The translations under genes were made by a program, and so were the position numbers. A DNA stretch of 64,000 nucleotides from Thiobacillus denitrificans ATCC 25259 (GTDB lineage Bacteria > Pseudomonadota > Gammaproteobacteria > Burkholderiales > Thiobacillaceae), in the NCBI RefSeq assembly GCF_000012745.1, contig NC_007404.1, forward strand, positions 1,922,001 to 1,986,000, written 5' to 3'. The notes beneath the pieces are model-generated. The model saw nothing but the letters and a program-made list of their open reading frames with translations, had not been told where the DNA came from and searched no databases. Positions 1 through 64,000 of this stretch are shown in pieces; the first letter of the stretch is position 1, and each line of letters starts with the position of its first letter.

Positions 1-140
1 CCCCGCAGGCCCAGCGCCTCAGCGCCTTTGCCTTGCCATGCAGTCGGGGCATGCCCCCGATCGCGATAATAGTCGTCTGTCTGAGCGTAGTACTCAGCCG
101 CCACGCCGGCGGTTTTGATAGCGCTGACTGTGCAGACCAT
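1..140 (-). CDS. TrwC-type (MOBF) conjugative relaxase, N-terminal fragment cut by the window edge
   Basis: The ATG at 140-138 opens a frame that stays open to the window edge (46 codons). The translation carries EYYAQTDDYYRDRG followed by AWQGKGAEALGLRG. This paired-tyrosine stretch plus the WQGKGAEALGL motif is the N-terminal signature of TrwC/TraI relaxases, which nick oriT and carry the strand into the recipient. The start lies two bases beyond the stop of the coupling-protein gene, so the two are probably coupled. Relaxase identity is strong; whether the rest of the protein (metal-binding histidines, helicase domain) is intact cannot be seen. Confidence 0.85.
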   Translation of the reverse strand, partial: MVCTVSAIKTAGVAAEYYAQTDDYYRDRGHAPTAWQGKGAEALGLR

Positions 141-142
141 GG

Positions 143-1840
143 TTATCGCTCCAGAGTAAACGGCACGTCGGCGCTATCAGCCGTGGTGTCGGTGGTGTTG
201 CCGTCGCCCTCGACAGTGCTGGGGTCGGCCTCACTAGTGACGGCAGCCGACACGGGCACGGGGACCGCCGACCGTAGCGGCGCGGGCTCATATGCCGGGG
301 CGGCTGGCTCACGCTCGTCGGCGTACGGCAACGTCACGGCGCAGACCGGCAGCGGCCCAGAAATGTTGAGGTAGCCATGGAGGCGGGGCAGGTTTTGCAG
401 CTGCGACGGCATCACCACGCGTCGCGTGCTGTGCTGCTCAGACCAGTTATCAGACTTTCCAGAATCGTTTTTCCCGCCGCTGGCGACGACGCGACGGACT
501 TCCTCGTCGCCGAGCGATTTAGACATGTACTCAGCAGTCTCGGCGTCGCTGACTCTGAGGGTCAGCCAGGTGCCTAGCGTCGCCAAAATCGTCTGCGTCG
601 CGTCATGGCCATAAGCTTCTCTGAACAGCGCGATTGTCTGGGCCGTCGCAATCACTGCGGCACCGTGCTTCGAGCCGTTGGTGAGCAAAGGGATAAGGGA
701 CATGATGCGACCAAGCAGCGGCAACTCATCTAACACAAGCCAGGTCCGCCGCAGCTTGCTCCGGTCCCCCGTGGTATGCGGCAAGCTGAGAATGGCCCGG
801 CTGGCAACGTCCAGCGTGCATTGAATCAGGGGCAGCAACGCGGCCCGCTGCTCTTGGGTGTACGAGATAAAGAGCCAGCCGGTTTCTTCGGTGATGAAGT
901 CGCGGACGGAAAAACTGGCCCGTCCTGCAGCAGGATCAAGATGCTCAAAACACCGGAGATATCGGCCAAGTCCGGGACGGACCTCGCCGAAGTACCTCGC
1001 GTTTCCGACGACCGTCATCGCGGCGGTGCCTGCCAACAGCTGCTGCAGCTCTTCTATGTCGGCAACACAAGCCAGGCGATAAAGCTCGGCGTTCGTCTTG
1101 CTGGTTTCCCAGCACCTGCGCAGCAACCCTTCCAAAACAGTCTGCGCTGCATCGTTCCAGCTCGCCTCCGCCCCATGACCGTCGGGGATGAGCGATTTGG
1201 CCAGCGCAGAGCAGTCCTGCGGCGATTTCAGTTCAGCCAGCGGGCTCCACGACACGCTACGGCGATCGAGGGGATTAAAAAGCACAGCGCCGTCTCCGGC
1301 ATACCGAGAATAAAAAATGCCCTCGGCGTCAGCGATCACCGCGCGGTGACCGCCGGCTTGCAGGGTGTCGAGCATTTTTGTGGTCGCCTGGGATTTACCG
1401 GTGCCGGGAGAGCCGGTCAGTAAAAACCCCCCATCTTCTACATAAATGGGGATCGGTACGCCGCCGATTTCCAGACGTGTTTTTGTTTTCGCACTCCGGA
1501 TTTGTTTTTTGATTTCGGCGACGGTCACAAGCTGCTGACCGCGCAGGTTATCGGCATCGTCGTCCGCGTCGCCGGGGCGGGCGGCGCCAGGGCGCCAGGC
1601 AAACATCCAGGCGATCCAGCCTAGGCCAAACGCCCCGCCGAACGCGGCGAGGCCGAGCATGCCGGGGGCGCGCTGGTACACGTACAGACCACCCCGGGCG
1701 AGCTGGATCAAGTCCATGCCGGCCCAGCCGCTCAGCCAAAAAATGTAGGTGGTGACGCCCAGAAATGCGCCGAGAATAATGCTGCCTGTGAGCAGTTTGG
1801 CGCGAAAAAGCCCATCTGAAATTCGCTGTTTTGTCCCCAT
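143..1840 (-). CDS. TrwB/VirD4-type coupling ATPase of a conjugation system
   Basis: This 565-residue protein brings relaxosome DNA to the transfer channel at the inner membrane. Two hydrophobic helices (about 16-37 and 60-81) are followed by a cytoplasmic ATPase. The Walker A motif GSPGTGKS is at 143-150 and the Walker B region TWLVLDELPLLG at 366-377. The C-terminus is a low-complexity Ala/Pro/Thr tail. Length and layout (two membrane helices, then a RecA-like motor) fit TrwB/TraD. It sits between the small RHH gene and the relaxase, the trwA-trwB-trwC order of R388. No type IV secretion genes are in view, so the channel may be encoded to the left or supplied by a helper. Confidence 0.88.
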   Translation of the reverse strand: MGTKQRISDGLFRAKLLTGSIILGAFLGVTTYIFWLSGWAGMDLIQLARGGLYVYQRAPGMLGLAAFGGAFGLGWIAWMFAWRPGAARPGDADDDADNLRGQQLVTVAEIKKQIRSAKTKTRLEIGGVPIPIYVEDGGFLLTGSPGTGKSQATTKMLDTLQAGGHRAVIADAEGIFYSRYAGDGAVLFNPLDRRSVSWSPLAELKSPQDCSALAKSLIPDGHGAEASWNDAAQTVLEGLLRRCWETSKTNAELYRLACVADIEELQQLLAGTAAMTVVGNARYFGEVRPGLGRYLRCFEHLDPAAGRASFSVRDFITEETGWLFISYTQEQRAALLPLIQCTLDVASRAILSLPHTTGDRSKLRRTWLVLDELPLLGRIMSLIPLLTNGSKHGAAVIATAQTIALFREAYGHDATQTILATLGTWLTLRVSDAETAEYMSKSLGDEEVRRVVASGGKNDSGKSDNWSEQHSTRRVVMPSQLQNLPRLHGYLNISGPLPVCAVTLPYADEREPAAPAYEPAPLRSAVPVPVSAAVTSEADPSTVEGDGNTTDTTADSADVPFTLER

Positions 1841-1843
1841 GAT

Positions 1844-2131
1844 TTACCCCTGTTTTTTGATACGGTCGGCCAAATAATTAGTAGCGGCCGCCAAGTCGTC
1901 GCGGCTGACTTTTTGATCCACTTCCTGTCGCACGGATGCGAGGCGAGCATGTAGCTCGGCGAGGCGGGAGTTGATCACGCTGCCGACCTCGTTTTTGATA
2001 GCGTCCAATGCGATGTTTTGGAGCAACAAGTGACGTGCCGCCGCTGTGCGGGTCACCCCTTTTTCTGCTGCCAGCCGGTCAAGAAAATCGAACTCGGCTT
2101 GACTGACACGCAGCGTCAAATGGCGGCTCAT
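1844..2131 (-). CDS. Small ribbon-helix-helix relaxosome accessory protein (TrwA-like)
   Basis: This 95-residue protein begins with a pattern typical of RHH DNA-binding proteins: a short beta strand (LTLRVSQAE) followed by two helices (FDFLDRLAAEKG and TRTAAARHLLL). The rest is a predicted coiled-coil (AELHARLASVRQEVDQKV). Position immediately upstream of the coupling ATPase gene (3-base gap) and size match TrwA-type oriT-binding proteins, which load the relaxase and repress their own operon. Overall sequence similarity to TrwA cannot be measured here. The start overlaps the stop of the preceding gene by ATGA (2128-2131). Confidence 0.65.
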   Translation of the reverse strand: MSRHLTLRVSQAEFDFLDRLAAEKGVTRTAAARHLLLQNIALDAIKNEVGSVINSRLAELHARLASVRQEVDQKVSRDDLAAATNYLADRIKKQG

Positions 2132-2334
2132 GACTGGCCACCGTCGGCGCCAGAAACTGACGGGGGAACCGCGTGGGCGGCGAGCATGGTTTCGAGGTCG
2201 GTGAGACTTAGCCCAGAGCGTCGAACCGCCTCAAAAACCCGCTGCTGTTCACGTTCGCGTTGGCGTTTTTTCTCTTCACGCAACGCTCGCTTGGCGCGCT
2301 CCAGGCGCTCTTGCAAAATGCTGATATCCGTCAT
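2128..2334 (-). CDS. Small charged coiled-coil protein at the head of the mobilization operon
   Basis: This 68-residue protein is very rich in Arg, Glu and Lys in its first half (ERLERAKRALREEKKRQRER), then has a possible short helix-turn-helix (RSGLSLTDLETML). I do not recognise a family. It is the first gene of the operon and is coupled to the TrwA-like gene by an ATGA overlap. A GGGGAA ribosome-binding site precedes the ATG at 2334. A DNA-binding or relaxosome-assembly role is plausible from position and charge, but is inference. Confidence 0.6.
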   Translation of the reverse strand: MTDISILQERLERAKRALREEKKRQREREQQRVFEAVRRSGLSLTDLETMLAAHAVPPSVSGADGGQS

Positions 2335-2479
2335 GTCACTTCCCCATCAGTTGCACATACCCAATATGTCGCGGGCGCGGACACGTTTTTCGTGACACGC
2401 GGAAAGCGGCACGGAGCAAAGGAAGCCCGGGAAAAGCGGCGCACGCGGTAACACGGGCGTGTGACGCGGAGACCCACAG

Positions 2480-2568
2480 CCCACGCGGGTTTCCGGCGAA
2501 GCCGGGCCGCAGGCAGTGCGTGGGGTGTGTCTTCTAAGATTGGGGCCCGCGAGCGAAGCGAAGCGGGC
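2480..2568 (+). other. Candidate origin of transfer (oriT) with nested inverted repeats and a nic-like TGTCT
   Basis: CCCACGC (2480-2486) and GCGTGGG (2518-2524) form an outer inverted repeat enclosing CCGGC-GAA-GCCGG (2493-2505). Immediately 3' lies GTGTCT (2527-2532), which resembles the TGTCT that precedes the nick in R388 oriT; R388 also has a hairpin just 5' of its nick. A further stem GCCCGC/GCGGGC spans 2545-2568. On this strand the relaxase module would enter the recipient last, as in R388. The 319-base gap 2335-2653 otherwise holds no gene. The match is by eye. Confidence 0.5.
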
Positions 2569-2653
2569 AACTAATGTTCCGCACTGACGAGCCGATACTC
2601 CTAATGCCAGCGAGCTGTTATGGCCGATCGGGAATCAAGAAAGGGAGAATCAA

Positions 2654-3172
2654 ATGGGATTTTTTATTAGAGCTTTGTCGGTCCTAAACGGGGTGCGTGA
2701 GTGGGCTTCGTTCGCGCATGAGGCGTTTTCCTGGCGGGGCCTTGCAAAGCGCACGGCGGCGGCGGCAGCGGGGGCTGCGGTTATCGCTACGCCCGTCGTG
2801 GTGATGTCCAAGCCGTCGGCGCCTGCGGAGGCTGTCTCCGCGCAAGGACCGGCGCACACCGAGAGCGCTGCCGAGGTGGAGGACAAGATCGAGAAGATCG
2901 GTCCCGACAACATCTATTCCAAGGTGTACCTGAGCCAGCCTGAGCATCAGGGCTTGATGGACGCGATCATCGCCAAGTGCAAAGTAACCAACGAGCTTCC
3001 TGCGCAGCAATGCGACATCGCTGTACATACGAAGGCTTGGTTGGCGCACCGCGCCTTTCTGGCGGAACAATCCAAAAAAGTGCAAGAGGCGGACAGGCGG
3101 CTACGCGAATCGCTCAATTCACCTTCGGCGGGCGCGACTGGGCCCACCCAGATCCGGATGTTTAAGGAGTAA
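2654..3172 (+). CDS. Unrecognised membrane-anchored protein in the putative leading region
   Basis: This 172-residue protein follows a good Shine-Dalgarno (AAGGGAG) and starts at the ATG at 2654. Residues about 33-50 (TAAAAAGAAVIATPVVVM) form one hydrophobic segment, which would leave the C-terminal 120 residues in the periplasm or cytoplasm. That part contains two cysteines (CKVTNELPAQQC) and a charged helical tail. It is transcribed away from the candidate oriT, so it would be among the first genes to enter a recipient. I do not recognise a family. Confidence 0.6.
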   Translation: MGFFIRALSVLNGVREWASFAHEAFSWRGLAKRTAAAAAGAAVIATPVVVMSKPSAPAEAVSAQGPAHTESAAEVEDKIEKIGPDNIYSKVYLSQPEHQGLMDAIIAKCKVTNELPAQQCDIAVHTKAWLAHRAFLAEQSKKVQEADRRLRESLNSPSAGATGPTQIRMFKE

Positions 3173-3238
3173 ATGGCGGGCGCCGGTCCCGCCGCGCGCC
3201 GACGGCGCCGGACCGTCGTCACCCGTAACGATTACCGA

Positions 3239-3290
3239 TTCGGAAACCCATTTCGGAAAAGCATTTCCGAAAGGCGCTTCGGAAAGGACT
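3239..3290. repeat. Four iteron-like TTCSGAAA repeats at exact 13-bp spacing
   Basis: TTCGGAAA occurs at 3239, 3252 and 3278, and the one-base variant TTCCGAAA at 3265. The four start positions are exactly 13 bp apart, so copies lie on slightly different helical faces. Such arrays bind replication initiators or repressors. The site lies about 320 bp beyond the stop of the RepC-like gene, next to two strong hairpins, which suggests a replication origin. Confidence 0.6.
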
Positions 3291-3413
3291 AGTTAGAGCA
3301 ACCTCAGCAAACGTACCAGAAGGCCGCGGCACGGTCCGCGCGTCGGGTGGTGGATGGCTTCACTGCCGGCGGCGGCAATGCTGGTACTGTTTCTCCCGCC
3401 CAATGGAGACAAT

Positions 3414-3518
3414 GCCCGGCGGGGGCGCCGGGCTGCGGGATTCGCGCAAATGGTGGCGTTCGTCTCGTGTTTGTGTGCGACCTTGCGCGTTACGGACAGC
3501 CGCCCGCCCTCGGGCGGC
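3414..3518. other. Two strong GC hairpins in the putative oriV region
   Basis: GCCCGGCG-GGGG-CGCCGGGC (3414-3433) and GCCGCCCG-CCCT-CGGGCGGC (3499-3518) are perfect 8-bp stems with 4-base loops. They lie between the 13-bp repeats and the repC terminator in a 433-base stretch (3173-3605) with no convincing gene. In IncQ plasmids, single-strand initiation sites of this hairpin type sit beside the iterons. Assigning these as priming sites is inference. Confidence 0.4.
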
Positions 3519-3536
3519 ATGGGTGAGAGAAGAAAA

Positions 3537-3562
3537 AGGGGAAGACCCCAAGGTCTTCCCCT
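3537..3562 (-). terminator. Rho-independent terminator of the rep operon
   Basis: An 11-bp perfect stem AGGGGAAGACC/GGTCTTCCCCT with loop CCAA is followed on the minus strand by TTTTTCT. It lies 44 bases beyond the repC stop codon. Confidence 0.75.
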
Positions 3563-3605
3563 AGAGATTGCACCTGAAGGTGCATCTGAACATGTAACTG
3601 CTGAA

Positions 3606-4439
3606 TCAGGCTTTTGCTACAGGCCTCCGGGCTTTTGCTACAGGCTCCCGGGCTTTTGCTACAGGCTCCCGGGCTTTTGCTACGGGCGTGCCCTGGTGGT
3701 TGGAGTGAACGCGGTCCCCGTCGATCACTATCCCGATCTCAGCCAGCCTGTCGGTATCTGCTCTCAGCTCGCGCCGTTTGTTCCACAGCGCATCGCCGGC
3801 CACTTCACCTGCCACTGCGCGGATTAGCCCGTCCAGCAACCATCCCCCCTGCGGCTCGGTCTTGTGGGTTAATGCATGGCGGGCGACTGCTTGGCTGATT
3901 CCATGTTGGAGCAACGAAATCGTACCCGGGTCATGTCCGACCCATATGTCCGATTCAACCAGTCTGCAAAACGCCTTGCCAATCTCAACCCGCCATAGGT
4001 GCCTATCGCCTCCCAAAGGGTTGGCTCGTGTAACGTAGCTGCCATCCGATCGCTGGGCTTTGTCGATGTGGTCGATCAAGTGCCCAGCGCACGCCAACCG
4101 CGCGGGCGCCAGGATCTCGATATCCGCCATGCGTAAGTCCTGCAGGATCGCTTCGAACTGTGTCCCGGACGTGATTCTTGCCCGGCGTCGCACGGCGGCC
4201 GGGTCAACCAGCAGTTTGATGCGGCCGTCTGCCATCTCGCCCTTTCTGATTCTCTCGTAGCAAATCGCCTCAAAAACGTCGGCATGTGCCTGTCCTAGTC
4301 GTCCTGTGACGCGCACCCGCCCCCATGAGGTTTCGATGGTCGATGAGCGCATTTGAGGGCGCCGCGTCGCCTGGAATAGGCGTAGGCGTACTGTGTGCGC
4401 GGTTGTTGTCGGAAACGCGGGTTTACCAGTCGTTGTCAT
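3606..4439 (-). CDS. RepC-like plasmid replication initiator with a repeat-encoded C-terminal tail
   Basis: This 277-residue protein is the last gene of the five-gene operon; its start overlaps the stop of the RepA-like gene by 17 bases. Its size, its place after a RepA-like hexameric-helicase gene and its winged-helix character (for example FEAILQDLRMADIEIL) fit the RepC initiators of IncQ-type replicons, which bind oriV iterons. The tail repeats the unit VAKAREP about four times, encoded by a 21-bp DNA repeat. The repeat may be a binding site as much as a protein feature. RepC is the best guess; another RepA/RepB-type initiator is possible. Confidence 0.6.
   Translation of the reverse strand: MTTTGKPAFPTTTAHTVRLRLFQATRRPQMRSSTIETSWGRVRVTGRLGQAHADVFEAICYERIRKGEMADGRIKLLVDPAAVRRRARITSGTQFEAILQDLRMADIEILAPARLACAGHLIDHIDKAQRSDGSYVTRANPLGGDRHLWRVEIGKAFCRLVESDIWVGHDPGTISLLQHGISQAVARHALTHKTEPQGGWLLDGLIRAVAGEVAGDALWNKRRELRADTDRLAEIGIVIDGDRVHSNHQGTPVAKAREPVAKAREPVAKARRPVAKA
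3610..3693. repeat. Four 21-bp direct repeats overlapping the 3' end of the RepC-like gene
   Basis: GCTTTTGCTAC recurs at 3610, 3631, 3652 and 3673, with the intervening bases (AGGCTCCCGG) nearly identical in the first three units. The period is exactly 21 bp, seven codons, so the reading frame is kept. Number and length resemble the roughly 20-22 bp iterons of IncQ origins, here inside the initiator gene. Confidence 0.75.
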
Positions 4440-5322
4440 CGCCCCGCCCTCCGCTTGCTGCCGCGTATGTCTTCGCCTTGGCCTTCACCACCCCCGGCAT
4501 CTCGCGCCGCACCAGTACCCCGCCTGCTTCGCGGCGTAGCCATATATCGATCAGCGGCGGGCAGTAGTTGGCTTTCGTCACGCCATAACGGACGAGTTGC
4601 TTGCGGTCTTCTTCCTTGACTCCGAACACTTCGGCCTCCCCCTCCGTCATGGTTTGGAGGAATGCTACCCAGCGGGCCTCGTCCACGAAAACGCTACTGC
4701 CCCGCGACGATTGCTGCTTATCCACGTCGCCGTTTAGCGCAGCCGCTTTGTTGGCATGGTGCAGGAAAACCACGGCAGCGCCTGTATCTGCGGCGATCCT
4801 CTCCATCGCTCGCATCACCCGGGCCGCGTCCCGCCGCTCGTTTTCCTCGCCGCCGTGCCAGCGAGACAGCGTGTCGATCACTACCAGCCGGGCACCTCGC
4901 GCCATTTTTTCGATGCCGGCAACAGTTTTTCCGTCATCCATCAAGTCCCCCGCCTTGCCGAGACATGGAGAGATTAGAGAGTTCGCCTTCATGTCCCCTC
5001 TCTCGCGCTCACTGAGTTGCTGCGCCACCGCTTTGATGCGCATATGCAGGACGTTTGATGGATCCTCGGCAGCTAGGAACACGACCGTGCCGGTCGGGTG
5101 TTCCCCGACCCCCAGCGTGTCCCTCCCAGTTGTGATCTGGGCGAGCACCTGCAACGCCAAAAAACTCTTGCCAGTTGCCCCAGGGGCAACCAGGGATCCG
5201 ACGGTGCCCGCGAGCAGGCCCGGCAACACGAAGTCGAGAGGTTCCGGCTCCGTCTCAAGCGCTCGCGCAATATCGAGGATGGGCCAGTCGTACCCGGAGT
5301 CGGTGATGATGAGCCCGCTCAT
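4423..5322 (-). CDS. RepA-like RecA-fold ATPase/helicase of the plasmid-type replicon
   Basis: This 299-residue protein has Walker A GATGKS at 48-53, Walker B RLVVID at 145-150 and the motif VVFLHHANK at 184-192, the pattern of hexameric replicative helicases related to RSF1010 RepA. It would unwind the origin after initiator binding. It overlaps the upstream gene by ATGA (5319-5322) and the downstream RepC-like gene by 17 bases. Some phage and integrative-element AAA ATPases share this fold, so a helicase role rests on the neighbouring initiator. Confidence 0.75.
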   Translation of the reverse strand: MSGLIITDSGYDWPILDIARALETEPEPLDFVLPGLLAGTVGSLVAPGATGKSFLALQVLAQITTGRDTLGVGEHPTGTVVFLAAEDPSNVLHMRIKAVAQQLSERERGDMKANSLISPCLGKAGDLMDDGKTVAGIEKMARGARLVVIDTLSRWHGGEENERRDAARVMRAMERIAADTGAAVVFLHHANKAAALNGDVDKQQSSRGSSVFVDEARWVAFLQTMTEGEAEVFGVKEEDRKQLVRYGVTKANYCPPLIDIWLRREAGGVLVRREMPGVVKAKAKTYAAASGGRGDDNDW

Positions 5323-5753
5323 GTCGCCGCCTCCCCTCGCATCGCCGCCCGAGCCGCCGCCCGGAATCGGGCGACAGCACCAGTCAGCGCTGCATATTGA
5401 TCGATGCCGCCGCCAGCCAGCACCTCGGCAGCTGCATCAGCAATGGCATCCGCCAGTGCTGCGGCCGACGCCCAAACGTTCGGTCCGCCATTGCCGCCTG
5501 ATGAGCTTTCGTTCGCCGGATACAATTCCACCGCCTCCAAGCCGAGCGCGGCAATCACGTCTAGTGCGGCGCAGCCCTTGAAGCAGTAGATCAGACTGCC
5601 GCCGGCGTCAGATTCAGCGACCGAAAGCGCCGGATTACCTCTGCCGTCGGCCTGACAGCACGGACAGCATGCCCGATGCGCCCGCAGCGCGCCGCCGCGC
5701 GGCGCTGCGTGGCGAGGCTTGTGCAAGCGAGCAAGGAGAGTGGCGTAGCTCAT
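5319..5753 (-). CDS. CHC2-like zinc-ribbon protein, probable primase-associated domain
   Basis: The ATG at 5753 overlaps the stop of the previous gene by ATGA and gives 144 residues. CCPCCQADG and LIYCFKGCAALDVIAALGL form the two halves of a zinc ribbon typical of the N-terminus of phage and plasmid primase/helicase proteins, where it reads template sequence. No Toprim or polymerase domain follows; the C-terminal half is Ala-rich. It may be a stand-alone DNA-recognition subunit working with the RepA-like ATPase downstream. Confidence 0.6.
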   Translation of the reverse strand: MSYATLLARLHKPRHAAPRGGALRAHRACCPCCQADGRGNPALSVAESDAGGSLIYCFKGCAALDVIAALGLEAVELYPANESSSGGNGGPNVWASAAALADAIADAAAEVLAGGGIDQYAALTGAVARFRAAARAAMRGEAAT

Positions 5754-6271
5754 GCCGACACCCCACTTTCGTCCGCCGCCAACAAATCCGCCTGCACCCG
5801 CTCCAACGCCTGCAACACCGCCGCCTGCCGCCGCCCCTGGCGCTCGCTGACCCCTCGTGCCCGCGCGATCTCCGCAGAAGTACGCGGCAGCTCGATCTCC
5901 TGCCGGATCCGCTGCCACCGTGCCTCCGCGTCGCCGTTTCCGCAAACGCGGCGCGCCACGGTCTCCGCCGCCTGAATAGCGGCGCATGGGTCGTCACCAA
6001 TGCTGCCAGCGAGCCAAGCTGTACCGATGTACTCCTCTCCCTGTGTGCGTCGCGCACTCGGCCGCACCGTCACCCCCGGCCGCTGAGCGGCTGCGTGGCA
6101 ATGCACGGCCGCTAGCCAGCGCGTAACAAAATCGCCATCGTGACGGCGCGGCATTGTCGCGGCGAGCAGCCAGGCCTCCTGTTTGATGTCATCGAGATCA
6201 GCGCCTGTCGTGTGCGCGAGCATGCGCATCATGGGGGTCCATTGCTCAACGAGCTGGTCGGGGGCGTTCAT
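5750..6271 (-). CDS. Sigma-70-like helix-turn-helix regulatory protein of the mobile element
   Basis: The ATG at 6271 gives 173 residues and overlaps the stop of the preceding gene by ATGA. An N-terminal helix pair (ADLDDIKQEAWLLAA) looks like sigma region 2, and the C-terminus has a helix-turn-helix (SAEIARARGVSERQGRRQA) like region 4. A true sigma role is uncertain because the region between is short and divergent. It may instead be a DNA-binding regulator of the rep operon. Confidence 0.55.
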   Translation of the reverse strand: MNAPDQLVEQWTPMMRMLAHTTGADLDDIKQEAWLLAATMPRRHDGDFVTRWLAAVHCHAAAQRPGVTVRPSARRTQGEEYIGTAWLAGSIGDDPCAAIQAAETVARRVCGNGDAEARWQRIRQEIELPRTSAEIARARGVSERQGRRQAAVLQALERVQADLLAADESGVSA

Positions 6272-6609
6272 TGCGCACCGCCTTTCTGCGCCTGCGCGGC
6301 AGCGGCGCGACGGGCTTGTTCGGCTTTTGGCGGGCGCCCCGGTCCGCGGCGGCGCGGGGTGTCCGGCGCCGTCGCGGCGGGCGGCGGCACGGACGGGCGC
6401 TGGTAATGCCGCAGCCAGTCGAGCACGTCGGCCAGGATCCAAAGCGGCTGACGACTGCCTGGTGGCTCGCAACTGGGTGGGACGCGGTGCGGCGCGCGGC
6501 TGCGGTCGGCGAGGATACTCGCCGGGGATTTCTGAATGAGTTCAGAGAGAACCGAGACGCCGAAAACCGGCGGGATGCCGGTGTCGGCGGGGGGCGTATG
6601 CGCGAGCAT
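6268..6609 (-). CDS. AlpA-like regulator with AT-hook motif, first gene of the rep operon
   Basis: The ATG at 6609 is chosen because a Shine-Dalgarno (CCAGGAGA) stands about six bases upstream. This gives 113 residues. The core (VLSELIQKSPASILADRSR...PLWILADVLDWL) is like the short winged-helix regulators (AlpA/MerR type) that help excision or control plasmid genes. A C-terminal RRRGPGRPPK is an AT-hook for minor-groove binding. It heads the coupled operon behind a strong promoter and repeated operator-like sites, so autoregulation is likely. Confidence 0.6.
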   Translation of the reverse strand: MLAHTPPADTGIPPVFGVSVLSELIQKSPASILADRSRAPHRVPPSCEPPGSRQPLWILADVLDWLRHYQRPSVPPPAATAPDTPRRRGPGRPPKAEQARRAAAAQAQKGGAQ

Positions 6610-6808
6610 GAGCAATCTCCTGGATTGCTCATGTGCTGCCCTGCTCCATGAGACCGACCAAAATTGGCCTGGCGTAAGGTAGTCGCTTTGCCGTGTGCCC
6701 CGGCTCAACGACCTTTGCCGGGCGGTTTGATCTGCTTTGCCCCCTGTGTCCGGCCGATCGGGCCGGGGGTCAGGTTGCTGTAGCGTGCAACCCTGTATGC
6801 CGGGGACT

Positions 6809-6836
6809 ATTATGCATAAGCGAAAAGGGGTGTCAA
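6809..6836 (-). promoter_or_regulatory. Sigma-70 promoter of the rep operon
   Basis: On the minus strand TTGACA (6836-6831) and CATAAT (6814-6809) are separated by 16 bases. The first start codon is at 6609, leaving a leader of roughly 190 bases. Confidence 0.7.
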
Positions 6837-6841
6837 GCTAA

Positions 6842-6935
6842 GGGTGACAAGAATATTCTTCCGCGTGCTCCGTACTCCGAGCACGGAAGCCGGCACCAAA
6901 GGCCTGTCACCCGGCCGTCACCCCGGCGGGTGACA
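6842..6935. promoter_or_regulatory. Cluster of GGGTGACA operator-like repeats and a 12-bp palindrome
   Basis: GGGTGACA lies at 6842-6849, just upstream of the -35 box. A 9-bp inverted repeat TGTCACCCG/CGGGTGACA spans 6905-6935. The palindrome AAGAATATTCTT is at 6849-6860 and an inverted CGTGCTC/GAGCACG follows it. This is a likely binding region for the element's own regulators. The rest of the 415-base gap 6610-7024 shows no gene. Confidence 0.5.
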
Positions 6936-7024
6936 CTTGAAAGAAACCGAGGGGAAGCGAGAGCAAGCCAGAGCAAGCGACAGCATCGTAAGTCGTTGTA
7001 ATTATTTACTCTATTTGTTTTTGT

Positions 7025-7100
7025 TGGTGCCGCTTATCTGATTCGAACAGATGACCTACCGCTTACAAGGCGGTTGCTCTACCAACTGAGCTAAAGCGGC
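7025..7100 (-). tRNA. tRNA-Thr (anticodon TGT), likely element attachment site
   Basis: The minus strand folds as a full cloverleaf. Acceptor stem GCCGCTT/AAGCGGC is perfect, the D arm reads GCTCAGTTGGTAGAGC, the anticodon stem is ACCGC/GCGGT with loop CTTGTAA (anticodon TGT), and the T arm is ATCTG-TTCGAAT-CAGAT. CCA is encoded at 7027-7025. The gene points its 3' end at the mobile element on the left, the usual arrangement for site-specific integration into a tRNA gene. Confidence 0.95.
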
Positions 7101-7142
7101 GACGGGCGACATTATAGCGAGCGCGCTCGGCGCTTTGCGCGA

Positions 7143-7541
7143 TTACTTGACGACCTTGAGCGAGGGCCTGCCCTTGGGCGGCGCGGCGTCGCCCTGGGCG
7201 GGAGGCGCCGGTTCCGTCGGACCGCCTGCGTCGACCGGCTCGAAATGCAGGCCCTGCCCGTTCTCGCGGGCGAAGATCGCGGCGACGCGATCCACCGGCA
7301 CCGAAATCTCGTGCGAGACGCCGCCGAAGCGCGCGGAGAACTGGATCCACTCGTTATCGAGCGTCAGGTTGCGGGTCGCACCCGCGCTGATGTTCAACAC
7401 GATCTGGCCGTCCTTGACGTAGGCAGGCGGCACGCGGGTACGCCCGTCGACCGCGACCAGGAGCTGCGGCGTGTACCCGGAGTCGGCGCACCATTCGTAT
7501 AGCGCGCGGATCAGGTAGGGTTTGGTCGAGATCTCGGCCAC
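7143..7541 (-). CDS. sspB: ClpXP protease specificity-enhancing factor SspB
   Basis: This 132-residue protein delivers ssrA-tagged and other substrates to ClpXP. The N-terminal fold (STKPYLIRALYEWCADSGYTPQLLV) and the substrate-groove strand are typical, as is the long disordered tail ending in RPSLKVVK, the short peptide that docks on the ClpX zinc domain. It follows sspA with a 19-base gap in the usual sspA-sspB pair. Length matches betaproteobacterial SspB. Confidence 0.95.
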   Translation of the reverse strand: MAEISTKPYLIRALYEWCADSGYTPQLLVAVDGRTRVPPAYVKDGQIVLNISAGATRNLTLDNEWIQFSARFGGVSHEISVPVDRVAAIFARENGQGLHFEPVDAGGPTEPAPPAQGDAAPPKGRPSLKVVK

Positions 7542-7560
7542 GGCAAGCGTATGGGCGCGC

Positions 7561-8160
7561 CTACTTGCGCAACGCCTTCTCGGTCGGAGTCAGCGCGCTG
7601 ATGAAGGCCGGGCGGCTGAACAGCCGCTCCCGGTACTTGAGCACCGGCGCGGCCATCTTCGGCAGTTCGATGCCGTAGTGCTCGATCCGCCACAGCAGCG
7701 GCGCGATCGCGACGTCGAGCATGGAAAACTCGTCGTTCATCAGGTATTTCTGCTTGGTCAAGATAGGCGTGAGCTGCGACAGGCTGTCGCGGATCTCCTG
7801 GCGCGCCTTGTCGGAGCCCTTGCCGAGACTGTGTTCGAGCGTGTTGACGTGCGAGAACAGGTCGTGCTCGAAGTTGAACAGCACCAGCCGTGCCCGCGCA
7901 CGCATCACGGGGTCGGGCGGCATCAGCTGCGGATGGGGAAAGCGCTCGTCGATGTATTCGTTGATGATGTTGGATTCGGTCAGGACGAGGTCGCGCTCGA
8001 CGAGCACCGGCATCTTGCCGCTCGGGCTGATGCTGGCGATTTCTTCCGGCTTGTTGTGCATGTCCACATCGATGATTTCGAAGTCCATGTCCTTTTCGAA
8101 CAGGACGATGCGGCAGCGATGGCTGTACGGGTCGGTACTGCCGGAATATAGGGTCATCAT
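7561..8160 (-). CDS. sspA: Stringent starvation protein A
   Basis: This 199-residue GST-fold protein binds RNA polymerase and affects stationary-phase and acid-stress transcription. The N-terminal thioredoxin-like part (MMTLYSGSTDPYSHRCRIVLFEKDMDFE) and the SGKMPVLVERDLVLTESNII segment are characteristic. The start may be the first ATG (8160) or the second (8157). The bc1 genes lie upstream on the same strand but a terminator separates them. Confidence 0.95.
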   Translation of the reverse strand: MMTLYSGSTDPYSHRCRIVLFEKDMDFEIIDVDMHNKPEEIASISPSGKMPVLVERDLVLTESNIINEYIDERFPHPQLMPPDPVMRARARLVLFNFEHDLFSHVNTLEHSLGKGSDKARQEIRDSLSQLTPILTKQKYLMNDEFSMLDVAIAPLLWRIEHYGIELPKMAAPVLKYRERLFSRPAFISALTPTEKALRK

Positions 8161-8212
8161 GACGGGGGCTCCCTCAGGTAGTGCGCGTGTGGCGTATGTT
8201 TAATGCTTAAAA

Positions 8213-8245
8213 CGCCAACAGCCGGACACTGTCCGGCTGTTGGCG
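8213..8245 (-). terminator. Strong terminator between petC and sspA
   Basis: A 15-bp perfect stem (8213-8227 and 8231-8245) with a 3-base loop ACT is followed on the minus strand by TTTTAAG. It lies just after the petC stop. Confidence 0.85.
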
Positions 8246-8262
8246 AGCGGCGTGCTGACGAC

Positions 8263-8988
8263 TCAGTGAACGTCTTTCCAGAACTCTTTCTTCAGGTAAT
8301 AGGCCACCACGAAGAATACGGCCAGGAAAATCAGAACGATGACGCCGAGTTGCTTGCGCTGCACCTGCGCGGGCTCGCCCATCCACACCAGATAATTGAC
8401 GAGATCACCGACGATCGCATCGTACTCGGCGAGGCTCACGCTGCCAGGCTTGGCGAGCGCAAGACGCTCGATCACCTGGTGCTCGCCTTCCTTCTTGTAG
8501 ACCGGGACCTGCTCACCCTGCAGGTTCCACAGCACATGCGGCATGCCCACCTTGTCGAAAACGGTGTTGTTCCAGCCAGTCGGCCGCGTGTCGTCGCGAT
8601 AGAAGCCGCGCAGGTAAGTGTAGAGCCAGTCGGCGCTACGCGAACGCGCGATCACGCTGAGGTCGGGCGGCGTCGCGCCGAACCACGCAGCGCCGTCCGC
8701 CTTGGTCATGCCGACCTTCATCAGCTCGCCCGGCTTCTCGGCCGCGAACATCAGGTTTTCCTTGATCTGATCCTCGGTCAGGCCGATGTCCTGCAGCCGG
8801 ATGTAGCGCATCGACGAAGCGCTGTGGCAGTTCAGGCAGTAGTTGACGAAGGTGCGGGCGCCGCGCTGCAGCGACTCGTGGTCGCTCAGGTTGACCGGCG
8901 CCTTGTCCAGGTGAACGCTGGGGCCCGATGCAAAAGCCACGACGGGCGCGGCCACCAGCAGGAAAAGAAAATTCTTCACGCGTTTCAT
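8263..8988 (-). CDS. petC: Cytochrome c1 subunit of the bc1 complex
   Basis: This 241-residue membrane-anchored c-type cytochrome passes electrons from the Rieske protein to soluble cytochrome c. It has an N-terminal signal peptide (about 1-21), heme motif CLNCH at 51-55 and a C-terminal membrane helix (GVIVLIFLAVFFVVAYYL). A methionine-bearing segment follows for the second heme ligand. It abuts petB directly and is the last gene of petABC. Confidence 0.95.
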   Translation of the reverse strand: MKRVKNFLFLLVAAPVVAFASGPSVHLDKAPVNLSDHESLQRGARTFVNYCLNCHSASSMRYIRLQDIGLTEDQIKENLMFAAEKPGELMKVGMTKADGAAWFGATPPDLSVIARSRSADWLYTYLRGFYRDDTRPTGWNNTVFDKVGMPHVLWNLQGEQVPVYKKEGEHQVIERLALAKPGSVSLAEYDAIVGDLVNYLVWMGEPAQVQRKQLGVIVLIFLAVFFVVAYYLKKEFWKDVH

Positions 8989-10221
8989 TTAGCCAGTCAC
9001 CCTTTCCGGTTCCGGTTTGGTTTTGTCAATCGAGGTATACCAGGGCATCAACAGGAAAAACAGGAAGTAGATGACCGATAACACCTGGGCGATGAGCGTC
9101 GCGATCGGGGTCGCCGGCAGCAGACCGAGGTAGCCCAGGCCAACGAAGGCAACGATGAAGAGCGCCAGCGCAATCTTGTAGATCGGACCGCGATAGCGGA
9201 TCGACTTGACCTTGCTGCGATCGAGCCAGGGTAGGAAGAACAGCAGCACGATCGACATGCCCATCGCCACGACGCCCGGGAACTGCGAGCCGAACAGCGG
9301 CGGCACCGCGCGCAGGATCGCGTAGAACGGCGTGAAGTACCACAAGGGCGCGATGTGCTCCGGCGTCTTCAGCGGGTCGGCGGGAACGAAGTTGTTGGCT
9401 TCGAGGAAGTAGCCGCCCATCTCCGGCGCGAAGAACACGATCGCCGAGAAGACCATCAGGAAGACGATGACGCCGACGATGTCCTTGACCGTGTAGTAGG
9501 GGTGGAAGGGAATGCCGTCGAGCGGAATGCCGTTGGCGTCCTTCTTCTTCTTGATCTCGATGCCGTCCGGGTTGTTGGAGCCGACTTCGTGGAGCGCGAC
9601 CAGGTGCACGGCGACCAGCGCGATCAGCACTAGCGGCAGCGCGATGACATGGAAGGCGAAGAAGCGGTTCAGCGTCGCATCCGAGATCACGTAGTCGCCG
9701 CGGATCCAGATCGACAGGTCTTCACCGATGAAGGGCACGGCGGCGAACAGGTTGACGATGACCTGCGCACCCCAGAACGACATCTGGCCCCAGGGCAGCA
9801 GATAGCCGAGGAAGGCTTCCGCCATCAGCGCCAGATAGATCAGCACGCCGAAGATCCAGATCAGTTCGCGCGGCTTGCGGTAGGAACCGTACATCAGGCC
9901 GCGGAACATATGGAGGTAAACGACGACAAAGAACATCGAAGCGCCGGTCGAATGCATGTAGCGGATCAGCCAGCCCCAGTCGACATCGCGCATGATGTAC
10001 TCGACGGACGCGAACGCGAGCTCCGCGTCCGGCTTGTAGTTCATCGTCAGGAAGATGCCGGTGACGATCTGCAGCACCAGAACCAGCAGGGCCAGCGAGC
10101 CGAAGAAATACCAGAAGTTGAAGTTCTTGGGCGCGTAGTACTCGGACAGGTGCGCCTTGTAGGTGGCGGTGAGCGGGAATCGATCGTCGATCCAACCCAT
10201 CATTTTTTGCAGGGCAGACAT
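8989..10221 (-). CDS. petB: Cytochrome b subunit of the bc1 complex
   Basis: This 410-residue integral membrane protein carries both b hemes and the quinol-oxidation and quinone-reduction sites. The histidine-bearing helices (MHSTGASMFFVVVYLHMFRG and AFHVIALPLVLIALVAVHLVALH) are present, as is a PEMGGY segment, a variant of the PEWY quinol-site motif. The full-length one-piece form fits proteobacterial cytochrome b. petA ends 4 bases upstream. Confidence 0.95.
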   Translation of the reverse strand: MSALQKMMGWIDDRFPLTATYKAHLSEYYAPKNFNFWYFFGSLALLVLVLQIVTGIFLTMNYKPDAELAFASVEYIMRDVDWGWLIRYMHSTGASMFFVVVYLHMFRGLMYGSYRKPRELIWIFGVLIYLALMAEAFLGYLLPWGQMSFWGAQVIVNLFAAVPFIGEDLSIWIRGDYVISDATLNRFFAFHVIALPLVLIALVAVHLVALHEVGSNNPDGIEIKKKKDANGIPLDGIPFHPYYTVKDIVGVIVFLMVFSAIVFFAPEMGGYFLEANNFVPADPLKTPEHIAPLWYFTPFYAILRAVPPLFGSQFPGVVAMGMSIVLLFFLPWLDRSKVKSIRYRGPIYKIALALFIVAFVGLGYLGLLPATPIATLIAQVLSVIYFLFFLLMPWYTSIDKTKPEPERVTG

Positions 10222-10225
10222 TTAT

Positions 10226-10831
10226 TTAGGCTCCTTTTGCGTCTACACCGATCAGCAGCTTGGCGTCGCTGAGGTATTGATGAGGCGGGACCACGAGATT
10301 GGTCGGTGCGGGCACGCCCTTGTAGACGCGTCCGGCCAGGTCGAAGCGAGAGCCGTGGCAAGGACAGAAGAAGCCGCCCGGCCAGTCGGCGCCGAGATCG
10401 GCGGCGCCGACGTCCTTGCGATACGTGGGAGAACAACCGAGGTGGGTGCAGATGCCGACCGCGACGAGGAGTTCGGGTTTGATCGAGCGCACCGGATTTG
10501 TGCAGTATTCAGGCTGCTGAGGCATCTCGCTCTTGGGGTCGGCGAGCTGGCCGTCCAGGGTCGACAGTTTGTCGAGCATCTCCTTCGTGCGGCTGACGAT
10601 CCACACCGGCTTGCCACGCCACTCGACGGTGAGCAGCATGCCAGGCTCGATCTTGCTGACGTCGACTTCGACCGGCGCGCCGGCTGCCTTGGCGCGGGCG
10701 CTCGGCATCATGCTCATCACAAGAGGAACGGCGACGCCCGCCACTGCGACACCGCCTACGGCGCTGGTCGCAGCGATCAGGAATTTTCGTTTACGTGTGT
10801 CCACTTTTTGCCCATCGGCTTCCTGGCTCAT
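10226..10831 (-). CDS. petA: Rieske iron-sulfur subunit of the bc1 complex
   Basis: This 201-residue protein is exported by a twin-arginine-type N-terminus (TRKRKFLIAATSAVGGVAVAG, which lacks a perfect RR pair) that remains as an anchor. CTHLGC and CPCHGS supply the two Cys and two His ligands of the 2Fe-2S cluster. It starts the petABC operon, divergent from the HtrA gene across a 155-base promoter region. Confidence 0.95.
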   Translation of the reverse strand: MSQEADGQKVDTRKRKFLIAATSAVGGVAVAGVAVPLVMSMMPSARAKAAGAPVEVDVSKIEPGMLLTVEWRGKPVWIVSRTKEMLDKLSTLDGQLADPKSEMPQQPEYCTNPVRSIKPELLVAVGICTHLGCSPTYRKDVGAADLGADWPGGFFCPCHGSRFDLAGRVYKGVPAPTNLVVPPHQYLSDAKLLIGVDAKGA

Positions 10832-10986
10832 GTTTCCCTAACCCTGAACGTGTTGCTAAAGCCTGCCATTCTAACCAAATTGCACACGGCTCCGAAAGCC
10901 CGCCGTAGCGCCCACGCAACGGTTTTGCGCCTGCGCTATACTGCGCGACTGGCAAATTCATGCCAAGTCTCTGAATTTAATAAGAT

Positions 10987-12177
10987 ATGCATATACGGAA
11001 ATTCTGGTTGCTTTTTGCCCAGTCGGTGACGGTCGCACTCGGCGCGCTCGTCGTCGTCGCGCTCTTCAAACCCGATTTGCTGCAATGGCGTGCCCAGACC
11101 CCGAATCTCACGATCCAGCAGGCCCGTCCCCAAGGCGGCGGCACGGTCACCGTCGCGCCCAATGAGTCCTTCGCGCTGGCGGCGCAAAAGGTCATTCCAT
11201 CGGTGGTCAACGTGTTCACGCAGCAAAAGGTCCGCAACCCTGCGCATCCTGCGATGCAGGATCCGATTTTTCGCTACTTCTTCGGTGATCGGCTCGACGC
11301 GCGGCCGCGCGAGGTGTCCAACCTCGGCTCGGGGGTCATCGTCACGACCAACGGCTACATCCTGACCAACCACCACGTCGTCGATGCCGCGGACCAGATC
11401 GAGGTCGCCCTTGCCGACGGCAAGACCGTGCCGGCGCGGGTGATCGGCGCGGACCCCGAGACCGACCTCGCCGTCCTCAAGATCGATGCGGAAAAGCTGC
11501 CGGCGATCACCTTCGCCAACGCCGACAGCCTCAAGGTCGGCGACTGGGTGCTCGCGGTCGGCAACCCCTTCGGCGTTGGCCAGACCGTGACCGCGGGCAT
11601 CGTGAGTGCACTCGGCCGGACCCGGTTGGGCATCAATACTTTCGAGAACTTCATTCAGACCGACGCGGCGATCAACCCGGGCAACTCGGGCGGCGCGCTC
11701 GTCGACTCGGCGGGTAACCTGGTCGGGGTGAACAGCGCGATCTACTCGCGCACGGGCGGCTCGCAAGGCATCGGCTTCGCGATTCCGGTCAGCATCGCCC
11801 GTCAGGTGATGGAACAGATCATCAAGTCCGGCAGCGTGACCCGCGGCTGGGTAGGGGTCGAGGTGCAGGACCTGACGCCGGAGCTCGCCGAGTCGTTCAA
11901 CCTGCCCGACGTCAACGGCGCCTTGATCGCCGGGGTTCTCAAGGGCGGGCCTGCCGATACCGGCGGGGTGCGGCCCGGCGACATTCTGCTCGCGGTCAAC
12001 GGCCGCAGGGTGACCGACTCGGCGTCCCTGCTCAACCTGATCGCGGAACTCACGCCCGGCCAGAGCGCGCGACTGACCGTCGCCCGCAAGCAGCGCTCGC
12101 TCGATCTCAAGGTCGAGGTGGGACGGCGGCCGCTGCAGCGCGCCCTGCCGATGCCGCCCGAGCCGGCGCTCGAATAA
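10987..12177 (+). CDS. Periplasmic HtrA/DegS-type serine protease with one PDZ domain
   Basis: This 396-residue protein has an N-terminal membrane anchor (about 7-27). The trypsin-like triad is His130 (TNHHVV), Asp160 (TDLAVLKID) and Ser234 (NPGNSGGAL), and a single C-terminal PDZ domain covers about 285-375. One PDZ and a non-cleaved anchor make it closer to DegS/HtrA2 than to DegP. It likely handles envelope protein quality control. The downstream ECF sigma/anti-sigma genes are convergent, and a role in their signalling is possible but not shown. Confidence 0.92.
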   Translation: MHIRKFWLLFAQSVTVALGALVVVALFKPDLLQWRAQTPNLTIQQARPQGGGTVTVAPNESFALAAQKVIPSVVNVFTQQKVRNPAHPAMQDPIFRYFFGDRLDARPREVSNLGSGVIVTTNGYILTNHHVVDAADQIEVALADGKTVPARVIGADPETDLAVLKIDAEKLPAITFANADSLKVGDWVLAVGNPFGVGQTVTAGIVSALGRTRLGINTFENFIQTDAAINPGNSGGALVDSAGNLVGVNSAIYSRTGGSQGIGFAIPVSIARQVMEQIIKSGSVTRGWVGVEVQDLTPELAESFNLPDVNGALIAGVLKGGPADTGGVRPGDILLAVNGRRVTDSASLLNLIAELTPGQSARLTVARKQRSLDLKVEVGRRPLQRALPMPPEPALE

Positions 12178-12225
12178 CGTACGCTGGATGCACCGCTCAG
12201 CGGTAAGGATGGAACGGGAAGGCGC

Positions 12226-12954
12226 TTAGACCCGGATGTAGGTCCACCCCTGCTGCAGGCGGGTGACGATTTCGCCGATCGCGGTCGGCGCCGTGCGCGT
12301 AGGAGGCAGGAGTTCGACCCGCTGACCCTCACTCCTGTAACGCGCGATCGACTGGCCGCACGCGACCCATTGCAGGTTGACATGCCGCTGCGTCATGCGC
12401 GCCACGCGTTCGGCATAGGGGCTGTGACCCGCGCGCAGCAATTCGATCCCACGGCTGTTGGCGATGACTTCGAGTTCCAGGGGGCGCCGTTCCCGTTCGG
12501 CCTCGTCGAGCAGCCGTTCCGCGCGGTCGAGCACCGCACGCATCCGCTCGGGCGCGGCGGAGTCGAGATGCAGCAGGACCCGGTTCGGATCGACCTCGCG
12601 CGCCAGGCTGACGACCTGATACCCGTCCGGCAAGGCCAACAGGCGCGCCGCGGCCGCGGTGTCGATGTCGACGCCGCGCAAGGCCCAGCCTCCGATACCG
12701 GCCGCGAGCATGAGACAGCCGAAGGCACAGCGCCGCGCCAGCTGGCGGCGGGGCACGGCGCGCTCGCTGCGGGCCGGCCCCGGGGGCCGCGCGTACGCGA
12801 GTTGCACCATGCTCTTCAGGCTGCGAAGGCTGCAGACGCGCTGCGCCAGTTCGCTGTCCTCGCGCATGCGCGCAACGAGCGCCTCGCTCTCGGGAACACT
12901 GAGTTCCCCGTCGACAAAAGCCTGCAGGATTTCGTCGGACACTACCGATTTCAT
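12226..12954 (-). CDS. Anti-sigma factor with a periplasmic DsrE/DsrF-like domain
   Basis: The ATG at 12954 overlaps the sigma-factor stop (TCAT, 12951-12954), giving 242 residues. Residues 1-50 resemble a class-type anti-sigma domain (DEILQAFVDGELSVPESEALVARM) without the zinc HxxxCxxC motif. A membrane helix lies at about 75-93. The periplasmic part, about 113-242, is a DsrE/DsrF-like fold (VLLHLDSAAPERMRAVLDRAE..., WVACGQSIARYRSEG) with one conserved cysteine at 199. The fusion suggests a sulfur- or redox-responsive sensor that releases the sigma factor. The link between domain and signal is inference. Confidence 0.75.
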   Translation of the reverse strand: MKSVVSDEILQAFVDGELSVPESEALVARMREDSELAQRVCSLRSLKSMVQLAYARPPGPARSERAVPRRQLARRCAFGCLMLAAGIGGWALRGVDIDTAAAARLLALPDGYQVVSLAREVDPNRVLLHLDSAAPERMRAVLDRAERLLDEAERERRPLELEVIANSRGIELLRAGHSPYAERVARMTQRHVNLQWVACGQSIARYRSEGQRVELLPPTRTAPTAIGEIVTRLQQGWTYIRV

Positions 12955-13499
12955 TTCACCCTCCACAATGACGGCCCGGCCGCGGTTTGTGCCGCGTCGA
13001 GCCGTTTCTTCAGGTTGGCACGGGCCCGCGACAGGCGGCTCATCACGGTGCCGACTGGAATGTTCAGGATGCCCGCCACCTCGGCATAGCCGAATTCCTC
13101 AAGGTCGACGAGCGTGACCACTTGGCGCTGCGCAGGCGGCAGCTGCGCGACCGCACTTCTGATACAGGCGACCACGCGCTCGCGGTCGCAGCATGCCTCG
13201 GGCGAGTCGCCCGCCGACTCGAGTTCGTCCTCCCATTCCTCGATGTCCTCGAACTCGCGCCGGCGGCGAAGATGGTCGACCCAGCAATGGTTCATGATCG
13301 AGACCACCCAGCCCTTTAACGCCGCGTCCTCACGGAGCTGGGCGCGGCGCGCCCAGGCCTTGGATAATGCCTCCTGGACGAGATCGTCGGCGAGTGCGGG
13401 GTCGTGGCACCAAGCGTAGGCGATGCGGTACAACATCGGCCGCAGGGCTTCAAGAGTGGGTCGAAAGGGGCCGAATAGGAAGTGGCTCATCAGGCTCAT
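12951..13499 (-). CDS. ECF-family RNA polymerase sigma factor
   Basis: Region 2 (LRPMLYRIAYAWCHDPALADDLVQEALSKAWARR) and region 4 (YAEVAGILNIPVGTVMSRLSRARANLKKRL) are clear. An upstream ATG at 13526 falls inside a likely -35 box, so I prefer the ATG at 13499, which gives 182 residues. The mRNA from the -10 box at 13511-13506 would begin at or beside this codon, so it may be leaderless. It is coupled to the anti-sigma gene and probably drives its own promoter and that of the divergent DsrE gene. Confidence 0.9.
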   Translation of the reverse strand: MSLMSHFLFGPFRPTLEALRPMLYRIAYAWCHDPALADDLVQEALSKAWARRAQLREDAALKGWVVSIMNHCWVDHLRRRREFEDIEEWEDELESAGDSPEACCDRERVVACIRSAVAQLPPAQRQVVTLVDLEEFGYAEVAGILNIPVGTVMSRLSRARANLKKRLDAAQTAAGPSLWRVK

Positions 13500-13505
13500 G
13501 GAAGG

Positions 13506-13533
13506 GAGACGCCGCGGGTGGTCCATTTATTCC
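13506..13533 (-). promoter_or_regulatory. ECF-type promoter of the sigma/anti-sigma operon
   Basis: Minus-strand GGAATAA (13533-13527) is followed after 15 bases by CGTCTC (13511-13506). It matches the divergent promoter in both boxes and spacing, as expected for autoregulation by one ECF sigma factor. Confidence 0.7.
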
Positions 13534-13555
13534 AGAAAAAAACCGCGTCGGCTAT

Positions 13556-13583
13556 GGAATAAGCGTGCGTGTCGAGGCGTCTT
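13556..13583 (+). promoter_or_regulatory. ECF-type promoter of the secreted DsrE gene
   Basis: GGAATAA (13556-13562) and CGTCTT (13578-13583) are separated by 15 bases, the same layout as the divergent promoter. The first downstream start is the DsrE gene at 13634 behind AAAAGGAGA. Confidence 0.7.
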
Positions 13584-13633
13584 CCTACTAGGCTTGGATA
13601 AAGCCGATATCAAAACCAAAAGGAGACCCCGCA

Positions 13634-14086
13634 ATGTCACACATCTTTCCCCCTCTGCTGATTACCCTGCTGCTCGCCGGCGCACCGGCGGCACACGCCG
13701 CATCTGCGCAGGCCGCTGCGCCCGCGACGGCCGAGGTGCAGGAAAAGGTCGTCTACCACGTCAACGACGCGTCGTTGGCCCGCATGGCCTTGACCAATAT
13801 CAACAACCACCTGAACGCCAGCCCGAACGCGAAAATCGTCGTCGTCACCCACGGCAAGGGCATCGACTTCCTGCTCAACGACGCCAAGGACAGCAAAGGC
13901 GCCTTCGCGCCGGTCGTCGCCGGCATCAAGGAAAAGGGGGTCGATTTCCGCGTCTGCCGTAACACGCTCAAAGGCCGCAGCCTCGGTGACGACGCCGTCA
14001 TCATGGAGGCGAACGTCGTGCCGTCCGGCGTCGCAGAAGTCGCCAAGCTGCAGGCCCGGGAAGGCTACGTCTATCTGAAGCCCTAA
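13634..14086 (+). CDS. Secreted DsrE/DsrF-like protein
   Basis: This 150-residue protein has a signal peptide ending near AAHA (residues 1-22), then a DsrE-like domain (VVYHVNDASLARMALTNINNHL, KIVVVTHGKGIDFLL) with one cysteine in FRVCRNTLKG. Intracellular DsrE proteins carry sulfur on cysteine; this one is periplasmic. It sits under an ECF promoter facing the sigma operon whose anti-sigma factor has the same fold, so it may sense or bind the same ligand. Confidence 0.8.
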   Translation: MSHIFPPLLITLLLAGAPAAHAASAQAAAPATAEVQEKVVYHVNDASLARMALTNINNHLNASPNAKIVVVTHGKGIDFLLNDAKDSKGAFAPVVAGIKEKGVDFRVCRNTLKGRSLGDDAVIMEANVVPSGVAEVAKLQAREGYVYLKP

Positions 14087-14220
14087 GGCTTCCCTCGCCC
14101 GGGGCGGCAGGACTAGTTCCGCCCCGGAGTCCCTTTACCGTTCCACGTCGCCGAACTGCCGCGCGCAGTTCTGGGCGACTTTGCGCCCGAAAAACGCGAA
14201 TACCTTGGGAGGAAGTCTCT

Positions 14221-15513
14221 GTGAAAACGAAAATCATCGTTCTGCTCGCCACCTGTCTACCGCTGTCCACCCAAGCCGCCAACTGGCTTCAGGTGCAGGG
14301 CAACGAAGCACCCGGCAGCCCCCGTTTCAAGCCTTTCGGCTTTTTTCAGCCGACCTATACCGCCATCGACGCCGATCCGATCGACGGGCTGCTTGGTGCC
14401 GCTGCACCCTTCAACGGCCAGCTCACCCTGCCCAACCGCGTAGGGCCCGCACTGGACGACAAGGACGAGCTGCAGTTCTTCCGCGCCCGCCTGGGCCTGC
14501 GCGGCAATATCGTGCCGAGCCGGATCAATTACTTCCTTCTGGCCGAGGCCGGGAAGAACGCGATCACCTCGCAGCGGGATCTGATGATGACCGACGCGTC
14601 GGTCACCTTCAATTACATTCCGGGCGCCCGCGTGCGCGCCGGCCTGTTCAAACTGCCGACCAGCGAGGAGGCGCTGGTGGCGGTGCATCAGGCCTACCAC
14701 TACGTCTACTTCAGCAATGCCGCGACCAATCTGCTCGTCGAAAATCAGGTCAAGTCGACAGGCGCAGTCAACGCGACCGGCGCGTCCAACGGCGCGACCG
14801 TCAGCGCCGGCTCGGGCTTCCGCGACTGGGGCGTCCAGGTCTACGACTGGTTCAACCGGGGCGCCTGGGAGTTTTCCTATGCGCTGATGGTGTCGAACGG
14901 CAACGAGATCGAGGAATTCTCCGACAACGACGGCAACAAGGACGTCACCGGCCGCTTGCAGGCGTCCTACGTTTTCGGCAAGAGCAAGGGACCCAAGCGC
15001 GAAGACGCCTCGGTCTGGCTGTGGCATCAGACCGGCGAGCGCGAATTCGGCGGCGAAGACTTCGACCGCATTCGCGAAGGCGTCGGCGCGCGCTACCAGA
15101 AAGGCCCGTGGCGCGCGACCGCCGAATACCTGCGCGGCGACGGCATGATCGTCGGCGGGCCCAACCCGCCCTTCCCCGCCCAGCCGGTCCAGATCGGCAC
15201 CAACGAGAAAGCGGACGGCTGGTACCTCGAGGGCGGCTGGCGCTTCCACAAGAGCTGGGAAGTCGACCTGCGCCATGACGTGTTCAACCGCATGACCGAG
15301 ACTGCCGCGCTGGAACGGCAATTCACGACGACGACGCTGGGGGTGAACTGGTTCTTCTACAAGAACACGCGGCTGACGTTGAACTACGAGTGGCGCGACC
15401 TGGAGGTTCCGAACCCATCCGCCATCCCGGCCGGCGCCCAGCGCACCAACGCGCAAGCGATCGCAGACAACCTGGGCGACCGCGCCAGCGTGCAGCTGAC
15501 CTGGTTCTTCTGA
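14221..15513 (+). CDS. Outer-membrane porin of the phosphate-selective OprO/OprP type
   Basis: The start is the GTG at 14221 (Shine-Dalgarno GGGAGGAAG). The product is 430 residues with a signal peptide ending in STQAA. It is a 16-strand-type beta barrel: alternating strands, FFRARLGLRGNI near the start, and a C-terminal phenylalanine (TWFF) for BAM insertion. The family label OprO/OprP is by pattern. A 9-bp stem (CCGGGGCGG/CCGCCCCGG, 14099-14127) lies between it and the DsrE gene without a U-run, so partial read-through from the ECF promoter is possible. Confidence 0.75.
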   Translation: MKTKIIVLLATCLPLSTQAANWLQVQGNEAPGSPRFKPFGFFQPTYTAIDADPIDGLLGAAAPFNGQLTLPNRVGPALDDKDELQFFRARLGLRGNIVPSRINYFLLAEAGKNAITSQRDLMMTDASVTFNYIPGARVRAGLFKLPTSEEALVAVHQAYHYVYFSNAATNLLVENQVKSTGAVNATGASNGATVSAGSGFRDWGVQVYDWFNRGAWEFSYALMVSNGNEIEEFSDNDGNKDVTGRLQASYVFGKSKGPKREDASVWLWHQTGEREFGGEDFDRIREGVGARYQKGPWRATAEYLRGDGMIVGGPNPPFPAQPVQIGTNEKADGWYLEGGWRFHKSWEVDLRHDVFNRMTETAALERQFTTTTLGVNWFFYKNTRLTLNYEWRDLEVPNPSAIPAGAQRTNAQAIADNLGDRASVQLTWFF

Positions 15514-15557
15514 CCGGCGACCCCGTCTTCCTCCTGCGGCGGCCTCGGGCCGCTTTT

Positions 15558-16106
15558 TTACTCGGCGCGAATGAAGTGCTCGCGGTAGTACCTGAGCTCG
15601 TCGATGGATTCGTAGATGTCGGCAAGCGCCTCGTGCTTGTTCGATTTCTTGAACGCGTCGCAGAGGCCCGGGCGCCAGCGCTTGGCGAGCTCCTTGAGCG
15701 TGCTGACGTCGAGGTTGCGATAGTGGAAGAAGGCTTCGAGCTCGGGCATGTGGCGCGCCATGAAGCGCCGATCCTGACAGATCGAGTTGCCGCACATCGG
15801 CGAGGTCCGCGGTGAGACGTGCTGTTTGACGAATTCGAGCATCTGCGCCTCGGCATCGGACTCGCTGAGCTGCGACGCCTTGACGCGATCGATCAGCCCC
15901 GACTTGCCGTGGGTGCCCCTGTTCCAGCTGTCCATCGCGTCCATCACCGCGTCGGGCTGATGCACGACCAGCACCGGCCCCTCGGCGACGGTATTGAGGT
16001 CGGCGTCGGTCACGACGATCGCAAGTTCGATGATGCGGTCGCTCTCGGGCGACAGGCCGGTCATTTCCATGTCGAGCCAGAGCAGATGCGTGGGGTTGAG
16101 CGCCAT
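15558..16106 (-). CDS. orn: Oligoribonuclease
   Basis: This 182-residue DEDD exonuclease degrades short RNAs (2-5 nt), including pGpG from c-di-GMP turnover. [10 protein letters not shown] (first D and E), [12 protein letters not shown] and the later [20 protein letters not shown] segment provide the metal-binding residues. Length and ending match Orn. It is convergent with the porin and divergent from the cytochrome gene. Confidence 0.95.
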
Positions 16107-16219
16107 GACGATTTCCTGAATGGGATAGCCGGCATTCTCGCATAGACCCTGCCCTGCGCGGGGTAGCGGAAGGCCCGGCTTGAAGCCATAATCGGAGCCT
16201 ATCCCACACTGGAGTCCGC

Positions 16220-16528
16220 ATGAAACGCCTGATGATTTTTTGTGCCACTGCCATGCTTGCCGGAGCGGCTCAAGCCGCGCCGTTCGACAAGGGCGACCCC
16301 AAGGCCGGCAAGCTGTTGCACGACAAGACCTGCGTCCAATGCCACGTCAAGATGTTCGGCGGCGACGGCAGCAAGATCTACACGCGCGCCGACCGCAAGA
16401 CCGGGACGGCGCAGCAGCTCGCGGCCCGCATCTCGGGCTGCAACGCCAATACCGGCGCCGGCTGGTTCCCCGAAGACGAGGCGCACGTCGGCGCCTATCT
16501 CAACGAGCAGTATTACAAGTTCAAGTAA
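16220..16528 (+). CDS. Small secreted c-type cytochrome
   Basis: This 102-residue protein has a signal peptide (cleavage after AQAA, about residue 20) and one heme motif CVQCH. It is a single-heme periplasmic carrier, probably class I. A methionine ligand is visible in the VKMFGG segment. Partner is unknown; it is followed 9 bases later by the PhhB-like gene. Confidence 0.85.
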
Positions 16529-16537
16529 GGAAACGCC

Positions 16538-16879
16538 ATGCCCACGATCGTCGAAGAACTGGTCCGCAAGAAGTGCGCGCCCTGCGAAGGCGGCATCGCG
16601 CCGCTGACCGACGCGCAGGTTGCCCCCATGCTCAAAGGCCTGTCGGGCTGGCAGCGCGACGGCATCAAGATCGTCAAGGAATACAAGTTCAAGGACCATT
16701 ACCAGGCGCAGGCCTTCACCAACGCGGTGATGTGGGTGTCGCACCGCGAGGATCATCATCCCTACCTGATCGTCGGCTACAACACCGTCAAGGTCGAGTT
16801 CTGGACCCACGCGATCGAGGGCCTGTCGGAAAACGATTTCATCTGTGCGGCCAAGGTCGACTCGCTTCTCGATCTCTGA
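16538..16879 (+). CDS. 4a-hydroxytetrahydrobiopterin dehydratase (PCD/DCoH family)
   Basis: This 113-residue protein is a pterin-4a-carbinolamine dehydratase. The fingerprint [24 protein letters not shown], with its HH pair, supplies the catalytic histidines; WQRDG stands before the central strands. In bacteria with phenylalanine hydroxylase it recycles the pterin cofactor, but no phhA is in view. An N-terminal CAPCEGG segment is common in this group. Confidence 0.92.
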
Positions 16880-16927
16880 GCCGCGCCTCCCGGAGCGGCG
16901 GCAACTGACGACGGACAGGGCCCTGCG

Positions 16928-17809
16928 ATTCTGAACACGCTCACCGGGCAAGTTGTCGCAGCCTTCAGTCGCCGCTTCATCGTCGACACCGCCGAGGGCA
17001 CGCTGGCGTGTCAGGTCCGTGGCCGGCATCTGCGAGTGGTGTGCGGCGACCAGGTCGAGTTGCGCCGCGACGGCGACGCCGGCGTGATCGAGCGCCTGTT
17101 GCCGCGGGCAAGCCTGCTCTACCGTTCCGACGCGTTCAAGACCAAGGCCATCGCGGCCAACGTCACCCAGCTCGGCGTGGTCATCGCGGCACGCCCGAGC
17201 TTCTCGCTCGAACTCGTGCAGCGTTGCATCCTGGCCGCCGAGGACCAGGGCGTCGCGAGCCTGCTGATCCTCAACAAGGCCGATCTGCCGGAAACCGACG
17301 TTGCGCGAGAAAGGCTGCTGCCGCTGACCCGCCTCGGCTACCCGCTCGTGGCGCTATCGGCACTGACCGACGTCACGCCGCTGCGCCCGGCGCTGCAAGG
17401 GCACACCACGCTGCTGATCGGCCACTCCGGGATGGGCAAATCGACGCTCGTCAACGTCCTCTTCCCCGGCGCCAACGCGGAAACCGCCGAGTATTCCGAG
17501 GCGCTCGACAGCGGGCGTCACACCACGACCCACGCCCGGCTGCATCGCCTCGACGCGACCTCGGCCGTGATCGACTCGCCGGGGCTTCAGGAATTCGCGC
17601 TCCAGCATCTGGACGAGAAAGCCCTCGCGCATGCCTTCGTTGAATTCCGTCCCTTCCTCGGCGAGTGCCGTTTCCGTGACTGCAAGCACGAGGTCGAGCC
17701 GGGGTGCCGGATCCGCCAGGCCGTCGCCGATGGCGACATCGCCCCGGCCCGCCTTCAGCTGTTCCAGACGCTGCGCCGCCTGCAGCAGAACGCCGCACAG
17801 CGCCTATAA
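16928..17809 (+). CDS. rsgA: Ribosome small-subunit GTPase RsgA, non-canonical start
   Basis: RsgA is a circularly permuted GTPase that matures the 30S subunit. The order is N-terminal OB fold, GTPase with NKAD (residues about 117-120), then GHSGMGKST, and a C-terminal zinc segment (CRFRDCKHEVEPGCRI). The frame runs from the phhB-like stop at 16879 with no ATG, GTG or TTG before 17036. OB-fold homology (TGQVVAAFSRRFIVDT) begins near 16943, so an ATT (16928) or CTG (16931) start is likely, or an error in the sequence. The GTG at 17036 would delete half the OB fold. Confidence 0.9.
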   Translation: MLNTLTGQVVAAFSRRFIVDTAEGTLACQVRGRHLRVVCGDQVELRRDGDAGVIERLLPRASLLYRSDAFKTKAIAANVTQLGVVIAARPSFSLELVQRCILAAEDQGVASLLILNKADLPETDVARERLLPLTRLGYPLVALSALTDVTPLRPALQGHTTLLIGHSGMGKSTLVNVLFPGANAETAEYSEALDSGRHTTTHARLHRLDATSAVIDSPGLQEFALQHLDEKALAHAFVEFRPFLGECRFRDCKHEVEPGCRIRQAVADGDIAPARLQLFQTLRRLQQNAAQRL

Positions 17810-17845
17810 AGCAGAGTTCCTTGGACTGCAAATCAGGAGCGCCCC

Positions 17846-18355
17846 ATGAAAGCATTCCTCGCTGCGTGGGTCGGGCTGTGGCTCGGGTGCGCGCCGCCCG
17901 CGCTCGCGGACGCAAAATGGGTCGCGACGTCCTACGCGCCGCCCAAGGTGGTATTCGAGTTCTTTCTCGACCATCCGCAGAAGATCGCGAGTGCCCTCTA
18001 CTGGCTGCGCTCGCTGACCAACCCGCTGATGGACGCCCCCTACAACTACGCCCCCGAGGACCTCGACATCGTGGTCGTCGTCCACGGCACGGAAATCGTG
18101 ACGCTCGCGAAGCGCAACGAAGCCCGGTATGAGGAAGCGGTCGAGCGCATGCGTTATTACGCGGAACTGGGCGTGCGCTTCAAGGTGTGCGGCGAGGCGG
18201 CTGCCGAATACGGTTACGTGCTGCGCGATTTCCAGGATTTCGTCGAGGTCGTCCCCAATGCGATCACCGAGCTCGCGCATTGGCAGCAGCAAGGCTACGC
18301 GCTGATCGTGCCGCGGGTGATGGAGCGGACGGTCGACCTCGACGCGATCCGCTAG
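17846..18355 (+). CDS. Secreted DsrE-like protein, second copy
   Basis: This 169-residue protein has a signal peptide (cleavage near ALADA) and a DsrE-like core (DLDIVVVVHGTEIVTLAKRNE, RFKVCGEAAAEYGY). One cysteine sits in FKVCGEAA, equivalent to the cysteine of the ECF-controlled DsrE protein. It follows rsgA by 36 bases with its own Shine-Dalgarno (AGGAGCG). No ECF-like promoter was seen upstream. Confidence 0.75.
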   Translation: MKAFLAAWVGLWLGCAPPALADAKWVATSYAPPKVVFEFFLDHPQKIASALYWLRSLTNPLMDAPYNYAPEDLDIVVVVHGTEIVTLAKRNEARYEEAVERMRYYAELGVRFKVCGEAAAEYGYVLRDFQDFVEVVPNAITELAHWQQQGYALIVPRVMERTVDLDAIR

Positions 18356-18365
18356 CCGCCCGCGC

Positions 18366-18800
18366 TCACTCGGGCCAGTGCTTGATGTAACGCTTCAGGA
18401 GGCTGTTCTCGAAGTTCGCTTCCTTGAGGCAGGCGCGCGCGACATCATGAAAGGAAATGATCGCCAGGAGCTTGTTGCCGTCGAGGATCGGCAGATGGCC
18501 GATATGTGACTTCGTCATCACGTCGCGCGCGTAATCGACGGAATCGTCGGCGTTCGCGACGACGGGGTCGGTGACCATGATCGCGCTGACTTCGGTGTCC
18601 TTGAGGTCACAGCCATGTTCGACCATGCCGTGTACGACGTCGCGCTCGGTCAGCAGGCCGACCATCTCGCCGGCCTTCAGGACGACGAGTGAGCCGACGC
18701 CGAGTTCGACCATGCGGGCGACTGCACTCTCCACCCGGTCGGTCGGGGCGATGCTGTAGATTTCGTCGCTCTTGAGGGTGAGGATCTCGCGGATTTGCAT
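18366..18800 (-). CDS. CBS-domain protein
   Basis: This 144-residue protein is a tandem pair of CBS motifs (residues about 8-60 and 73-130) with no other domain. Such Bateman modules bind adenine nucleotides and regulate partners. The partner is unknown. Terminal residue composition and length fit stand-alone CBS proteins of betaproteobacteria. Confidence 0.88.
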   Translation of the reverse strand: MQIREILTLKSDEIYSIAPTDRVESAVARMVELGVGSLVVLKAGEMVGLLTERDVVHGMVEHGCDLKDTEVSAIMVTDPVVANADDSVDYARDVMTKSHIGHLPILDGNKLLAIISFHDVARACLKEANFENSLLKRYIKHWPE

Positions 18801-18860
18801 GCTGGTCTCCGAATCGGCTGGGCGTAGGCCCTCATGATAACAATCCGGCGACGCCGCCGG

Positions 18861-19406
18861 CTACGGTCTGACCAGCGCCGTTTCGACCTGCTCGCGCTTG
18901 GCGCGGCCGACGAGGGTTTCGACCAGTTGCAGCGCGAAATCCATCGCCGTTCCGGGACCGCGCGAGGTCAGCACCGTGCCGTCCTGAACGACCGCCTCGG
19001 CGCGCAAGGTGACGTCGGGAACACCGTCGAGAAAGCCCGGGTAGCTCGTCGCCTGTTTGCCGCGCAACAGCCCCGCTTCGGCCAGCACCATCGGCGCGGC
19101 GCAGATGGCTGCGGTATATTTCCCGGCCGACGCCATCTTCTTCAGCAGGTCGACGACGCGTACGTCGTCCTTGAGGTGCGCCGCGCCCGGCATCCCGCCC
19201 GGCAGTACGACCATGTCGTAGGCGTCGGCGAGCGCCTGATCGAGCGTCACGTCCGGCACGAGCTGAACGCCGCGACTCGCCTTGACCACGCCGGGCTTCA
19301 GGCCCGCGACGATGACCTCGACGCCGGCGCGCCGCAGCAAGTCGATAATGGTGACGGCTTCGAGCTCTTCACAGCCGTCCGCCAGCGGAACCAGAACCTT
19401 GGCCAT
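18861..19406 (-). CDS. DJ-1/PfpI-family protein (YajL-like)
   Basis: The ATG at 19406 gives 181 residues. The nucleophile elbow with cysteine is AAICAAPMVL, and the acidic residue sits in the N-terminal strand region (CEELEAVTIIDLLRRAGVEV). YajL/DJ-1 proteins are stress-linked, proposed as glyoxalase or deglycase. It lies 17 bases beyond the yajQ stop. Confidence 0.9.
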   Translation of the reverse strand: MAKVLVPLADGCEELEAVTIIDLLRRAGVEVIVAGLKPGVVKASRGVQLVPDVTLDQALADAYDMVVLPGGMPGAAHLKDDVRVVDLLKKMASAGKYTAAICAAPMVLAEAGLLRGKQATSYPGFLDGVPDVTLRAEAVVQDGTVLTSRGPGTAMDFALQLVETLVGRAKREQVETALVRP

Positions 19407-19423
19407 TCTCGCCTCCCGATCAC

Positions 19424-19909
19424 TCAGTCGCGGAAATTCTGATATTGCAGCGGAAAATCGCTGACGCTCTTCTTGACCAGCGCGATCGTCTCCTGCAGCA
19501 CGTCGCGCTTGGCGCCCGAGACGCGCACCGTTTCGCCCTGGATGCTCGCCTGCACCTTGAGCTTGCTGTCCTTGATGCACTTGACGATCTTCTTCGCGAG
19601 CTCGGTCCCGACCCCGGTCTTCACCGTCACGCTGCGCTTAACCTTGTTCCCCGAGACTTTCTCAACGTTCCCGGTATCGAGGCATTTGACATCGACGCCG
19701 CGCTTAGAGAGCTTCTGCGACAAGATGTCCTGCACCTGATCGAGCTGGAAATCGGTGTCGGCGTAGACCGTCAGCGCATAGTCGCTTTGCTCGACGCGCG
19801 CGTCTGAGCCTTTGAAGTCGAAGCGCGTGGACACTTCCTTGTTGACCTGGTCGATCGCATTGCGGACTTCCTGTTTGTCGACCTCGGACACGATGTCGAA
19901 ACTTGGCAT
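19424..19909 (-). CDS. yajQ: YajQ-family nucleotide-binding protein
   Basis: This 161-residue protein ([20 protein letters not shown]...) has two ferredoxin-like halves and matches YajQ throughout. Some family members bind c-di-GMP or RNA. It is on the same strand as BPH and ppnP and probably in one operon. Confidence 0.95.
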
Positions 19910-19915
19910 CTTGAT

Positions 19916-20488
19916 CTACTCCTCATCCAGTACGAACGACTGCACCGGCAGGCCCGACTCGTCGTGAAACTCGGCGGCGGCCATCACGCCGAGTCGCGCG
20001 ACCCCCTCGGCGTCGAGCGAGGGCGCGCGGAATGCTGCGTACATCGCGCCAAGTGCGTAGGGGCTGCCGCTGCCGTAGGCGTAGAACTTCGAGAACTCCT
20101 GCACGGTCCGGTGCGCCGCGACGCCGAAGATCCCGCGCGGGCTTGCGATGAGCACGTCCATGCGGCTCGACTCGAGGTCTTCCTCTTTGTCGTCGCCCGT
20201 CTGAAGATAGTAATGCTCCTTGAGCGCGCCGTGCAGCGTGTTCCAGACACGGAATATCTCGCCCACCGAATCGAGCCGCGGTGGCTCGTCGAGCGATTCG
20301 AAATAGTCGGCGAGAATCAGCTTGAAGGTCGCCGATCCGGTGATCGCGACGTAGCTGTCGCCGACCCGGATGATCTTTTCGTGATTCGCGACGTAGTCGG
20401 CCGATTCCTTGCCACCGCCCCATTTCGTCAGCGTGTCGGCGGCGATCGCGATGCGGCCCTCCTTGCGCACGACGGCGACGGTCGTCAT
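19916..20488 (-). CDS. Betaproteobacterial proteasome homologue (BPH), HslV-like
   Basis: This 190-residue protein starts MTTVAVVRKEGRIAIAADT; removal of Met would expose Thr2 as the nucleophile, as in HslV. The AADT segment and a lysine (HEKIIRVG) stand where catalytic Asp17 and Lys33 lie. It is distinct from HslV itself and not paired with an HslU ATPase. BPH is a recognised group in betaproteobacteria; I assign it by pattern. Gene order with yajQ and ppnP suggests one operon. Confidence 0.75.
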   Translation of the reverse strand: MTTVAVVRKEGRIAIAADTLTKWGGGKESADYVANHEKIIRVGDSYVAITGSATFKLILADYFESLDEPPRLDSVGEIFRVWNTLHGALKEHYYLQTGDDKEEDLESSRMDVLIASPRGIFGVAAHRTVQEFSKFYAYGSGSPYALGAMYAAFRAPSLDAEGVARLGVMAAAEFHDESGLPVQSFVLDEE

Positions 20489-20498
20489 GGCTCAGCGC

Positions 20499-20813
20499 TC
20501 AGCCGAAATGGCACACGTAGTGGTAGGGCTCGGCCGCGACTTCGATCTCGAAGCTCGAGTTCGCAGGCACTTCGAACGACTGCCCGGCCGCGTAGCTCTT
20601 CCACTCGTTTTCGCCCGCGAGCTTGACCCGACATGCGCCGGCGACGGTCTCCATGACTTCGGGGGCCCCCGTATTGAAGGTCAGCGTCGATGGCAGAATC
20701 ACGCCGACGGACTTTTTGGTGCCGTCGGCGAATTCGACGGTATGCGAAACGCACTTGCCGTCGAAATAGACGTTGGCCTGCTTGGTGACTGCGACGTTGT
20801 CGAACCGGGACAT
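20499..20813 (-). CDS. ppnP: Pyrimidine/purine nucleoside phosphorylase PpnP
   Basis: The ATG at 20813 gives 104 residues. The compact cupin-like sequence ([42 protein letters not shown]) matches the former UPF0345 family, now PpnP, which phosphorolyses nucleosides. argG lies three bases upstream. Confidence 0.92.
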
Positions 20814-20815
20814 GC

Positions 20816-22045
20816 TTATTTTCTCCGTGCGTCGAGTTTTGCGGCGATGCGCATGCGCAGCGCGTTGAGCTTGATGAAACCGCCGGCGTCCTTCTGATCG
20901 TAGGCGCCCGCGTCGTCCTCGAAGGTTGCGATGGTCGAGTCGAACAGCGAATCGTTCTTCGAATCGCGGCCGACGACGATGACGTTGCCCTTGTAGAGCT
21001 TGAGCCGCACCGTGCCGTTGACGTGCGCCTGCGTGTGGTCGATCAGCACCTGCAGCGCGCGCCGCTCGGGCGCCCACCAGTAGCCGTTGTAGATCAGGCT
21101 GGCGTAGCGCGGCATCAGGTCGTCCTTCAGATGCGCGACCTCGCGATCGAGCGTGATCGACTCGATCGCACGGTGCGCCTTCAGCAGGATGGTGCCGCCG
21201 GGCGTTTCGTAGCAGCCCCGCGACTTCATGCCGACGTAGCGGTTCTCGACGAGGTCGAGCCGGCCGATGCCGTGCTTGCCGCCCAGTTCGTTGAGCTTGG
21301 CGAGCACTTCGTGGGCAGGCATTTGCTGGCCGTCGATCGCGACGACATCACCTTTCGCGTAGGTCAGTTCGATGTATTCGGCCGCGTCGGGCGCCTTCTC
21401 GGGCGACACGGTCCAGCGCCACATGTCTTCTTCGGCTTCGGCGCTGGGGTCCTCGAGGTGGCGGCCTTCGTAGGAAATATGCAGCAGGTTCGCGTCCATC
21501 GAATAAGGCGAGCCGCCCTGGCGATGCTTCATGTCGATCGGAATGCCATGGGATTCTGCGTAGGCGAGCAGCTTCTCGCGCGAGAGCAGGTCCCACTCGC
21601 GCCACGGCGCGATGACCTTGACGTCGGGTTTCAGCGCGTAGGCGCCGAGTTCGAAGCGCACCTGGTCGTTGCCCTTACCGGTGGCGCCGTGACAGATCGC
21701 GTCGGCGCCGGTTGCGTTGACGATCTCGATCAGCCGCTTGGCGATCAGCGGCCGCGCGATCGACGTGCCGAGCAGATATTCGCCTTCGTACACGGTATTC
21801 GCGCGGAACATCGGGAAGACGAAGTCGCGCACGAATTCCTCGCGCAGGTCGTCGATGTAGATCTGTTCAGGTTTGATGCCGAACTGCAGTGCCTTCTGCC
21901 GCGCCGGTTCGAGTTCCTCGCCCTGGCCGAGGTCGGCGGTGAAGGTCACCACCTCGCATTGGTAGGTGTCCTGCAGCCATTTCAGGATGACCGAGGTGTC
22001 GAGGCCGCCGGAATAGGCCAGTACAACTTTCTTGATGTCGCTCAT
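20816..22045 (-). CDS. argG: Argininosuccinate synthase
   Basis: The ATG at 22045 gives 409 residues. The ATP pyrophosphatase P-loop is [12 protein letters not shown] near the N-terminus. The enzyme condenses citrulline and aspartate with ATP. The [16 protein letters not shown] segment is typical. It is in the minus-strand argDF-DUF2283-argG group. Confidence 0.98.
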
Positions 22046-22058
22046 GGGAGTCGCTGGA

Positions 22059-22298
22059 TTAATGGGTGGAGCCGGAAGTGTTCGTGTCGATGATCTCGAT
22101 CTGGCCCGGGAAGCCGCCGATCTTGAGAATGTCGAGATTGGCGGCCTGGCTCGCCTTTTCGATTTCGATGCCGACGACGCGGCCATCTTCGGAAAAGTTC
22201 AGCACGATGCCCTCGTGGGCCTCCCAGGCGCGGGCGGGGTTCTCGGGGCTGATTTCGACGTACAGCGAATCCATGTCCTTGAAGTAGGCGATGTTCAT
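22059..22298 (-). CDS. DUF2283-family small protein in the arginine operon
   Basis: This 79-residue protein ([25 protein letters not shown]...[21 protein letters not shown]) has the DUF2283 signature: a beta-rich ligand-like fold. Function unknown. It lies between argF and argG, with a 1-base gap to argF and 13 to argG, so it is co-transcribed. Confidence 0.8.
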
Positions 22299-22299
22299 G

Positions 22300-23217
22300 T
22301 CAGGTTTCCAGTTTTCCGAGGAGAAGATATTCCATCAAGGCTTTTTGCACGTGCAGCCGGTTTTCCGCCTCGTCCCAGACCACGGACTGCCGCCCGTCGA
22401 TGACTTCGGCGGTCACTTCCTCGCCGCGATGCGCCGGCAGGCAGTGCATGAAAACCGCTTCAGGCTTCGCCACCGCCATCATCTCGGCGTCGACCTGCCA
22501 GTCGGCGAAGGCCTTCATGCGTGCGTCGTTTTCCGCTTCCCAGCCCATGCTCGTCCACACGTCGGTGGTCACAAGATCGGCGCCGCGGCAGGCGTCCATC
22601 GGGTCGACGAAGCTTTCGAAGTGGTCGGTGCCATACAGGCCCGCGCGTTCGGGCTCGACCTCGTAGCCGGGCGGGGTCGAGACGTGGACGTTGAAGTCGA
22701 GCAGCTCTGCGGCCTGCAGCCAGGTGTTGCACATGTTGTTCGAGTCGCCGATCCAGGCGACCGTCTTGCCGTGGATCGGCCCGCGGTGTTCGATGAACGT
22801 GAAGATGTCCGCGAGCACCTGGCATGGGTGATATTCGTTGGTCAGGCCGTTGATGACGGGCACGCGCGAATGGGAGGCAAACCGCTCGATGATCTCCTGT
22901 TCGAAGGTGCGGATCATCACGATGTCGACCATGCGCGAAATGACTTCGCCCGCGTCCTCGACCGGCTCGCCCCGGCCGAGCTGGGTGTCGCGGGTGTTGA
23001 GATAGATTGCCGAACCGCCAAGTTGGTGCATGCCGGCTTCGAAGCTCAGACGCGTCCGCGTCGAGCTCTTCTCGAAGATCATCGCGAGCGTGCGGTCAGC
23101 GAGCGGATGGTAGGGTTCGTAGCGCTTGAAGCGCGACTTGATCACGCGCGCACGTTCGAACAGATAGAGATGTTCGTCGCGCGAGAGGTCCCTGAACTGG
23201 AGAAAGTGCTTCAGCAT
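22300..23217 (-). CDS. argF: Ornithine carbamoyltransferase
   Basis: This 305-residue enzyme forms citrulline from ornithine and carbamoyl phosphate. STRTRLSFEAGMHQLGG (carbamoyl phosphate site), HPCQVLAD and HCLPAHRGEEVT (ornithine site) are present. Its start overlaps the argD stop (TGATG). Confidence 0.98.
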   Translation of the reverse strand: MLKHFLQFRDLSRDEHLYLFERARVIKSRFKRYEPYHPLADRTLAMIFEKSSTRTRLSFEAGMHQLGGSAIYLNTRDTQLGRGEPVEDAGEVISRMVDIVMIRTFEQEIIERFASHSRVPVINGLTNEYHPCQVLADIFTFIEHRGPIHGKTVAWIGDSNNMCNTWLQAAELLDFNVHVSTPPGYEVEPERAGLYGTDHFESFVDPMDACRGADLVTTDVWTSMGWEAENDARMKAFADWQVDAEMMAVAKPEAVFMHCLPAHRGEEVTAEVIDGRQSVVWDEAENRLHVQKALMEYLLLGKLET

Positions 23218-24401
23218 CAGGCCGCCTGCTGCAGATAGTTCCGGACCACGTCGGCGACGGTGGCGACGAGCAGGTCGACTTCGTCCGCGCCGTAGATCAG
23301 CGGCGGCACCAGACGGATCACCGAGTCGGCGGTCACGTTGATCAGCACGCCGGCGTCGCGCGCGACGCCGACGAGTTCGGCGCAGGGCCGGTCGAGCTCG
23401 ATCCCGATCATGAGGCCCTCGCCTCGGATGTCGAGCACCCCGTGCACGCCGTCCAGTGCGCCGCGCAATCCGGCCCGGATCGCGTCGCCGCGCAACCGCG
23501 CGTTGTCGAGCAGATGCTCCGCCTCGATCGTCTCAAGCGTCGCGAGCGCGGCGGCGCAGGCGAGCGGATTGCCGCCGAAGGTCGAGCCGTGCGTTCCCGG
23601 CGTGAAGACCTCGGCCGCGGCGCCGCGCGCGAGACAGGCCCCAATCGGAACGCCGCCGCCGAGCCCCTTGGCCAGCGCGATCACGTCGGGTACGACGCCG
23701 GCGTGCTGGAAACCGAACCAGGTGCCCGTGCGGCCGATTCCGGTCTGCACTTCGTCGAGCATCAGCAGCCAGCCCTGTGCGTCGCACAGCGTCCGCAATT
23801 CCGCGAGGTACTCGGCCGGCAGGATATTGATGCCGCCCTCGCCCTGCACGGTTTCGATCAACACCGCGACCACGCTCTTGTTGTGCTCGGCGACATGGCG
23901 GATCGCTTCGATGTCGTTGAAAGGCACGCGCGCGAAGCCCGACAGCAGGGGCTCGAAACCCGCCTGGATCTTGCGGCTGCCGGTTGCGGTCAGCGTCGCC
24001 ATGGTGCGGCCGTGGAAGGCCTTTTCGACGACGATGATCGTCGGCAGCTCGATCCCCTTGCCGTGGCCATAAAGACGCGCAAGCTTGATCGCCGCTTCGT
24101 TGGCCTCGCAACCCGAATTGCAGAAAAAGGCGCGGTCCATGCCCGACAGCGCACAGAGCTTGTCCGCCAACTCCTCCTGACGCAGCACGCGATACAGGTT
24201 GGACGAATGGATGAGCGTCGCGGCCTGTTCGGCGATCGCCTTGACCAGTCTCGGATGGGCGTGTCCGAGCGCGTTGACCGCGACGCCGGCGACCGCATCG
24301 AGGTAGCGCTTGCCGGCCTCGTCCCACAGGTAGGCACCCTCACCGCGAACGAAGGCCACCGGCTGGCGCGCGTAGGTGTTCATCAAGTGTGTTGTTGTCA
24401 T
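23217..24401 (-). CDS. argD: Acetylornithine transaminase
   Basis: This 394-residue PLP enzyme makes acetylornithine. LMLDEVQTGIGRTG and the lysine in IALAKGLGGGVPIGA mark the cofactor site. It is the first gene of the operon. A GGAGG-like site is not obvious upstream of the ATG. Confidence 0.97.
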   Translation of the reverse strand: MTTTHLMNTYARQPVAFVRGEGAYLWDEAGKRYLDAVAGVAVNALGHAHPRLVKAIAEQAATLIHSSNLYRVLRQEELADKLCALSGMDRAFFCNSGCEANEAAIKLARLYGHGKGIELPTIIVVEKAFHGRTMATLTATGSRKIQAGFEPLLSGFARVPFNDIEAIRHVAEHNKSVVAVLIETVQGEGGINILPAEYLAELRTLCDAQGWLLMLDEVQTGIGRTGTWFGFQHAGVVPDVIALAKGLGGGVPIGACLARGAAAEVFTPGTHGSTFGGNPLACAAALATLETIEAEHLLDNARLRGDAIRAGLRGALDGVHGVLDIRGEGLMIGIELDRPCAELVGVARDAGVLINVTADSVIRLVPPLIYGADEVDLLVATVADVVRNYLQQAA

Positions 24402-24466
24402 GGCAGTCTCACCCGGGCTGTCCCGTCAATTGCTGCTGTATGGGCGTGATAACAGCAAAATAGAAA

Positions 24467-24486
24467 ACGGCGGCCGAAGCCGCCGT
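24467..24486 (-). terminator. Terminator after the PuuD-like gene
   Basis: ACGGCGGC-CGAA-GCCGCCGT is followed on the minus strand by TTTTCTA. It ends the small-protein/PuuD-like unit just before argD. Confidence 0.7.
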
Positions 24487-24507
24487 GCTTGTCATGCAGC
24501 GCCTTGA

Positions 24508-25008
24508 TTATAGGCCGAAAAGGCTGCGGTGAGACCACCCGCCGGCCATGAAGAACAACATCGGAATCGACAGCATGGTGTTCGTGCGCGAGGCCAGAAA
24601 CGCCGTCCTGCGCGCGCGGTTCTTCTCCTCGTCGGACGCGGGCTTGATGCCGAGTATCTTCTTCTGGTTCGGCCAGATCAGGCCCCAGACGTTGAACAGC
24701 ATGATCGTCCCGAGCCAGGCGCCAATGCCGATCGCGCCGAAGCCATTACGCAACAGGAAGGCGTCGACGAAGTACGGCCCGAGGAGCGCGGCGCCGGCGA
24801 GCCAGGTCACGACCGCGCCCCAGCGGAAGAACAGCAGCGCGCGCGGGGCGACGTGCTTGCTGATGCCGGCAGCGGTGCCGTCGGCCGTCGCGTGCTTGAG
24901 CGCGGCCACCTGCACGAAGTTGAAGTAGTACAGCAGCCCGATCCACATGATGCCGGCCATGAAGTGAATCCAGCGGGCGAGGACGGCGACGATATCGATG
25001 GTTTCCAT
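24508..25008 (-). CDS. PuuD-like integral membrane protein
   Basis: This 166-residue protein has about four membrane helices (WIHFMAGIMWIGLLYYFNFVQ and later) and resembles the membrane part of urate hydroxylase PuuD. The C-terminal cytochrome domain of full PuuD is absent, so urate oxidation is not assured. A strong GAGGAGG Shine-Dalgarno precedes the ATG. A 31-residue membrane protein is encoded just upstream. Confidence 0.7.
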   Translation of the reverse strand: METIDIVAVLARWIHFMAGIMWIGLLYYFNFVQVAALKHATADGTAAGISKHVAPRALLFFRWGAVVTWLAGAALLGPYFVDAFLLRNGFGAIGIGAWLGTIMLFNVWGLIWPNQKKILGIKPASDEEKNRARRTAFLASRTNTMLSIPMLFFMAGGWSHRSLFGL

Positions 25009-25017
25009 TGCGCCTCC

Positions 25018-25113
25018 TCAGCTCAGGAAATTTCTGGCAAAGACATACAACACGGCGGTCAGCACGACGCCCGAAATGACGGTGCCCCACAGCGAATCCA
25101 GCGGGTTTTTCAT
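25018..25113 (-). CDS. 31-residue single-helix membrane protein
   Basis: The ATG at 25113 has a strong GAGGAGAG ribosome-binding site. The product is MKNPLDSLWGTV... with one hydrophobic helix (SGVVLTAVLYVFA) and a stop at 25018. It ends nine bases before the PuuD-like start and shares its strand. I do not know a family; it looks like an accessory subunit for that membrane protein. Confidence 0.65.
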   Translation of the reverse strand: MKNPLDSLWGTVISGVVLTAVLYVFARNFLS

Positions 25114-25267
25114 CCTCTATCTCTCCTCAGTTTTGTATAGTTGACCGTTTTGGTCAGGTAAGACCGCGCCAGTATCTTCAAAACCTCCGGCGTGCGCAAG
25201 GCCGTCGCCCTCGGGGTATCGGAGGCACATGCTAAAATCCAGCCCATCTCTTCATTGCCCGCTACCC

Positions 25268-25549
25268 ATGGATGACGCATCCGCCGACGCACCTTTCATC
25301 ATTCGCGGCATCACGACCAAGGGCGCCCGCTTCCGCCCGAGCGACTGGGCCGAACGGCTGGCGGGCGCGTTTGCGGTAATTGACCCGAATCACCGCACGA
25401 ATTATTCGCCTTACGTGCAGCCGAAGACGCTCGACGGCATCACCTGCATCGTGGTCGACAAGAAACTCAAGACGACCGACACCAACGCCTACCGCTTCCT
25501 GCAGAACTTCGCGCGAAGCAACGAACTGGTGACCGAGAACGCCGACTGA
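25268..25549 (+). CDS. DUF3579-family protein
   Basis: The ATG at 25268 gives 93 residues (MDDASADAPFIIRGITTKGARFRPSDWAERLAG...). This matches DUF3579, known mainly from betaproteobacteria; no function is established. An upstream frame (from 25229) adds an unlikely N-terminus. It is convergent with rpsT across a shared terminator. Confidence 0.8.
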   Translation: MDDASADAPFIIRGITTKGARFRPSDWAERLAGAFAVIDPNHRTNYSPYVQPKTLDGITCIVVDKKLKTTDTNAYRFLQNFARSNELVTENAD

Positions 25550-25564
25550 CACGCCGGACGCGCA

Positions 25565-25596
25565 ATAAAAAACGCCGCTTTCGCGGCGTTTTTTAT
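25565..25596. terminator. Bidirectional terminator between DUF3579 and rpsT
   Basis: ATAAAAAACGCCGC (25565-25578) and GCGGCGTTTTTTAT (25583-25596) enclose TTTC. A-rich and T-rich flanks make it active on both strands. Confidence 0.85.
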
Positions 25597-25627
25597 CAGA
25601 CCCGAACTCGTCGGGTCGAGGTGCAGC

Positions 25628-25891
25628 TCAGGCCATGCCTTTGACGGCAAGCGACAGACGGCTCTTATGGCGCGCAGCCTTGTTCTTGTGGATGATTTGC
25701 TTGTCGGCGATGCTGTCGATCACGCTGACCGACGACTGGTAGACGGCCTGCGCCGCAGCCTTGTCGCCTGCCTCGATCGCCTTGCGCACTTTCTTGATCG
25801 CCGTACGCAGTTCCGAGCGCTGGCTCATGTTGTGGTCGCGCTGCGCGGATGCCTGACGTGCGCGCTTGCGCGCCTGGGCGGAGTTCGCCAT
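25628..25891 (-). CDS. rpsT: Ribosomal protein S20
   Basis: The ATG at 25891 gives 87 residues, rich in Lys, Arg and Ala with the usual [13 protein letters not shown] start. S20 binds 16S rRNA. The only long promoter-facing gap is toward murJ on the other strand. Confidence 0.98.
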
Positions 25892-26082
25892 GTATTCTGC
25901 TCCTGTAATCTCAGCCAGCGGCTGAGGCAATAATCTGTAGGGCGCCCCGACACTGATCAGGGGCTTTGCATCAAAGCCGGCAATTGTACGAGACAAACGG
26001 CCGACAAATCAAGCCGCCCCCCCGTGCGGTTGCGGCACCCCCGCCGGGGGGCCACAATGCGCGCACAATTACGGCGCGCCCC

Positions 26083-27621
26083 ATGAATCTTCTCAAAGCC
26101 CTCGCTGCGGTCAGCAGCATGACCCTGCTCTCACGCATCCTGGGATTCGCCCGCGACACGATCATCGCCCGGGTCTTTGGCGCCGGCATGCTGACCGATG
26201 CTTTCTTCGTGGCGTTCAAGATCCCCAACCTGTTGCGGCGCCTCTTCGCCGAGGGCGCGTTTTCCCAGGCTTTCGTGCCGATTCTCGCCGAATACAAGAA
26301 CCGCAAGGGGCATGACGCGACGCGCGTGCTCGTCAGCCAGGTCGGCACCGCACTGACCCTCGCGCTGGTCGCGGTCGCCGTGCTCGGCATCCTCGGCGCG
26401 CCGTGGATCGCCTATATCAGTGCGCCGGGTTTTCGCGCCGACCCGCAAAAGTTCGAATTGACGGTGACCCTGCTGCGCATCACCTTCCCCTACATCATCT
26501 TCATTTCGCTGGTGGCGCTCGCGGCAGGCGTTCTCAATACCTGGAGCCGTTTTTCCGTGCCCGCGTTCGCGCCGGTCCTGCTCAACGTCGCGATGATCGC
26601 CGCGGCACTCGGGCTCGCACCCTATTTCGACCCGCCTGTCCTTGCGCTCGGCTGGGGGGTCGCGCTCGGGGGCGTGCTGCAGCTCGCATGGATGCTGCCG
26701 CACCTCGCGAAGCTCGACATGCTGCCGCGCCCGGCCCGGCATTTCGACGACCCCGGCGTACGCCGCGTCCTCAAGCTGATGGCGCCCGCGACGCTCGGCG
26801 TTTCGGTCGCGCAGATCAGCCTCTTGATCAACACGATTTTCGCCTCCTTCCTCGCGACCGGCAGCGTGTCGTGGCTCTATTACGCCGACCGGCTGATGGA
26901 GTTTCCGACCGGCATGCTCGGCGTGGCGCTCGGCACCATCCTGCTGCCAAGCCTCGCCAAGCACTACGCGGACGACTCGCCAGCCGACTATTCGCGACTC
27001 CTCGACTGGGGCCTGCGCCTCACGCTGCTGCTCGCGTTGCCGTCAGCGGCGGCACTGGCCGTGCTCGCGGTGCCGCTCATCACGACGCTCTTCCACTACG
27101 GTGCCTTCACGGCCGCAGACGTGACGATGACGCAGCGCGCGCTGGTCGCCTACAGCCTCGGACTCGTCGGCCTGATCCTCGTCAAGGTGCTGGCACCCGG
27201 TTTCTATGCGCGGCAGAACATCCGCACGCCGGTGAAGATCGCGCTCTTCACGCTCGTCGCTACCCAGCTCATGAACCTGGCGTTCATCGTCCCGCTCGGT
27301 CACGCCGGACTCGCGCTGGCGATCGGGCTCGGTGCCTGTCTCAACGCAGGATGGCTACTCCATCTGCTGAAGAAGCAGGGAATCTACCGCCCGCAACCGG
27401 GCTGGTTCGGCTATTCACTGCGCCTGACGGTGGCCGTCGGTATCATGGGAGCCGCGCTGTTCTTCGCCATGGGCACGGCGTCGTGGTGGCTCGCGGCCGA
27501 CTTTCTCGAGCGCCTGCTCAGGCTGTCGCTGCTCGTCGGCGGCGGCGCGCTGCTGTACTTCGCCGCGCTCGGCGTCATGGGCTTCCGCCCCGCGCAATTC
27601 GCGCGCCGCGCGGCGGAATAA
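26083..27621 (+). CDS. murJ: Lipid II flippase MurJ
   Basis: The ATG at 26083 gives 512 residues with about 14 membrane helices. The start [25 protein letters not shown] is diagnostic. MurJ flips lipid II for peptidoglycan synthesis. It heads a run to ribF, ileS, lspA, fkpB and ispH, all plus strand. Confidence 0.97.
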
Positions 27622-27677
27622 GCCGCTGAATCGGCTAGAATCAGTCCTTTTCGCGCTCTGTTCCTTCGGCCCGATTC

Positions 27678-28607
27678 ATGCGCATCACCCACGGTTTTCG
27701 TCCGCTCGGCACGGCCCACGCCGTCACGATCGGCAACTTTGACGGCCTGCACCTGGGGCACCAGGCCATGCTCGCCCGGCTGCAGGCAGTCGCGCGGGCG
27801 CGAGGGCTGTCGAGCTGCGTCTTGAGCTTCGAGCCGCACCCGCGTGAATTCTTCGCTCCCGAGCAGGCACCCGCGCGTCTGTCGAGCCTGCGTGAGAAGG
27901 CAGAGTGCCTGCAGCGTCTCGGCGTCGACCGCTTCCATGTGTTCCGCTTCGACCGCCCCTTCTCGAGCCTGTCGGCCGAGGCCTTCATCGAGCAGGTGCT
28001 CGGGCATACGCTGCAGGCGCGTTATGTCCTAGTCGGCGACGATTTCCGCTACGGCGCCAAGCGTGCGGGCGACTTTGCGCTGTTGCAGCAGGCCGGCGCT
28101 CATCTCGGCTTCGACGCCGAACATCTGCCGACGGTCGAGATCGCAGGCGAACGCGCCTCGTCGACCGCCGTGCGCCAGGCGCTTGCGGCCGGCGAACTCC
28201 ACCACGCCGGCTGCCTCCTCGGGCGGCCTTACAGCATTTCGGGGCGCGTCGTGCACGGCGACAAGCTTGGGCGGGCGATCGGCTTCCCGACTGCCAACAT
28301 TCAGCTCAGGCACAACCGGCCGCCGCTCATGGGCATCTACGCGGTCGAACTGTGCGGGCTCAATGGTGCGCCGCTGCAAGGCGTCGCGAGCCTCGGCAGA
28401 CGGCCGACCGTAAAGGGCGCCGACGCGGTACCGGTGCTCGAAGTGCACCTGTTCGACTTTGACGCCGACATCTACGGCCGCCGTGTGCGAGTGGACTTCC
28501 TGCACAAGCTGCGCGACGAGGAAAGATACCCGGACCTCGACAGCCTCGTCGCGCAAATCCGCCGCGACGTCGAGGACGCGCGGCAGTTTCTCGCCAAGAC
28601 CCGATAA
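27678..28607 (+). CDS. ribF: Bifunctional riboflavin kinase/FAD synthetase
   Basis: This 309-residue enzyme makes FMN and FAD. The nucleotidyltransferase start is TIGNFDGLHLGHQ; the C-terminal kinase half carries GRPYSISGRVVHGDKLGRAIGFPTANI. It is spaced 56 bases from murJ and 12 from ileS. Confidence 0.97.
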   Translation: MRITHGFRPLGTAHAVTIGNFDGLHLGHQAMLARLQAVARARGLSSCVLSFEPHPREFFAPEQAPARLSSLREKAECLQRLGVDRFHVFRFDRPFSSLSAEAFIEQVLGHTLQARYVLVGDDFRYGAKRAGDFALLQQAGAHLGFDAEHLPTVEIAGERASSTAVRQALAAGELHHAGCLLGRPYSISGRVVHGDKLGRAIGFPTANIQLRHNRPPLMGIYAVELCGLNGAPLQGVASLGRRPTVKGADAVPVLEVHLFDFDADIYGRRVRVDFLHKLRDEERYPDLDSLVAQIRRDVEDARQFLAKTR

Positions 28608-28619
28608 AACGCTGCCTCC

Positions 28620-31409
28620 ATGCCTGATTACAAGAGCACGCTCAATCTGCCCGACACCCCCTTCCCGATGCGCGGCGACCTCGCCAAGCGCGAGCCCGGC
28701 TGGGTGAAAAGCTGGCAGGAGAAGAAACGCTACGAGGCGATCCGCGCGGCCGCCGCGGGACGGCCGAAGTTCATCCTGCACGACGGTCCGCCCTACGCCA
28801 ACGGCGACATCCACATCGGACACGCGGTCAACAAGATACTCAAGGACATCATCGTCAAGGCGAAGACGCTCTCCGGCTTCGATGCGCCCTACGTGCCGGG
28901 CTGGGACTGCCACGGCCTGCCGATCGAATTGCAGGTCGAGAAAACCCACGGAAAGGATATTCCGCCGGCAAAATTCCGCGAGCTCTGTCGCGCCTACGCC
29001 GCCGAACAGATCGAGCGCCAGAAGGCCGACTTCATCCGCCTCGGCGTGCTCGGCGACTGGTCCAATCCCTACCGCACGATGGACTTCCAGTTCGAGGCCG
29101 ACACGCTGCGCGTGCTCGGGCAAATCCAGCAGGCGGGCTTCCTGTACCAGGGCGCCAAGCCGGTGCACTGGTGCGTCGACTGCGGCTCGGCGCTGGCCGA
29201 GGCCGAAGTCGAATACGAGGACAAGAACTCCCCGGCGATCGACGTCGGCTTCGCAGTGGCCGACCGCGCCGACCTCGCGCGCCGCTTCGACGTCGCAGCG
29301 ATCGACACACCGGTCCAGATCGTGATCTGGACGACGACACCATGGACCTTGCCGGCCAATCAGGCCGTCGCGCTGCATCCCGACTTCCCGTACACCCTCG
29401 TGCGCACGGCGCGAGGCTTGCTCGTCCTGGCCGAGAGCCTGCGTGAAGCGGCGCTCGTGCGCTATGGCCTCGCCGACGGTGCCGAAATCCTCGCGCACAC
29501 GACGGGCCAGATGCTCGAAGGGCTGCCGTTGTGGCACCCCTTCCAGGACCGCCAGGTCCCGGTCATCGTCGGCGAGCACGTCACGGCCGACGCCGGCACC
29601 GGCGCGGTGCACACGGCGCCCGGCCACGGCCTCGACGACTACGTCGTCGGCAGCCGCTACGGCCTCAAGGTCGACAATCCGGTCGGCGACGACGGCCGCT
29701 TCTACGCCAGCGTGCCGCTCGTCGGCGGCATGAGCATCTGGCAGGCCAACCCGCTGATCGTCGAAACGCTCGAGGCCAGCGGCGCCCTGCTCGCGCACGA
29801 GAAGCTGCTGCACAGCTACCCGCATTGCTGGCGCCACAAGACGCCGATCATCTTCCGCGCGACACGGCAGTGGTTCATCGGCATGGATTCCGCGGGTCAG
29901 GACTCAGGAGTCAGGGATCAGGGGGCGACGCTGCGCGAACAGGCGATGAAAGCGGTCGAGGCGACGCAATTCTTCCCGCACTGGGGCCGCGCGCGGCTCG
30001 AGGCGATGATCCGGAACCGTCCGGACTGGTGCGTGTCGCGCCAGCGCAACTGGGGCGTGCCGATGCCGTTCTTTACGCACAGGGAGACCGGCGCGCTGCA
30101 TCCGAGGACGACCGAACTGCTCGAAATCGTCGCGCAGCGTGTCGAGACCGCGGGCATCGAAGCGTGGTTCGCGCTCGACCCCGCCGAACTGCTCGGCGAT
30201 GACGCGGCGCACTACGACAAGACCGGGCATACGCTCGACGTCTGGTTCGACTCCGGCGTGACCCACGCGTGCGTGCTGAAGCGGCGCTCCGAGCTTGCGC
30301 ATCCGGCCGATCTCTACCTCGAGGGCTCGGACCAGCATCGCGGCTGGTTCCAGTCTTCCCTGCTCACCGGCTGCGCGACCGACGGGCGCGCGCCCTACGA
30401 TGCGCTGCTGACGCACGGCTTCGTCGTCGATGGCAAAGGCCACAAGATGAGCAAGTCGAAAGGCAACGTGATCGCGCCGCAGAAGGTCATGGACCAGTAC
30501 GGCGCCGACATCCTTCGGCTGTGGGTGGCGACGACCGATTATTCGGGCGAGTTGTCGATCTCCGACGAGATCCTGAAACGCGTGGTCGAGGGCTACCGAC
30601 GCATTCGCAACACGCTGAAGTTCCTGCTTGCCAATCTGTCGGACTTCGATCCCCGCGAGCATGCGATGTCGGTCGACGAATGGCTCGAAATCGACCGCTA
30701 CGCGCTCGCAATGACCCGTCGCCTGCAGGGCGAACTGCAGCGCCACTACGACGCCTACGAATTCCACTTCATCGTGCAGAAGCTGCAGAGCTTCTGTTCG
30801 GAAGACCTGGGCGGCTTCTATCTCGACATCCTCAAGGACCGCCTCTACACGAGCGCGGGGGACAGCCGCGCGCGGCGCGCGGCGCAAAATGCGCTCCACC
30901 ACCTGACCCACGCACTGGTGCGGTGGATGGCGCCCATTCTGTCGTTCACCGGCGAGGAGGTGTGGACCCAGCTTGCCGACGCCGACGACTCGGTGTTTCT
31001 GCATACCAGGCACGTGCTCCCCGAACAGGGCGGCGAAGACGAACTGCTCGAACGCTGGGCACGCATCCGCGCACTGCGCGCCGAGGTACAAAAGGAACTC
31101 GAAACCGTGCGCGTCGCCGGCGCCATCGGCTCGTCGCTGCAGGCCGAAGTGACGCTGCATGCTACGCCGTCGACCGCCGCGCTCCTGAGCTCGCTCGCCG
31201 ATGACCTGCGCTTCGTGCTGATCACCTCGCAGGCGCGCGTCGTGGGGGCGGATGCCGACCGCGTCGAGGTCGCGCCGAGCGCGGCGAAGAAATGCGACCG
31301 CTGCTGGCACTACCGCGACGACGTCGACGCGCACCCCGAGCACCCGGGCTTGTGCGGCCGCTGCGTCAGCAATCTCTTCGGAGACGGCGAGGCGCGCCGC
31401 CATGCGTAA
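28620..31409 (+). CDS. ileS: Isoleucyl-tRNA synthetase
   Basis: This 929-residue class I enzyme has HIGH at 65-68, the CP1 editing domain and KMSKS (KMSKSKGN). A C-terminal zinc motif is CDRCWHY...CGRC. The last bases overlap the lspA start (ATGCGTAA). Confidence 0.98.
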
Positions 31410-31899
31410 ACCCGCGACGCCTGCGATGCGCAAGTGGCTGGGCCTCGCCTTCGCCATCATCGTCGCGGACCACCTGACCAAGTTCTGGGTCTCGTCGACT
31501 CTCGAATACCAGGAAGCGATTCCGGTCCTGCCGTTCTTTTCGCTCGTGCTCGTGCACAACACCGGCGCCGCATTCAGCTTTCTCGCGAACGCGGGCGGCT
31601 GGCAGCGCTGGTTCTTCATCGCGGTCGGCATCGTCGCCACCGTGATCATCGTGCGACTGCTCGGGCGCCACGGCGACGAGCCCCGGCTGGCGCTTCCGCT
31701 CGCACTTGTCCTCGGCGGCGCGCTCGGCAACGTGATCGACCGCGTCGTGCTGGGGCACGTCGTCGATTTCCTGTATTTCCACTATCGAAGCTTCGCCTGG
31801 CCTGCATTCAACGTTGCCGATTCGGCGATCACCGTCGGCGCGGCCCTGCTGATCTGGGACAGCCTGCGCGGCAAGCCGAGCCCGGCCAAGGAATCATGA
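31402..31899 (+). CDS. lspA: Lipoprotein signal peptidase
   Basis: The ATG at 31402 (overlapping ileS) gives 165 residues with four membrane helices. Catalytic aspartates are in GNVIDRV and FNVADSAI. LspA cleaves prolipoproteins. fkpB starts within its stop (ATGA, 31896-31899). Confidence 0.96.
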
Positions 31900-32333
31900 G
31901 CTCGCGCGCCGTCGCCGCCGGCGACACGCTCGAACTTCGCTACGCGCTGCGTCCGCGCGGAGGCGACGATCTCGTCTCGAACTTCGACGACCCTGAAGCC
32001 GAAACGCTGACGCTCGGCGATGGCACGCTGTCGCCTGCGCTCGAAGCCTGGCTGATCGACCTGACGCCGGGCGAACGTCACGTCTTCCTGCTCGATCCCG
32101 GGCAGGCTTTCGGCCAGAGCGACCCCGGGCTGATTCAAACGCTCGCAAAGACCGATCTGCCGCCGGACATGGAATTCGTACGCGATCATCTGGTCGAATT
32201 CGCGATGCCCGGCGGCCAGACCCTCGCCGGGCGCATTCTCGAAGTCGCCGACGACGCGATCAAGGTCGACTTCAATCACCCTCTCGCCGACCTCTCGATC
32301 GAATTCGAGGTCGAAGTCGTTCGCATCCTCTGA
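31896..32333 (+). CDS. fkpB: FKBP-type peptidyl-prolyl isomerase
   Basis: The ATG at 31896 gives 145 residues, an SlpA/FkpB-type PPIase (LELRYALRP..., with the inserted-flap segment [15 protein letters not shown]). It may act as a chaperone. It lies between lspA and ispH, a conserved order. Confidence 0.93.
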
Positions 32334-32346
32334 CGGAAGATCGTTC

Positions 32347-33273
32347 ATGACCCCCACCGTTCTGCTCGCCAATCCGCGCGGCTTCTGCGCCGGCGTCGAC
32401 CGCGCGATCGCGATCGTCGAACGCGCGCTGGAAAAATTCGGCGCACCGATCTACGTGCGCCACGAAGTCGTCCACAACACCTTCGTCGTCGACGACCTCA
32501 AGCGCAAGGGTGCCGTTTTTGTCGAGGAACTGTCCGAGGTGCCGGCCGGCGCGACCGTCATTTTCAGTGCACACGGCGTGTCTCAAGCTGTGCGCACTGA
32601 AGCCGCAGCCCGCGGGCTGACCGTGTTCGACGCGACCTGCCCGCTTGTCACCAAGGTCCACGTCGAAGTCAGCAAGATGCGCGACAAGGGATACGAGATC
32701 GTGATGATCGGCCACAAAGGACACCCCGAGGTCGAAGGCACGCTCGGCCAGTCCGCCGGCGGCATGTACCTCGTCGAGACGCCCGGCGACGTCGCGACGC
32801 TCGAGGTAACGAATCCCGACTGCCTCGCCTACGTTACCCAGACTACACTCTCGGTCGACGACGCCGCACGCGTGGTCGATGCCCTGCGCGCGCGCTTCCC
32901 CACGATCACGGGGCCAAAGAAGGACGACATCTGTTATGCGACGCAAAACCGCCAGGATGCAGTGAAGCATCTGGCGTCGCAGTGCGACGTCGTCATCGTC
33001 GTGGGATCGCCGACCAGTTCGAATTCGAACCGCCTGCGGGAGGTCGCGGAGAACCTGGGGATAGCGGCCTACATGGTCGACAATGCCGACGAGATCGACC
33101 CGCGGTGGGTATCGGGAAACCAACGCGTCGGCGTGACCGCCGGGGCGTCGGCACCCGACGTGCTGGTGCGGGCAGTGATCGATCGCCTGGAACGACTGGG
33201 GATATGTTCGGTGAGCGAGCTCGATGGGGTGCAGGAGAAGGTCGGATTCCCTCTGCCGAGAGAGTTGGCGTAA
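32347..33273 (+). CDS. ispH: 4-hydroxy-3-methylbut-2-enyl diphosphate reductase
   Basis: This 308-residue 4Fe-4S enzyme ends the MEP isoprenoid route. Cluster cysteines are in [18 protein letters not shown] and [10 protein letters not shown]. The E in KGHPEVEGT and the SNSNRL segment bind substrate. It is the last plus gene before the pilin operon. The 287 bases after it hold no gene I can support. Confidence 0.97.
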
Positions 33274-33567
33274 AAATAGCCTTGGGCAGGGCGGTGCCAA
33301 GCCGGCACCTGCGTGGCCCCGACAAATGGTCACCTCAGGGCAATTTTCCTGCGGTCGCGCCGGGAAACCTGCCCGGCGACGACGTTCCTTAGATTGGCGC
33401 AGAACCCTGTCCTGCGGGGCCCCGCTCGGGCGCGCGGTCGACCGTGGTACGGAACGGTTGAGCCGCTGCAAAACGTCATAGCCGACCTCTCGGTCCTCTA
33501 CCGGGGACCCGCCGAGATCACCTGCACCTCCAAACCAGTCCTGACGATTTCCGCCCAAAGCTAAAAA

Positions 33568-33593
33568 GAATCGGGGCCCGAAGGCCCCGATTC
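33568..33593 (-). terminator. Terminator of the minor-pilin operon
   Basis: GAATCGGGGCC-CGAA-GGCCCCGATTC lies 21 bases beyond the pilV-like stop and is followed on the minus strand by CTTTTTAG. Confidence 0.8.
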
Positions 33594-33613
33594 CGTGACT
33601 ACGCGTGTGCGTG

Positions 33614-36271
33614 TCAGCGCCGCGCCTCGACGTTGGTTTGTTGTTTTTGCAGGAGCGTCGCCGAGCTCGAGGTACCATCCACATCCGCCAGCGCCGAGGT
33701 TATCGATGCCAGGGTGCAGGAACCCGTGGTCGATCCGTTGCAAGGCGTACCGCCTGGCGAGAGATAGGTATACGTCCCCCCGGTGGGATCGACGGCGATG
33801 GTAATGGCGCCGGTCCATCCTTTCGGCACGACGCAGGAGTAGACCAGCTTCTCGTTACTGCCAGCGCCCGTCACAGCCTTGTTGGTGCAAGTACCGCTGG
33901 ATGTTCCGCTGAACGTAATCGCCGTGTCGGCCGCGGTAACAGCCGGCTGCGGTGCTCCGTTCGGGAAGTTGGCGTTCGTGATTTGGCCAGTCAGGGTCAC
34001 CGTGTCGCCGAAGGCGATGACCTGGCCGACCGTCGTCGCATTAGCCACTGTCATGGACGAAGTGGAGAGCGATCTGCTGGTAGCGTCGTCGAACGTGTAT
34101 ACCGATCCCGTACTGCCGACGGTCAGGGTGCCGGTCCAGCCGTTCGAGACGGTACACGAGTAGTACCACGCGTAAACATCCGAGTCGCCGACCTGGGCAC
34201 TGCATGGGCTGATGACCGAGCCCGACGTCGTGTTGAGCGTCACCGTGATCGGCGATGCCGGGGTGCCCGTCTCGGCCACGTTGGCAGATCCATTCCCTTT
34301 CACGACCTTCCCCGTGATGGAATGTGCCGTCCCCGCGGCCGGACGGCTCACGGTGATCGTGTCGGCCAGCACATTGCTGCTCAGATTGTCGTATACATCG
34401 GTACCGTAGCTCACGCCGGGCACATAAGTTGGGGGGGTGGGATTTACGTTAACGTTGACGCCACCCGTCACGCCGCTGTTGGAAAGCCGGGCCTTGGCCG
34501 TAATCGTCGACGTCCCCGCGGTTGTGCCGCTCTGCACGGTCACCTTGCCACGGCTGAAGCTGCCGTAATACCTGTTCACGGGGTCGACAATCGCGTTGAT
34601 GGCTTCGCTGGTCACGGTGGCGACACCGGTGTCCGAGGATATCCAGTCGAAGAGCAGCGTGAGATTGGCTTCGTAGAATGGCGCGAATTCCAGCCACGCC
34701 GAGTTCGACGCGGTCTGACTGGCAGTGACCTTGGCAAGCAACGCTGAGTAGTACGCCGTGTCGACGGTGTTTTGCTCGTTCACGCTCGAGGTCGCCGGAT
34801 CGTCTTCGGCGTTGTATATCGTGTCGACGTAGACCGCCCGCGACAGTAGCTGCACCGGATCGGAACCTGAGGGAAGTGTCAGATCGCGTCCACCCAGCGT
34901 CGGCACGGTAACGCCGGAGCCGCCGGAGTCTGTCTTCACTGCGTTTTCCACAACCTTCTCGACGACGTCGACGTAATTGTTCAGGTTGGTCTGATTATTC
35001 AGCAGGAAGTTGTACGGAAGGATGGTGACCTTGCGCAGCTGCCAGTCCTGCATCACGCGCCAGAAACCGTCGACGCGTCCGACGCGGCACGACTCGAGGT
35101 AAGCCCCGTCGGTGACTTCGGTGAAGGCCGAGCCCGAAGCGAGGCTTGCATCCTTGTTGGCGTCGGTGCAGTTCGCCGCACCCACCCCGCCACTGACGCA
35201 GCTCGAATACCAATAATGTTTGTGATCTTCGCTGCCCGTGTAGTCGGAAGTGGGCCGCTTCGGATCGTACTTCGGGTCGTTGGCGGCGCGGTCGTGGTGG
35301 TCACGACAGCAGACGTCGCACTGGGACGGCGGGTTGTTGCCGAGGGGCTGCCCTGTTTTCTTGGTGACGGCTTCACCGGCCTGGTTCACCAGTCGGGAGC
35401 CGTTCCATACCTTGCGCGTGGGCGTGTAGCCTGTGCCGGTCCCGCTGTTGAACTGACACTCGCAGGTAACGCTGCTGAATTCTTCCTGCGAATCCTTCTG
35501 GTAGCCTGCGCCGTCGCGCGAGTAGACGACCGAGTCGAAGCTCACGTTGATCCCGTCACCGCTCTGGGAGACTTCGGGCAGCGGCTTGCTCGATTCCTTG
35601 AACTGGGAGCCCCCGGTGTTGATCGGAACAGGAACAGCGTCCGGCACCCCGACAGGCGTATAACCTGCCACGGGTTTTTGCGTCGAAAAGGCACTGGCCG
35701 TCCCCATCGCCATACGCGCCGGATCCATCGCATAGATCACGCCCTGCAATTCGACCTCCTGAGGTCCGCCCTTGCTGTCGGTCCAGGAAACGGTCACGGT
35801 TGCCAGCTTTGCGGTCGGGTCCGTGCAGGTGCTGCTAAAACTCAATGCGCTGCCGGCCGTTTCGGCCGCGCAGGTCACAGCCCATTCGAGCGAATAGCTG
35901 TCGGTGTAACCACTGACCGTTCCCGAGGGAAGGAGCAGACTGCCGCTGTTTTCGCGTCCCCCGGCGTTATTGGCGATTTCACTGAAACAGAACGTCGGGT
36001 CGGCACATTCGTTCACGCCCGTCGTAGTGGCGTCGTCTTCGAGGCGGGTAAAACCGCGCAGGTCATCCAGTTTCTCCTGAGCCAGGCTGGCCGCGATCGA
36101 GCGCGCCTTGACGAGGCTGCCGTCCTGCATGGCGGCCGCATGGAACCCGGCCAGTCCGAGCAGCGCGACGGCCAGTATCAATGCGGAAAACAGCGCCTCG
36201 ACCAGGCTGAAGCCGCCTTGATGCCGCGTGCCAATTTGACCAGGAAAGCGAGGCATAGCCGTCTCCATCAC
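33614..36271 (-). CDS. Very large PilV-like minor pilin with a long C-terminal adhesin-like region
   Basis: The N-terminus (GGFSLVEALFSALILAVALLGLAGFHAAAM) is a type IV prepilin signal and helix of PilV type. Ordinary PilV is about 150-200 residues; this one is 885. The rest includes a Cys-rich CDVCCRDHHD region, an Ig-like stretch (VATVTSEAINAIV...VTVQSGTTAGTSTITAKA) and, near the end, two repeats each holding YSC-(V)-GWTG. No pilY1 is in the operon. The long part may form a tip adhesin or replace PilY1. Confidence 0.85.
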   Translation of the reverse strand: MMETAMPRFPGQIGTRHQGGFSLVEALFSALILAVALLGLAGFHAAAMQDGSLVKARSIAASLAQEKLDDLRGFTRLEDDATTTGVNECADPTFCFSEIANNAGGRENSGSLLLPSGTVSGYTDSYSLEWAVTCAAETAGSALSFSSTCTDPTAKLATVTVSWTDSKGGPQEVELQGVIYAMDPARMAMGTASAFSTQKPVAGYTPVGVPDAVPVPINTGGSQFKESSKPLPEVSQSGDGINVSFDSVVYSRDGAGYQKDSQEEFSSVTCECQFNSGTGTGYTPTRKVWNGSRLVNQAGEAVTKKTGQPLGNNPPSQCDVCCRDHHDRAANDPKYDPKRPTSDYTGSEDHKHYWYSSCVSGGVGAANCTDANKDASLASGSAFTEVTDGAYLESCRVGRVDGFWRVMQDWQLRKVTILPYNFLLNNQTNLNNYVDVVEKVVENAVKTDSGGSGVTVPTLGGRDLTLPSGSDPVQLLSRAVYVDTIYNAEDDPATSSVNEQNTVDTAYYSALLAKVTASQTASNSAWLEFAPFYEANLTLLFDWISSDTGVATVTSEAINAIVDPVNRYYGSFSRGKVTVQSGTTAGTSTITAKARLSNSGVTGGVNVNVNPTPPTYVPGVSYGTDVYDNLSSNVLADTITVSRPAAGTAHSITGKVVKGNGSANVAETGTPASPITVTLNTTSGSVISPCSAQVGDSDVYAWYYSCTVSNGWTGTLTVGSTGSVYTFDDATSRSLSTSSMTVANATTVGQVIAFGDTVTLTGQITNANFPNGAPQPAVTAADTAITFSGTSSGTCTNKAVTGAGSNEKLVYSCVVPKGWTGAITIAVDPTGGTYTYLSPGGTPCNGSTTGSCTLASITSALADVDGTSSSATLLQKQQTNVEARR

Positions 36272-37530
36272 TGAACATCCGACCAGGCGCCGGGAATGCG
36301 CGCCAAATTGCGACCGGATGGGCTGTTTTTCAGGTTTTCCAAAACTTCGGAGTCGAATTCGAGGACGAATCCGCCCGTAAGCTGCAAATCGACGCCATCG
36401 TGCGCAAACAATGCGCCGTACAGGTGAGCGTTGCCGTTGGCGATCAGGCGCGGCGGGGTGCCCGCTGCGAACGCCGGGTCGAACAGGTACAGCAGACCGT
36501 AGAATTCAGTGCCGGCGTTGAACGTGGTGTCGCCTTCCACCACGAGAAGCACCGGATTGTCGGCTGTTCCGACCTGACCGGGCGGATTGCAGTCGCCGGT
36601 GACCCAGATCAGGCCGCTGGATGTCGCGCCGAGGCCGGCACAACTCGTCACGACCTTCGCTTGATCCTTGATTTTCTGATACTCGGTTTCGGGGACGCCG
36701 AACAGGAACAGAAACAGGTCGGCGGGGAAGTTGGCATCGTTCCCGATCATGTCGGGACCGACCGTGCCGCTCGAGGTGAGCGCTTCGGACGACGGGCAGG
36801 CCCCGCCGGTGAAATCGCCGACGTGGCAACTTGCAAAGCTTCCGCCCGGGCTGAACGCGCCGTCCGACCAGGCCGACACGGGTACGCCCGATCCGCCGCC
36901 GTTCGAGTTGGTGATGATGCTGTAGTTGCCGGTCAAGTCGACGTTGCTCGCCGCCGCAAGCGGCGTGCCGACGTTGCCGAGCAGCAACGGGTAGAAAAAC
37001 GCGCCCTGCTTGATCACCGAGGTGCTGGTGGTATCCGCCGACTTGCCGATGGCGACAACGTTGTATACCAGTCGGCTGCTTGCACCGCTGACGGGGGTCA
37101 GCAGGAACAGCTCGAAACTGCCCTGACTCGGCTGACTGGTCAGGCTACCGCTGGAATATGTATTGATCGCAAGGTATTTCCAATTGGTCCGATCGCCCGA
37201 GCGGATCGGCAGGCATGGAGCCGCCGAACTGGTACAGGTCGTCCAGGTCAGGATCGGGGTCGTAGTCAGGTCGTCACTGTTATGCAATCCGCTGGGGCTG
37301 AGGCGTGCCCGATTGGCGTTCAGCAGGCCCAAGCCCTGCTCCATCCCCGACTCGGCCGCCGCGAGGGCCTCACGCGCACGAAAATCGTTGGCCGCGGAAC
37401 GGGTATCGAGCGTCAGCACGCCTGCGCCGTAGAGCGCGAGCAGGCTCAGCAGGATCACGATCATCAAGGTGACGATCAGGGAGATGCCGCGCTGGCTGGC
37501 GGGAACGAACGGCTTGCCGGATGTCGTCAT
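36268..37530 (-). CDS. PilX-like minor pilin
   Basis: This 420-residue protein has the PilX N-terminal helix (RGISLIVTLMIVILLSLLALYGAGVL) without a glutamate at the usual fifth position; it is longer than most PilX proteins (about 160-200). It overlaps the pilV-like start (ATGA, 36268-36271). The large C-terminal half is of unknown fold. It is probably a pseudopilin of the same tip complex. Confidence 0.8.
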   Translation of the reverse strand: MTTSGKPFVPASQRGISLIVTLMIVILLSLLALYGAGVLTLDTRSAANDFRAREALAAAESGMEQGLGLLNANRARLSPSGLHNSDDLTTTPILTWTTCTSSAAPCLPIRSGDRTNWKYLAINTYSSGSLTSQPSQGSFELFLLTPVSGASSRLVYNVVAIGKSADTTSTSVIKQGAFFYPLLLGNVGTPLAAASNVDLTGNYSIITNSNGGGSGVPVSAWSDGAFSPGGSFASCHVGDFTGGACPSSEALTSSGTVGPDMIGNDANFPADLFLFLFGVPETEYQKIKDQAKVVTSCAGLGATSSGLIWVTGDCNPPGQVGTADNPVLLVVEGDTTFNAGTEFYGLLYLFDPAFAAGTPPRLIANGNAHLYGALFAHDGVDLQLTGGFVLEFDSEVLENLKNSPSGRNLARIPGAWSDVQ

Positions 37531-37532
37531 GG

Positions 37533-38405
37533 TCAGCTCAATCTGTCGTTGCGGACACGAATGGTTTCCTGAAGCGTCCGCTCGACGCCGGGGTCGGCTT
37601 TCAGGTGGCCCGTGATCTTGATCGTGAATTCGCGCACGTCGATGGAAAAACCCGAGCTCGTGAGCGTGACAGGGGAATTGTTGGTGACGGTGAAGACGTC
37701 GATCTCGACAACGTTTTCGTCGGTGAGGTTTTCCCAGCTACCGCCCGAAGTGCAGGTGTCGCCGCTGCTTGCAGACGTACGGACTTCCACGGCGTTCTCG
37801 GTCGTATCGAGGCGGTAGCCGAGCCGCTCGCCGTTGGCGTAGGTCCCGCTGGCGTCGGTGTCGGAGGCAAATAGAATGCAGTTCGTGGTGTGGATCAGGG
37901 TGGATTCCGGACGCAGGATGTTCCAACTGGTCGCCGGCACGCCGTCCGCGTTGGTGACGCTGGCGGGCCAGGTGCCGGTGAGCGTCACGCTGAAACTGCC
38001 GCTGTTGTAATTCGTGATACTGCCGCGATAGACGGTCGTGCCGTTTTTGTAAACGAGGGTTCCCCCCTCTGCCTTCGTTCCGATGTCTCCGAGATTGCCG
38101 GCGCTGCTCGTCACCGTCACGGTTCCGGTCGTGCCGCTCAAGGTCAGCGGATCGGTCAGGCGAATGCGGGTGACTTCCGCCGCTGGATCCCAGATCGTCG
38201 CTCGCCGCAGGTCGCGGGAAAGCATGGTCATGACCTGGCGCATCTCCTGATCCAGCCGCCCCATCTTGATGGTGTCGTTGCTGCTGCTCATCGTGGTGGT
38301 CAAGAGGCTCATCGCGGCGGCCACGACGATCATGCCCACCGCGAGGCCGATCATGAGCTCGACCAGGCCGAAGCCAGCTTGGTGTCGGGTGCGGAGGTTC
38401 AGCAT
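37533..38405 (-). CDS. pilW: PilW-like minor pilin
   Basis: The ATG at 38405 gives 290 residues. The type IV leader is GFGLVELMIGLAVGMIVVAAAMSLL, with the GF cleavage site and glutamate. It overlaps fimT by seven bases. It joins PilV and PilX in the tip complex. Confidence 0.87.
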   Translation of the reverse strand: MLNLRTRHQAGFGLVELMIGLAVGMIVVAAAMSLLTTTMSSSNDTIKMGRLDQEMRQVMTMLSRDLRRATIWDPAAEVTRIRLTDPLTLSGTTGTVTVTSSAGNLGDIGTKAEGGTLVYKNGTTVYRGSITNYNSGSFSVTLTGTWPASVTNADGVPATSWNILRPESTLIHTTNCILFASDTDASGTYANGERLGYRLDTTENAVEVRTSASSGDTCTSGGSWENLTDENVVEIDVFTVTNNSPVTLTSSGFSIDVREFTIKITGHLKADPGVERTLQETIRVRNDRLS

Positions 38406-38917
38406 GATGGATACCCCTGACCGCCGCCGGGGACGCAGATCCGGATACGCCCGACGGTTCCCACCTTCACATAAACCTCCACGCCGTTCGCGGACTCGAG
38501 TTCCACGGTTTCGTTGCCGACGACCGTTCCTCGCTGCGGGTTGAACCCGAACACGTGGCCGGTACCGGGTTCGTCCAATTCGACCCCCTTGAACGCAGTG
38601 CTGTAGACCGCGCGATCGACATCGTCGACTTTGCACGCGCCGGTCGAGCAGTCGCAGGTCGACGACTCTGTCATCCCTATGCACCAGGTCGAACCGCTGC
38701 CGGTCACCACCGCATTCAGTTTCTTGTTGCGCTTGATGGCTTCGCTTTTGGCGTTGACAAGGAAGGCGCTCACCGTTTCTGCCGCACGCTTGACGCGATA
38801 TTTGTCAAAGAACGAATTGAATGACGGTGCGGCCATCGTGAGCAGGATCGCGAGAATCGCGACGACAATCACCATTTCCACGAGGGTGAAGCCCTTCGGC
38901 CCGGGGAGCGGTCTCAT
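38399..38917 (-). CDS. fimT: FimT/GspH-type minor pilin
   Basis: This 172-residue pilin-like protein has the leader PKGFTLVEMVIVVAILAILLTMAAPSF, cleaved at the GF step. The FFDKYRVKRAAETVSAFL part matches FimT/GspH. It follows pilE by nine bases. Confidence 0.88.
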   Translation of the reverse strand: MRPLPGPKGFTLVEMVIVVAILAILLTMAAPSFNSFFDKYRVKRAAETVSAFLVNAKSEAIKRNKKLNAVVTGSGSTWCIGMTESSTCDCSTGACKVDDVDRAVYSTAFKGVELDEPGTGHVFGFNPQRGTVVGNETVELESANGVEVYVKVGTVGRIRICVPGGGQGYPSC

Positions 38918-38926
38918 GTCGTGGCC

Positions 38927-39331
38927 CTATTTCGTCCAGCAGCCCGAAGCGGGTGTTTTGTTGCCGCTCTGGTTGATCGCGAGCGACGTACAGCCGCTGT
39001 CGTTGGCCTGGGCGCCGGTGGCGGTCGCCGTGACGGTATAGGCGCTGGCGCTGGTGGCGGTGGCGCTGCCGACCGTGATGCTGTAGCCGTAATAGGGATT
39101 GTTGTCGGAAAAACCGGCGTCAGCGAGGTTGCTCGAGTAGGTGTTGTGATTCGCCCGCCACTTCTCGAGCCCGAGCTGTATCTTGAGCAGGTCGGCCTGC
39201 GCGTCGGCACGGCGCGCCGAGAGCATGTATTTCTGATACCCCGGATAGGCGATCGACGCCAGAATGCCGACGATCGCCACCGTAATCATCAGTTCGATCA
39301 ACGTGAATCCGTTTTGTCTTCCCGACTTCAT
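38927..39331 (-). CDS. pilE: Type IV pilin-like protein PilE
   Basis: The ATG at 39331 gives 134 residues. The leader is [28 protein letters not shown] with the GF cleavage site and glutamate at +5. A GKGRD-like site (AAAAGGGACGAG) precedes the ATG. It is the first gene of the operon and is a minor pilin; the major pilin PilA is not in view. Confidence 0.9.
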
Positions 39332-39594
39332 GTCTCGTCCCTTTTCACGTGTTTGCACCCTAACTCCTGTCCGGGGCAGCTGCCACGGATAACCGATGGC
39401 CGGCGTCTTTGGCCCGCCAAGCGGGTAATCGGCGCCGCATTCCGCTCGCCTGGGTTGCGCTAACCGGTTATTACGGCGCATCGGCTGGATTCTGTAGCGC
39501 GCCTATCGAGCGCGAACATCGCCGGGGTGGACAATCCCCTCTAAAATTGCGCGGTGAACAAAAACGGCTTTTACGCTCCAGAAGGGAACGCTGC

Positions 39595-40701
39595 TTGACC
39601 GGCCGCACGCTCGTGGTCGGTGCCGGGGTGTCCGGCTTGGCTGTCGCACTGGCCCTGTTGCAGCGCGGGCACAAGGTGACCCTGCTGGAGCGCGGCACGG
39701 CCGGGGCAGAGTCGTCGTGGGCGGGCGGCGGCATACTCTCGCCCCTGCTGCCGTGGGATTATCCCGACCCCGTTTCCTCCCTCGCCTTGCGTGCGATGGG
39801 CGGCTACGCCGGCTGGGTGGACAACATCGAGGCGACATCCGGGCACGATGCCGAATTGTGGCGCTGTGGCATGCTCGCACTCGACGTGCCGTTCCCCGAC
39901 GAGGCGCTGCGCTGGTGTAGCGCCCACGGGATAAGGGGGGAGCCGGGCTGCCCGGAGATGCAGAACCTCGAGCGCGATGTCTGCACGGGAAATCCGCTCT
40001 GGCTCCCCGGCATCGCCCAAGTACGTAATCCCCGGCTGGTGGCCGCGCTGCAGGCTGCGGTGACCAGAACCGGTGGCACGATCCGCGAACACTGCCCGGC
40101 AGTCGGCGTGGTGCGTGATGGCCGACGCGTCACGGCGATACGGACTGAAGCGGAAACACTGGCGGCTGACAGCGTCGTGCTGGCGACCGGTGCCTGGTCC
40201 GGGCTGGGACTCGAGGGCTTGGCCCCCATGCCGCAGGTACGCCCGATCCGCGGCCAGATGCTGCTCTTCAAGCTCACCCCAGGCGCGCTCGAAACCATCC
40301 TCTATCGCAACGGGCTCTATCTGATTCCCCGCCGTGACGGCCACGTGCTCGTCGGCAGCACGGTCGAGGACGTCGGCTTCGACAAGTCGACCGACGCGGC
40401 GACGCGCGCCCGACTGCACGCCGAGGCGGCGGAACTCCTGCCGGCGCTGCGGCGTGTCGAGCCGATCCGCCACTGGGCCGGGCTGCGCCCGGGCTCGCCG
40501 GACAATATCCCGATCATCGACCGGCACCCGGATTACGACAATGTCTTCGTCAACACGGGGCATTACCGCTACGGGGTGACGCTGGCGCCGGCTTCGGCCG
40601 AACTGTTGGTCGACCTGATGGAAGGTCGCACGCCAGCGCTCGACCCCGCGCCCTATCGCTGGCACGCGGCACTCGCGCGCGAATGGCACAGAACGCTGTA
40701 G
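39595..40701 (+). CDS. thiO: FAD-dependent glycine oxidase ThiO
   Basis: The TTG at 39595 follows a good Shine-Dalgarno (AGAAGGGAA) and gives 368 residues. The dinucleotide motif VVGAGVSGLAVALAL is at the N-terminus. The C-terminal HWAGLRPGSPDNIPIID is typical of DAAO/ThiO. ThiO makes dehydroglycine for the thiamine thiazole. No other thi gene or TPP riboswitch was seen, so another amine oxidase is possible. Confidence 0.82.
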   Translation: MTGRTLVVGAGVSGLAVALALLQRGHKVTLLERGTAGAESSWAGGGILSPLLPWDYPDPVSSLALRAMGGYAGWVDNIEATSGHDAELWRCGMLALDVPFPDEALRWCSAHGIRGEPGCPEMQNLERDVCTGNPLWLPGIAQVRNPRLVAALQAAVTRTGGTIREHCPAVGVVRDGRRVTAIRTEAETLAADSVVLATGAWSGLGLEGLAPMPQVRPIRGQMLLFKLTPGALETILYRNGLYLIPRRDGHVLVGSTVEDVGFDKSTDAATRARLHAEAAELLPALRRVEPIRHWAGLRPGSPDNIPIIDRHPDYDNVFVNTGHYRYGVTLAPASAELLVDLMEGRTPALDPAPYRWHAALAREWHRTL

Positions 40702-40817
40702 CGCCTGGCGGCAGGCCGCGAACCAGTTGGTTTACACTCGGCGCCACATGAAGTTTCTCACTGCTGCGATGTCTAATCCCCTCCGGAACCGGTCGTGCGA
40801 CAGGAGTGCCGCATCGA

Positions 40818-41801
40818 ATGCGCGAACGCATCGCGCGACAAGGTCGACCTTTGACTGAGGCGACTCGGACACATCCTCTGGTCGTCTGGGTCATCAACGA
40901 CGGCAAGCCGGGGCACGTGAACCAGTCGCTCGGACTGGCCGAAGCGCTGGCGCGCGCAAGCCCGACGGATATCCGCACCTTCCCGGCGCTCGCACCGTGG
41001 CGCGCGTGGCTCGCCTGGCTTTCGAAACGCGCGCCGCATGGCAAGGAGCCGCGGCCGGATCTGATCGTCGGCGCCGGCCACGCCACCCACCTGACGCTGC
41101 TCGCCCTGCGCCGTGCACGCGGGGGGCGCGCCGTCGTGCTGATGAAGCCGAGCCTGCCGCGTCGCGCGTTCGACCTGTGCATTATTCCGGAGCACGACGG
41201 TGTTGAACCCGATGCGCACACGCTCGTGACCGAGGGCGCGCTGAACCGTATCCGGCCGCCCGCACTGCGCACGACCGAGACCGCGACGCGGGGGCTGCTG
41301 CTGATCGGAGGCGTTTCGACCCATTTCACCTGGGACAGCGACGCGATCCTGCTGCAGATCCAGAGCATCACCGCGCGCACGCCGGCGATCCAGTGGACGC
41401 TCACGACATCGCGCCGTACGCCCGAAGATTTCCTCGCGCAGTTGCCGAAGACGGCCCCGAACCTGACGGTCGTCCCCCATACAGCTACCCCACCCGACTG
41501 GCTGCCCGCGCAACTCGCGCGCTGCGACAACGTCTGGGTCACGCCCGACAGTGCATCGATGGTGTTCGAAGCCTTGACCGCCGGCGCGGACGTCGGCGTC
41601 TTCGACCTGCCGGTCAACCCGAAGAGCCGCGTCGCCTGGGCGATCGCGCGTCTCGCCGACGCGGGGCGCGTGACGCGCTTTACCGCCTGGTGCGCGCAGG
41701 AAACCCCTTACCCCGCGTTGCGCCGCAAAACGAACCCGCCGCTGGCCGAGGCCGACCGGTGCGCCGCCTGGATACTCGACTGGCTCGGCGCCAAGCACTA
41801 G
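40818..41801 (+). CDS. ELM1-family protein (GT-B-like)
   Basis: The ATG at 40818 is chosen over a GTG at 40806; AGGAG precedes it. The product of 327 residues belongs to the mitochondrial-fission ELM1 family (VVWVINDGKPGHVNQSLGLAEAL). Bacterial members often lie beside LPS glycosyltransferase genes, as here (six bases before the GT4 gene). No activity is assigned. The exact start is uncertain. Confidence 0.8.
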   Translation: MRERIARQGRPLTEATRTHPLVVWVINDGKPGHVNQSLGLAEALARASPTDIRTFPALAPWRAWLAWLSKRAPHGKEPRPDLIVGAGHATHLTLLALRRARGGRAVVLMKPSLPRRAFDLCIIPEHDGVEPDAHTLVTEGALNRIRPPALRTTETATRGLLLIGGVSTHFTWDSDAILLQIQSITARTPAIQWTLTTSRRTPEDFLAQLPKTAPNLTVVPHTATPPDWLPAQLARCDNVWVTPDSASMVFEALTAGADVGVFDLPVNPKSRVAWAIARLADAGRVTRFTAWCAQETPYPALRRKTNPPLAEADRCAAWILDWLGAKH

Positions 41802-41807
41802 GAACCC

Positions 41808-42938
41808 ATGTCTGAAGAAAAAAAACTGACCGTACTGCAACTGCTTCCCGCGCTCGAATCCGGGGGCGTCGAGCGCGGGACCGTCGAAATCGCGCAGGCG
41901 CTGGTCGAACACGGCCACCGCGCGCTCGTCATGTCCGCCGGTGGGCGCCTCGTCGCCCCGCTGACGCAGGCGGGTGCTCTGCATTTCACCTGGCCGATCG
42001 GCGTCAAGTCGGTGCGAACGCTCGCGCTCGTCTCGCGCCTGAGAAAATTCCTGAGCGAACAAAAGGTCGACGTCGTCCACGCGCGCTCGCGCGTCCCGGC
42101 CTGGATCGCTTGGCTCGCCTGGCGCCGCATGGACCCGTCGACGCGGCCGCGCTTCGTCACGACCGTACACGGTCTCTACGGCGTCAACCGCTACAGCGCG
42201 ATCATGGCGCGCGGCGAGCGCGTGATCGCAGTCTCCAACACGGTGCGCGACTACATCCTGCGCGAATATCCCAAGACCCTGCCGTGGCGCGTCGACGTCA
42301 TCCACCGCGGCGTCGACGGCGCGCTCTATCCCCATGGCTGGAAACCCGATGCCGGCTGGCACGCTGCATTCTTCGGTCAGTTCCCGAATGCGGCGGGCAA
42401 GCTGCTGCTCACCCTGCCCGGTCGCATCACGCGCCTCAAGGGACATGAGTCCTTCATCGAACTCGTCGCCCGGCTGAAGCGCCGCGGACTGCCCGTGCAT
42501 GGCCTGATCGTCGGCGGCGCGGCAGCGTCCAAGCAGCGTTATTTGCAGAAGTTGCGCTACCGCGTGCGCAGCATGGGGCTCGAAGCCGACATCAGTTTCA
42601 CGGGCCAGCGCGACGACCTGAAAAACATCCTTGCTATGTCGAACCTCGTGCTCTCTCTGTCGACCCAGCCCGAATCCTTCGGCCGCACGACGCTCGAAGC
42701 GCTGCGGCTCGGCGTGCCGACCGCGGGCTTCGATCACGGCGGCGTAGGGGAAATCCTGCGTACGGTCTATCCGGCCGGCTTGCTGCCGATGGACCGCATC
42801 GACGAGGCCTGCCAGCGCATCGCGCACCTGCTGCAGGAGCCCGACGCGGTGCCTGAGGGCGACTTCTTTCCGTTGAAGGCGATGATCGAGCGCACGCTCG
42901 CGCTCTACGAACAGCTCGCGCGGGCGCCGCGGCGTTAG
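41808..42938 (+). CDS. Glycosyltransferase family 4
   Basis: This 376-residue GT-B enzyme has the EX7E-type motif in QPESFGRTTLEALRLG and a nucleotide-sugar binding core (LPGRITRLKGHESFIELVARL). Its 3' end overlaps the convergent GT10 gene by four bases. It likely adds a sugar to LPS core or lipid carrier. Substrate is not readable. Confidence 0.9.
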   Translation: MSEEKKLTVLQLLPALESGGVERGTVEIAQALVEHGHRALVMSAGGRLVAPLTQAGALHFTWPIGVKSVRTLALVSRLRKFLSEQKVDVVHARSRVPAWIAWLAWRRMDPSTRPRFVTTVHGLYGVNRYSAIMARGERVIAVSNTVRDYILREYPKTLPWRVDVIHRGVDGALYPHGWKPDAGWHAAFFGQFPNAAGKLLLTLPGRITRLKGHESFIELVARLKRRGLPVHGLIVGGAAASKQRYLQKLRYRVRSMGLEADISFTGQRDDLKNILAMSNLVLSLSTQPESFGRTTLEALRLGVPTAGFDHGGVGEILRTVYPAGLLPMDRIDEACQRIAHLLQEPDAVPEGDFFPLKAMIERTLALYEQLARAPRR

Positions 42939-44002
42939 CTTCGCCCGCGCAGCGCCGCGGGCAGATGCAGCAACCGCCCGCGCAGCTTGCCGTACAGGTC
43001 GCGCAAGGCGACGACCGGGCTCGACAGCCGCAACGCCCGCCGCGACAAGATATTCGCGCCACATTCGATGGCCGTGTCCGGACGATGAAGACGCGCGATC
43101 GCGCGGGCCATCACAGCGAAGAAGTTATGCTCGAACATCACGCGTCGCCTCGCTTCGAGCAGGGCCGGAAGGCGTTTGCCGTACTCGTCGTTGGCGATCG
43201 CGCTGCGAATGGTGTGCAGCGCCCCGGCCGGGTCGTCGATGTCGATGCGGATGAAGCTCTCGTGCGGAAAGTATTCCTCGGCGTTCGGGCAGCCGTAATA
43301 GAACGGCAGCGTCAGCCCGAGAAAGGGGTCGGCGAGCTTCTCCGTCCAGTGGTGCACGCCGACAAAATTTTCAATTGCGACGTGGTAGCGGTAGCTGCGC
43401 AGGCAGTCTGCCTTGTCGTCGAGCGCACGCGCAGTCCCCCGGCCGAACACGTCGAGCTCGGGCATGTGCGCGACGAGCCAATGCATGAAGCGCGCGCGAC
43501 GATGATGCAGGGTATGGCGCATGGCCTTGGGCGAATAGACCATCGAGGTGTCGCGCGTTTTCTCCGCCGGCGGATGCTCCAGCATATGGTCGAACGACTC
43601 GGTCTCGTCGCGCCCGATCCCGTAGAACCAGTGCAGCGCCGGCTGCCCGAACATCCGCTGGCCATGCGGCAGCGCCCAGTCGGGCTGACTCGTGAGCACT
43701 GCGCCGAACTGGGCCGTGAAGTCGTCGCCGTAGATCTTCACCGAGGACGGCTCGGTCGTCACGAGCAATGTATGCGCGCGCGGACACGCAAGTTCCTCGA
43801 ACGTGGTCTTCTTCGCTTCGCCCGGACGGGCGGGTAGATCGTCGTAGACGACCAGCCAGTCGTAATCGCGCGCATCGCGCTCGAAGACGAATTCGCAGCC
43901 CTCCCAGGCCGGGGTGGCGTGCGGCAGCTGGTGCAGCCACGCCGCCGCAGGCAGGCTGCTCAAAACCTTCACGCGCAGCGGCGGAGCAGGCTTCGGCGCC
44001 AT
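42935..44002 (-). CDS. Glycosyltransferase family 10 (fucosyltransferase-type)
   Basis: This 355-residue protein carries the family-10 stretch YRYHVAIENFVG...WTEKLADPFLGLTLPFYYGCP...SFIRIDI, as in alpha-1,3-fucosyltransferases. It likely transfers a deoxyhexose. It overlaps the next gene's stop and is the last gene of the minus-strand O-antigen block. Confidence 0.85.
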   Translation of the reverse strand: MAPKPAPPLRVKVLSSLPAAAWLHQLPHATPAWEGCEFVFERDARDYDWLVVYDDLPARPGEAKKTTFEELACPRAHTLLVTTEPSSVKIYGDDFTAQFGAVLTSQPDWALPHGQRMFGQPALHWFYGIGRDETESFDHMLEHPPAEKTRDTSMVYSPKAMRHTLHHRRARFMHWLVAHMPELDVFGRGTARALDDKADCLRSYRYHVAIENFVGVHHWTEKLADPFLGLTLPFYYGCPNAEEYFPHESFIRIDIDDPAGALHTIRSAIANDEYGKRLPALLEARRRVMFEHNFFAVMARAIARLHRPDTAIECGANILSRRALRLSSPVVALRDLYGKLRGRLLHLPAALRGRS

Positions 44003-45093
44003 CAGAAGCTGCGCAGGCCTTCCGGCCAGTCGCGACCGGCAGCGAGTTCGCCTGCGTCGAGCTCAGGCATGCGCGCCGCGATCCAGGCTGGCGTAATAGT
44101 CTTCATGCACGCATGAAAGTCGGGGTTGCGGCAGGTCTTGGCGTAGCAGTTGATGCAGGGCAGCACGGCCTGCACGGCGACGGTGCCGGCACCGATCGGC
44201 TTGACGCGGCGCGGGTCGGTAGGGCCGCATATGACCAGCAAGGGGCGCCCCGCGGCCGAGGCGAAATGCGCCGTGCCGGTATCATTGCCGACGATCGCCG
44301 AGGCGCCGCTGCACAGCGGCGCGATGTCGAACAACTGAAGCTGTCCGTTGAGGTTCAGCACATAGTCGCCCGCGCGCGCGATCTCCTCACATTCATCCAC
44401 TTCGTCCGGCCCGCCGATCACGACGATTTTCGCGACGCCCTCGGCGTGAAGCAGGCGCGCGAGTTCCGCGAAACGCGCCGCCCCCCAGCGCTTGAGCTTC
44501 CCCGACGCGTTCGATCCCGGCAGCAGCACAACGTAGTCGCCGTCGCCGAGCCCATGCCGGGACCGCAGCGCGTCGACGGCCGCGAGCCGCTCGGGCGGCG
44601 GGTGGAGCACCGGGCGCGTCGTGCGCGCGGGTATCCCGATCGACTCGAGCACCGACTGCATCATCGGCAGCGCGTGGGCGCCCGACTTGCGGATCGCGGG
44701 TTGATGCGTGTACGGAAAACCGCCGCGATTGCCGATGCGCACGCGCGGCGCACCGCCGGTCAGCCACAGCAGCGCGAGCAGCAGGCGCGAATGATCGGAA
44801 GCCTGCAGGTCGATCACGAGGTCGTATCGCCCTTGCCGAACTTTTTTAATCCACGCGAGGCTATTGGCCCAGCGCCGCGTCTTGCTGCGCACGTCGATCG
44901 CCCAGACCTCCGAGAAGCGCGGGTCGTGCGCAAAAAGTCCGGCGCAGTTGGGCTGGGTGTTGAGATCGATTTCGGCACTGGGGAAGGCGCGCGCGACGTC
45001 CTCCATCAACGCGCTCGCGATGACCACGTCGCCGAGCGCGCTCCATTTGATGACGAGCACGCGGCGAATTTCACTGAGGTGGACGGGCTTCAC
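44002..45093 (-). CDS. Glycosyltransferase family 9 (heptosyltransferase type)
   Basis: This 363-residue protein has the N-terminal pattern RRVLVIKWSALGDVVIASALMEDV and later VVIGGPDE, typical of GT9 heptosyltransferases. It likely works on LPS core. It overlaps the WbpM-like gene start region by four bases. Confidence 0.9.
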   Translation of the reverse strand: MKPVHLSEIRRVLVIKWSALGDVVIASALMEDVARAFPSAEIDLNTQPNCAGLFAHDPRFSEVWAIDVRSKTRRWANSLAWIKKVRQGRYDLVIDLQASDHSRLLLALLWLTGGAPRVRIGNRGGFPYTHQPAIRKSGAHALPMMQSVLESIGIPARTTRPVLHPPPERLAAVDALRSRHGLGDGDYVVLLPGSNASGKLKRWGAARFAELARLLHAEGVAKIVVIGGPDEVDECEEIARAGDYVLNLNGQLQLFDIAPLCSGASAIVGNDTGTAHFASAAGRPLLVICGPTDPRRVKPIGAGTVAVQAVLPCINCYAKTCRNPDFHACMKTITPAWIAARMPELDAGELAAGRDWPEGLRSF

Positions 45094-46934
45094 GCGGATT
45101 CCGGCTGGTATTCCGGCACCCAGGTCTTGAGCTGGCGCTTGACCGTGGCCTCGTCGTAGCTATCCGGATACGCGAGCCAGTCGAGGCATTCGGCATGCCA
45201 GCCCGGGTCTGCGGGCCGCGCCTTGGCGACGCGCAGCTTCGGATGCGGGGTCGGAAGCGTCGATTCGTCGTCCGCGAGCAGCTCCTCGTAGAGCTTCTCG
45301 CCCGGGCGCAGGCCGGTGTACTCGATGCGTATGCGCGCTTCGTCCGCGCCCGACAGCCGGATCATGAGCTTCGCAAGCTCGGCGATCTTCACGGGCTCGC
45401 CCATGTCGAGCACGAAGATTTCGCCGCCTTTACCCATCAGGCCTGCCTGCAGGACGAGCTGCGCGGCTTCCGGAATCGACATGAAGTAGCGGGTGATTTC
45501 GGGATGCGTGACCGTCACCGGTCCGCCCGCTTCGATCTGCTTCTGAAACTTTGGGATGACGCTGCCCGACGATCCGAGCACGTTGCCGAACCGCACCGAT
45601 ACGAAACGCGTACCGGTCGGGGCATCGCCGGCGCGCTGTTGCATCGCCTGACACGCCATCTCGGCAAGGCGCTTGCTCGCACCCATCACGTTGGTCGGAT
45701 TGACGGCCTTGTCGGTCGAAATCAACACGAACTTTCCGACGCCATGCACCTGCGCCGCCGCGGCGACGACCTGCGTGCCGAGCACGTTGTTCTTCACCGC
45801 TTCCCAGGCGTTGCCGTTCTCCATCAGCGGAACGTGCTTATACGCCGCGGCGTGGAAGACGATCGCCGGCCGATGCATCTCCATGACGCGATTGACCCAC
45901 GCAGCGTTCTTGGCGTCGCCGATCACCGGCACGACTGCCAGTTCCGGATGGCGGCGCGGCAGCTCCTGCTCCATCGCGTACAGCGCGAGCTCGGACTGCT
46001 CGAACAGCACGAGCTTGGCCGGTGCGAAGCGCGCGATCTGCCGGCAGAGCTCGGCGCCGATCGAGCCACCCGCGCCGGTCACCATGACCACCTGCCCCGT
46101 CAGCAAGCCATGCAGGCCGCTGTCGTCGAGCTGCACGGGATCGCGTCCGAGGAGGTCGTCGAGCTCGATGCGCCGCAGGCTCGACACCGAAACGCGGCCG
46201 CCCACCAGATCTTCGAGCGAAGGAACGGTCATCACGTTGAGACCTGCGCCGGTGCACGCCTCGGTGATGCGCTTGCGGATCTCGTGCGCGGCTGAAGGCA
46301 GCGCAAGGACGACGTCGTCGACGCCCAAGCGCTTCGCGACCACCGCGGCATCGTCGAGCACGCCGAGAACCGGCACCCCCTGAACGAGCCGCCCCTGCTT
46401 CTCGCGGCTGTCGTCGAGCAGGCCAACGACATGGAAGCCCGCCGGGTTGCGCGCGAGTTCGCGGAGCAGGAAGTCGGCCGCCGAGCCCGCACCCGCCACC
46501 AGCACAGGTTTGCTGTCGGGGCGCAGCACGCTCGCGAGCCGGTGCTCCTTCCACGCGCGGTAGGCGAGCCGGCTGCCGCCCATCACCATGACCAGCAGCA
46601 GCGGGTCGAGAATCAGCACCGAACGCGGAACGATGGCGTGGACGCGAAAGAGCACCAACGCAACAGGGATCAGCAGCGCCGCTAGGCCCGCAGCGAGCAC
46701 GATACGCTTGAGGTCGGGCAAGCTCGCGAAGCGCCAGATACCGCGATACAGGCCGAAGCGCCAGAATACGACGGCTTGCAGCGGCACAACCCAGATCAGC
46801 GTCGCGAGCGCGGCGGTCTCGAACTCCGGCGGCACGTCGAGATTGAAGCGCAGCCAGTAGGCGCCAAGCCAGGCGAACGCCGCCACCAGGATGTCGTAGA
46901 CGATGATGACGAGGGTGCGCGAATTAAACTTCAT
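45090..46934 (-). CDS. WbpM/CapD-type nucleotide-sugar 4,6-dehydratase
   Basis: The ATG at 46934 gives 614 residues. Four N-terminal membrane helices precede two Rossmann segments (VLVAGAGSAADF and MVTGAGGSIGAELCRQI). The second has SISTDKAVNPTNVMGASK, with the modified YxxxK region (MGASKR). It converts UDP-GlcNAc to the 4-keto-6-deoxy sugar for O-antigen initiation and is paired with WbpL- and WbpV-like genes. Confidence 0.9.
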   Translation of the reverse strand: MKFNSRTLVIIVYDILVAAFAWLGAYWLRFNLDVPPEFETAALATLIWVVPLQAVVFWRFGLYRGIWRFASLPDLKRIVLAAGLAALLIPVALVLFRVHAIVPRSVLILDPLLLVMVMGGSRLAYRAWKEHRLASVLRPDSKPVLVAGAGSAADFLLRELARNPAGFHVVGLLDDSREKQGRLVQGVPVLGVLDDAAVVAKRLGVDDVVLALPSAAHEIRKRITEACTGAGLNVMTVPSLEDLVGGRVSVSSLRRIELDDLLGRDPVQLDDSGLHGLLTGQVVMVTGAGGSIGAELCRQIARFAPAKLVLFEQSELALYAMEQELPRRHPELAVVPVIGDAKNAAWVNRVMEMHRPAIVFHAAAYKHVPLMENGNAWEAVKNNVLGTQVVAAAAQVHGVGKFVLISTDKAVNPTNVMGASKRLAEMACQAMQQRAGDAPTGTRFVSVRFGNVLGSSGSVIPKFQKQIEAGGPVTVTHPEITRYFMSIPEAAQLVLQAGLMGKGGEIFVLDMGEPVKIAELAKLMIRLSGADEARIRIEYTGLRPGEKLYEELLADDESTLPTPHPKLRVAKARPADPGWHAECLDWLAYPDSYDEATVKRQLKTWVPEYQPESA

Positions 46935-47886
46935 TACGGGCCAGACGCCAGCGCCGGTCGATGGCAAAAAAAATCAGCAGGTAGATTGCGGCCGACAGTA
47001 TAAGCAGCGCGGTCGCCTGTTGCGGAAACGACCGCAGCAAAAATCCCAGCGCGGCCATCGCGAGCATCAGGCCCCACGCCGCCACGGCGAGCTGGCGATG
47101 CGACGCGCCGAGCAACACCACGCGCTGGTAATAGTGGGAACGATGCGCGCGCCAGACCTTTTCGCCTCGCGACGCTCGCCGGGCGAGCGTCGCGGTCGCG
47201 TCGACGATGAAGGGCGAGAACACGATCAGCGGAAACGCCCACGGCCATACCCCCTGCCGCGCGCCGAGTATCCCGAGTGTGGCCGCCATGAAACCGAGCG
47301 GGATCGACCCGGCGTCGCCCATGAAGAGCCGTGCCGGCGGAAAATTGAAGCGCAGGAAGGCCAAGGCCGCGGCAGCCGGCGCGGCACAGAACGCAGCCAG
47401 TACGGGCGCGTCGCCGAGCCACGCCGCCAGGGCGAGCGCACCGAAGCCAATGACGGCCATGCCCCCGGCCAGTCCATCGGCGCCGTCCATGAAATTGTAA
47501 AGATTGGTCATCCACACGACTGCGAGCGTACCCGCGAGCAAACTCCATCCGGACAAACCCAGAGTCAGCAGGCAAGCCGCCGCGGCAACGAAGTGCGCCA
47601 GGAAACGTACGTACACGGGTAGCCCGCGTACATCGTCCGCGAGCGACAGCCCGGCCAATGCCGTGGCCCCGAGAAGTATCGGAAGCAAAGCCGCGTCGGC
47701 AAGCCACAGGCCCGCGACTATTACCCCTGCCATGATGCCGAGTCCACCGATCCGCGGGGTCGGGGTCGCGTGTAGCGAGCGTGCATTGGGGTGATCCATG
47801 GGCAGGACATGACGGCGCTTCAGTAGCCCCCCGAGCGTAAGCCAGCTCGCGGCAAAGGCCGCAAGGACAGCGAGCATGCCCATCAT
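46924..47886 (-). CDS. WbpL-like UndP-sugar-phosphate transferase
   Basis: The ATG at 47886 overlaps the epimerase stop (ATGA, 47883-47886) and gives 320 residues with about 10 membrane helices. NLYNFMDGADGLAGG and MGDAGSIPLG are the MraY/WecA catalytic motifs. It loads a 6-deoxy-HexNAc phosphate on undecaprenyl phosphate to start the O-antigen. Confidence 0.93.
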   Translation of the reverse strand: MMGMLAVLAAFAASWLTLGGLLKRRHVLPMDHPNARSLHATPTPRIGGLGIMAGVIVAGLWLADAALLPILLGATALAGLSLADDVRGLPVYVRFLAHFVAAAACLLTLGLSGWSLLAGTLAVVWMTNLYNFMDGADGLAGGMAVIGFGALALAAWLGDAPVLAAFCAAPAAAALAFLRFNFPPARLFMGDAGSIPLGFMAATLGILGARQGVWPWAFPLIVFSPFIVDATATLARRASRGEKVWRAHRSHYYQRVVLLGASHRQLAVAAWGLMLAMAALGFLLRSFPQQATALLILSAAIYLLIFFAIDRRWRLARNEV

Positions 47887-48803
47887 CGGGCGACCGTCGC
47901 GGCCAGCCCGTCCGCCATCGAATACGGCGGCGTCCAACCGAGGCGCTCCCGGATCAGCGAGGCATCTACCCAAAGCGAGCCGGTCAGCCGATCTACGGCC
48001 GAGCGCTTGCCGACGATGGCTCCAGCGAGCATCAGCGCACGAGCCGGTACCGGGATCAGACGCGCAGGCCGTCCCAGGGCTCGTGCCACCGCGCGCACCA
48101 GCTCGGGCGTCGAAACGGGTTGGCCGTCGTCGATCAGAAAGGTCTGTCCGGCTGCGGCCGGATGCTCGATACAGAGCCGGATCGCATCGACGAAATTGCC
48201 GAGATACAGCAGGCTGCGCCGGTTTTCGATCGCACCGAGCGGCAGCGGCCAGCCGCGCTCGACGGTATCCAGCAGACGCCTGAAATTCGCCTTCACGCCC
48301 GGTCCGTAAACCAGCGGGGGCCGCAGGATAACGACCTCCAGCCCTGTCTCCCGCGCGATCCGCCAGAGTCCCTGCTCCGCCTCCCATTTCGAGATCGCGT
48401 ACGCGTCTTCCGGCGCAGGCGTATCCGTTTCGCAATAGGCGGCGTCCCGCCCTTCGCCATTAACCTTGATCGTGCTAATGAAGAGGAAGCGCTTTACGCC
48501 GACCTCTGCAGCCTGGCGGGCGAGGTTGAGCGTCGCGTCGGTGTTGATGGCGCGGTAGAGTGCATGCGGATCAGTCGGAATGTCGTGCATCACGTGAACG
48601 CGGGCGGCGAGGTGGACGACGGCGTCGCAGCCGGCGAGCGCCGCTGACCATTCGGTGCCGCCATCGATATCGCCAACCACAAATTCACCCGCAAGCCGAG
48701 ACTCTCGGCGTACGGCAGGTATCGTGACGTGCCCGCGCCGGGAGAGCTGGCTGCACAGTGCGCGTCCCACAAAGCCGGCGGCGCCTGAAGCGAGAATCCT
48801 CAT
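47883..48803 (-). CDS. NAD-dependent epimerase/4-reductase (WbpV/WbpK-like)
   Basis: The ATG at 48803 overlaps the upstream GT2 stop (ATGA, 48800-48803) and gives 306 residues. ASGAAGFVGRALCSQL binds NAD(P) and YAISKWEAEQ is the YxxxK site. In the wbpV-wbpL-wbpM order it would reduce the keto intermediate to UDP-FucNAc or UDP-QuiNAc. It could also serve the branched sugar. Confidence 0.82.
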   Translation of the reverse strand: MRILASGAAGFVGRALCSQLSRRGHVTIPAVRRESRLAGEFVVGDIDGGTEWSAALAGCDAVVHLAARVHVMHDIPTDPHALYRAINTDATLNLARQAAEVGVKRFLFISTIKVNGEGRDAAYCETDTPAPEDAYAISKWEAEQGLWRIARETGLEVVILRPPLVYGPGVKANFRRLLDTVERGWPLPLGAIENRRSLLYLGNFVDAIRLCIEHPAAAGQTFLIDDGQPVSTPELVRAVARALGRPARLIPVPARALMLAGAIVGKRSAVDRLTGSLWVDASLIRERLGWTPPYSMADGLAATVAR

Positions 48804-49549
48804 CGATGCAGAAACTCGAGCAGCTTGGCCGGGTATTTCGAAAGAATCTTTGGCAGATTGGTCGGGATCCCATTCTCCCGGCAGGCGCGAAGCACCTCGC
48901 GGTTGAGCTGAAGAGTGTTGCGCCACCCGCCCGTGCTGATTCCCCCAGTCCGCATCCGGACCAGCACTTCCGGTACGTGGCGATACCACAACGTGTCGCC
49001 GTGAAACATCCGCGCCACCAGTTCGAAGTCGCCAGCGATACGGTAATCGGTCCTGAATATTCCGAATCGTTCATACAGCTCGCGTCGCAGAAAAAGTGCC
49101 GGATGTGCCGGCATCCATCCCCACGCGATGCGTTCGGGGCGAAACCGGTCCGAGCGGTAACGCCGCGTCGGACGGTCGGGCCGGCTTGAATTGACAAACT
49201 CGGCATCCCCGAACAGCGCGTCGAGCTTTTCCGTGTCCATGATCGCTGACACCCGCGCGAGCACTCCCGCATCCGCATACACATCGTCGGCATTGAGAAA
49301 ACCGACGACATCTCCTGTCGCGAGACGCAGCCCCTTGTTCATCGCATCGTAAATGCCCGCGTCCGGCTCCGATATCACACGCGCGACACGCCCTGCGTGG
49401 CGACAAATGACGTCCAACGTCCCGTCCGTCGACGCGCCGTCCACCACGATGTGTTCGACGTCCGAAAGCGTCTGAGCGGCGACGGATTTTAGCGTATCGG
49501 CAATCGTACCCGCCGCGTTAAAGGCCACCGTGATGGTGCTGATTTTCAT
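48800..49549 (-). CDS. Glycosyltransferase family 2
   Basis: This 249-residue GT-A enzyme has the start STITVAFNAAGTIADTLKSVAAQ, a VDGASTDGT stretch and a DxD-like FLNADDVY. It overlaps the next GT2 gene by ATGA and likely adds one repeat-unit sugar. Confidence 0.9.
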   Translation of the reverse strand: MKISTITVAFNAAGTIADTLKSVAAQTLSDVEHIVVDGASTDGTLDVICRHAGRVARVISEPDAGIYDAMNKGLRLATGDVVGFLNADDVYADAGVLARVSAIMDTEKLDALFGDAEFVNSSRPDRPTRRYRSDRFRPERIAWGWMPAHPALFLRRELYERFGIFRTDYRIAGDFELVARMFHGDTLWYRHVPEVLVRMRTGGISTGGWRNTLQLNREVLRACRENGIPTNLPKILSKYPAKLLEFLHR

Positions 49550-50271
49550 GCGTCTGACCGCTCCGTCACAATTGACCGGGGACGGCGCGTAAACAAGTGC
49601 CGCACCATGTCCACGCGCCAGCGCAACCGCGTGCCGAGCGGCACGTTAGAACGCGTGGCCGCCGGGCTAGCGTTACCACCATGCCGACGGTACAGCGACA
49701 GTGTTTCATTAAGGAAATGCACTCGTCCCATGCGCTCGGCAACCAAGCCGATCCACCAGTCGTGCATCGCGATGCCCTCGGGAAAGGGCAACGCGGCCTC
49801 TAGAACCGAGCGCTGCATCGCCATGCAGCAACCCAGATAACCGTTTTTAGCAAGGTTCCGAAACAACCCGACGCCCGACCCGTTGAGGCGAAAAAAGGAT
49901 GGATGCAGTTCGTTGAGCGCGTCGTCGACTACCCGACAATCGGTCACGACGAGGTTCGTCTCATGCAATGCTCGTAAGACTCGTTGCACCTTGTCGGGCA
50001 GCCAGATGTCGTCCTGATCGCACAGAAAAATCACGTCGCCTCGTGCATGCCGCAAGGCGTGCTCAAAATTACGGACGACGCCAACTCGCGAGCTTTCGAG
50101 CCAGAGAATCCTTGGATCTCCAATGCCTTTCACCACCTCGCGTGTGGCGTCGGTCGATCCATCGTCAGCTACGATTACTTCGTCATCCGCCGCCAACTGA
50201 GGCAGAACGCTCTGCAACTGCGCCAAGACGTAGCGGGCGCCATTGTATGTGGCGACGCACACGGAAATCAT
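49546..50271 (-). CDS. Glycosyltransferase family 2 (rhamnosyl-type)
   Basis: The ATG at 50271 is used (a GTG at 50304 would add 11 residues but lacks a ribosome-binding site). The product is 241 residues with ISVCVATYNGARYVLAQLQSVLPQL and FLCDQDDIWLPDK, the pattern of rhamnosyltransferase-type GT2 proteins. It precedes the other GT2 gene in the operon. Confidence 0.88.
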   Translation of the reverse strand: MISVCVATYNGARYVLAQLQSVLPQLAADDEVIVADDGSTDATREVVKGIGDPRILWLESSRVGVVRNFEHALRHARGDVIFLCDQDDIWLPDKVQRVLRALHETNLVVTDCRVVDDALNELHPSFFRLNGSGVGLFRNLAKNGYLGCCMAMQRSVLEAALPFPEGIAMHDWWIGLVAERMGRVHFLNETLSLYRRHGGNASPAATRSNVPLGTRLRWRVDMVRHLFTRRPRSIVTERSDA

Positions 50272-50717
50272 TTCTCGGCGACCGGCGTGCGGAGGCGCGG
50301 ACACGCGAGCGAAGCGCGTCTGGTGTGTCTTGCTTGCTTCAGAAGCCGATTTAACGTCCTCATGACGGTTGTCGTAACATAGGAACGGTGTTGCTCGGGC
50401 TCAAGGATGTTCAAGCCTTTGCCGAAGCGATTGCAGTCGGCATCCGGCACCGCGCGAAGGAACGCCGATAAGTCCCGGCGGCTGAGATTCAGGGACACCT
50501 TGCGCTAATGTTCCCCATGCTCCGAGTCTTCCGGTATCCAGCTGGAAAAACCCGGCATTCCGCATCAGGTCTGGATGTTTGTCCGGCCGAAAAGGCGGCG
50601 GTCCGGCAACGCGCGTGGTCGCGTTACTCCAAATCGACTTGCCGCCCCACGCAGATCGGCGGCAACGATACCATCGAAGCGCTCTCTTCGCCACGCAACT
50701 TCGACTTGTCCAGAGGC
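50272..50717 (-). other. 446-base gap with no convincing gene, possible decayed coding remnant
   Basis: Between the GT2 start and the YerE-like stop the minus strand has three short frames. One (RFDGIVAADLRGAASRFGVT) and another (VSLNLSRRDLSAFLRAVPDAD) look protein-like but are broken by stops and frame changes. No start with a ribosome-binding site links them. Confidence 0.4.
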
Positions 50718-52481
50718 TCAAAGGTAGCGGCCTACCGTCTCGTAGAGTTCTTCATCGAGATCTGGCGTCATCCTGTGAAGTGGGTTGGATTCCATACTCC
50801 CGGCGTCGGTCACGCGACTGGTGATCTTTGGAAAATAGGTCTGTTCAGGGTCAATCGCCACCAAAAATGCTGCCACACCAAAAGAGTTAAAGAGGTTAGA
50901 GAAATCCCCGTTTTCCTCAAAACCAGGCCCGATGCGTAGACAGGGTATCCCGTAGGCGGCAAAAAGAGCGTCCCAATTGGGAAGTCCGAGTCCGGTCAAA
51001 CGGTCGCAGCCGACGTAATGTCCGCCGAAATAATTGCGCTGAGTCATACGAATGGAGGCGTATCCCCCGTCTTCGAAAATGAAAATTTTCATATTCAGTT
51101 TGTTTATGGCCACAGTGCCCAACTCTTGCAAATTCTGGGCAAATCCTCCGTCGCCCTCGACAAGAATCACCCGCCTATCCGGATGGGCGAACGCCACGCC
51201 AATGGCCCCGCTGAGTCCATAGCCCATCGAGGCCAATCCCTTGTCGGTGATGATGACCTGCCCTCTTTTCTGATCGAATGCTTGCATCATTACCGTAAAA
51301 GCGCCACCGCTGCTACACGGGATCACGACGTCGTTCGCACCACTCATGCGTGACAGCTGCTGCACGAAGACGTAGGGACAGATATAGCCTTCTCTCGTTG
51401 TATTCCTCTGGTCTACGATCGGCAATTTCTCGCGCACTACACGGCAGTATTCGCCCCAGTCCGAATGGTCTCCCAGTTCATAGTTTGAAAGAGACTTCAG
51501 CACGGTATTTGCATCGGCGAGCAAAGCAATGTCGACTCGCGGATGCCCCTTGGTCAATTCTGCGGCATCACAATCAACCTGCACCACGCGCCCTTTCGGC
51601 GCGAATTGCTTCCAGTTAAATCCGGTTTGTTGCAGTCCCAAGCGCGTGCCCAAGGCGACGATCAGATCGGATTGCTGCAACAACAAGTTGCTGTACCGTT
51701 GCCCCCACGTATTAGGGCGGCCAAAATACATAGGATGGTCAAAGCCGAGGCGATCTGCGCCGTTCCAGGTGGTGGTGATCGGCACACCCATGTCGGCAAG
51801 GCCGTCGTAGAGTGTTTCGGTGATTGATCGGTGCACGCCACCACCTAGTAACAGCATGGGACGTTTGGCAGCACGGATCTCCTCGACAATTCCTTGCAAA
51901 ACTGATTCATCCAGACACGGCAGCGCCGCTTCGGTGGTGGTCGACTCAGGGCCGCTCAGGTTCCCCGGGTCAACTTCGCGTCCCTGGACGTCCAGTGGAA
52001 TCTCGATGAACACGGGACCTTTCCGGCCTTCTGCCCCGTCCTGCACGTACCGTGAGAACGTCTGGCGGTCCGCAACATCATCCAGCAGGATTGCGTGACG
52101 CGTGATCGGCCGGACGATATCCACACCCGCGATCTCTTGTATGCCTTTCTGGCGCAGCGTGTTCCGGCTCAGGTCCTCAGTCTTAACCTGCCCGCCAATG
52201 ACCAGTAGCTCGCGACTCTCGAGCCATGCACCACCTATCGCCGTAACAATGTTAGTGAGCCCGGGCCCGGCAGTCACAAGAGCAAACGCGCGCTCAGTGC
52301 GGCTACTTTCATTGAAGTACTCAGTTGCAATGCCTGCTGCGACTTCATGAACAACGGGAATGCATGTGAAGCGCTTACTCGCGCTCGCCACCATGTGCAT
52401 GATGTTGCCTCCCGCTACGAAGAAGCAGTGTGTAAAACCCATATCTTTAAGCCAATCGGCCATTACATCGCTATAGCGCAT
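50718..52481 (-). CDS. YerE-like thiamine-diphosphate enzyme of the acetolactate synthase family
   Basis: This 587-residue protein has the catalytic glutamate E46 (PVVHEVAAGIATEYF) and GDG at 443-445. In Yersinia, YerE adds a two-carbon unit to CDP-4-keto-3,6-dideoxyglucose to make yersiniose. RfbF, RfbG and RfbH in the same operon make that substrate, so the same job is likely. The usual NN of the thiamine motif (GDG-X24-NN) is ED (470-471) here. The end of the cluster offers a reductase candidate (the epimerase at 47883). Confidence 0.75.
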   Translation of the reverse strand: MRYSDVMADWLKDMGFTHCFFVAGGNIMHMVASASKRFTCIPVVHEVAAGIATEYFNESSRTERAFALVTAGPGLTNIVTAIGGAWLESRELLVIGGQVKTEDLSRNTLRQKGIQEIAGVDIVRPITRHAILLDDVADRQTFSRYVQDGAEGRKGPVFIEIPLDVQGREVDPGNLSGPESTTTEAALPCLDESVLQGIVEEIRAAKRPMLLLGGGVHRSITETLYDGLADMGVPITTTWNGADRLGFDHPMYFGRPNTWGQRYSNLLLQQSDLIVALGTRLGLQQTGFNWKQFAPKGRVVQVDCDAAELTKGHPRVDIALLADANTVLKSLSNYELGDHSDWGEYCRVVREKLPIVDQRNTTREGYICPYVFVQQLSRMSGANDVVIPCSSGGAFTVMMQAFDQKRGQVIITDKGLASMGYGLSGAIGVAFAHPDRRVILVEGDGGFAQNLQELGTVAINKLNMKIFIFEDGGYASIRMTQRNYFGGHYVGCDRLTGLGLPNWDALFAAYGIPCLRIGPGFEENGDFSNLFNSFGVAAFLVAIDPEQTYFPKITSRVTDAGSMESNPLHRMTPDLDEELYETVGRYL

Positions 52482-52522
52482 TCATTTCTCCAATTCATCA
52501 AAAACCCAATCCACCCACGGCG

Positions 52523-53251
52523 CTATTGCGGGTGATCCAGCATCTGGTCCCCCTCCGAAAGCCTGCCGTGCTCCAAGCGAATGATTCGGTTACAGACGCG
52601 TTTCAGCATGGCCGTGTCGTGGGAAGCGATGACGATAATGGCTGTCCTGCTTATCAGTTCATTCAAACGCTTCGAGGCTTTTTCATTGAATTCCGCATCC
52701 CCCACACTCAGCCATTCGTCCATGAGCAGGATATCCGCATCCACCGACGTGGACACAGCGAACGCTAGACGTAAGACCATCCCGGAAGAGTAGGTCCGCA
52801 AGGGGAGGTCGAGATACTCTCCGAGGCCAGAGAATTCGGCGATCTCCGCAATCTTTGGCTGAATTTCACGCGGTCTTATCCCCATCATCAAGCCGCGCAG
52901 CACGATGTTCTCGTAACCTGTCGCATCAGTGTCAAAGCCGTTCGTGATGTCCAGTAGCGATGCAAGCCGGCCGGATATCTCGAGGCTGCCGCCAACCGGC
53001 TCGTAGACGCCATTCAACACCCGCAGCAGCGTCGTCTTACCGGCACCGTTGTGGCCAACCACCCCGATACGGTCCCCCTCGCGGAAATCAAAACTTATGT
53101 GGTCAAGTGGCCGGACCACAACTCGATGTTGGCCCTCGTGGGTAATTGCTCCGCCTGTAGCGGCGCTGAGAAACCTCTTTCGCAAGGAACGTTGGGAGGC
53201 GTCGTAGATAGGAAAATCTACGACGAGGTCGGTGGCGCGAATATGAGACAC
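52523..53251 (-). CDS. wzt: O-antigen ABC exporter ATPase (Wzt-like, short form)
   Basis: This 242-residue protein has GHNGAGKTTLL (Walker A), the signature TYSSGMVLRLAFA, and LLMDEWLSVGD (Walker B). It lacks the C-terminal carbohydrate-binding domain found in some Wzt proteins, as in KpsT-type transporters. It pairs with Wzm two bases away. Confidence 0.93.
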   Translation of the reverse strand: MSHIRATDLVVDFPIYDASQRSLRKRFLSAATGGAITHEGQHRVVVRPLDHISFDFREGDRIGVVGHNGAGKTTLLRVLNGVYEPVGGSLEISGRLASLLDITNGFDTDATGYENIVLRGLMMGIRPREIQPKIAEIAEFSGLGEYLDLPLRTYSSGMVLRLAFAVSTSVDADILLMDEWLSVGDAEFNEKASKRLNELISRTAIIVIASHDTAMLKRVCNRIIRLEHGRLSEGDQMLDHPQ

Positions 53252-53253
53252 GG

Positions 53254-54069
53254 TCAGAGCCAGTACGCAACGCGTGAACGAAAACGCGCAAAGAATAGAA
53301 GGGTGACCGACAATCCGACCACAGTCAGTAGCGCAGTGATGCCAAAAATTTGGCCGAGTTGCCCGCCACCGAGAAGAGGCGCCCTCGTGGCTTCTAGAAG
53401 GTAATAGAAGGGATTAAAGTCAACTGCCCAGTGACGCCCTTTCAATACGTCGGAATGCCAAATCACGGGGGTCAGGTAGAACGCGATTTGCATCACATTC
53501 ATTACTATTTGCGCAACATCTCGAAAACGAGTGCACAAGACCCCGAGAAACAGCCCCATCCACACTCCGTTCAGCGCAACTAACAGAATGGCGGGCAGCA
53601 AAAGAAAGGCTTCCCAGCCGATTCTCCTCGGAAAGAGCGCGAAAACCACGGCCACGATCAGTAGGTTGTGGCCGAATACGATCACATTACGCCACACAAG
53701 GCGAAGCACATGTGCCGTCAGGGGAATCGAATTGCTTTTTATCCCGGCCTCGGCACCCACGAACACAGTGCAACTCTCATTAATGATGGTGGAGATAAGC
53801 CCCCATGTCACTAGGCCGATAGCCAGATAGGGCAGGTATTGATCGAGATCGGCATGGAAGATCTGAGAATACAGCAGGCCAATCGCCGCGACCATTACCC
53901 CGGTGCTGGCCGTAATCCACATGGGACCCAGGGTTGATCGCCTATACCGTTGCCGGATATCGTGCCACCCCAGAAACCCCCAGAAATACACGGCTGCTAG
54001 GCTTTTGGCCATGTCTGAGATGGCGTCCTGTAAGCGTCTGGTAAAACTGATACTGAAGTAGTCTGTCAT
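53254..54069 (-). CDS. wzm: O-antigen ABC exporter permease (Wzm-like)
   Basis: This 271-residue protein has six membrane helices and the N-terminal FWGFLGWHDIRQRYRRSTLGPMW typical of the Wzm/KpsM family. With Wzt it exports the finished chain. No wzx or wzy is seen, so the O-antigen is ABC-dependent. Confidence 0.93.
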   Translation of the reverse strand: MTDYFSISFTRRLQDAISDMAKSLAAVYFWGFLGWHDIRQRYRRSTLGPMWITASTGVMVAAIGLLYSQIFHADLDQYLPYLAIGLVTWGLISTIINESCTVFVGAEAGIKSNSIPLTAHVLRLVWRNVIVFGHNLLIVAVVFALFPRRIGWEAFLLLPAILLVALNGVWMGLFLGVLCTRFRDVAQIVMNVMQIAFYLTPVIWHSDVLKGRHWAVDFNPFYYLLEATRAPLLGGGQLGQIFGITALLTVVGLSVTLLFFARFRSRVAYWL

Positions 54070-54101
54070 GTCTCAACGAGGGGGCGTCCCCCGCTTCTTT
54101 T

Positions 54102-55424
54102 TTAGAACCCAATTCCGAGGAACAACTCAATCTGGACCGCCATATACTCCAGCATCTCTTCGGTCAAGCCGGGGTACACACCGACCCAGAAAGTACTATT
54201 CATCACGATATCCGTATTGTTCAAAGTGCCTGCGACGCGATAATTCCGGCCAGTCATGTAGGGCTGGCGTGTGAGGTTTCCCGCAAAAAGCAGTCGCGTG
54301 CCAACTTTTCTCTCGTCCAAATACTGGAGGAGCGCGACTCGATCGAACTCGACGTCGTCTCGCAAGGTAATCGGAAACCCAAACCACGACGGATCCGATT
54401 TGGGTGTCGCCTCAGGCAGGATGAGGAATTCTTGGCACGATCTTTTCAATCGGTCCCGCAGATAGTTGAAATTTCGCTTTCTCGTCTCAATGAAATGATC
54501 CACCTGCTGTAGCTGAGCGAGCCCGCATGCCGCCTGCATGTCGGTGATCTTCAAGTTGAACCCGAGGTGCGAGTACGTGTATTTGTGATCGTAGCCAAAA
54601 GGGAGCGTGCCCAACTTCCAGCCAAAACGCTTGCCGCAGGTATTGTCCTTGCCGGGCGCACAGTAGCAGTCCCGACCCCAATCGCGGAATGACTCGATAA
54701 TGGTCTTGAGTAGTCCATCGTTGGTGAATACTGCGCCGCCTTCTCCCATTGTGATGTGATGGGCAGGGTAGAAACTCAGAGTTCCAATGTCGCCGAAGGT
54801 GCCGACCTTGCGTCCGTCATAGGTAGAACCCAGCGCATCGCAGCAGTCCTCGATGAGCCAGAGATTATGCTGCTTAGCCAGTCGCGTAACTGCATCGATG
54901 TCGAACGGATTGCCCAGAGTGTGAGCAATCATGATGGCGCGGGTTTTGGGACTGATCGCGGCTTCGATCTTGGCGGGATCAATGTTGTATGTTGGGATAT
55001 GCACATCCACGAACACCGGTATTAGACCGAACAGGATGCTCGGGTTGACGGTCGTCGGAAACCCTGCGGCCACCGTAATGACCTCGTCGCCAGGCCGCAA
55101 TGCTCTATCTCCCAGCTTGGGTGACGTCAGCGCAGCCAGTGCCAGCAGATTGGCTGACGACCCGGAGTTCGTCGTGAGGACGTGTTTGACGCCGAGAAAT
55201 TTCGCAAGCTCTAACTCGAACGCTTCGTTAAAACGGCCGGTCGTGAGCCAACCATCGAGAGCCGCCTCGGTCATGTATTGGAGCTCCAATGCGCCTATTA
55301 CCTTGCCAGACGGTGGGATGACCGATTGACCCGCCGTGAACGGCTTAGAAGACATTACCTGGTCGGCGTACTGGTTTACGAGAGAAAGGATTTGTTCCTT
55401 TAACATTGCGGAAGAGGATTCCAT
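54102..55424 (-). CDS. rfbH: RfbH, CDP-4-keto-6-deoxyglucose 3-dehydrase (E1)
   Basis: This 440-residue PLP and iron-sulfur protein removes the 3-OH of CDP-4-keto-6-deoxyglucose. His222 ([13 protein letters not shown]) replaces the usual lysine. Cysteines at 195, 253, 255 and 263 give exactly the C-X57-C-X-C-X7-C pattern of E1 for the 2Fe-2S cluster. Its partner reductase (E3, RfbI/AscD-like) is not in the window. It follows rfbG in the usual order. Confidence 0.95.
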
Positions 55425-55448
55425 TTCATGACTTTCTATAACGTTTTA

Positions 55449-56516
55449 TCAGAGGTAGGCTTCGATTTGGCCAAGCGTGAACGGGCGCATGTCAGCGCCC
55501 GATCCGGCTGCCCGGTACCACTCGACTGTCTTGTCCAGGGCTTGGCCGAGCGTCCATTTCGGGTGCCACTGCAACTCGGCTCGCGCCTTCGAGCAGTCGA
55601 GGCGAAGATAATTCGCCTCATGCGCATGCTCTCCGCCTTCCAACTCCCAGCGGGCCCCCTCCCCCCAGAGAGCGGTTACTCGGTCGACGATCCAGGAGAC
55701 CGGCTGCGCATCGTCATCGGCAGGACCAAAATTCCAGCCCTGTGCAAACGCGGGCCCCTGCTCGTATAAGCGCTGCGCGAGTAGCAGGTATCCGGAGAGC
55801 GGCTCCAGAACGTGCTGCCACGGACGAATGGCATGAGGATTCCGTATCCACACCGGACGCCCCACGCTAACCGCACGAACAATGTCGGGCACCAGCCGAT
55901 CGGCAGCCCAGTCGCCGCCACCGATCACATTACCCGCCCGCGCCGATGCCAGGGCGACACGATGCTCCTGGTAGTTTGCCGGATTGAAATAGGAGCTGCG
56001 GTAAGCTGAAACCACAAGCTCCGCGCAGCCCTTGCTGTTGCTGTACGGATCGTATCCCCCCATCGGATCTATCTCGCGATACCCCCAGGGCCATTCGCGA
56101 TTTTCGTAACTCTTGTCGCTCGTGACGATGACCACGGAACGCACTGACGGGGCTCGCCTCACGGCCTCGAGCAGATTGACCGTTCCCATCACATTCGTGG
56201 AGTACGTTTCAACGGGATGGGTATAGCTGTGACGGACCAGTGGCTGGGCCGCTAAATGGAATACGACATCGGGCCGCGATGCCGCCAATACGCGTGCCAG
56301 CTCCTCGCCCTGCCGGATGTCGCCCAGATGCGAATGCATGCCGCGGGTCACCCCGGCGGCCTCATACAGGTTGGGATCGGTGGGGGGGGGAAGCGCAAAT
56401 CCCAAGACCTCCGCCCCCATGCTTTGCAGCCAAAGACAGAGCCAGCTCCCCTTGAAGCCCGTGTGACCCGTTACAAAAACCCGCTTGCCCTGCCAGAAGT
56501 CCGGGCTCGTCACCAT
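55449..56516 (-). CDS. rfbG: CDP-glucose 4,6-dehydratase
   Basis: The ATG at 56516 overlaps rfbF by seven bases and gives 355 residues. [13 protein letters not shown] binds [12 protein letters not shown] has the YxxxK pair. It makes CDP-4-keto-6-deoxyglucose, the substrate of RfbH. Confidence 0.95.
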
Positions 56517-57283
56517 ATCTTCCACGGCGCCTTGCCCTCCTGCCAAAGCGATTCCAAATGTTGCTTGTCGCGCAGGGTGTCCATCGGCTGCCAGAAGCCG
56601 TGATGAAAATAAGCCCGGAGCTGCTTCTCGCTCGCCAGCCTTTCGAGCGGCTCCCGCTCCCAGAGCGTCGAATCGCCGCTGATATAGTCGATCACCTTCG
56701 GCGACAGCACGAAGAAGCCGCCGTTGATCCAACTGCCGTCACCATGCGGCTTCTCGCAAAAGCTCATTACGCTGCTGCCATCGAGATCGAGCGCGCCGAA
56801 CCGGCCCGGAGGCTGCGTGGCAGTCACCGTAGCGAGGCAGCCGTGCGCGCGATGAAACGCCATCAGCTTGTCGATCTCCACATCGCCGACGCCATCGCCG
56901 TAGGTCATGCAGAAATCGTCGTCCCCCAGATATTCCCGGACGCGCCGGAGCCGCCCTCCCGTTTGGGTGACGTCCCCCGTGTCCACCAAGGTCACCCGCC
57001 ACGGCTCCGCGTTGTTCTGATGCACCTGCATCTCGTTCCTGGACATGTCGAAAGTGATGTCCGACATATGGAGAAAGTAGTTCGCGAAATACTCCTTGAT
57101 CATGTAGCCTTTGTAGCCTAGGCAGACGATGAATTCATCGATCCCATAGTGCGAATACAGCTTCATGATGTGCCATAGGATCGGCTTGCCGCCGACCTCG
57201 ACCATAGGCTTGGGGCGCACGCCCGTTTCTTCGCTTAAACGGGTTCCCAGCCCGCCTGCCAATATCACTGCTTTCACTTTCAC
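56510..57283 (-). CDS. rfbF: Glucose-1-phosphate cytidylyltransferase
   Basis: This 257-residue enzyme has [32 protein letters not shown], the nucleotidyltransferase start of RfbF. It makes CDP-glucose and begins the CDP-3,6-dideoxy route with rfbG and rfbH. Confidence 0.96.
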
Positions 57284-57372
57284 CTCGTCCGTAAATCAAC
57301 ATTTTCCGGAATCAAGCACCCGCCTGCGCTATACGTTCGCGATCGATAACAAGGTAGGCATCCTCGGCGCAG

Positions 57373-59955
57373 TCAGGGCCACAGTTCCTTATGTAGAATC
57401 TGCGCATACGTCTGCGTCAGCCGAGCACCGAGCCCAAACGACCTGGCAGTCCGCAGCTTGCGGCCGACACTATACAACCAAGGATTTCGACGGACCTTCC
57501 ATATCAGGAAAAAAAACAGCCTATCCATTGCGCCGATATCCCGCCGAACGATGCAACGTTTGAGCAGGTATTGCTTGGCCTCCATCAGATCACGCGCCAG
57601 AAGCGCCAGTTTGGGCAGAAGAACCGCACCTGACTCGCAGCCCGCTATCTGCATCTGGCGCAGCCCGTCAAGACGCGAATGCCAAGTCATCATGGTTATC
57701 AGCGGAAGATTTTCTTTTGCCGCCAGATTCTGGAAATAACCGTGGAATTCCTCCATTTCGGCAACGCTTTGCAGCTGCATCGGGTCCCCGGTTTCGACGT
57801 AATGCTCCATCTGCCGCAATACCTGGAGAAACATCTCGTCGACCAGCCGAAAATGACTGCCGTCTGGGTGAGTTTCGGCGATCTCGACGAGGAAGCCCGG
57901 CCCGAGCAAACCGGCCCTCTCCGCATGGCGAGCCAGTCTGATCAACCCTGTGGTCCAGGGCCAGAAAGCGGGCTGAGAAGCCTTGTTCGTCAGCGTGCGG
58001 AATCGCTCGCCGACTTCGGATGTTTTGCGTGCTACCAGCGGATAATTGACAAATACGGTGCGCTTCCCGGCAAGCGCGCGCATGAAGCCGAAGACGTGCG
58101 AATAGATCTTGGAAACCGCGATGTAATCCGCGCTGTCAACAAATGCGCTCTTGCGCAGTACATAGCGCGACAGGAGCGCCATTGCCGTCGTCAGACCATG
58201 CCGCCGTACCAGGTCGCGATAATCGCACTCACTAAATGCGCATTCTTCACGGATAGCGCCAGGCAACTCGAAGTTATAGATGAGCTTATGCCGACGAAGA
58301 TTCGCCCCGGCCTCATACTCCCTCGCATTCAACTGGTTGAACACATAGGCATCGGCCGCCCCGCCAGAACGCACAATATTGAGCAGGAGGTGAAGCGTAG
58401 GGACGACGATCTCGTCATCATCCCCTAGCAGCCAGACATACCGTCCGCGCACTTGCGGAAAGGCCCGGTTGACATTTTCTTCTGCGGAATCCACAAATTC
58501 CCGGTAATCGAGGACGCGCAGATTAGGAAGGAGATGTTTTGCCGCGCGCGCGACAGCAGGAGTACGGTCGGTGCTGGCATTCGCCGCAACCAGCACTTCG
58601 ACGTCTTGCTCGTGTCCCAGTCCCGCCTCGGCGAGACCGCGTAGCTGGCGCGCCAGGTTCGGAGCCCTGTTATAGCTCGGAATCAGGATGGTGAGTACGA
58701 TCGTTTCCTGATCCTCCATTTTCGCGGGCCGGCCGTCCGCATCGCCAGGCACGCCGCGCGCAAATTTGAATGGCCGCCCCTTCGGGTACAAGATCGCGGC
58801 ACGTGTTGCCTCGCCGGGACTCGCGCGCCCGACAGCGAACCATGCACGTTCATTCATTTCAAGACTGTCGCGGAGGTCCTCCAGCAGTCGCCCCGCGCGC
58901 GTCGTCAGTACACCTCGCCGATCGCGATCAAGATCAAGGGCAACAAGCATGATATTCATCAATGCCGGGTGAGGAGATCGTTCGAAAAAGTCCAAGATCT
59001 CCTGACGCTGATCTCTGCTGAACTTCTCCTCGGCGTGACGGCTCTTCCGGCCAAGCGATATCTGCTCCAAGGCCATTCGGGCGATAAAGAACCCGAGCAG
59101 GCTGTTCTTGACCTGCCAGTTGCTTTTCGAGAGCTCGATTTCCTCAAACGAATGGAATGTCTCGATTGGCAGCCCAAGTCGGGACGATGCCTCGGTCAGA
59201 AGTCGAATCAGCCCGATGGTGAACGAGAAAAGTGTCAGCTGCCGCCGCTCGCTGGCGACGCGCGTGATGCGCCCGTATTCTTCAGACAGGGTGTTGGCCG
59301 TATACACTACAAGCGGCTTCGGGATCACTACCGCAGGCCTGTCATGAAAGGCGAGCATCATCGCCACGGAATGGCTGTATATCGGCGAGATACCGGACAA
59401 GCGCTGCCACTCCGCCAGCGACAGCCCCGCGCGCCGGAAGCACAGGCACGAAATGGTCGTCGTGGCCGAGACCAAGCCGAAACCTCGAAACAGATCGAGA
59501 CCCCGCGCGTAGGCTATGGTCGGATATGGTGCATCGAAATATCCGTGCCTCGCCTCCTCCACCTGCGCTACCAGGTTCAGCAGGACCAAAGCCGGGCCCG
59601 CCCCTTCGAGCACTGGCAACAGGCTGGCCAAGGCCGTCTCCACCACCCGGTCGTCATCGCCGAAGGACCATACATACTCTCCCTCGGCATATTGCAGGGC
59701 GTTTTGCAGGCTTTCCTCGGCGGTCCTGCACTCACGGTCCTGATGGCGGTATTCGACGAATGCGTGACTGGCCGCGAATTGCTCCACCACACTTCGGGTG
59801 GCATCGGTGGAATAGTTGTCCACGCACGTCACGACAACGTTCCCTGCGCAGTCGGCATGCTCGATAGCGCGTACCAATGAGTTCAAGGCATCATCGAGCT
59901 TGGCCGCCCGATTGCGGGTGGGAATCAGAATTGTGAGCAGATGGTCCGTGGGCAT
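57373..59955 (-). CDS. Fusion of two family 2 glycosyltransferase domains
   Basis: The ATG at 59955 gives 860 residues. Two GT-A domains occur: the first near residues 1-300 (LTILIPTRNRAAKLDDAL, WSFGDDDRV), the second from about 425 (LTILIPSYNRAPNLARQL, WLLGDDDEI). Each has its own DDD triad. Such tandem enzymes may add two sugars or alternate linkages. A longer start at 60003 (GTG) would overlap the upstream gene. Confidence 0.87.
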   Translation of the reverse strand: MPTDHLLTILIPTRNRAAKLDDALNSLVRAIEHADCAGNVVVTCVDNYSTDATRSVVEQFAASHAFVEYRHQDRECRTAEESLQNALQYAEGEYVWSFGDDDRVVETALASLLPVLEGAGPALVLLNLVAQVEEARHGYFDAPYPTIAYARGLDLFRGFGLVSATTTISCLCFRRAGLSLAEWQRLSGISPIYSHSVAMMLAFHDRPAVVIPKPLVVYTANTLSEEYGRITRVASERRQLTLFSFTIGLIRLLTEASSRLGLPIETFHSFEEIELSKSNWQVKNSLLGFFIARMALEQISLGRKSRHAEEKFSRDQRQEILDFFERSPHPALMNIMLVALDLDRDRRGVLTTRAGRLLEDLRDSLEMNERAWFAVGRASPGEATRAAILYPKGRPFKFARGVPGDADGRPAKMEDQETIVLTILIPSYNRAPNLARQLRGLAEAGLGHEQDVEVLVAANASTDRTPAVARAAKHLLPNLRVLDYREFVDSAEENVNRAFPQVRGRYVWLLGDDDEIVVPTLHLLLNIVRSGGAADAYVFNQLNAREYEAGANLRRHKLIYNFELPGAIREECAFSECDYRDLVRRHGLTTAMALLSRYVLRKSAFVDSADYIAVSKIYSHVFGFMRALAGKRTVFVNYPLVARKTSEVGERFRTLTNKASQPAFWPWTTGLIRLARHAERAGLLGPGFLVEIAETHPDGSHFRLVDEMFLQVLRQMEHYVETGDPMQLQSVAEMEEFHGYFQNLAAKENLPLITMMTWHSRLDGLRQMQIAGCESGAVLLPKLALLARDLMEAKQYLLKRCIVRRDIGAMDRLFFFLIWKVRRNPWLYSVGRKLRTARSFGLGARLTQTYAQILHKELWP

Positions 59956-59980
59956 TGTCTCGTTTTCGCTCACGCGTGAA

Positions 59981-61099
59981 TCACGGAAAAAAACGGAGCC
60001 CACGCTGACTGATCCGCTTAAGTACTTGTCCCGCCGTCTTCAGGCCGCCCTTTTGCTGGTAGAAGGAGCGGACGATCTCAAGAACACCGCCGATCTTGAG
60101 GACGAGGTTCGTGTCGCGCAGGTAAGGCACTGCAATGGGCGTCTCGTACCGGCGCCCGTCCGCCTCTGACTGCGTCGACGCAATGAATTCCCCGAGCGCT
60201 TCGTAGAAGACATCGAAATGGTGCAGGAAATTATCTCGCGCCAAGTGGACAGTGTGTTTGGCACGGGCAATCTCGTCAGGGTCCGTGCCCCATGCGATTC
60301 CGTCCCACCCAAGCTCCTCGGCCGCGATCACCCGGTCGAAATACGGGTTGGGGAGAAAGACCACCGGGCAGCCGCACAGTAGCGCCTCGATGGCGAGGGC
60401 GCTGTTCTCGTAACAATATAAGAGCTCAGACCTGCGAAAGAGGTCCGCGATCTGTGGCTGCGTGGGCGAATCGGGGAGGTCTCGCGTGATCTCAGTGCTG
60501 TCGCGTGTGATATCGAACAATTCACCGCCATGGTGATACTTATATTTTCCCGCGTAGAAGCAGGTGCCCCGCCGCTCCTGCTCCGGGACGGGGCTAAATG
60601 TCTGCGGGTCGGACGCGGGCACGAACAGCGTCAGCCGAGCGGAAGGGATGGATCCGGCAAGATTTTCCGAATAGGCGATACAGAATTCGTCTTCGTCATA
60701 CTGAAAGTCGCCGCCCAGCAAGCCGGGAAAATTAAGGACATAGCGCACCACGAAGGGCGCGTTGAAAGGATTACCGTGCACAGTTTCCGGATAGACAACG
60801 ATGGGCGCCAACCCTGAAGCGAAATCATGCTCGAGGGTCGCCCTGGTTAGAACCGGCGTGATCAATTCCGGGTGCGTGGCGTACTGCGGCAAACAGTAGG
60901 GATGTGTAATGAGATAGGCACGCTCTCCCGCCCGATTGAGCGCATGGCAGAGCAGATGTAGCACCTTGATTCCGGCGGACATTCTCACATACCGGGGCGC
61001 GACGATGTAATAGGGGTGGCGGCGCCGAGGCAGCAGCCAGTCGGCACCTGCGTGGTCGTCGGCGACCGCATTCGAATTGTGCGCCATACCAGCGTTCAT
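59981..61099 (-). CDS. Predicted glycosyltransferase-like protein
   Basis: The ATG at 61099 overlaps the upstream stop (TGATG) and gives 372 residues. It has a GT-B-like layout (GIKVLHLLCHALNRAGERAYL, then CYENSALAIEALLCGCPVVFLPNPYF, an EX7E-like motif). It is near GT4 enzymes but I do not place it in a family. Confidence 0.65.
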   Translation of the reverse strand: MNAGMAHNSNAVADDHAGADWLLPRRRHPYYIVAPRYVRMSAGIKVLHLLCHALNRAGERAYLITHPYCLPQYATHPELITPVLTRATLEHDFASGLAPIVVYPETVHGNPFNAPFVVRYVLNFPGLLGGDFQYDEDEFCIAYSENLAGSIPSARLTLFVPASDPQTFSPVPEQERRGTCFYAGKYKYHHGGELFDITRDSTEITRDLPDSPTQPQIADLFRRSELLYCYENSALAIEALLCGCPVVFLPNPYFDRVIAAEELGWDGIAWGTDPDEIARAKHTVHLARDNFLHHFDVFYEALGEFIASTQSEADGRRYETPIAVPYLRDTNLVLKIGGVLEIVRSFYQQKGGLKTAGQVLKRISQRGLRFFP

Positions 61100-62079
61100 C
61101 AGCAGCATCCCGAGGCATCGCGAATGTAGTCTGCCGTCTTCGCGATCTGGGCATCGAGCGCCAAGGGCGCGATTTCATAGCGGGAGAGCAGTTCGTCCAG
61201 GCCAGAGAGATCACCGATGTATCGGTCCTCCGAATCTGTGTTGAGTGCGGGGCGCTCGATTGGCATCGAGGGACGATTTAGCACCGTGCGAACCCGCTCC
61301 GCAAGCTCGCCGACATCGACGACTTCAGACCCGACCGTGTCAAACCTGACTGCCTCCGTCTGCATGGATTCATCGATGAGGCAGCGCATGCAAAGCTCGA
61401 ACAGGTCGCCGATGTAAAAATACGACCGCAAAACCCGCTTGTTGGCTCTCAGCCGTATCGGTCCACCCTTCAAGACGTCAACGATGATGGCCGACAAGGC
61501 GTAGGCTTCAAACTTGTTCATGCAGGGGCCACTCAGGTTAAAGATGCGCGGCGCTACCAGTCGCACGCTTCGGGCGCGGCACACCTTCTCAAATCGCGAT
61601 TCATCCTCCGCCTTGAGCCTGCCATAAAGACCGGCCGCCGCGTCTCGCTTCCGTCCAAGGAGGTGATCGTAGACAGCACCGGAGGAGGCAAGCATGACGC
61701 CCGAGACATTTCCCTCCTCAACAAGGGACGCGACCATGCCTGAAATCTCCCGGTTACGCTCCACATATTCCTGATCGGAAAGCGAACCGACGCGGTCCTT
61801 GGTAAGAAACGCAAAATGGAAAAGCAAGGCAGGACGCCCGTCCAGCAGACGCGTGGCTTTGGACAATTCGCGGATGGTGACGGCAGTCCCATCCCGAAGC
61901 GCCGTCGACTGTTCTCGTGACCCATAGAGAATCACCCGTTGGGAAAACTCCTCTCCCAAGGCGCGGCGAAGCATCTCTGTGAGGGCGCGCCCCAGCCATC
62001 CGGTTGCGCCCGTGATCAGGAACACACGAGGGTCATTATTCAGTGCCGAGGAAACAGCAGAGGTGAATTCAAGTGCCAT
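61099..62079 (-). CDS. NAD-dependent epimerase/dehydratase
   Basis: This 326-residue SDR-type protein has FLITGATGWLGRALTEML and SSGAVYDHLLGRK. YGRLKAE is the YxxxK site. It may act on a nucleotide sugar or on the product of the cyclase-like gene next upstream. Confidence 0.8.
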   Translation of the reverse strand: MALEFTSAVSSALNNDPRVFLITGATGWLGRALTEMLRRALGEEFSQRVILYGSREQSTALRDGTAVTIRELSKATRLLDGRPALLFHFAFLTKDRVGSLSDQEYVERNREISGMVASLVEEGNVSGVMLASSGAVYDHLLGRKRDAAAGLYGRLKAEDESRFEKVCRARSVRLVAPRIFNLSGPCMNKFEAYALSAIIVDVLKGGPIRLRANKRVLRSYFYIGDLFELCMRCLIDESMQTEAVRFDTVGSEVVDVGELAERVRTVLNRPSMPIERPALNTDSEDRYIGDLSGLDELLSRYEIAPLALDAQIAKTADYIRDASGCC

Positions 62080-62094
62080 AGCTTCACCTGCCAG

Positions 62095-63186
62095 TCATTC
62101 AGCGGCCGACAAGAAATCGGGACGCCGTATGGCTCCGAACGTCTCCTTGATGATGCGTTCTGATTCTGGCGAACGCGGCAAAGCCAGCCTTTGCAGACGG
62201 CCCGCCTGGTCGATGCCAACAATCGTATATGCGGTAGCACTGTGTTTTTTGTCTGCCGCAAAGCGATCGAACAAATCCTGCTCAGTCGTGGCTGCAAGCA
62301 CTTCGCCTAATCCATCGATATGTGCGAGCAAACCCCGGATATGGGCAGCCAACGTGGTAGCCGGTAGCGGAAGCGCCCGGTTCCCGGTGGCGAGCCGGGC
62401 ATAGTGCATCGCGGCCAGCATGCCGACACCTACTGCCACGCCGTGGCTGACGGCGAACTTGGCCGCCCCCTCGATTGCATGTCCGAACGTATGGCCAAAA
62501 TTGAGCAAGAGCCGCTCATTGCGATCGAATTCGTCGACCTCGATGAACCATTTCTTGGAGCGCAAGCTCAATTCGATCAACCGTGACAGGTCAACGTTTT
62601 CCAGATCGGCCGATGGATGCAGCGCCAGGTAACGCGCGAATACATCTTCGCCGCGCGCATAACATATCTTGGCGGCCTCGCAGAGACCAGCCACCTTCTG
62701 CTCAATGGCGAGCGTTCCGTTTAAACCAGGATCAACCAGGATTTCTTCGGGCGGATAGAAGTTGCCGACGATGTTCTTGTATGGGCCAACATTGATGGCG
62801 GATTTTCCGCCAATGCAGGAATCAACCATGCCGAGCAGAGTTGTCGGCAGATACTTCCAGGAAATCCCCCGCATGTAGATCGAAGCGCAAAACGTAGCGA
62901 CATCCTGGATGACCCCCCCGCCGACCGCGACTAAGTTCGTATTACGCGTGGCCCCGTTCGCTCGCAAGCTAATAATCACCTCGGACATTCGATCAAGGCT
63001 TTTCACGTACTCAGTCGCATCAACTGCTATGACGGGGCGACCAGAATGTGCCAGGCGGTTCGCAAAGAAACGATCGCAGAGGAAAATGCTGTCGTTCGCG
63101 GCCTCGAACGTCGCCTCAAGCAAATCTTTTCCGATCCGAACTTGATAGGGCTTGATTTCTGAATGGATATCAAAGGATACGGACAC
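62095..63186 (-). CDS. Sugar-phosphate cyclase of the 3-dehydroquinate-synthase family
   Basis: This 363-residue protein has the AroB fold motifs GGGVIQDVATFCAS, YLPTTLLGMVDSCIGGKSAIN and NFGHTFGHAIEG. The metal ligands E170, H232 and H248 are kept. The usual HGE of AroB is HGV. Its place in an O-antigen locus, not an aro locus, suggests a related cyclase that makes a cyclitol or amino-cyclitol rather than dehydroquinate. Confidence 0.75.
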   Translation of the reverse strand: MSVSFDIHSEIKPYQVRIGKDLLEATFEAANDSIFLCDRFFANRLAHSGRPVIAVDATEYVKSLDRMSEVIISLRANGATRNTNLVAVGGGVIQDVATFCASIYMRGISWKYLPTTLLGMVDSCIGGKSAINVGPYKNIVGNFYPPEEILVDPGLNGTLAIEQKVAGLCEAAKICYARGEDVFARYLALHPSADLENVDLSRLIELSLRSKKWFIEVDEFDRNERLLLNFGHTFGHAIEGAAKFAVSHGVAVGVGMLAAMHYARLATGNRALPLPATTLAAHIRGLLAHIDGLGEVLAATTEQDLFDRFAADKKHSATAYTIVGIDQAGRLQRLALPRSPESERIIKETFGAIRRPDFLSAAE

Positions 63187-63886
63187 GGCTAAATCCCAAG
63201 TCAGCGGCTATGAACTGGCCAGTTATGCCCGTATTCTCTTCCGAGCAAAGAAACATCGCGAGCCGGGAAACATCTCCCAACTGCGGAAGACGACCGAATT
63301 GTGTTGCGCTAGCCAATTCGCCTATCTGTTCAGCGGTAAGATTTTCGCGAGTCATTGGCGTGTCCAGCGCCCCCGGAAGTATGGCGTTAACAAGATGGCC
63401 GTCAGCCGCGAGGTCCGCCGCCGCCGACAACACCAGCCCTCGCAGTGCCGATTTCGTCATGCCATAGGAGAGCTTGTTTTGCCTCGCAATCTCCTGCCAG
63501 ATCGAACTGATGACGCATAACCTCGCAGGCTGGGCGAGCAAGCTCCGCTGCAGAAGCAGCTTCAACGACGACAGGATGTATATGCAGTTGGTCTGATAGA
63601 GCTGTAAATGCGCATCCACATCTACGTCATAGACGCTATCGTTGACGTTTCCTCCCTGGGCCCAGCACACGGCATGGTATGGAGCGTATTCATCATAACC
63701 GTCCGCTGCCACGTGACCGGCCAACGGATCAGCGATTATCCAGGACACTCCATTGGCTTGACCGGAGCGCACACTGCGGGTCACGCCGACTACGCTCCAG
63801 TCGCGAGACAAGAATAAGTCCGCAATGGAGGATCCGATTGCGCCACTAGCACCAAATAGCAAGATCGTTTTGCGCGGCTTATCCAT
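63170..63886 (-). CDS. Short-chain dehydrogenase/reductase
   Basis: The ATG at 63886 gives 238 residues (a TTG at 63898 would also be in frame). LLFGASGAIGSSIADLF binds NAD(P); YGMTKSA is the YxxxK site. It overlaps the cyclase-like gene's 5' end by 17 bases, so the two may act together, for example to reduce the cyclic ketone. Confidence 0.85.
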   Translation of the reverse strand: MDKPRKTILLFGASGAIGSSIADLFLSRDWSVVGVTRSVRSGQANGVSWIIADPLAGHVAADGYDEYAPYHAVCWAQGGNVNDSVYDVDVDAHLQLYQTNCIYILSSLKLLLQRSLLAQPARLCVISSIWQEIARQNKLSYGMTKSALRGLVLSAAADLAADGHLVNAILPGALDTPMTRENLTAEQIGELASATQFGRLPQLGDVSRLAMFLCSEENTGITGQFIAADLGFSRVRIL

Positions 63887-63894
63887 GGCCGGAG

Positions 63895-64000
63895 TCAAAT
63901 GTTCGGTTGGTTTACATACGTCGACGTGCTCGCCTTCTCATCGGCCGAAAGCACGTGCCATCGTCTCTCAAGCATTTCTATGCGCTTAGCATCCTCTTTC
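63895..64000 (-). CDS. C-terminal fragment of an unidentified gene at the window edge
   Basis: A frame open from 63999 to a stop at 63897-63895 encodes 34 residues (KRIEMLERRWHVLSADEKAS). It ends just before the SDR start and is probably the next gene of the operon. Too little is present to name it. Confidence 0.5.
   Translation of the reverse strand, partial: KEDAKRIEMLERRWHVLSADEKASTSTYVNQPNI

Follow-up and report, generated by a model that had tools for sequence, protein, structure and literature searches.

The 64,000-nucleotide stretch of DNA analysed here (the window; bases 1922001–1986000 of the single-contig Thiobacillus denitrificans genome of 2,909,809 bases) carries an ECF sigma factor gene, the gene of an anti-sigma factor in which a cytoplasmic domain is joined to a DsrE-fold domain, and a divergent gene for a soluble DsrE protein. 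We propose, with a probability of roughly 0.6, that this module is an autoregulated ECF26-like switch reading periplasmic sulfur species through Cys199 of the anti-sigma factor. The module is found in many bacteria with sulfur-oxidation genes and is a good candidate for a sensor of sulfur compounds outside the cytoplasm. The computational case for a role connected with sulfur oxidation is strong, and the sensing mechanism is plausible but unproven. The sensing of external sulfur by the regulators of sulfur-oxidizing prokaryotes is, according to one account, poorly understood (PMC11582611). With its single invariant cysteine, defined promoter and small set of predicted targets, the module is a concrete candidate for such a sensor, and it occurs in 66 of the 369 genomes sampled from the class. 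The DsrE fold is known as a cytoplasmic sulfur carrier; if the proposal is true, it can also serve as a transmembrane sensor domain.

The features of the module are listed in Table 1. The sigma protein has regions 2 and 4 (Sigma70_r2, 4e-15; Sigma70_r4_2, 4.1e-18) and is followed by an adjoining anti-sigma gene in the same direction, the arrangement of an ECF sigma/membrane anti-sigma pair. Since the first ATG of the sigma ORF, at 13526, falls between the -35 and -10 boxes of the gene's own promoter and no ATG occurs at the equivalent position in some relatives, such as loci L005 and L006, translation probably starts at ATG 13499 or 13490. The anti-sigma ORF as called begins at 12966, and the homologs, as well as an ATGA shared with the stop codon of the sigma gene, place the real start four residues on, at 12954, so that the residue number Cys199 is correct. 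The anti-sigma gene has 13 named relatives, mostly from Thiobacillus or Hydrogenophilales; the remainder come from unplaced proteobacterial MAGs, a betaproteobacterium, an Acidiferrobacteraceae and a gammaproteobacterial MAG. The divergent gene had been described beforehand as coding for a secreted DsrE-like protein, and its product indeed passes the PF02635 cut-off of 22.7 (9.9e-11, 42.3 bits) and has an N-terminus that looks like a signal peptide by eye. The porin gene behind it is possibly co-transcribed, there being no terminator-like site between dsrE and the porin gene in the terminator listing. The convergent neighbour (10987–12177) encodes a membrane-anchored HtrA/DegS-like protease, which exceeds the cut-off of the degP_htrA_DO model (6.3e-130) and scores 309 bits, below the cut-off of 423, with the DegS model.

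Table 1. Features of the sigma/anti-sigma/DsrE module, in window coordinates
Feature	Position	Strand	Basis
Anti-sigma factor CDS	12226..12954	-	ATG overlapping sigma stop (ATGA); conserved Met
Periplasmic DsrE-fold domain, residues 121–242	12229..12594	-	PDB profile search, profile-profile match, model, fold search
Cys199 codon, invariant	12358..12360	-	96/96 fusion sequences
Single transmembrane helix, residues 76–92	12679..12729	-	Sequence reading; low model confidence
N-terminal cytoplasmic anti-sigma domain, residues 1–54, three helices	12793..12954	-	AlphaFold model; alignment with anti-sigma next to presumed RpoE6
ECF sigma factor CDS	12951..13499	-	Start corrected to ATG 13499 (or 13490); Sigma70_r2, r4_2
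Sigma/anti-sigma operon promoter, GGAATAA-N15-CGTCT (predicted)	13507..13533	-	Pattern scan, conservation across loci
Divergent dsrE promoter, GGAATAA-N15-CGTCT (predicted)	13556..13582	+	Pattern scan, conservation across loci
DsrE protein	13634..14086	+	PF02635; signal-peptide-like N-terminus (by eye); Cys108 codon 13955-13957
Outer-membrane porin (Porin_O_P)	14221..15513	+	Pfam; porin cluster in 36/70 loci
Terminator-like hairpin downstream of porin	15536..15554	+	Consensus match only

The anti-sigma protein had been read as a cytoplasmic part, one helix and a periplasmic DsrE-like domain with Cys199, and this architecture holds up. The motif RRQLARR precedes the hydrophobic residues 76–92 in the sequence, so the C-terminus should be periplasmic. 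In a Pfam search up to E 1 the anti-sigma protein does not match PF02635, its sole matches being Nif11 (0.0053) and MDY2_C (0.15), both under their cut-offs. A profile built from 39 anti-sigma homologs, however, finds the structure of MTH1491 (1L1S) in the PDB with an E value of 5.4e-13 and the conserved Cys aligned. An AlphaFold model computed from 15 sequences has a block pLDDT of 86–96 over residues 121–240 and of 80 for the last two, with values under 50 in the linker that contains the membrane helix (residues 58–109). Failure of the C-terminal part to fold as DsrE had been named as a refutation; a fold search with the predicted model instead returned 1L1S at TM(target) 0.89 and rmsd 1.7, with weaker matches to YchN (1JX7, 4.9e-4) and DsrEFH (2HY5, 0.026). 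In the model Cys199 lies at a strand-to-helix transition, which is the position of the family cysteine of 1L1S, and the domain thus combines the DsrE fold with the cysteine of the DsrE/MTH1491 family. Members of this family carry sulfur on cysteine and form trimers or hexamers. Zinc-binding anti-sigma factors (ZAS) are marked by HxxxCxxC, a zinc motif of their N-terminal domain; the conserved N-terminal columns contain no such His/Cys set, Cys41 being present in 75 of 96 sequences only.

Cys199, Asp15 and Trp237 are each present in all 96 fusion sequences aligned, and His129 is kept in 92. Cys108 of the soluble protein is found in 81 of 84 DsrE-type neighbour sequences, the other three having a gap at this position. 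As suggested from the sequence at the outset, the membrane-bound and soluble DsrE proteins have related folds: the two match each other in a profile-profile comparison (hhalign, 97.8%, E 7.8e-13) and are often kept together. In a tree of 96 fused and 95 soluble DsrE domains (FastTree, one run, unrooted), the two groups are separated by one branch with a support of 0.998. This split, which rejects a recent duplication as the origin of either the fused or the soluble domain, points to an old single fusion that would have been kept beside its soluble relatives, rather than to repeated duplications.

We propose that the module could work as follows: i) as homology suggests, the anti-sigma factor would keep the sigma factor at the membrane by its N-terminal helices, which one transmembrane helix joins to the periplasmic DsrE domain; ii) Cys199 would gain or lose a reduced or reactive sulfur species, either sulfane sulfur/persulfide or sulfite; iii) the change in loading would shift the conformation or the oligomer state of the DsrE domain; iv) the sigma factor would then be freed, directly or by proteolysis; and v) the freed sigma factor would bind and transcribe from GGAATAA-N15-CGTC, with its own operon, the divergent dsrE-porin unit and a distant gene for a SoxB-like secreted metallophosphoesterase as targets. 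The soluble DsrE protein may buffer or carry the same sulfur species and so tune the signal, and it could assemble with the anchored domain into mixed oligomers. A possible role of the porin is to let the anions concerned in or out. A more specific version, which we consider possible but hold only tentatively, is a periplasmic relay in which the soluble DsrE protein would take over sulfane sulfur made by Sox-type chemistry and either hand it to the tethered domain or form mixed trimers with it, the loading of the soluble pool setting the release of the sigma factor. If true, the relay would define a class of sulfur-carrier-based transmembrane signalling common to many lineages of sulfur oxidizers.

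A search for other anti-sigma/DsrE fusions, called for in the preliminary description, showed that many other genomes have them, which removes the refuting case of no co-occurrence. Among 35 same-genus relatives, 31 have a full-length fusion, one of these (G026) as two overlapping pieces; G017 has a match of DsrE length only and G013, G019 and G022 have none, all four being assemblies 81–87% complete. In the class sample of 369 genomes, 93 match the anti-sigma profile at 1e-5 and 66, spread over 41 families, have a full-length fusion, defined as a match that starts at profile position 15 at the latest and reaches at least 234; some of these places carry an internal TAA. At 1e-10 the profile matches 20 of the 398 genomes in the phylum sample, and among the places listed three are full-length (the own genome, one of the same family and one of the same order), the others beginning at profile position 60 or later. 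In the plasmid collection, two Rhizobium records match the DsrE part only (query 101–245) and do not count as such fusions. The annotated Rhizobium plasmid match adjoins a TlpA-type gene.

The genomes with a full-length fusion in the class sample are those of bacteria with sulfur-oxidation genes. With shared descent ignored throughout, soxB is present in 65 of the 66 fusion genomes versus 85 of the 303 others (Fisher 5.4e-29), dsrA in 52 versus 65 (Fisher 2.1e-18), and at least one of the two in all 66 versus 96. SoxB was called with TIGR04486 at E below 1e-100 (150 genomes, 148 of them over the family cut-off; in 10 of 14 control genomes the model gave weak matches, none over the cut-off), and DsrA with TIGR02064 (117 genomes). 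Since 85 soxB genomes of the class sample are without the fusion, the module is not required for sulfur oxidation. The link to sulfur is supported by this co-occurrence together with the SoxB-like and further DsrE genes found behind the same promoter (see below). It also bears on an alternative that we regard as improbable, namely that the module senses thiol redox state, metals or oxidants, Cys199 being oxidized or binding Cu, Hg or Zn with sulfur not the ligand. Metals and oxidants are among the known signals of ECF modules, and a single invariant Cys together with the conserved His129 would suit such a sensor. The alignment of the 96 fusions, however, contains no second invariant Cys, as a disulfide would need, and every fusion genome of the class sample has soxB or dsrA. 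Furthermore, no metal-resistance or peroxidase gene was found among the window neighbours scanned with Pfam (a partial survey) or recognised in 21 loci inspected by eye, with six proteins scanned.

The sigma gene is present in 69 of the 70 loci of the neighbour survey, the exception being L129, which holds no full-length fusion and was for this reason left out of the set of 94 loci with a full-length fusion. A soluble DsrE gene stands alongside the fusion in 72 of these 94 loci, divergent in 62, downstream in the same direction in 7 and otherwise placed in 3; it is absent from the stretch covered in 22, and 29 of the 94 loci are covered with a flank of about 1.5 kb or less. Six of the 21 distant loci lacking DsrE were followed up, and in each the divergent gene encodes a porin homolog (L092, L100 and L132, with 33–36% identity to the porin of the window) or a SoxB-like phosphoesterase (L088, L104 and L107, with 26–29% identity to the SoxB-like protein), preceded by the motif 51–145 bases before the called start.

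These neighbours also raise the alternative of an envelope-stress module, in which the DsrE domain would be no more than a folded plug or a platform for oligomers, a DegS-like protease activated by damaged porins would cut the anti-sigma factor, and the regulon would repair the outer membrane. A porin homolog is present in 36 of the 70 surveyed loci (4 of 10 in the genus group and 32 of 60 outside it), and the convergent neighbour in the window is a protease of the fitting type. However, in a survey of the loci gathered before the later distant ones, HtrA was seen solely in those of the genus and its relatives, directly next to the module in some and at a distance of about 2 kb more in others; because of this local adjacency, DegS/HtrA as a part of the module was set aside as the main reading. 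The recurrent targets, moreover, are DsrE and SoxB-like proteins, and envelope stress leaves both the invariant Cys199 and the association with soxB unexplained, which makes this explanation unlikely.

Both promoters had been read as GGAATAA-N15-CGTCT, and they were found as stated. The exact pattern has two sites in the whole 2.9-Mb genome, both at the module, and the control pattern has none. For footprinting, GGAATA-N15-17-CGTC was searched 480–1000 bases before the anti-sigma start in the 94 loci with a full-length fusion (35 of them in Thiobacillus or close relatives, 59 elsewhere, with two or three from the same genome in some cases), with the pattern read backwards as control. The motif is present on the sigma strand in 72 loci, on the divergent strand in 56 and on both in 54, versus 0/94 and 0/94 for the controls; in 20 loci the relaxed motif is on neither side. 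The 59 distant loci alone have it on the sigma side in 37, on the divergent side in 21 and on both in 19. In the 821,990 bases of the remaining locus sequence there are 11 motif matches and 3 for the control, or 0.0035 expected per search window and strand.

The two promoters agree with the ECF26 consensus of a -35 GGAAT(A) and a -10 CGTC/GT (PMC6527743, PMC6180224). According to published work (PMC3511301, PMC6527743, PMC6180224), growth on thiosulfate, taurine or tetrathionate is associated with the ECF26 sigma factors of S. meliloti and Starkeya; they are induced by sulfite-generating compounds, which the authors read mostly as a response to sulfite; those of S. meliloti were not activated by external sulfite at concentrations of up to 50 mM, and the authors assume that the sulfite must arise inside the cell; the periplasmic part of the ECF26 anti-sigma factors is somewhat RsiW-like (COG5662); and rpoE6 neighbours a divergent serine protease gene. 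In the pSymA record, which is unannotated, we took as RpoE6 a sigma factor followed by an anti-sigma factor with the same N-terminal motif as that of the window and accompanied by a divergent subtilase gene, as published. The sigma factor of the window is 35% identical to it over 176 aa, and the best NCBIfam model of both is PRK12511, below its cut-off and, for the presumed RpoE6, nearly tied with PRK12546. Residues 2–51 alone of the anti-sigma protein align with the anti-sigma factor beside the presumed RpoE6 (E 2.1e-6), and its periplasmic part has a DsrE fold instead of an RsiW-like/COG5662 domain. From these sequence comparisons we call the module ECF26-like.

The S. meliloti RpoE1/RpoE4-sorT and Starkeya novella SigE-sorAB systems thus have GGAAT/CGTC promoters like those described here; the ECF26 regulon of S. 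meliloti is likewise small and autoregulated, and both it and the module are linked to periplasmic sulfur oxidation. The targets differ, those studied in ECF26 being sulfite dehydrogenases and those predicted here DsrE, porin and SoxB-like proteins; the ECF26 systems studied are from Alphaproteobacteria, and the excerpts available on them mention no DsrE partner. The DsrE-fold proteins of the MTH1491 (1L1S)/ST0148 branch share the fold and the aligned Cys with the anti-sigma domain but were solved as stand-alone proteins of 108–113 residues with neither membrane anchor nor anti-sigma part. The sulfur-relay proteins DsrEFH and YchN belong to the same fold class, as does TusBCD; unlike the protein of the window, DsrEFH, TusBCD and YchN are cytoplasmic carriers and are not known as sensors fused to an anti-sigma factor. 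External sulfur also controls sulfur oxidation in Hyphomicrobium denitrificans through SoxR and SoxT1B, a repressor and a transporter-like protein, and the excerpts available of these accounts name no sigma factor or DsrE sensor (PMC11582611, PMC10451225). The preliminary description had named no described system of this kind, which stands for the DsrE sensor: in the open-licence literature other than the 2021 ECF re-classification, no paper was found that reports an anti-sigma factor with a DsrE domain. It falls for the remainder, the promoters matching, and the sigma factor resembling, those of the sulfite-linked ECF26.

New here is what lies behind motif sites beyond the module. GGAATAA-N15-CGTC has 108 sites in 40 genomes of the genus, versus 34 for the control; 68 of them are the module's own and 40 lie elsewhere, a number close to that of the control. 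Of these 40, 14 precede dsrE genes (within 330 bases), 13 of which score better than 1e-30, 6 precede SoxB-like genes and 20 precede neither. With the chance of such target families at about 0.0003 per site (a rough estimate assuming six target genes per genome), the repeated target families are beyond chance; the number of sites alone is not. One of the six SoxB-like cases is the third site in the window's own genome (2100957–2100982; L198). The protein encoded behind it is a SoxB-like secreted metallophosphoesterase with SoxB as its best NCBIfam model (TIGR04486, E 2e-54), and since its 184.9 bits are far under the cut-off of 550 it is a SoxB-like paralog, not SoxB.

It is thus very improbable that the sigma factor controls its own operon only, the divergent DsrE gene being a chance neighbour under another promoter: both promoter sites are read from sequence and the divergent motif is missing in 38 of 94 loci, but its presence in 56 loci versus none for the control argues against this, as do 14 additional sites in the genus where it stands in front of a dsrE gene. 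The window's genome has a single N15 motif target beyond the module, which gives no sign of a large sulfur regulon. A wider regulon served by a promoter with one mismatch was also considered and given up, the 75 genome sites versus 86 for the control allowing no inference. When spacers of N14–16 were scanned, a fourth site (2777279, N16) appeared before a PimT-like methyltransferase gene and a rhodanese-like ORF, both identified by eye; it was not counted.

The porin gene downstream of the divergent dsrE is followed, 2.3 kb further on, by another gene for a DsrE protein, which has a signal-peptide-like start and a cysteine in KVCGEA. A second DsrE gene about 4 kb from the fusion anti-sigma gene is also present in the relatives L038, L041 and L043. 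All GGAATAA-N14-16-CGTC sites of the window's genome were checked, and none lies upstream of this further DsrE gene. The membrane-anchored HtrA/DegS-like protein is a possible site-1 protease; its gene adjoins the anti-sigma gene in some relatives, not all.

Features near the fusion gene, behind the motif and at related loci (G000, the window's own genome; L, locus)
Feature	Position	Strand	Remark
Further DsrE protein	window 17846-18355	+	PF02635, 6.4e-15
Membrane-anchored HtrA/DegS-like protease	window 10987-12177	+	convergent with anti-sigma gene
Third GGAATAA-N15-CGTC site of G000	G000:C1:2100957-2100982 (in L198)		precedes SoxB-like gene
N16 motif variant	G000:C1:2777279-2777305 (L141)		53 bases upstream of PimT-like methyltransferase gene
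DsrE of a Thiobacillus MAG	L033:3889-4341	-	lipobox-like LGLTGC at start
Thioredoxin-like protein	L098:2272-3293 (locus-oriented)		two Thioredoxin_2 stretches

Elsewhere in the window's genome, the SoxB-like protein (a paralog below the SoxB family cut-off) encoded behind the third N15 site is secreted and 728 aa long. At the N16 variant, the methyltransferase gene is followed by a rhodanese-like ORF, both having been identified by eye. The same genome contains 3 dsrA-type genes above the family cut-off (G000:C1:1388079, 1449796 and 2559720). In genus genomes, the motif stands upstream of genes for TPR proteins that resemble one another and have N-termini like those of signal peptides: the distance is 31–51 bases in G003, G007, G031 and G011 (L190, L191, L207 and L215), and roughly 200 bases in G002 (L199). 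The TPR identity of the L190 protein was confirmed by Pfam.

Judged from its lipobox-like start, the L033 DsrE may be a lipoprotein. At L098, the thioredoxin-like gene lies downstream of the fusion anti-sigma gene, with no DsrE in the stretch examined. In gammaproteobacterial MAGs (L078 and L079, the same places as L044 and L045), two sigma/fusion anti-sigma pairs occur in tandem, together with two DsrE genes.
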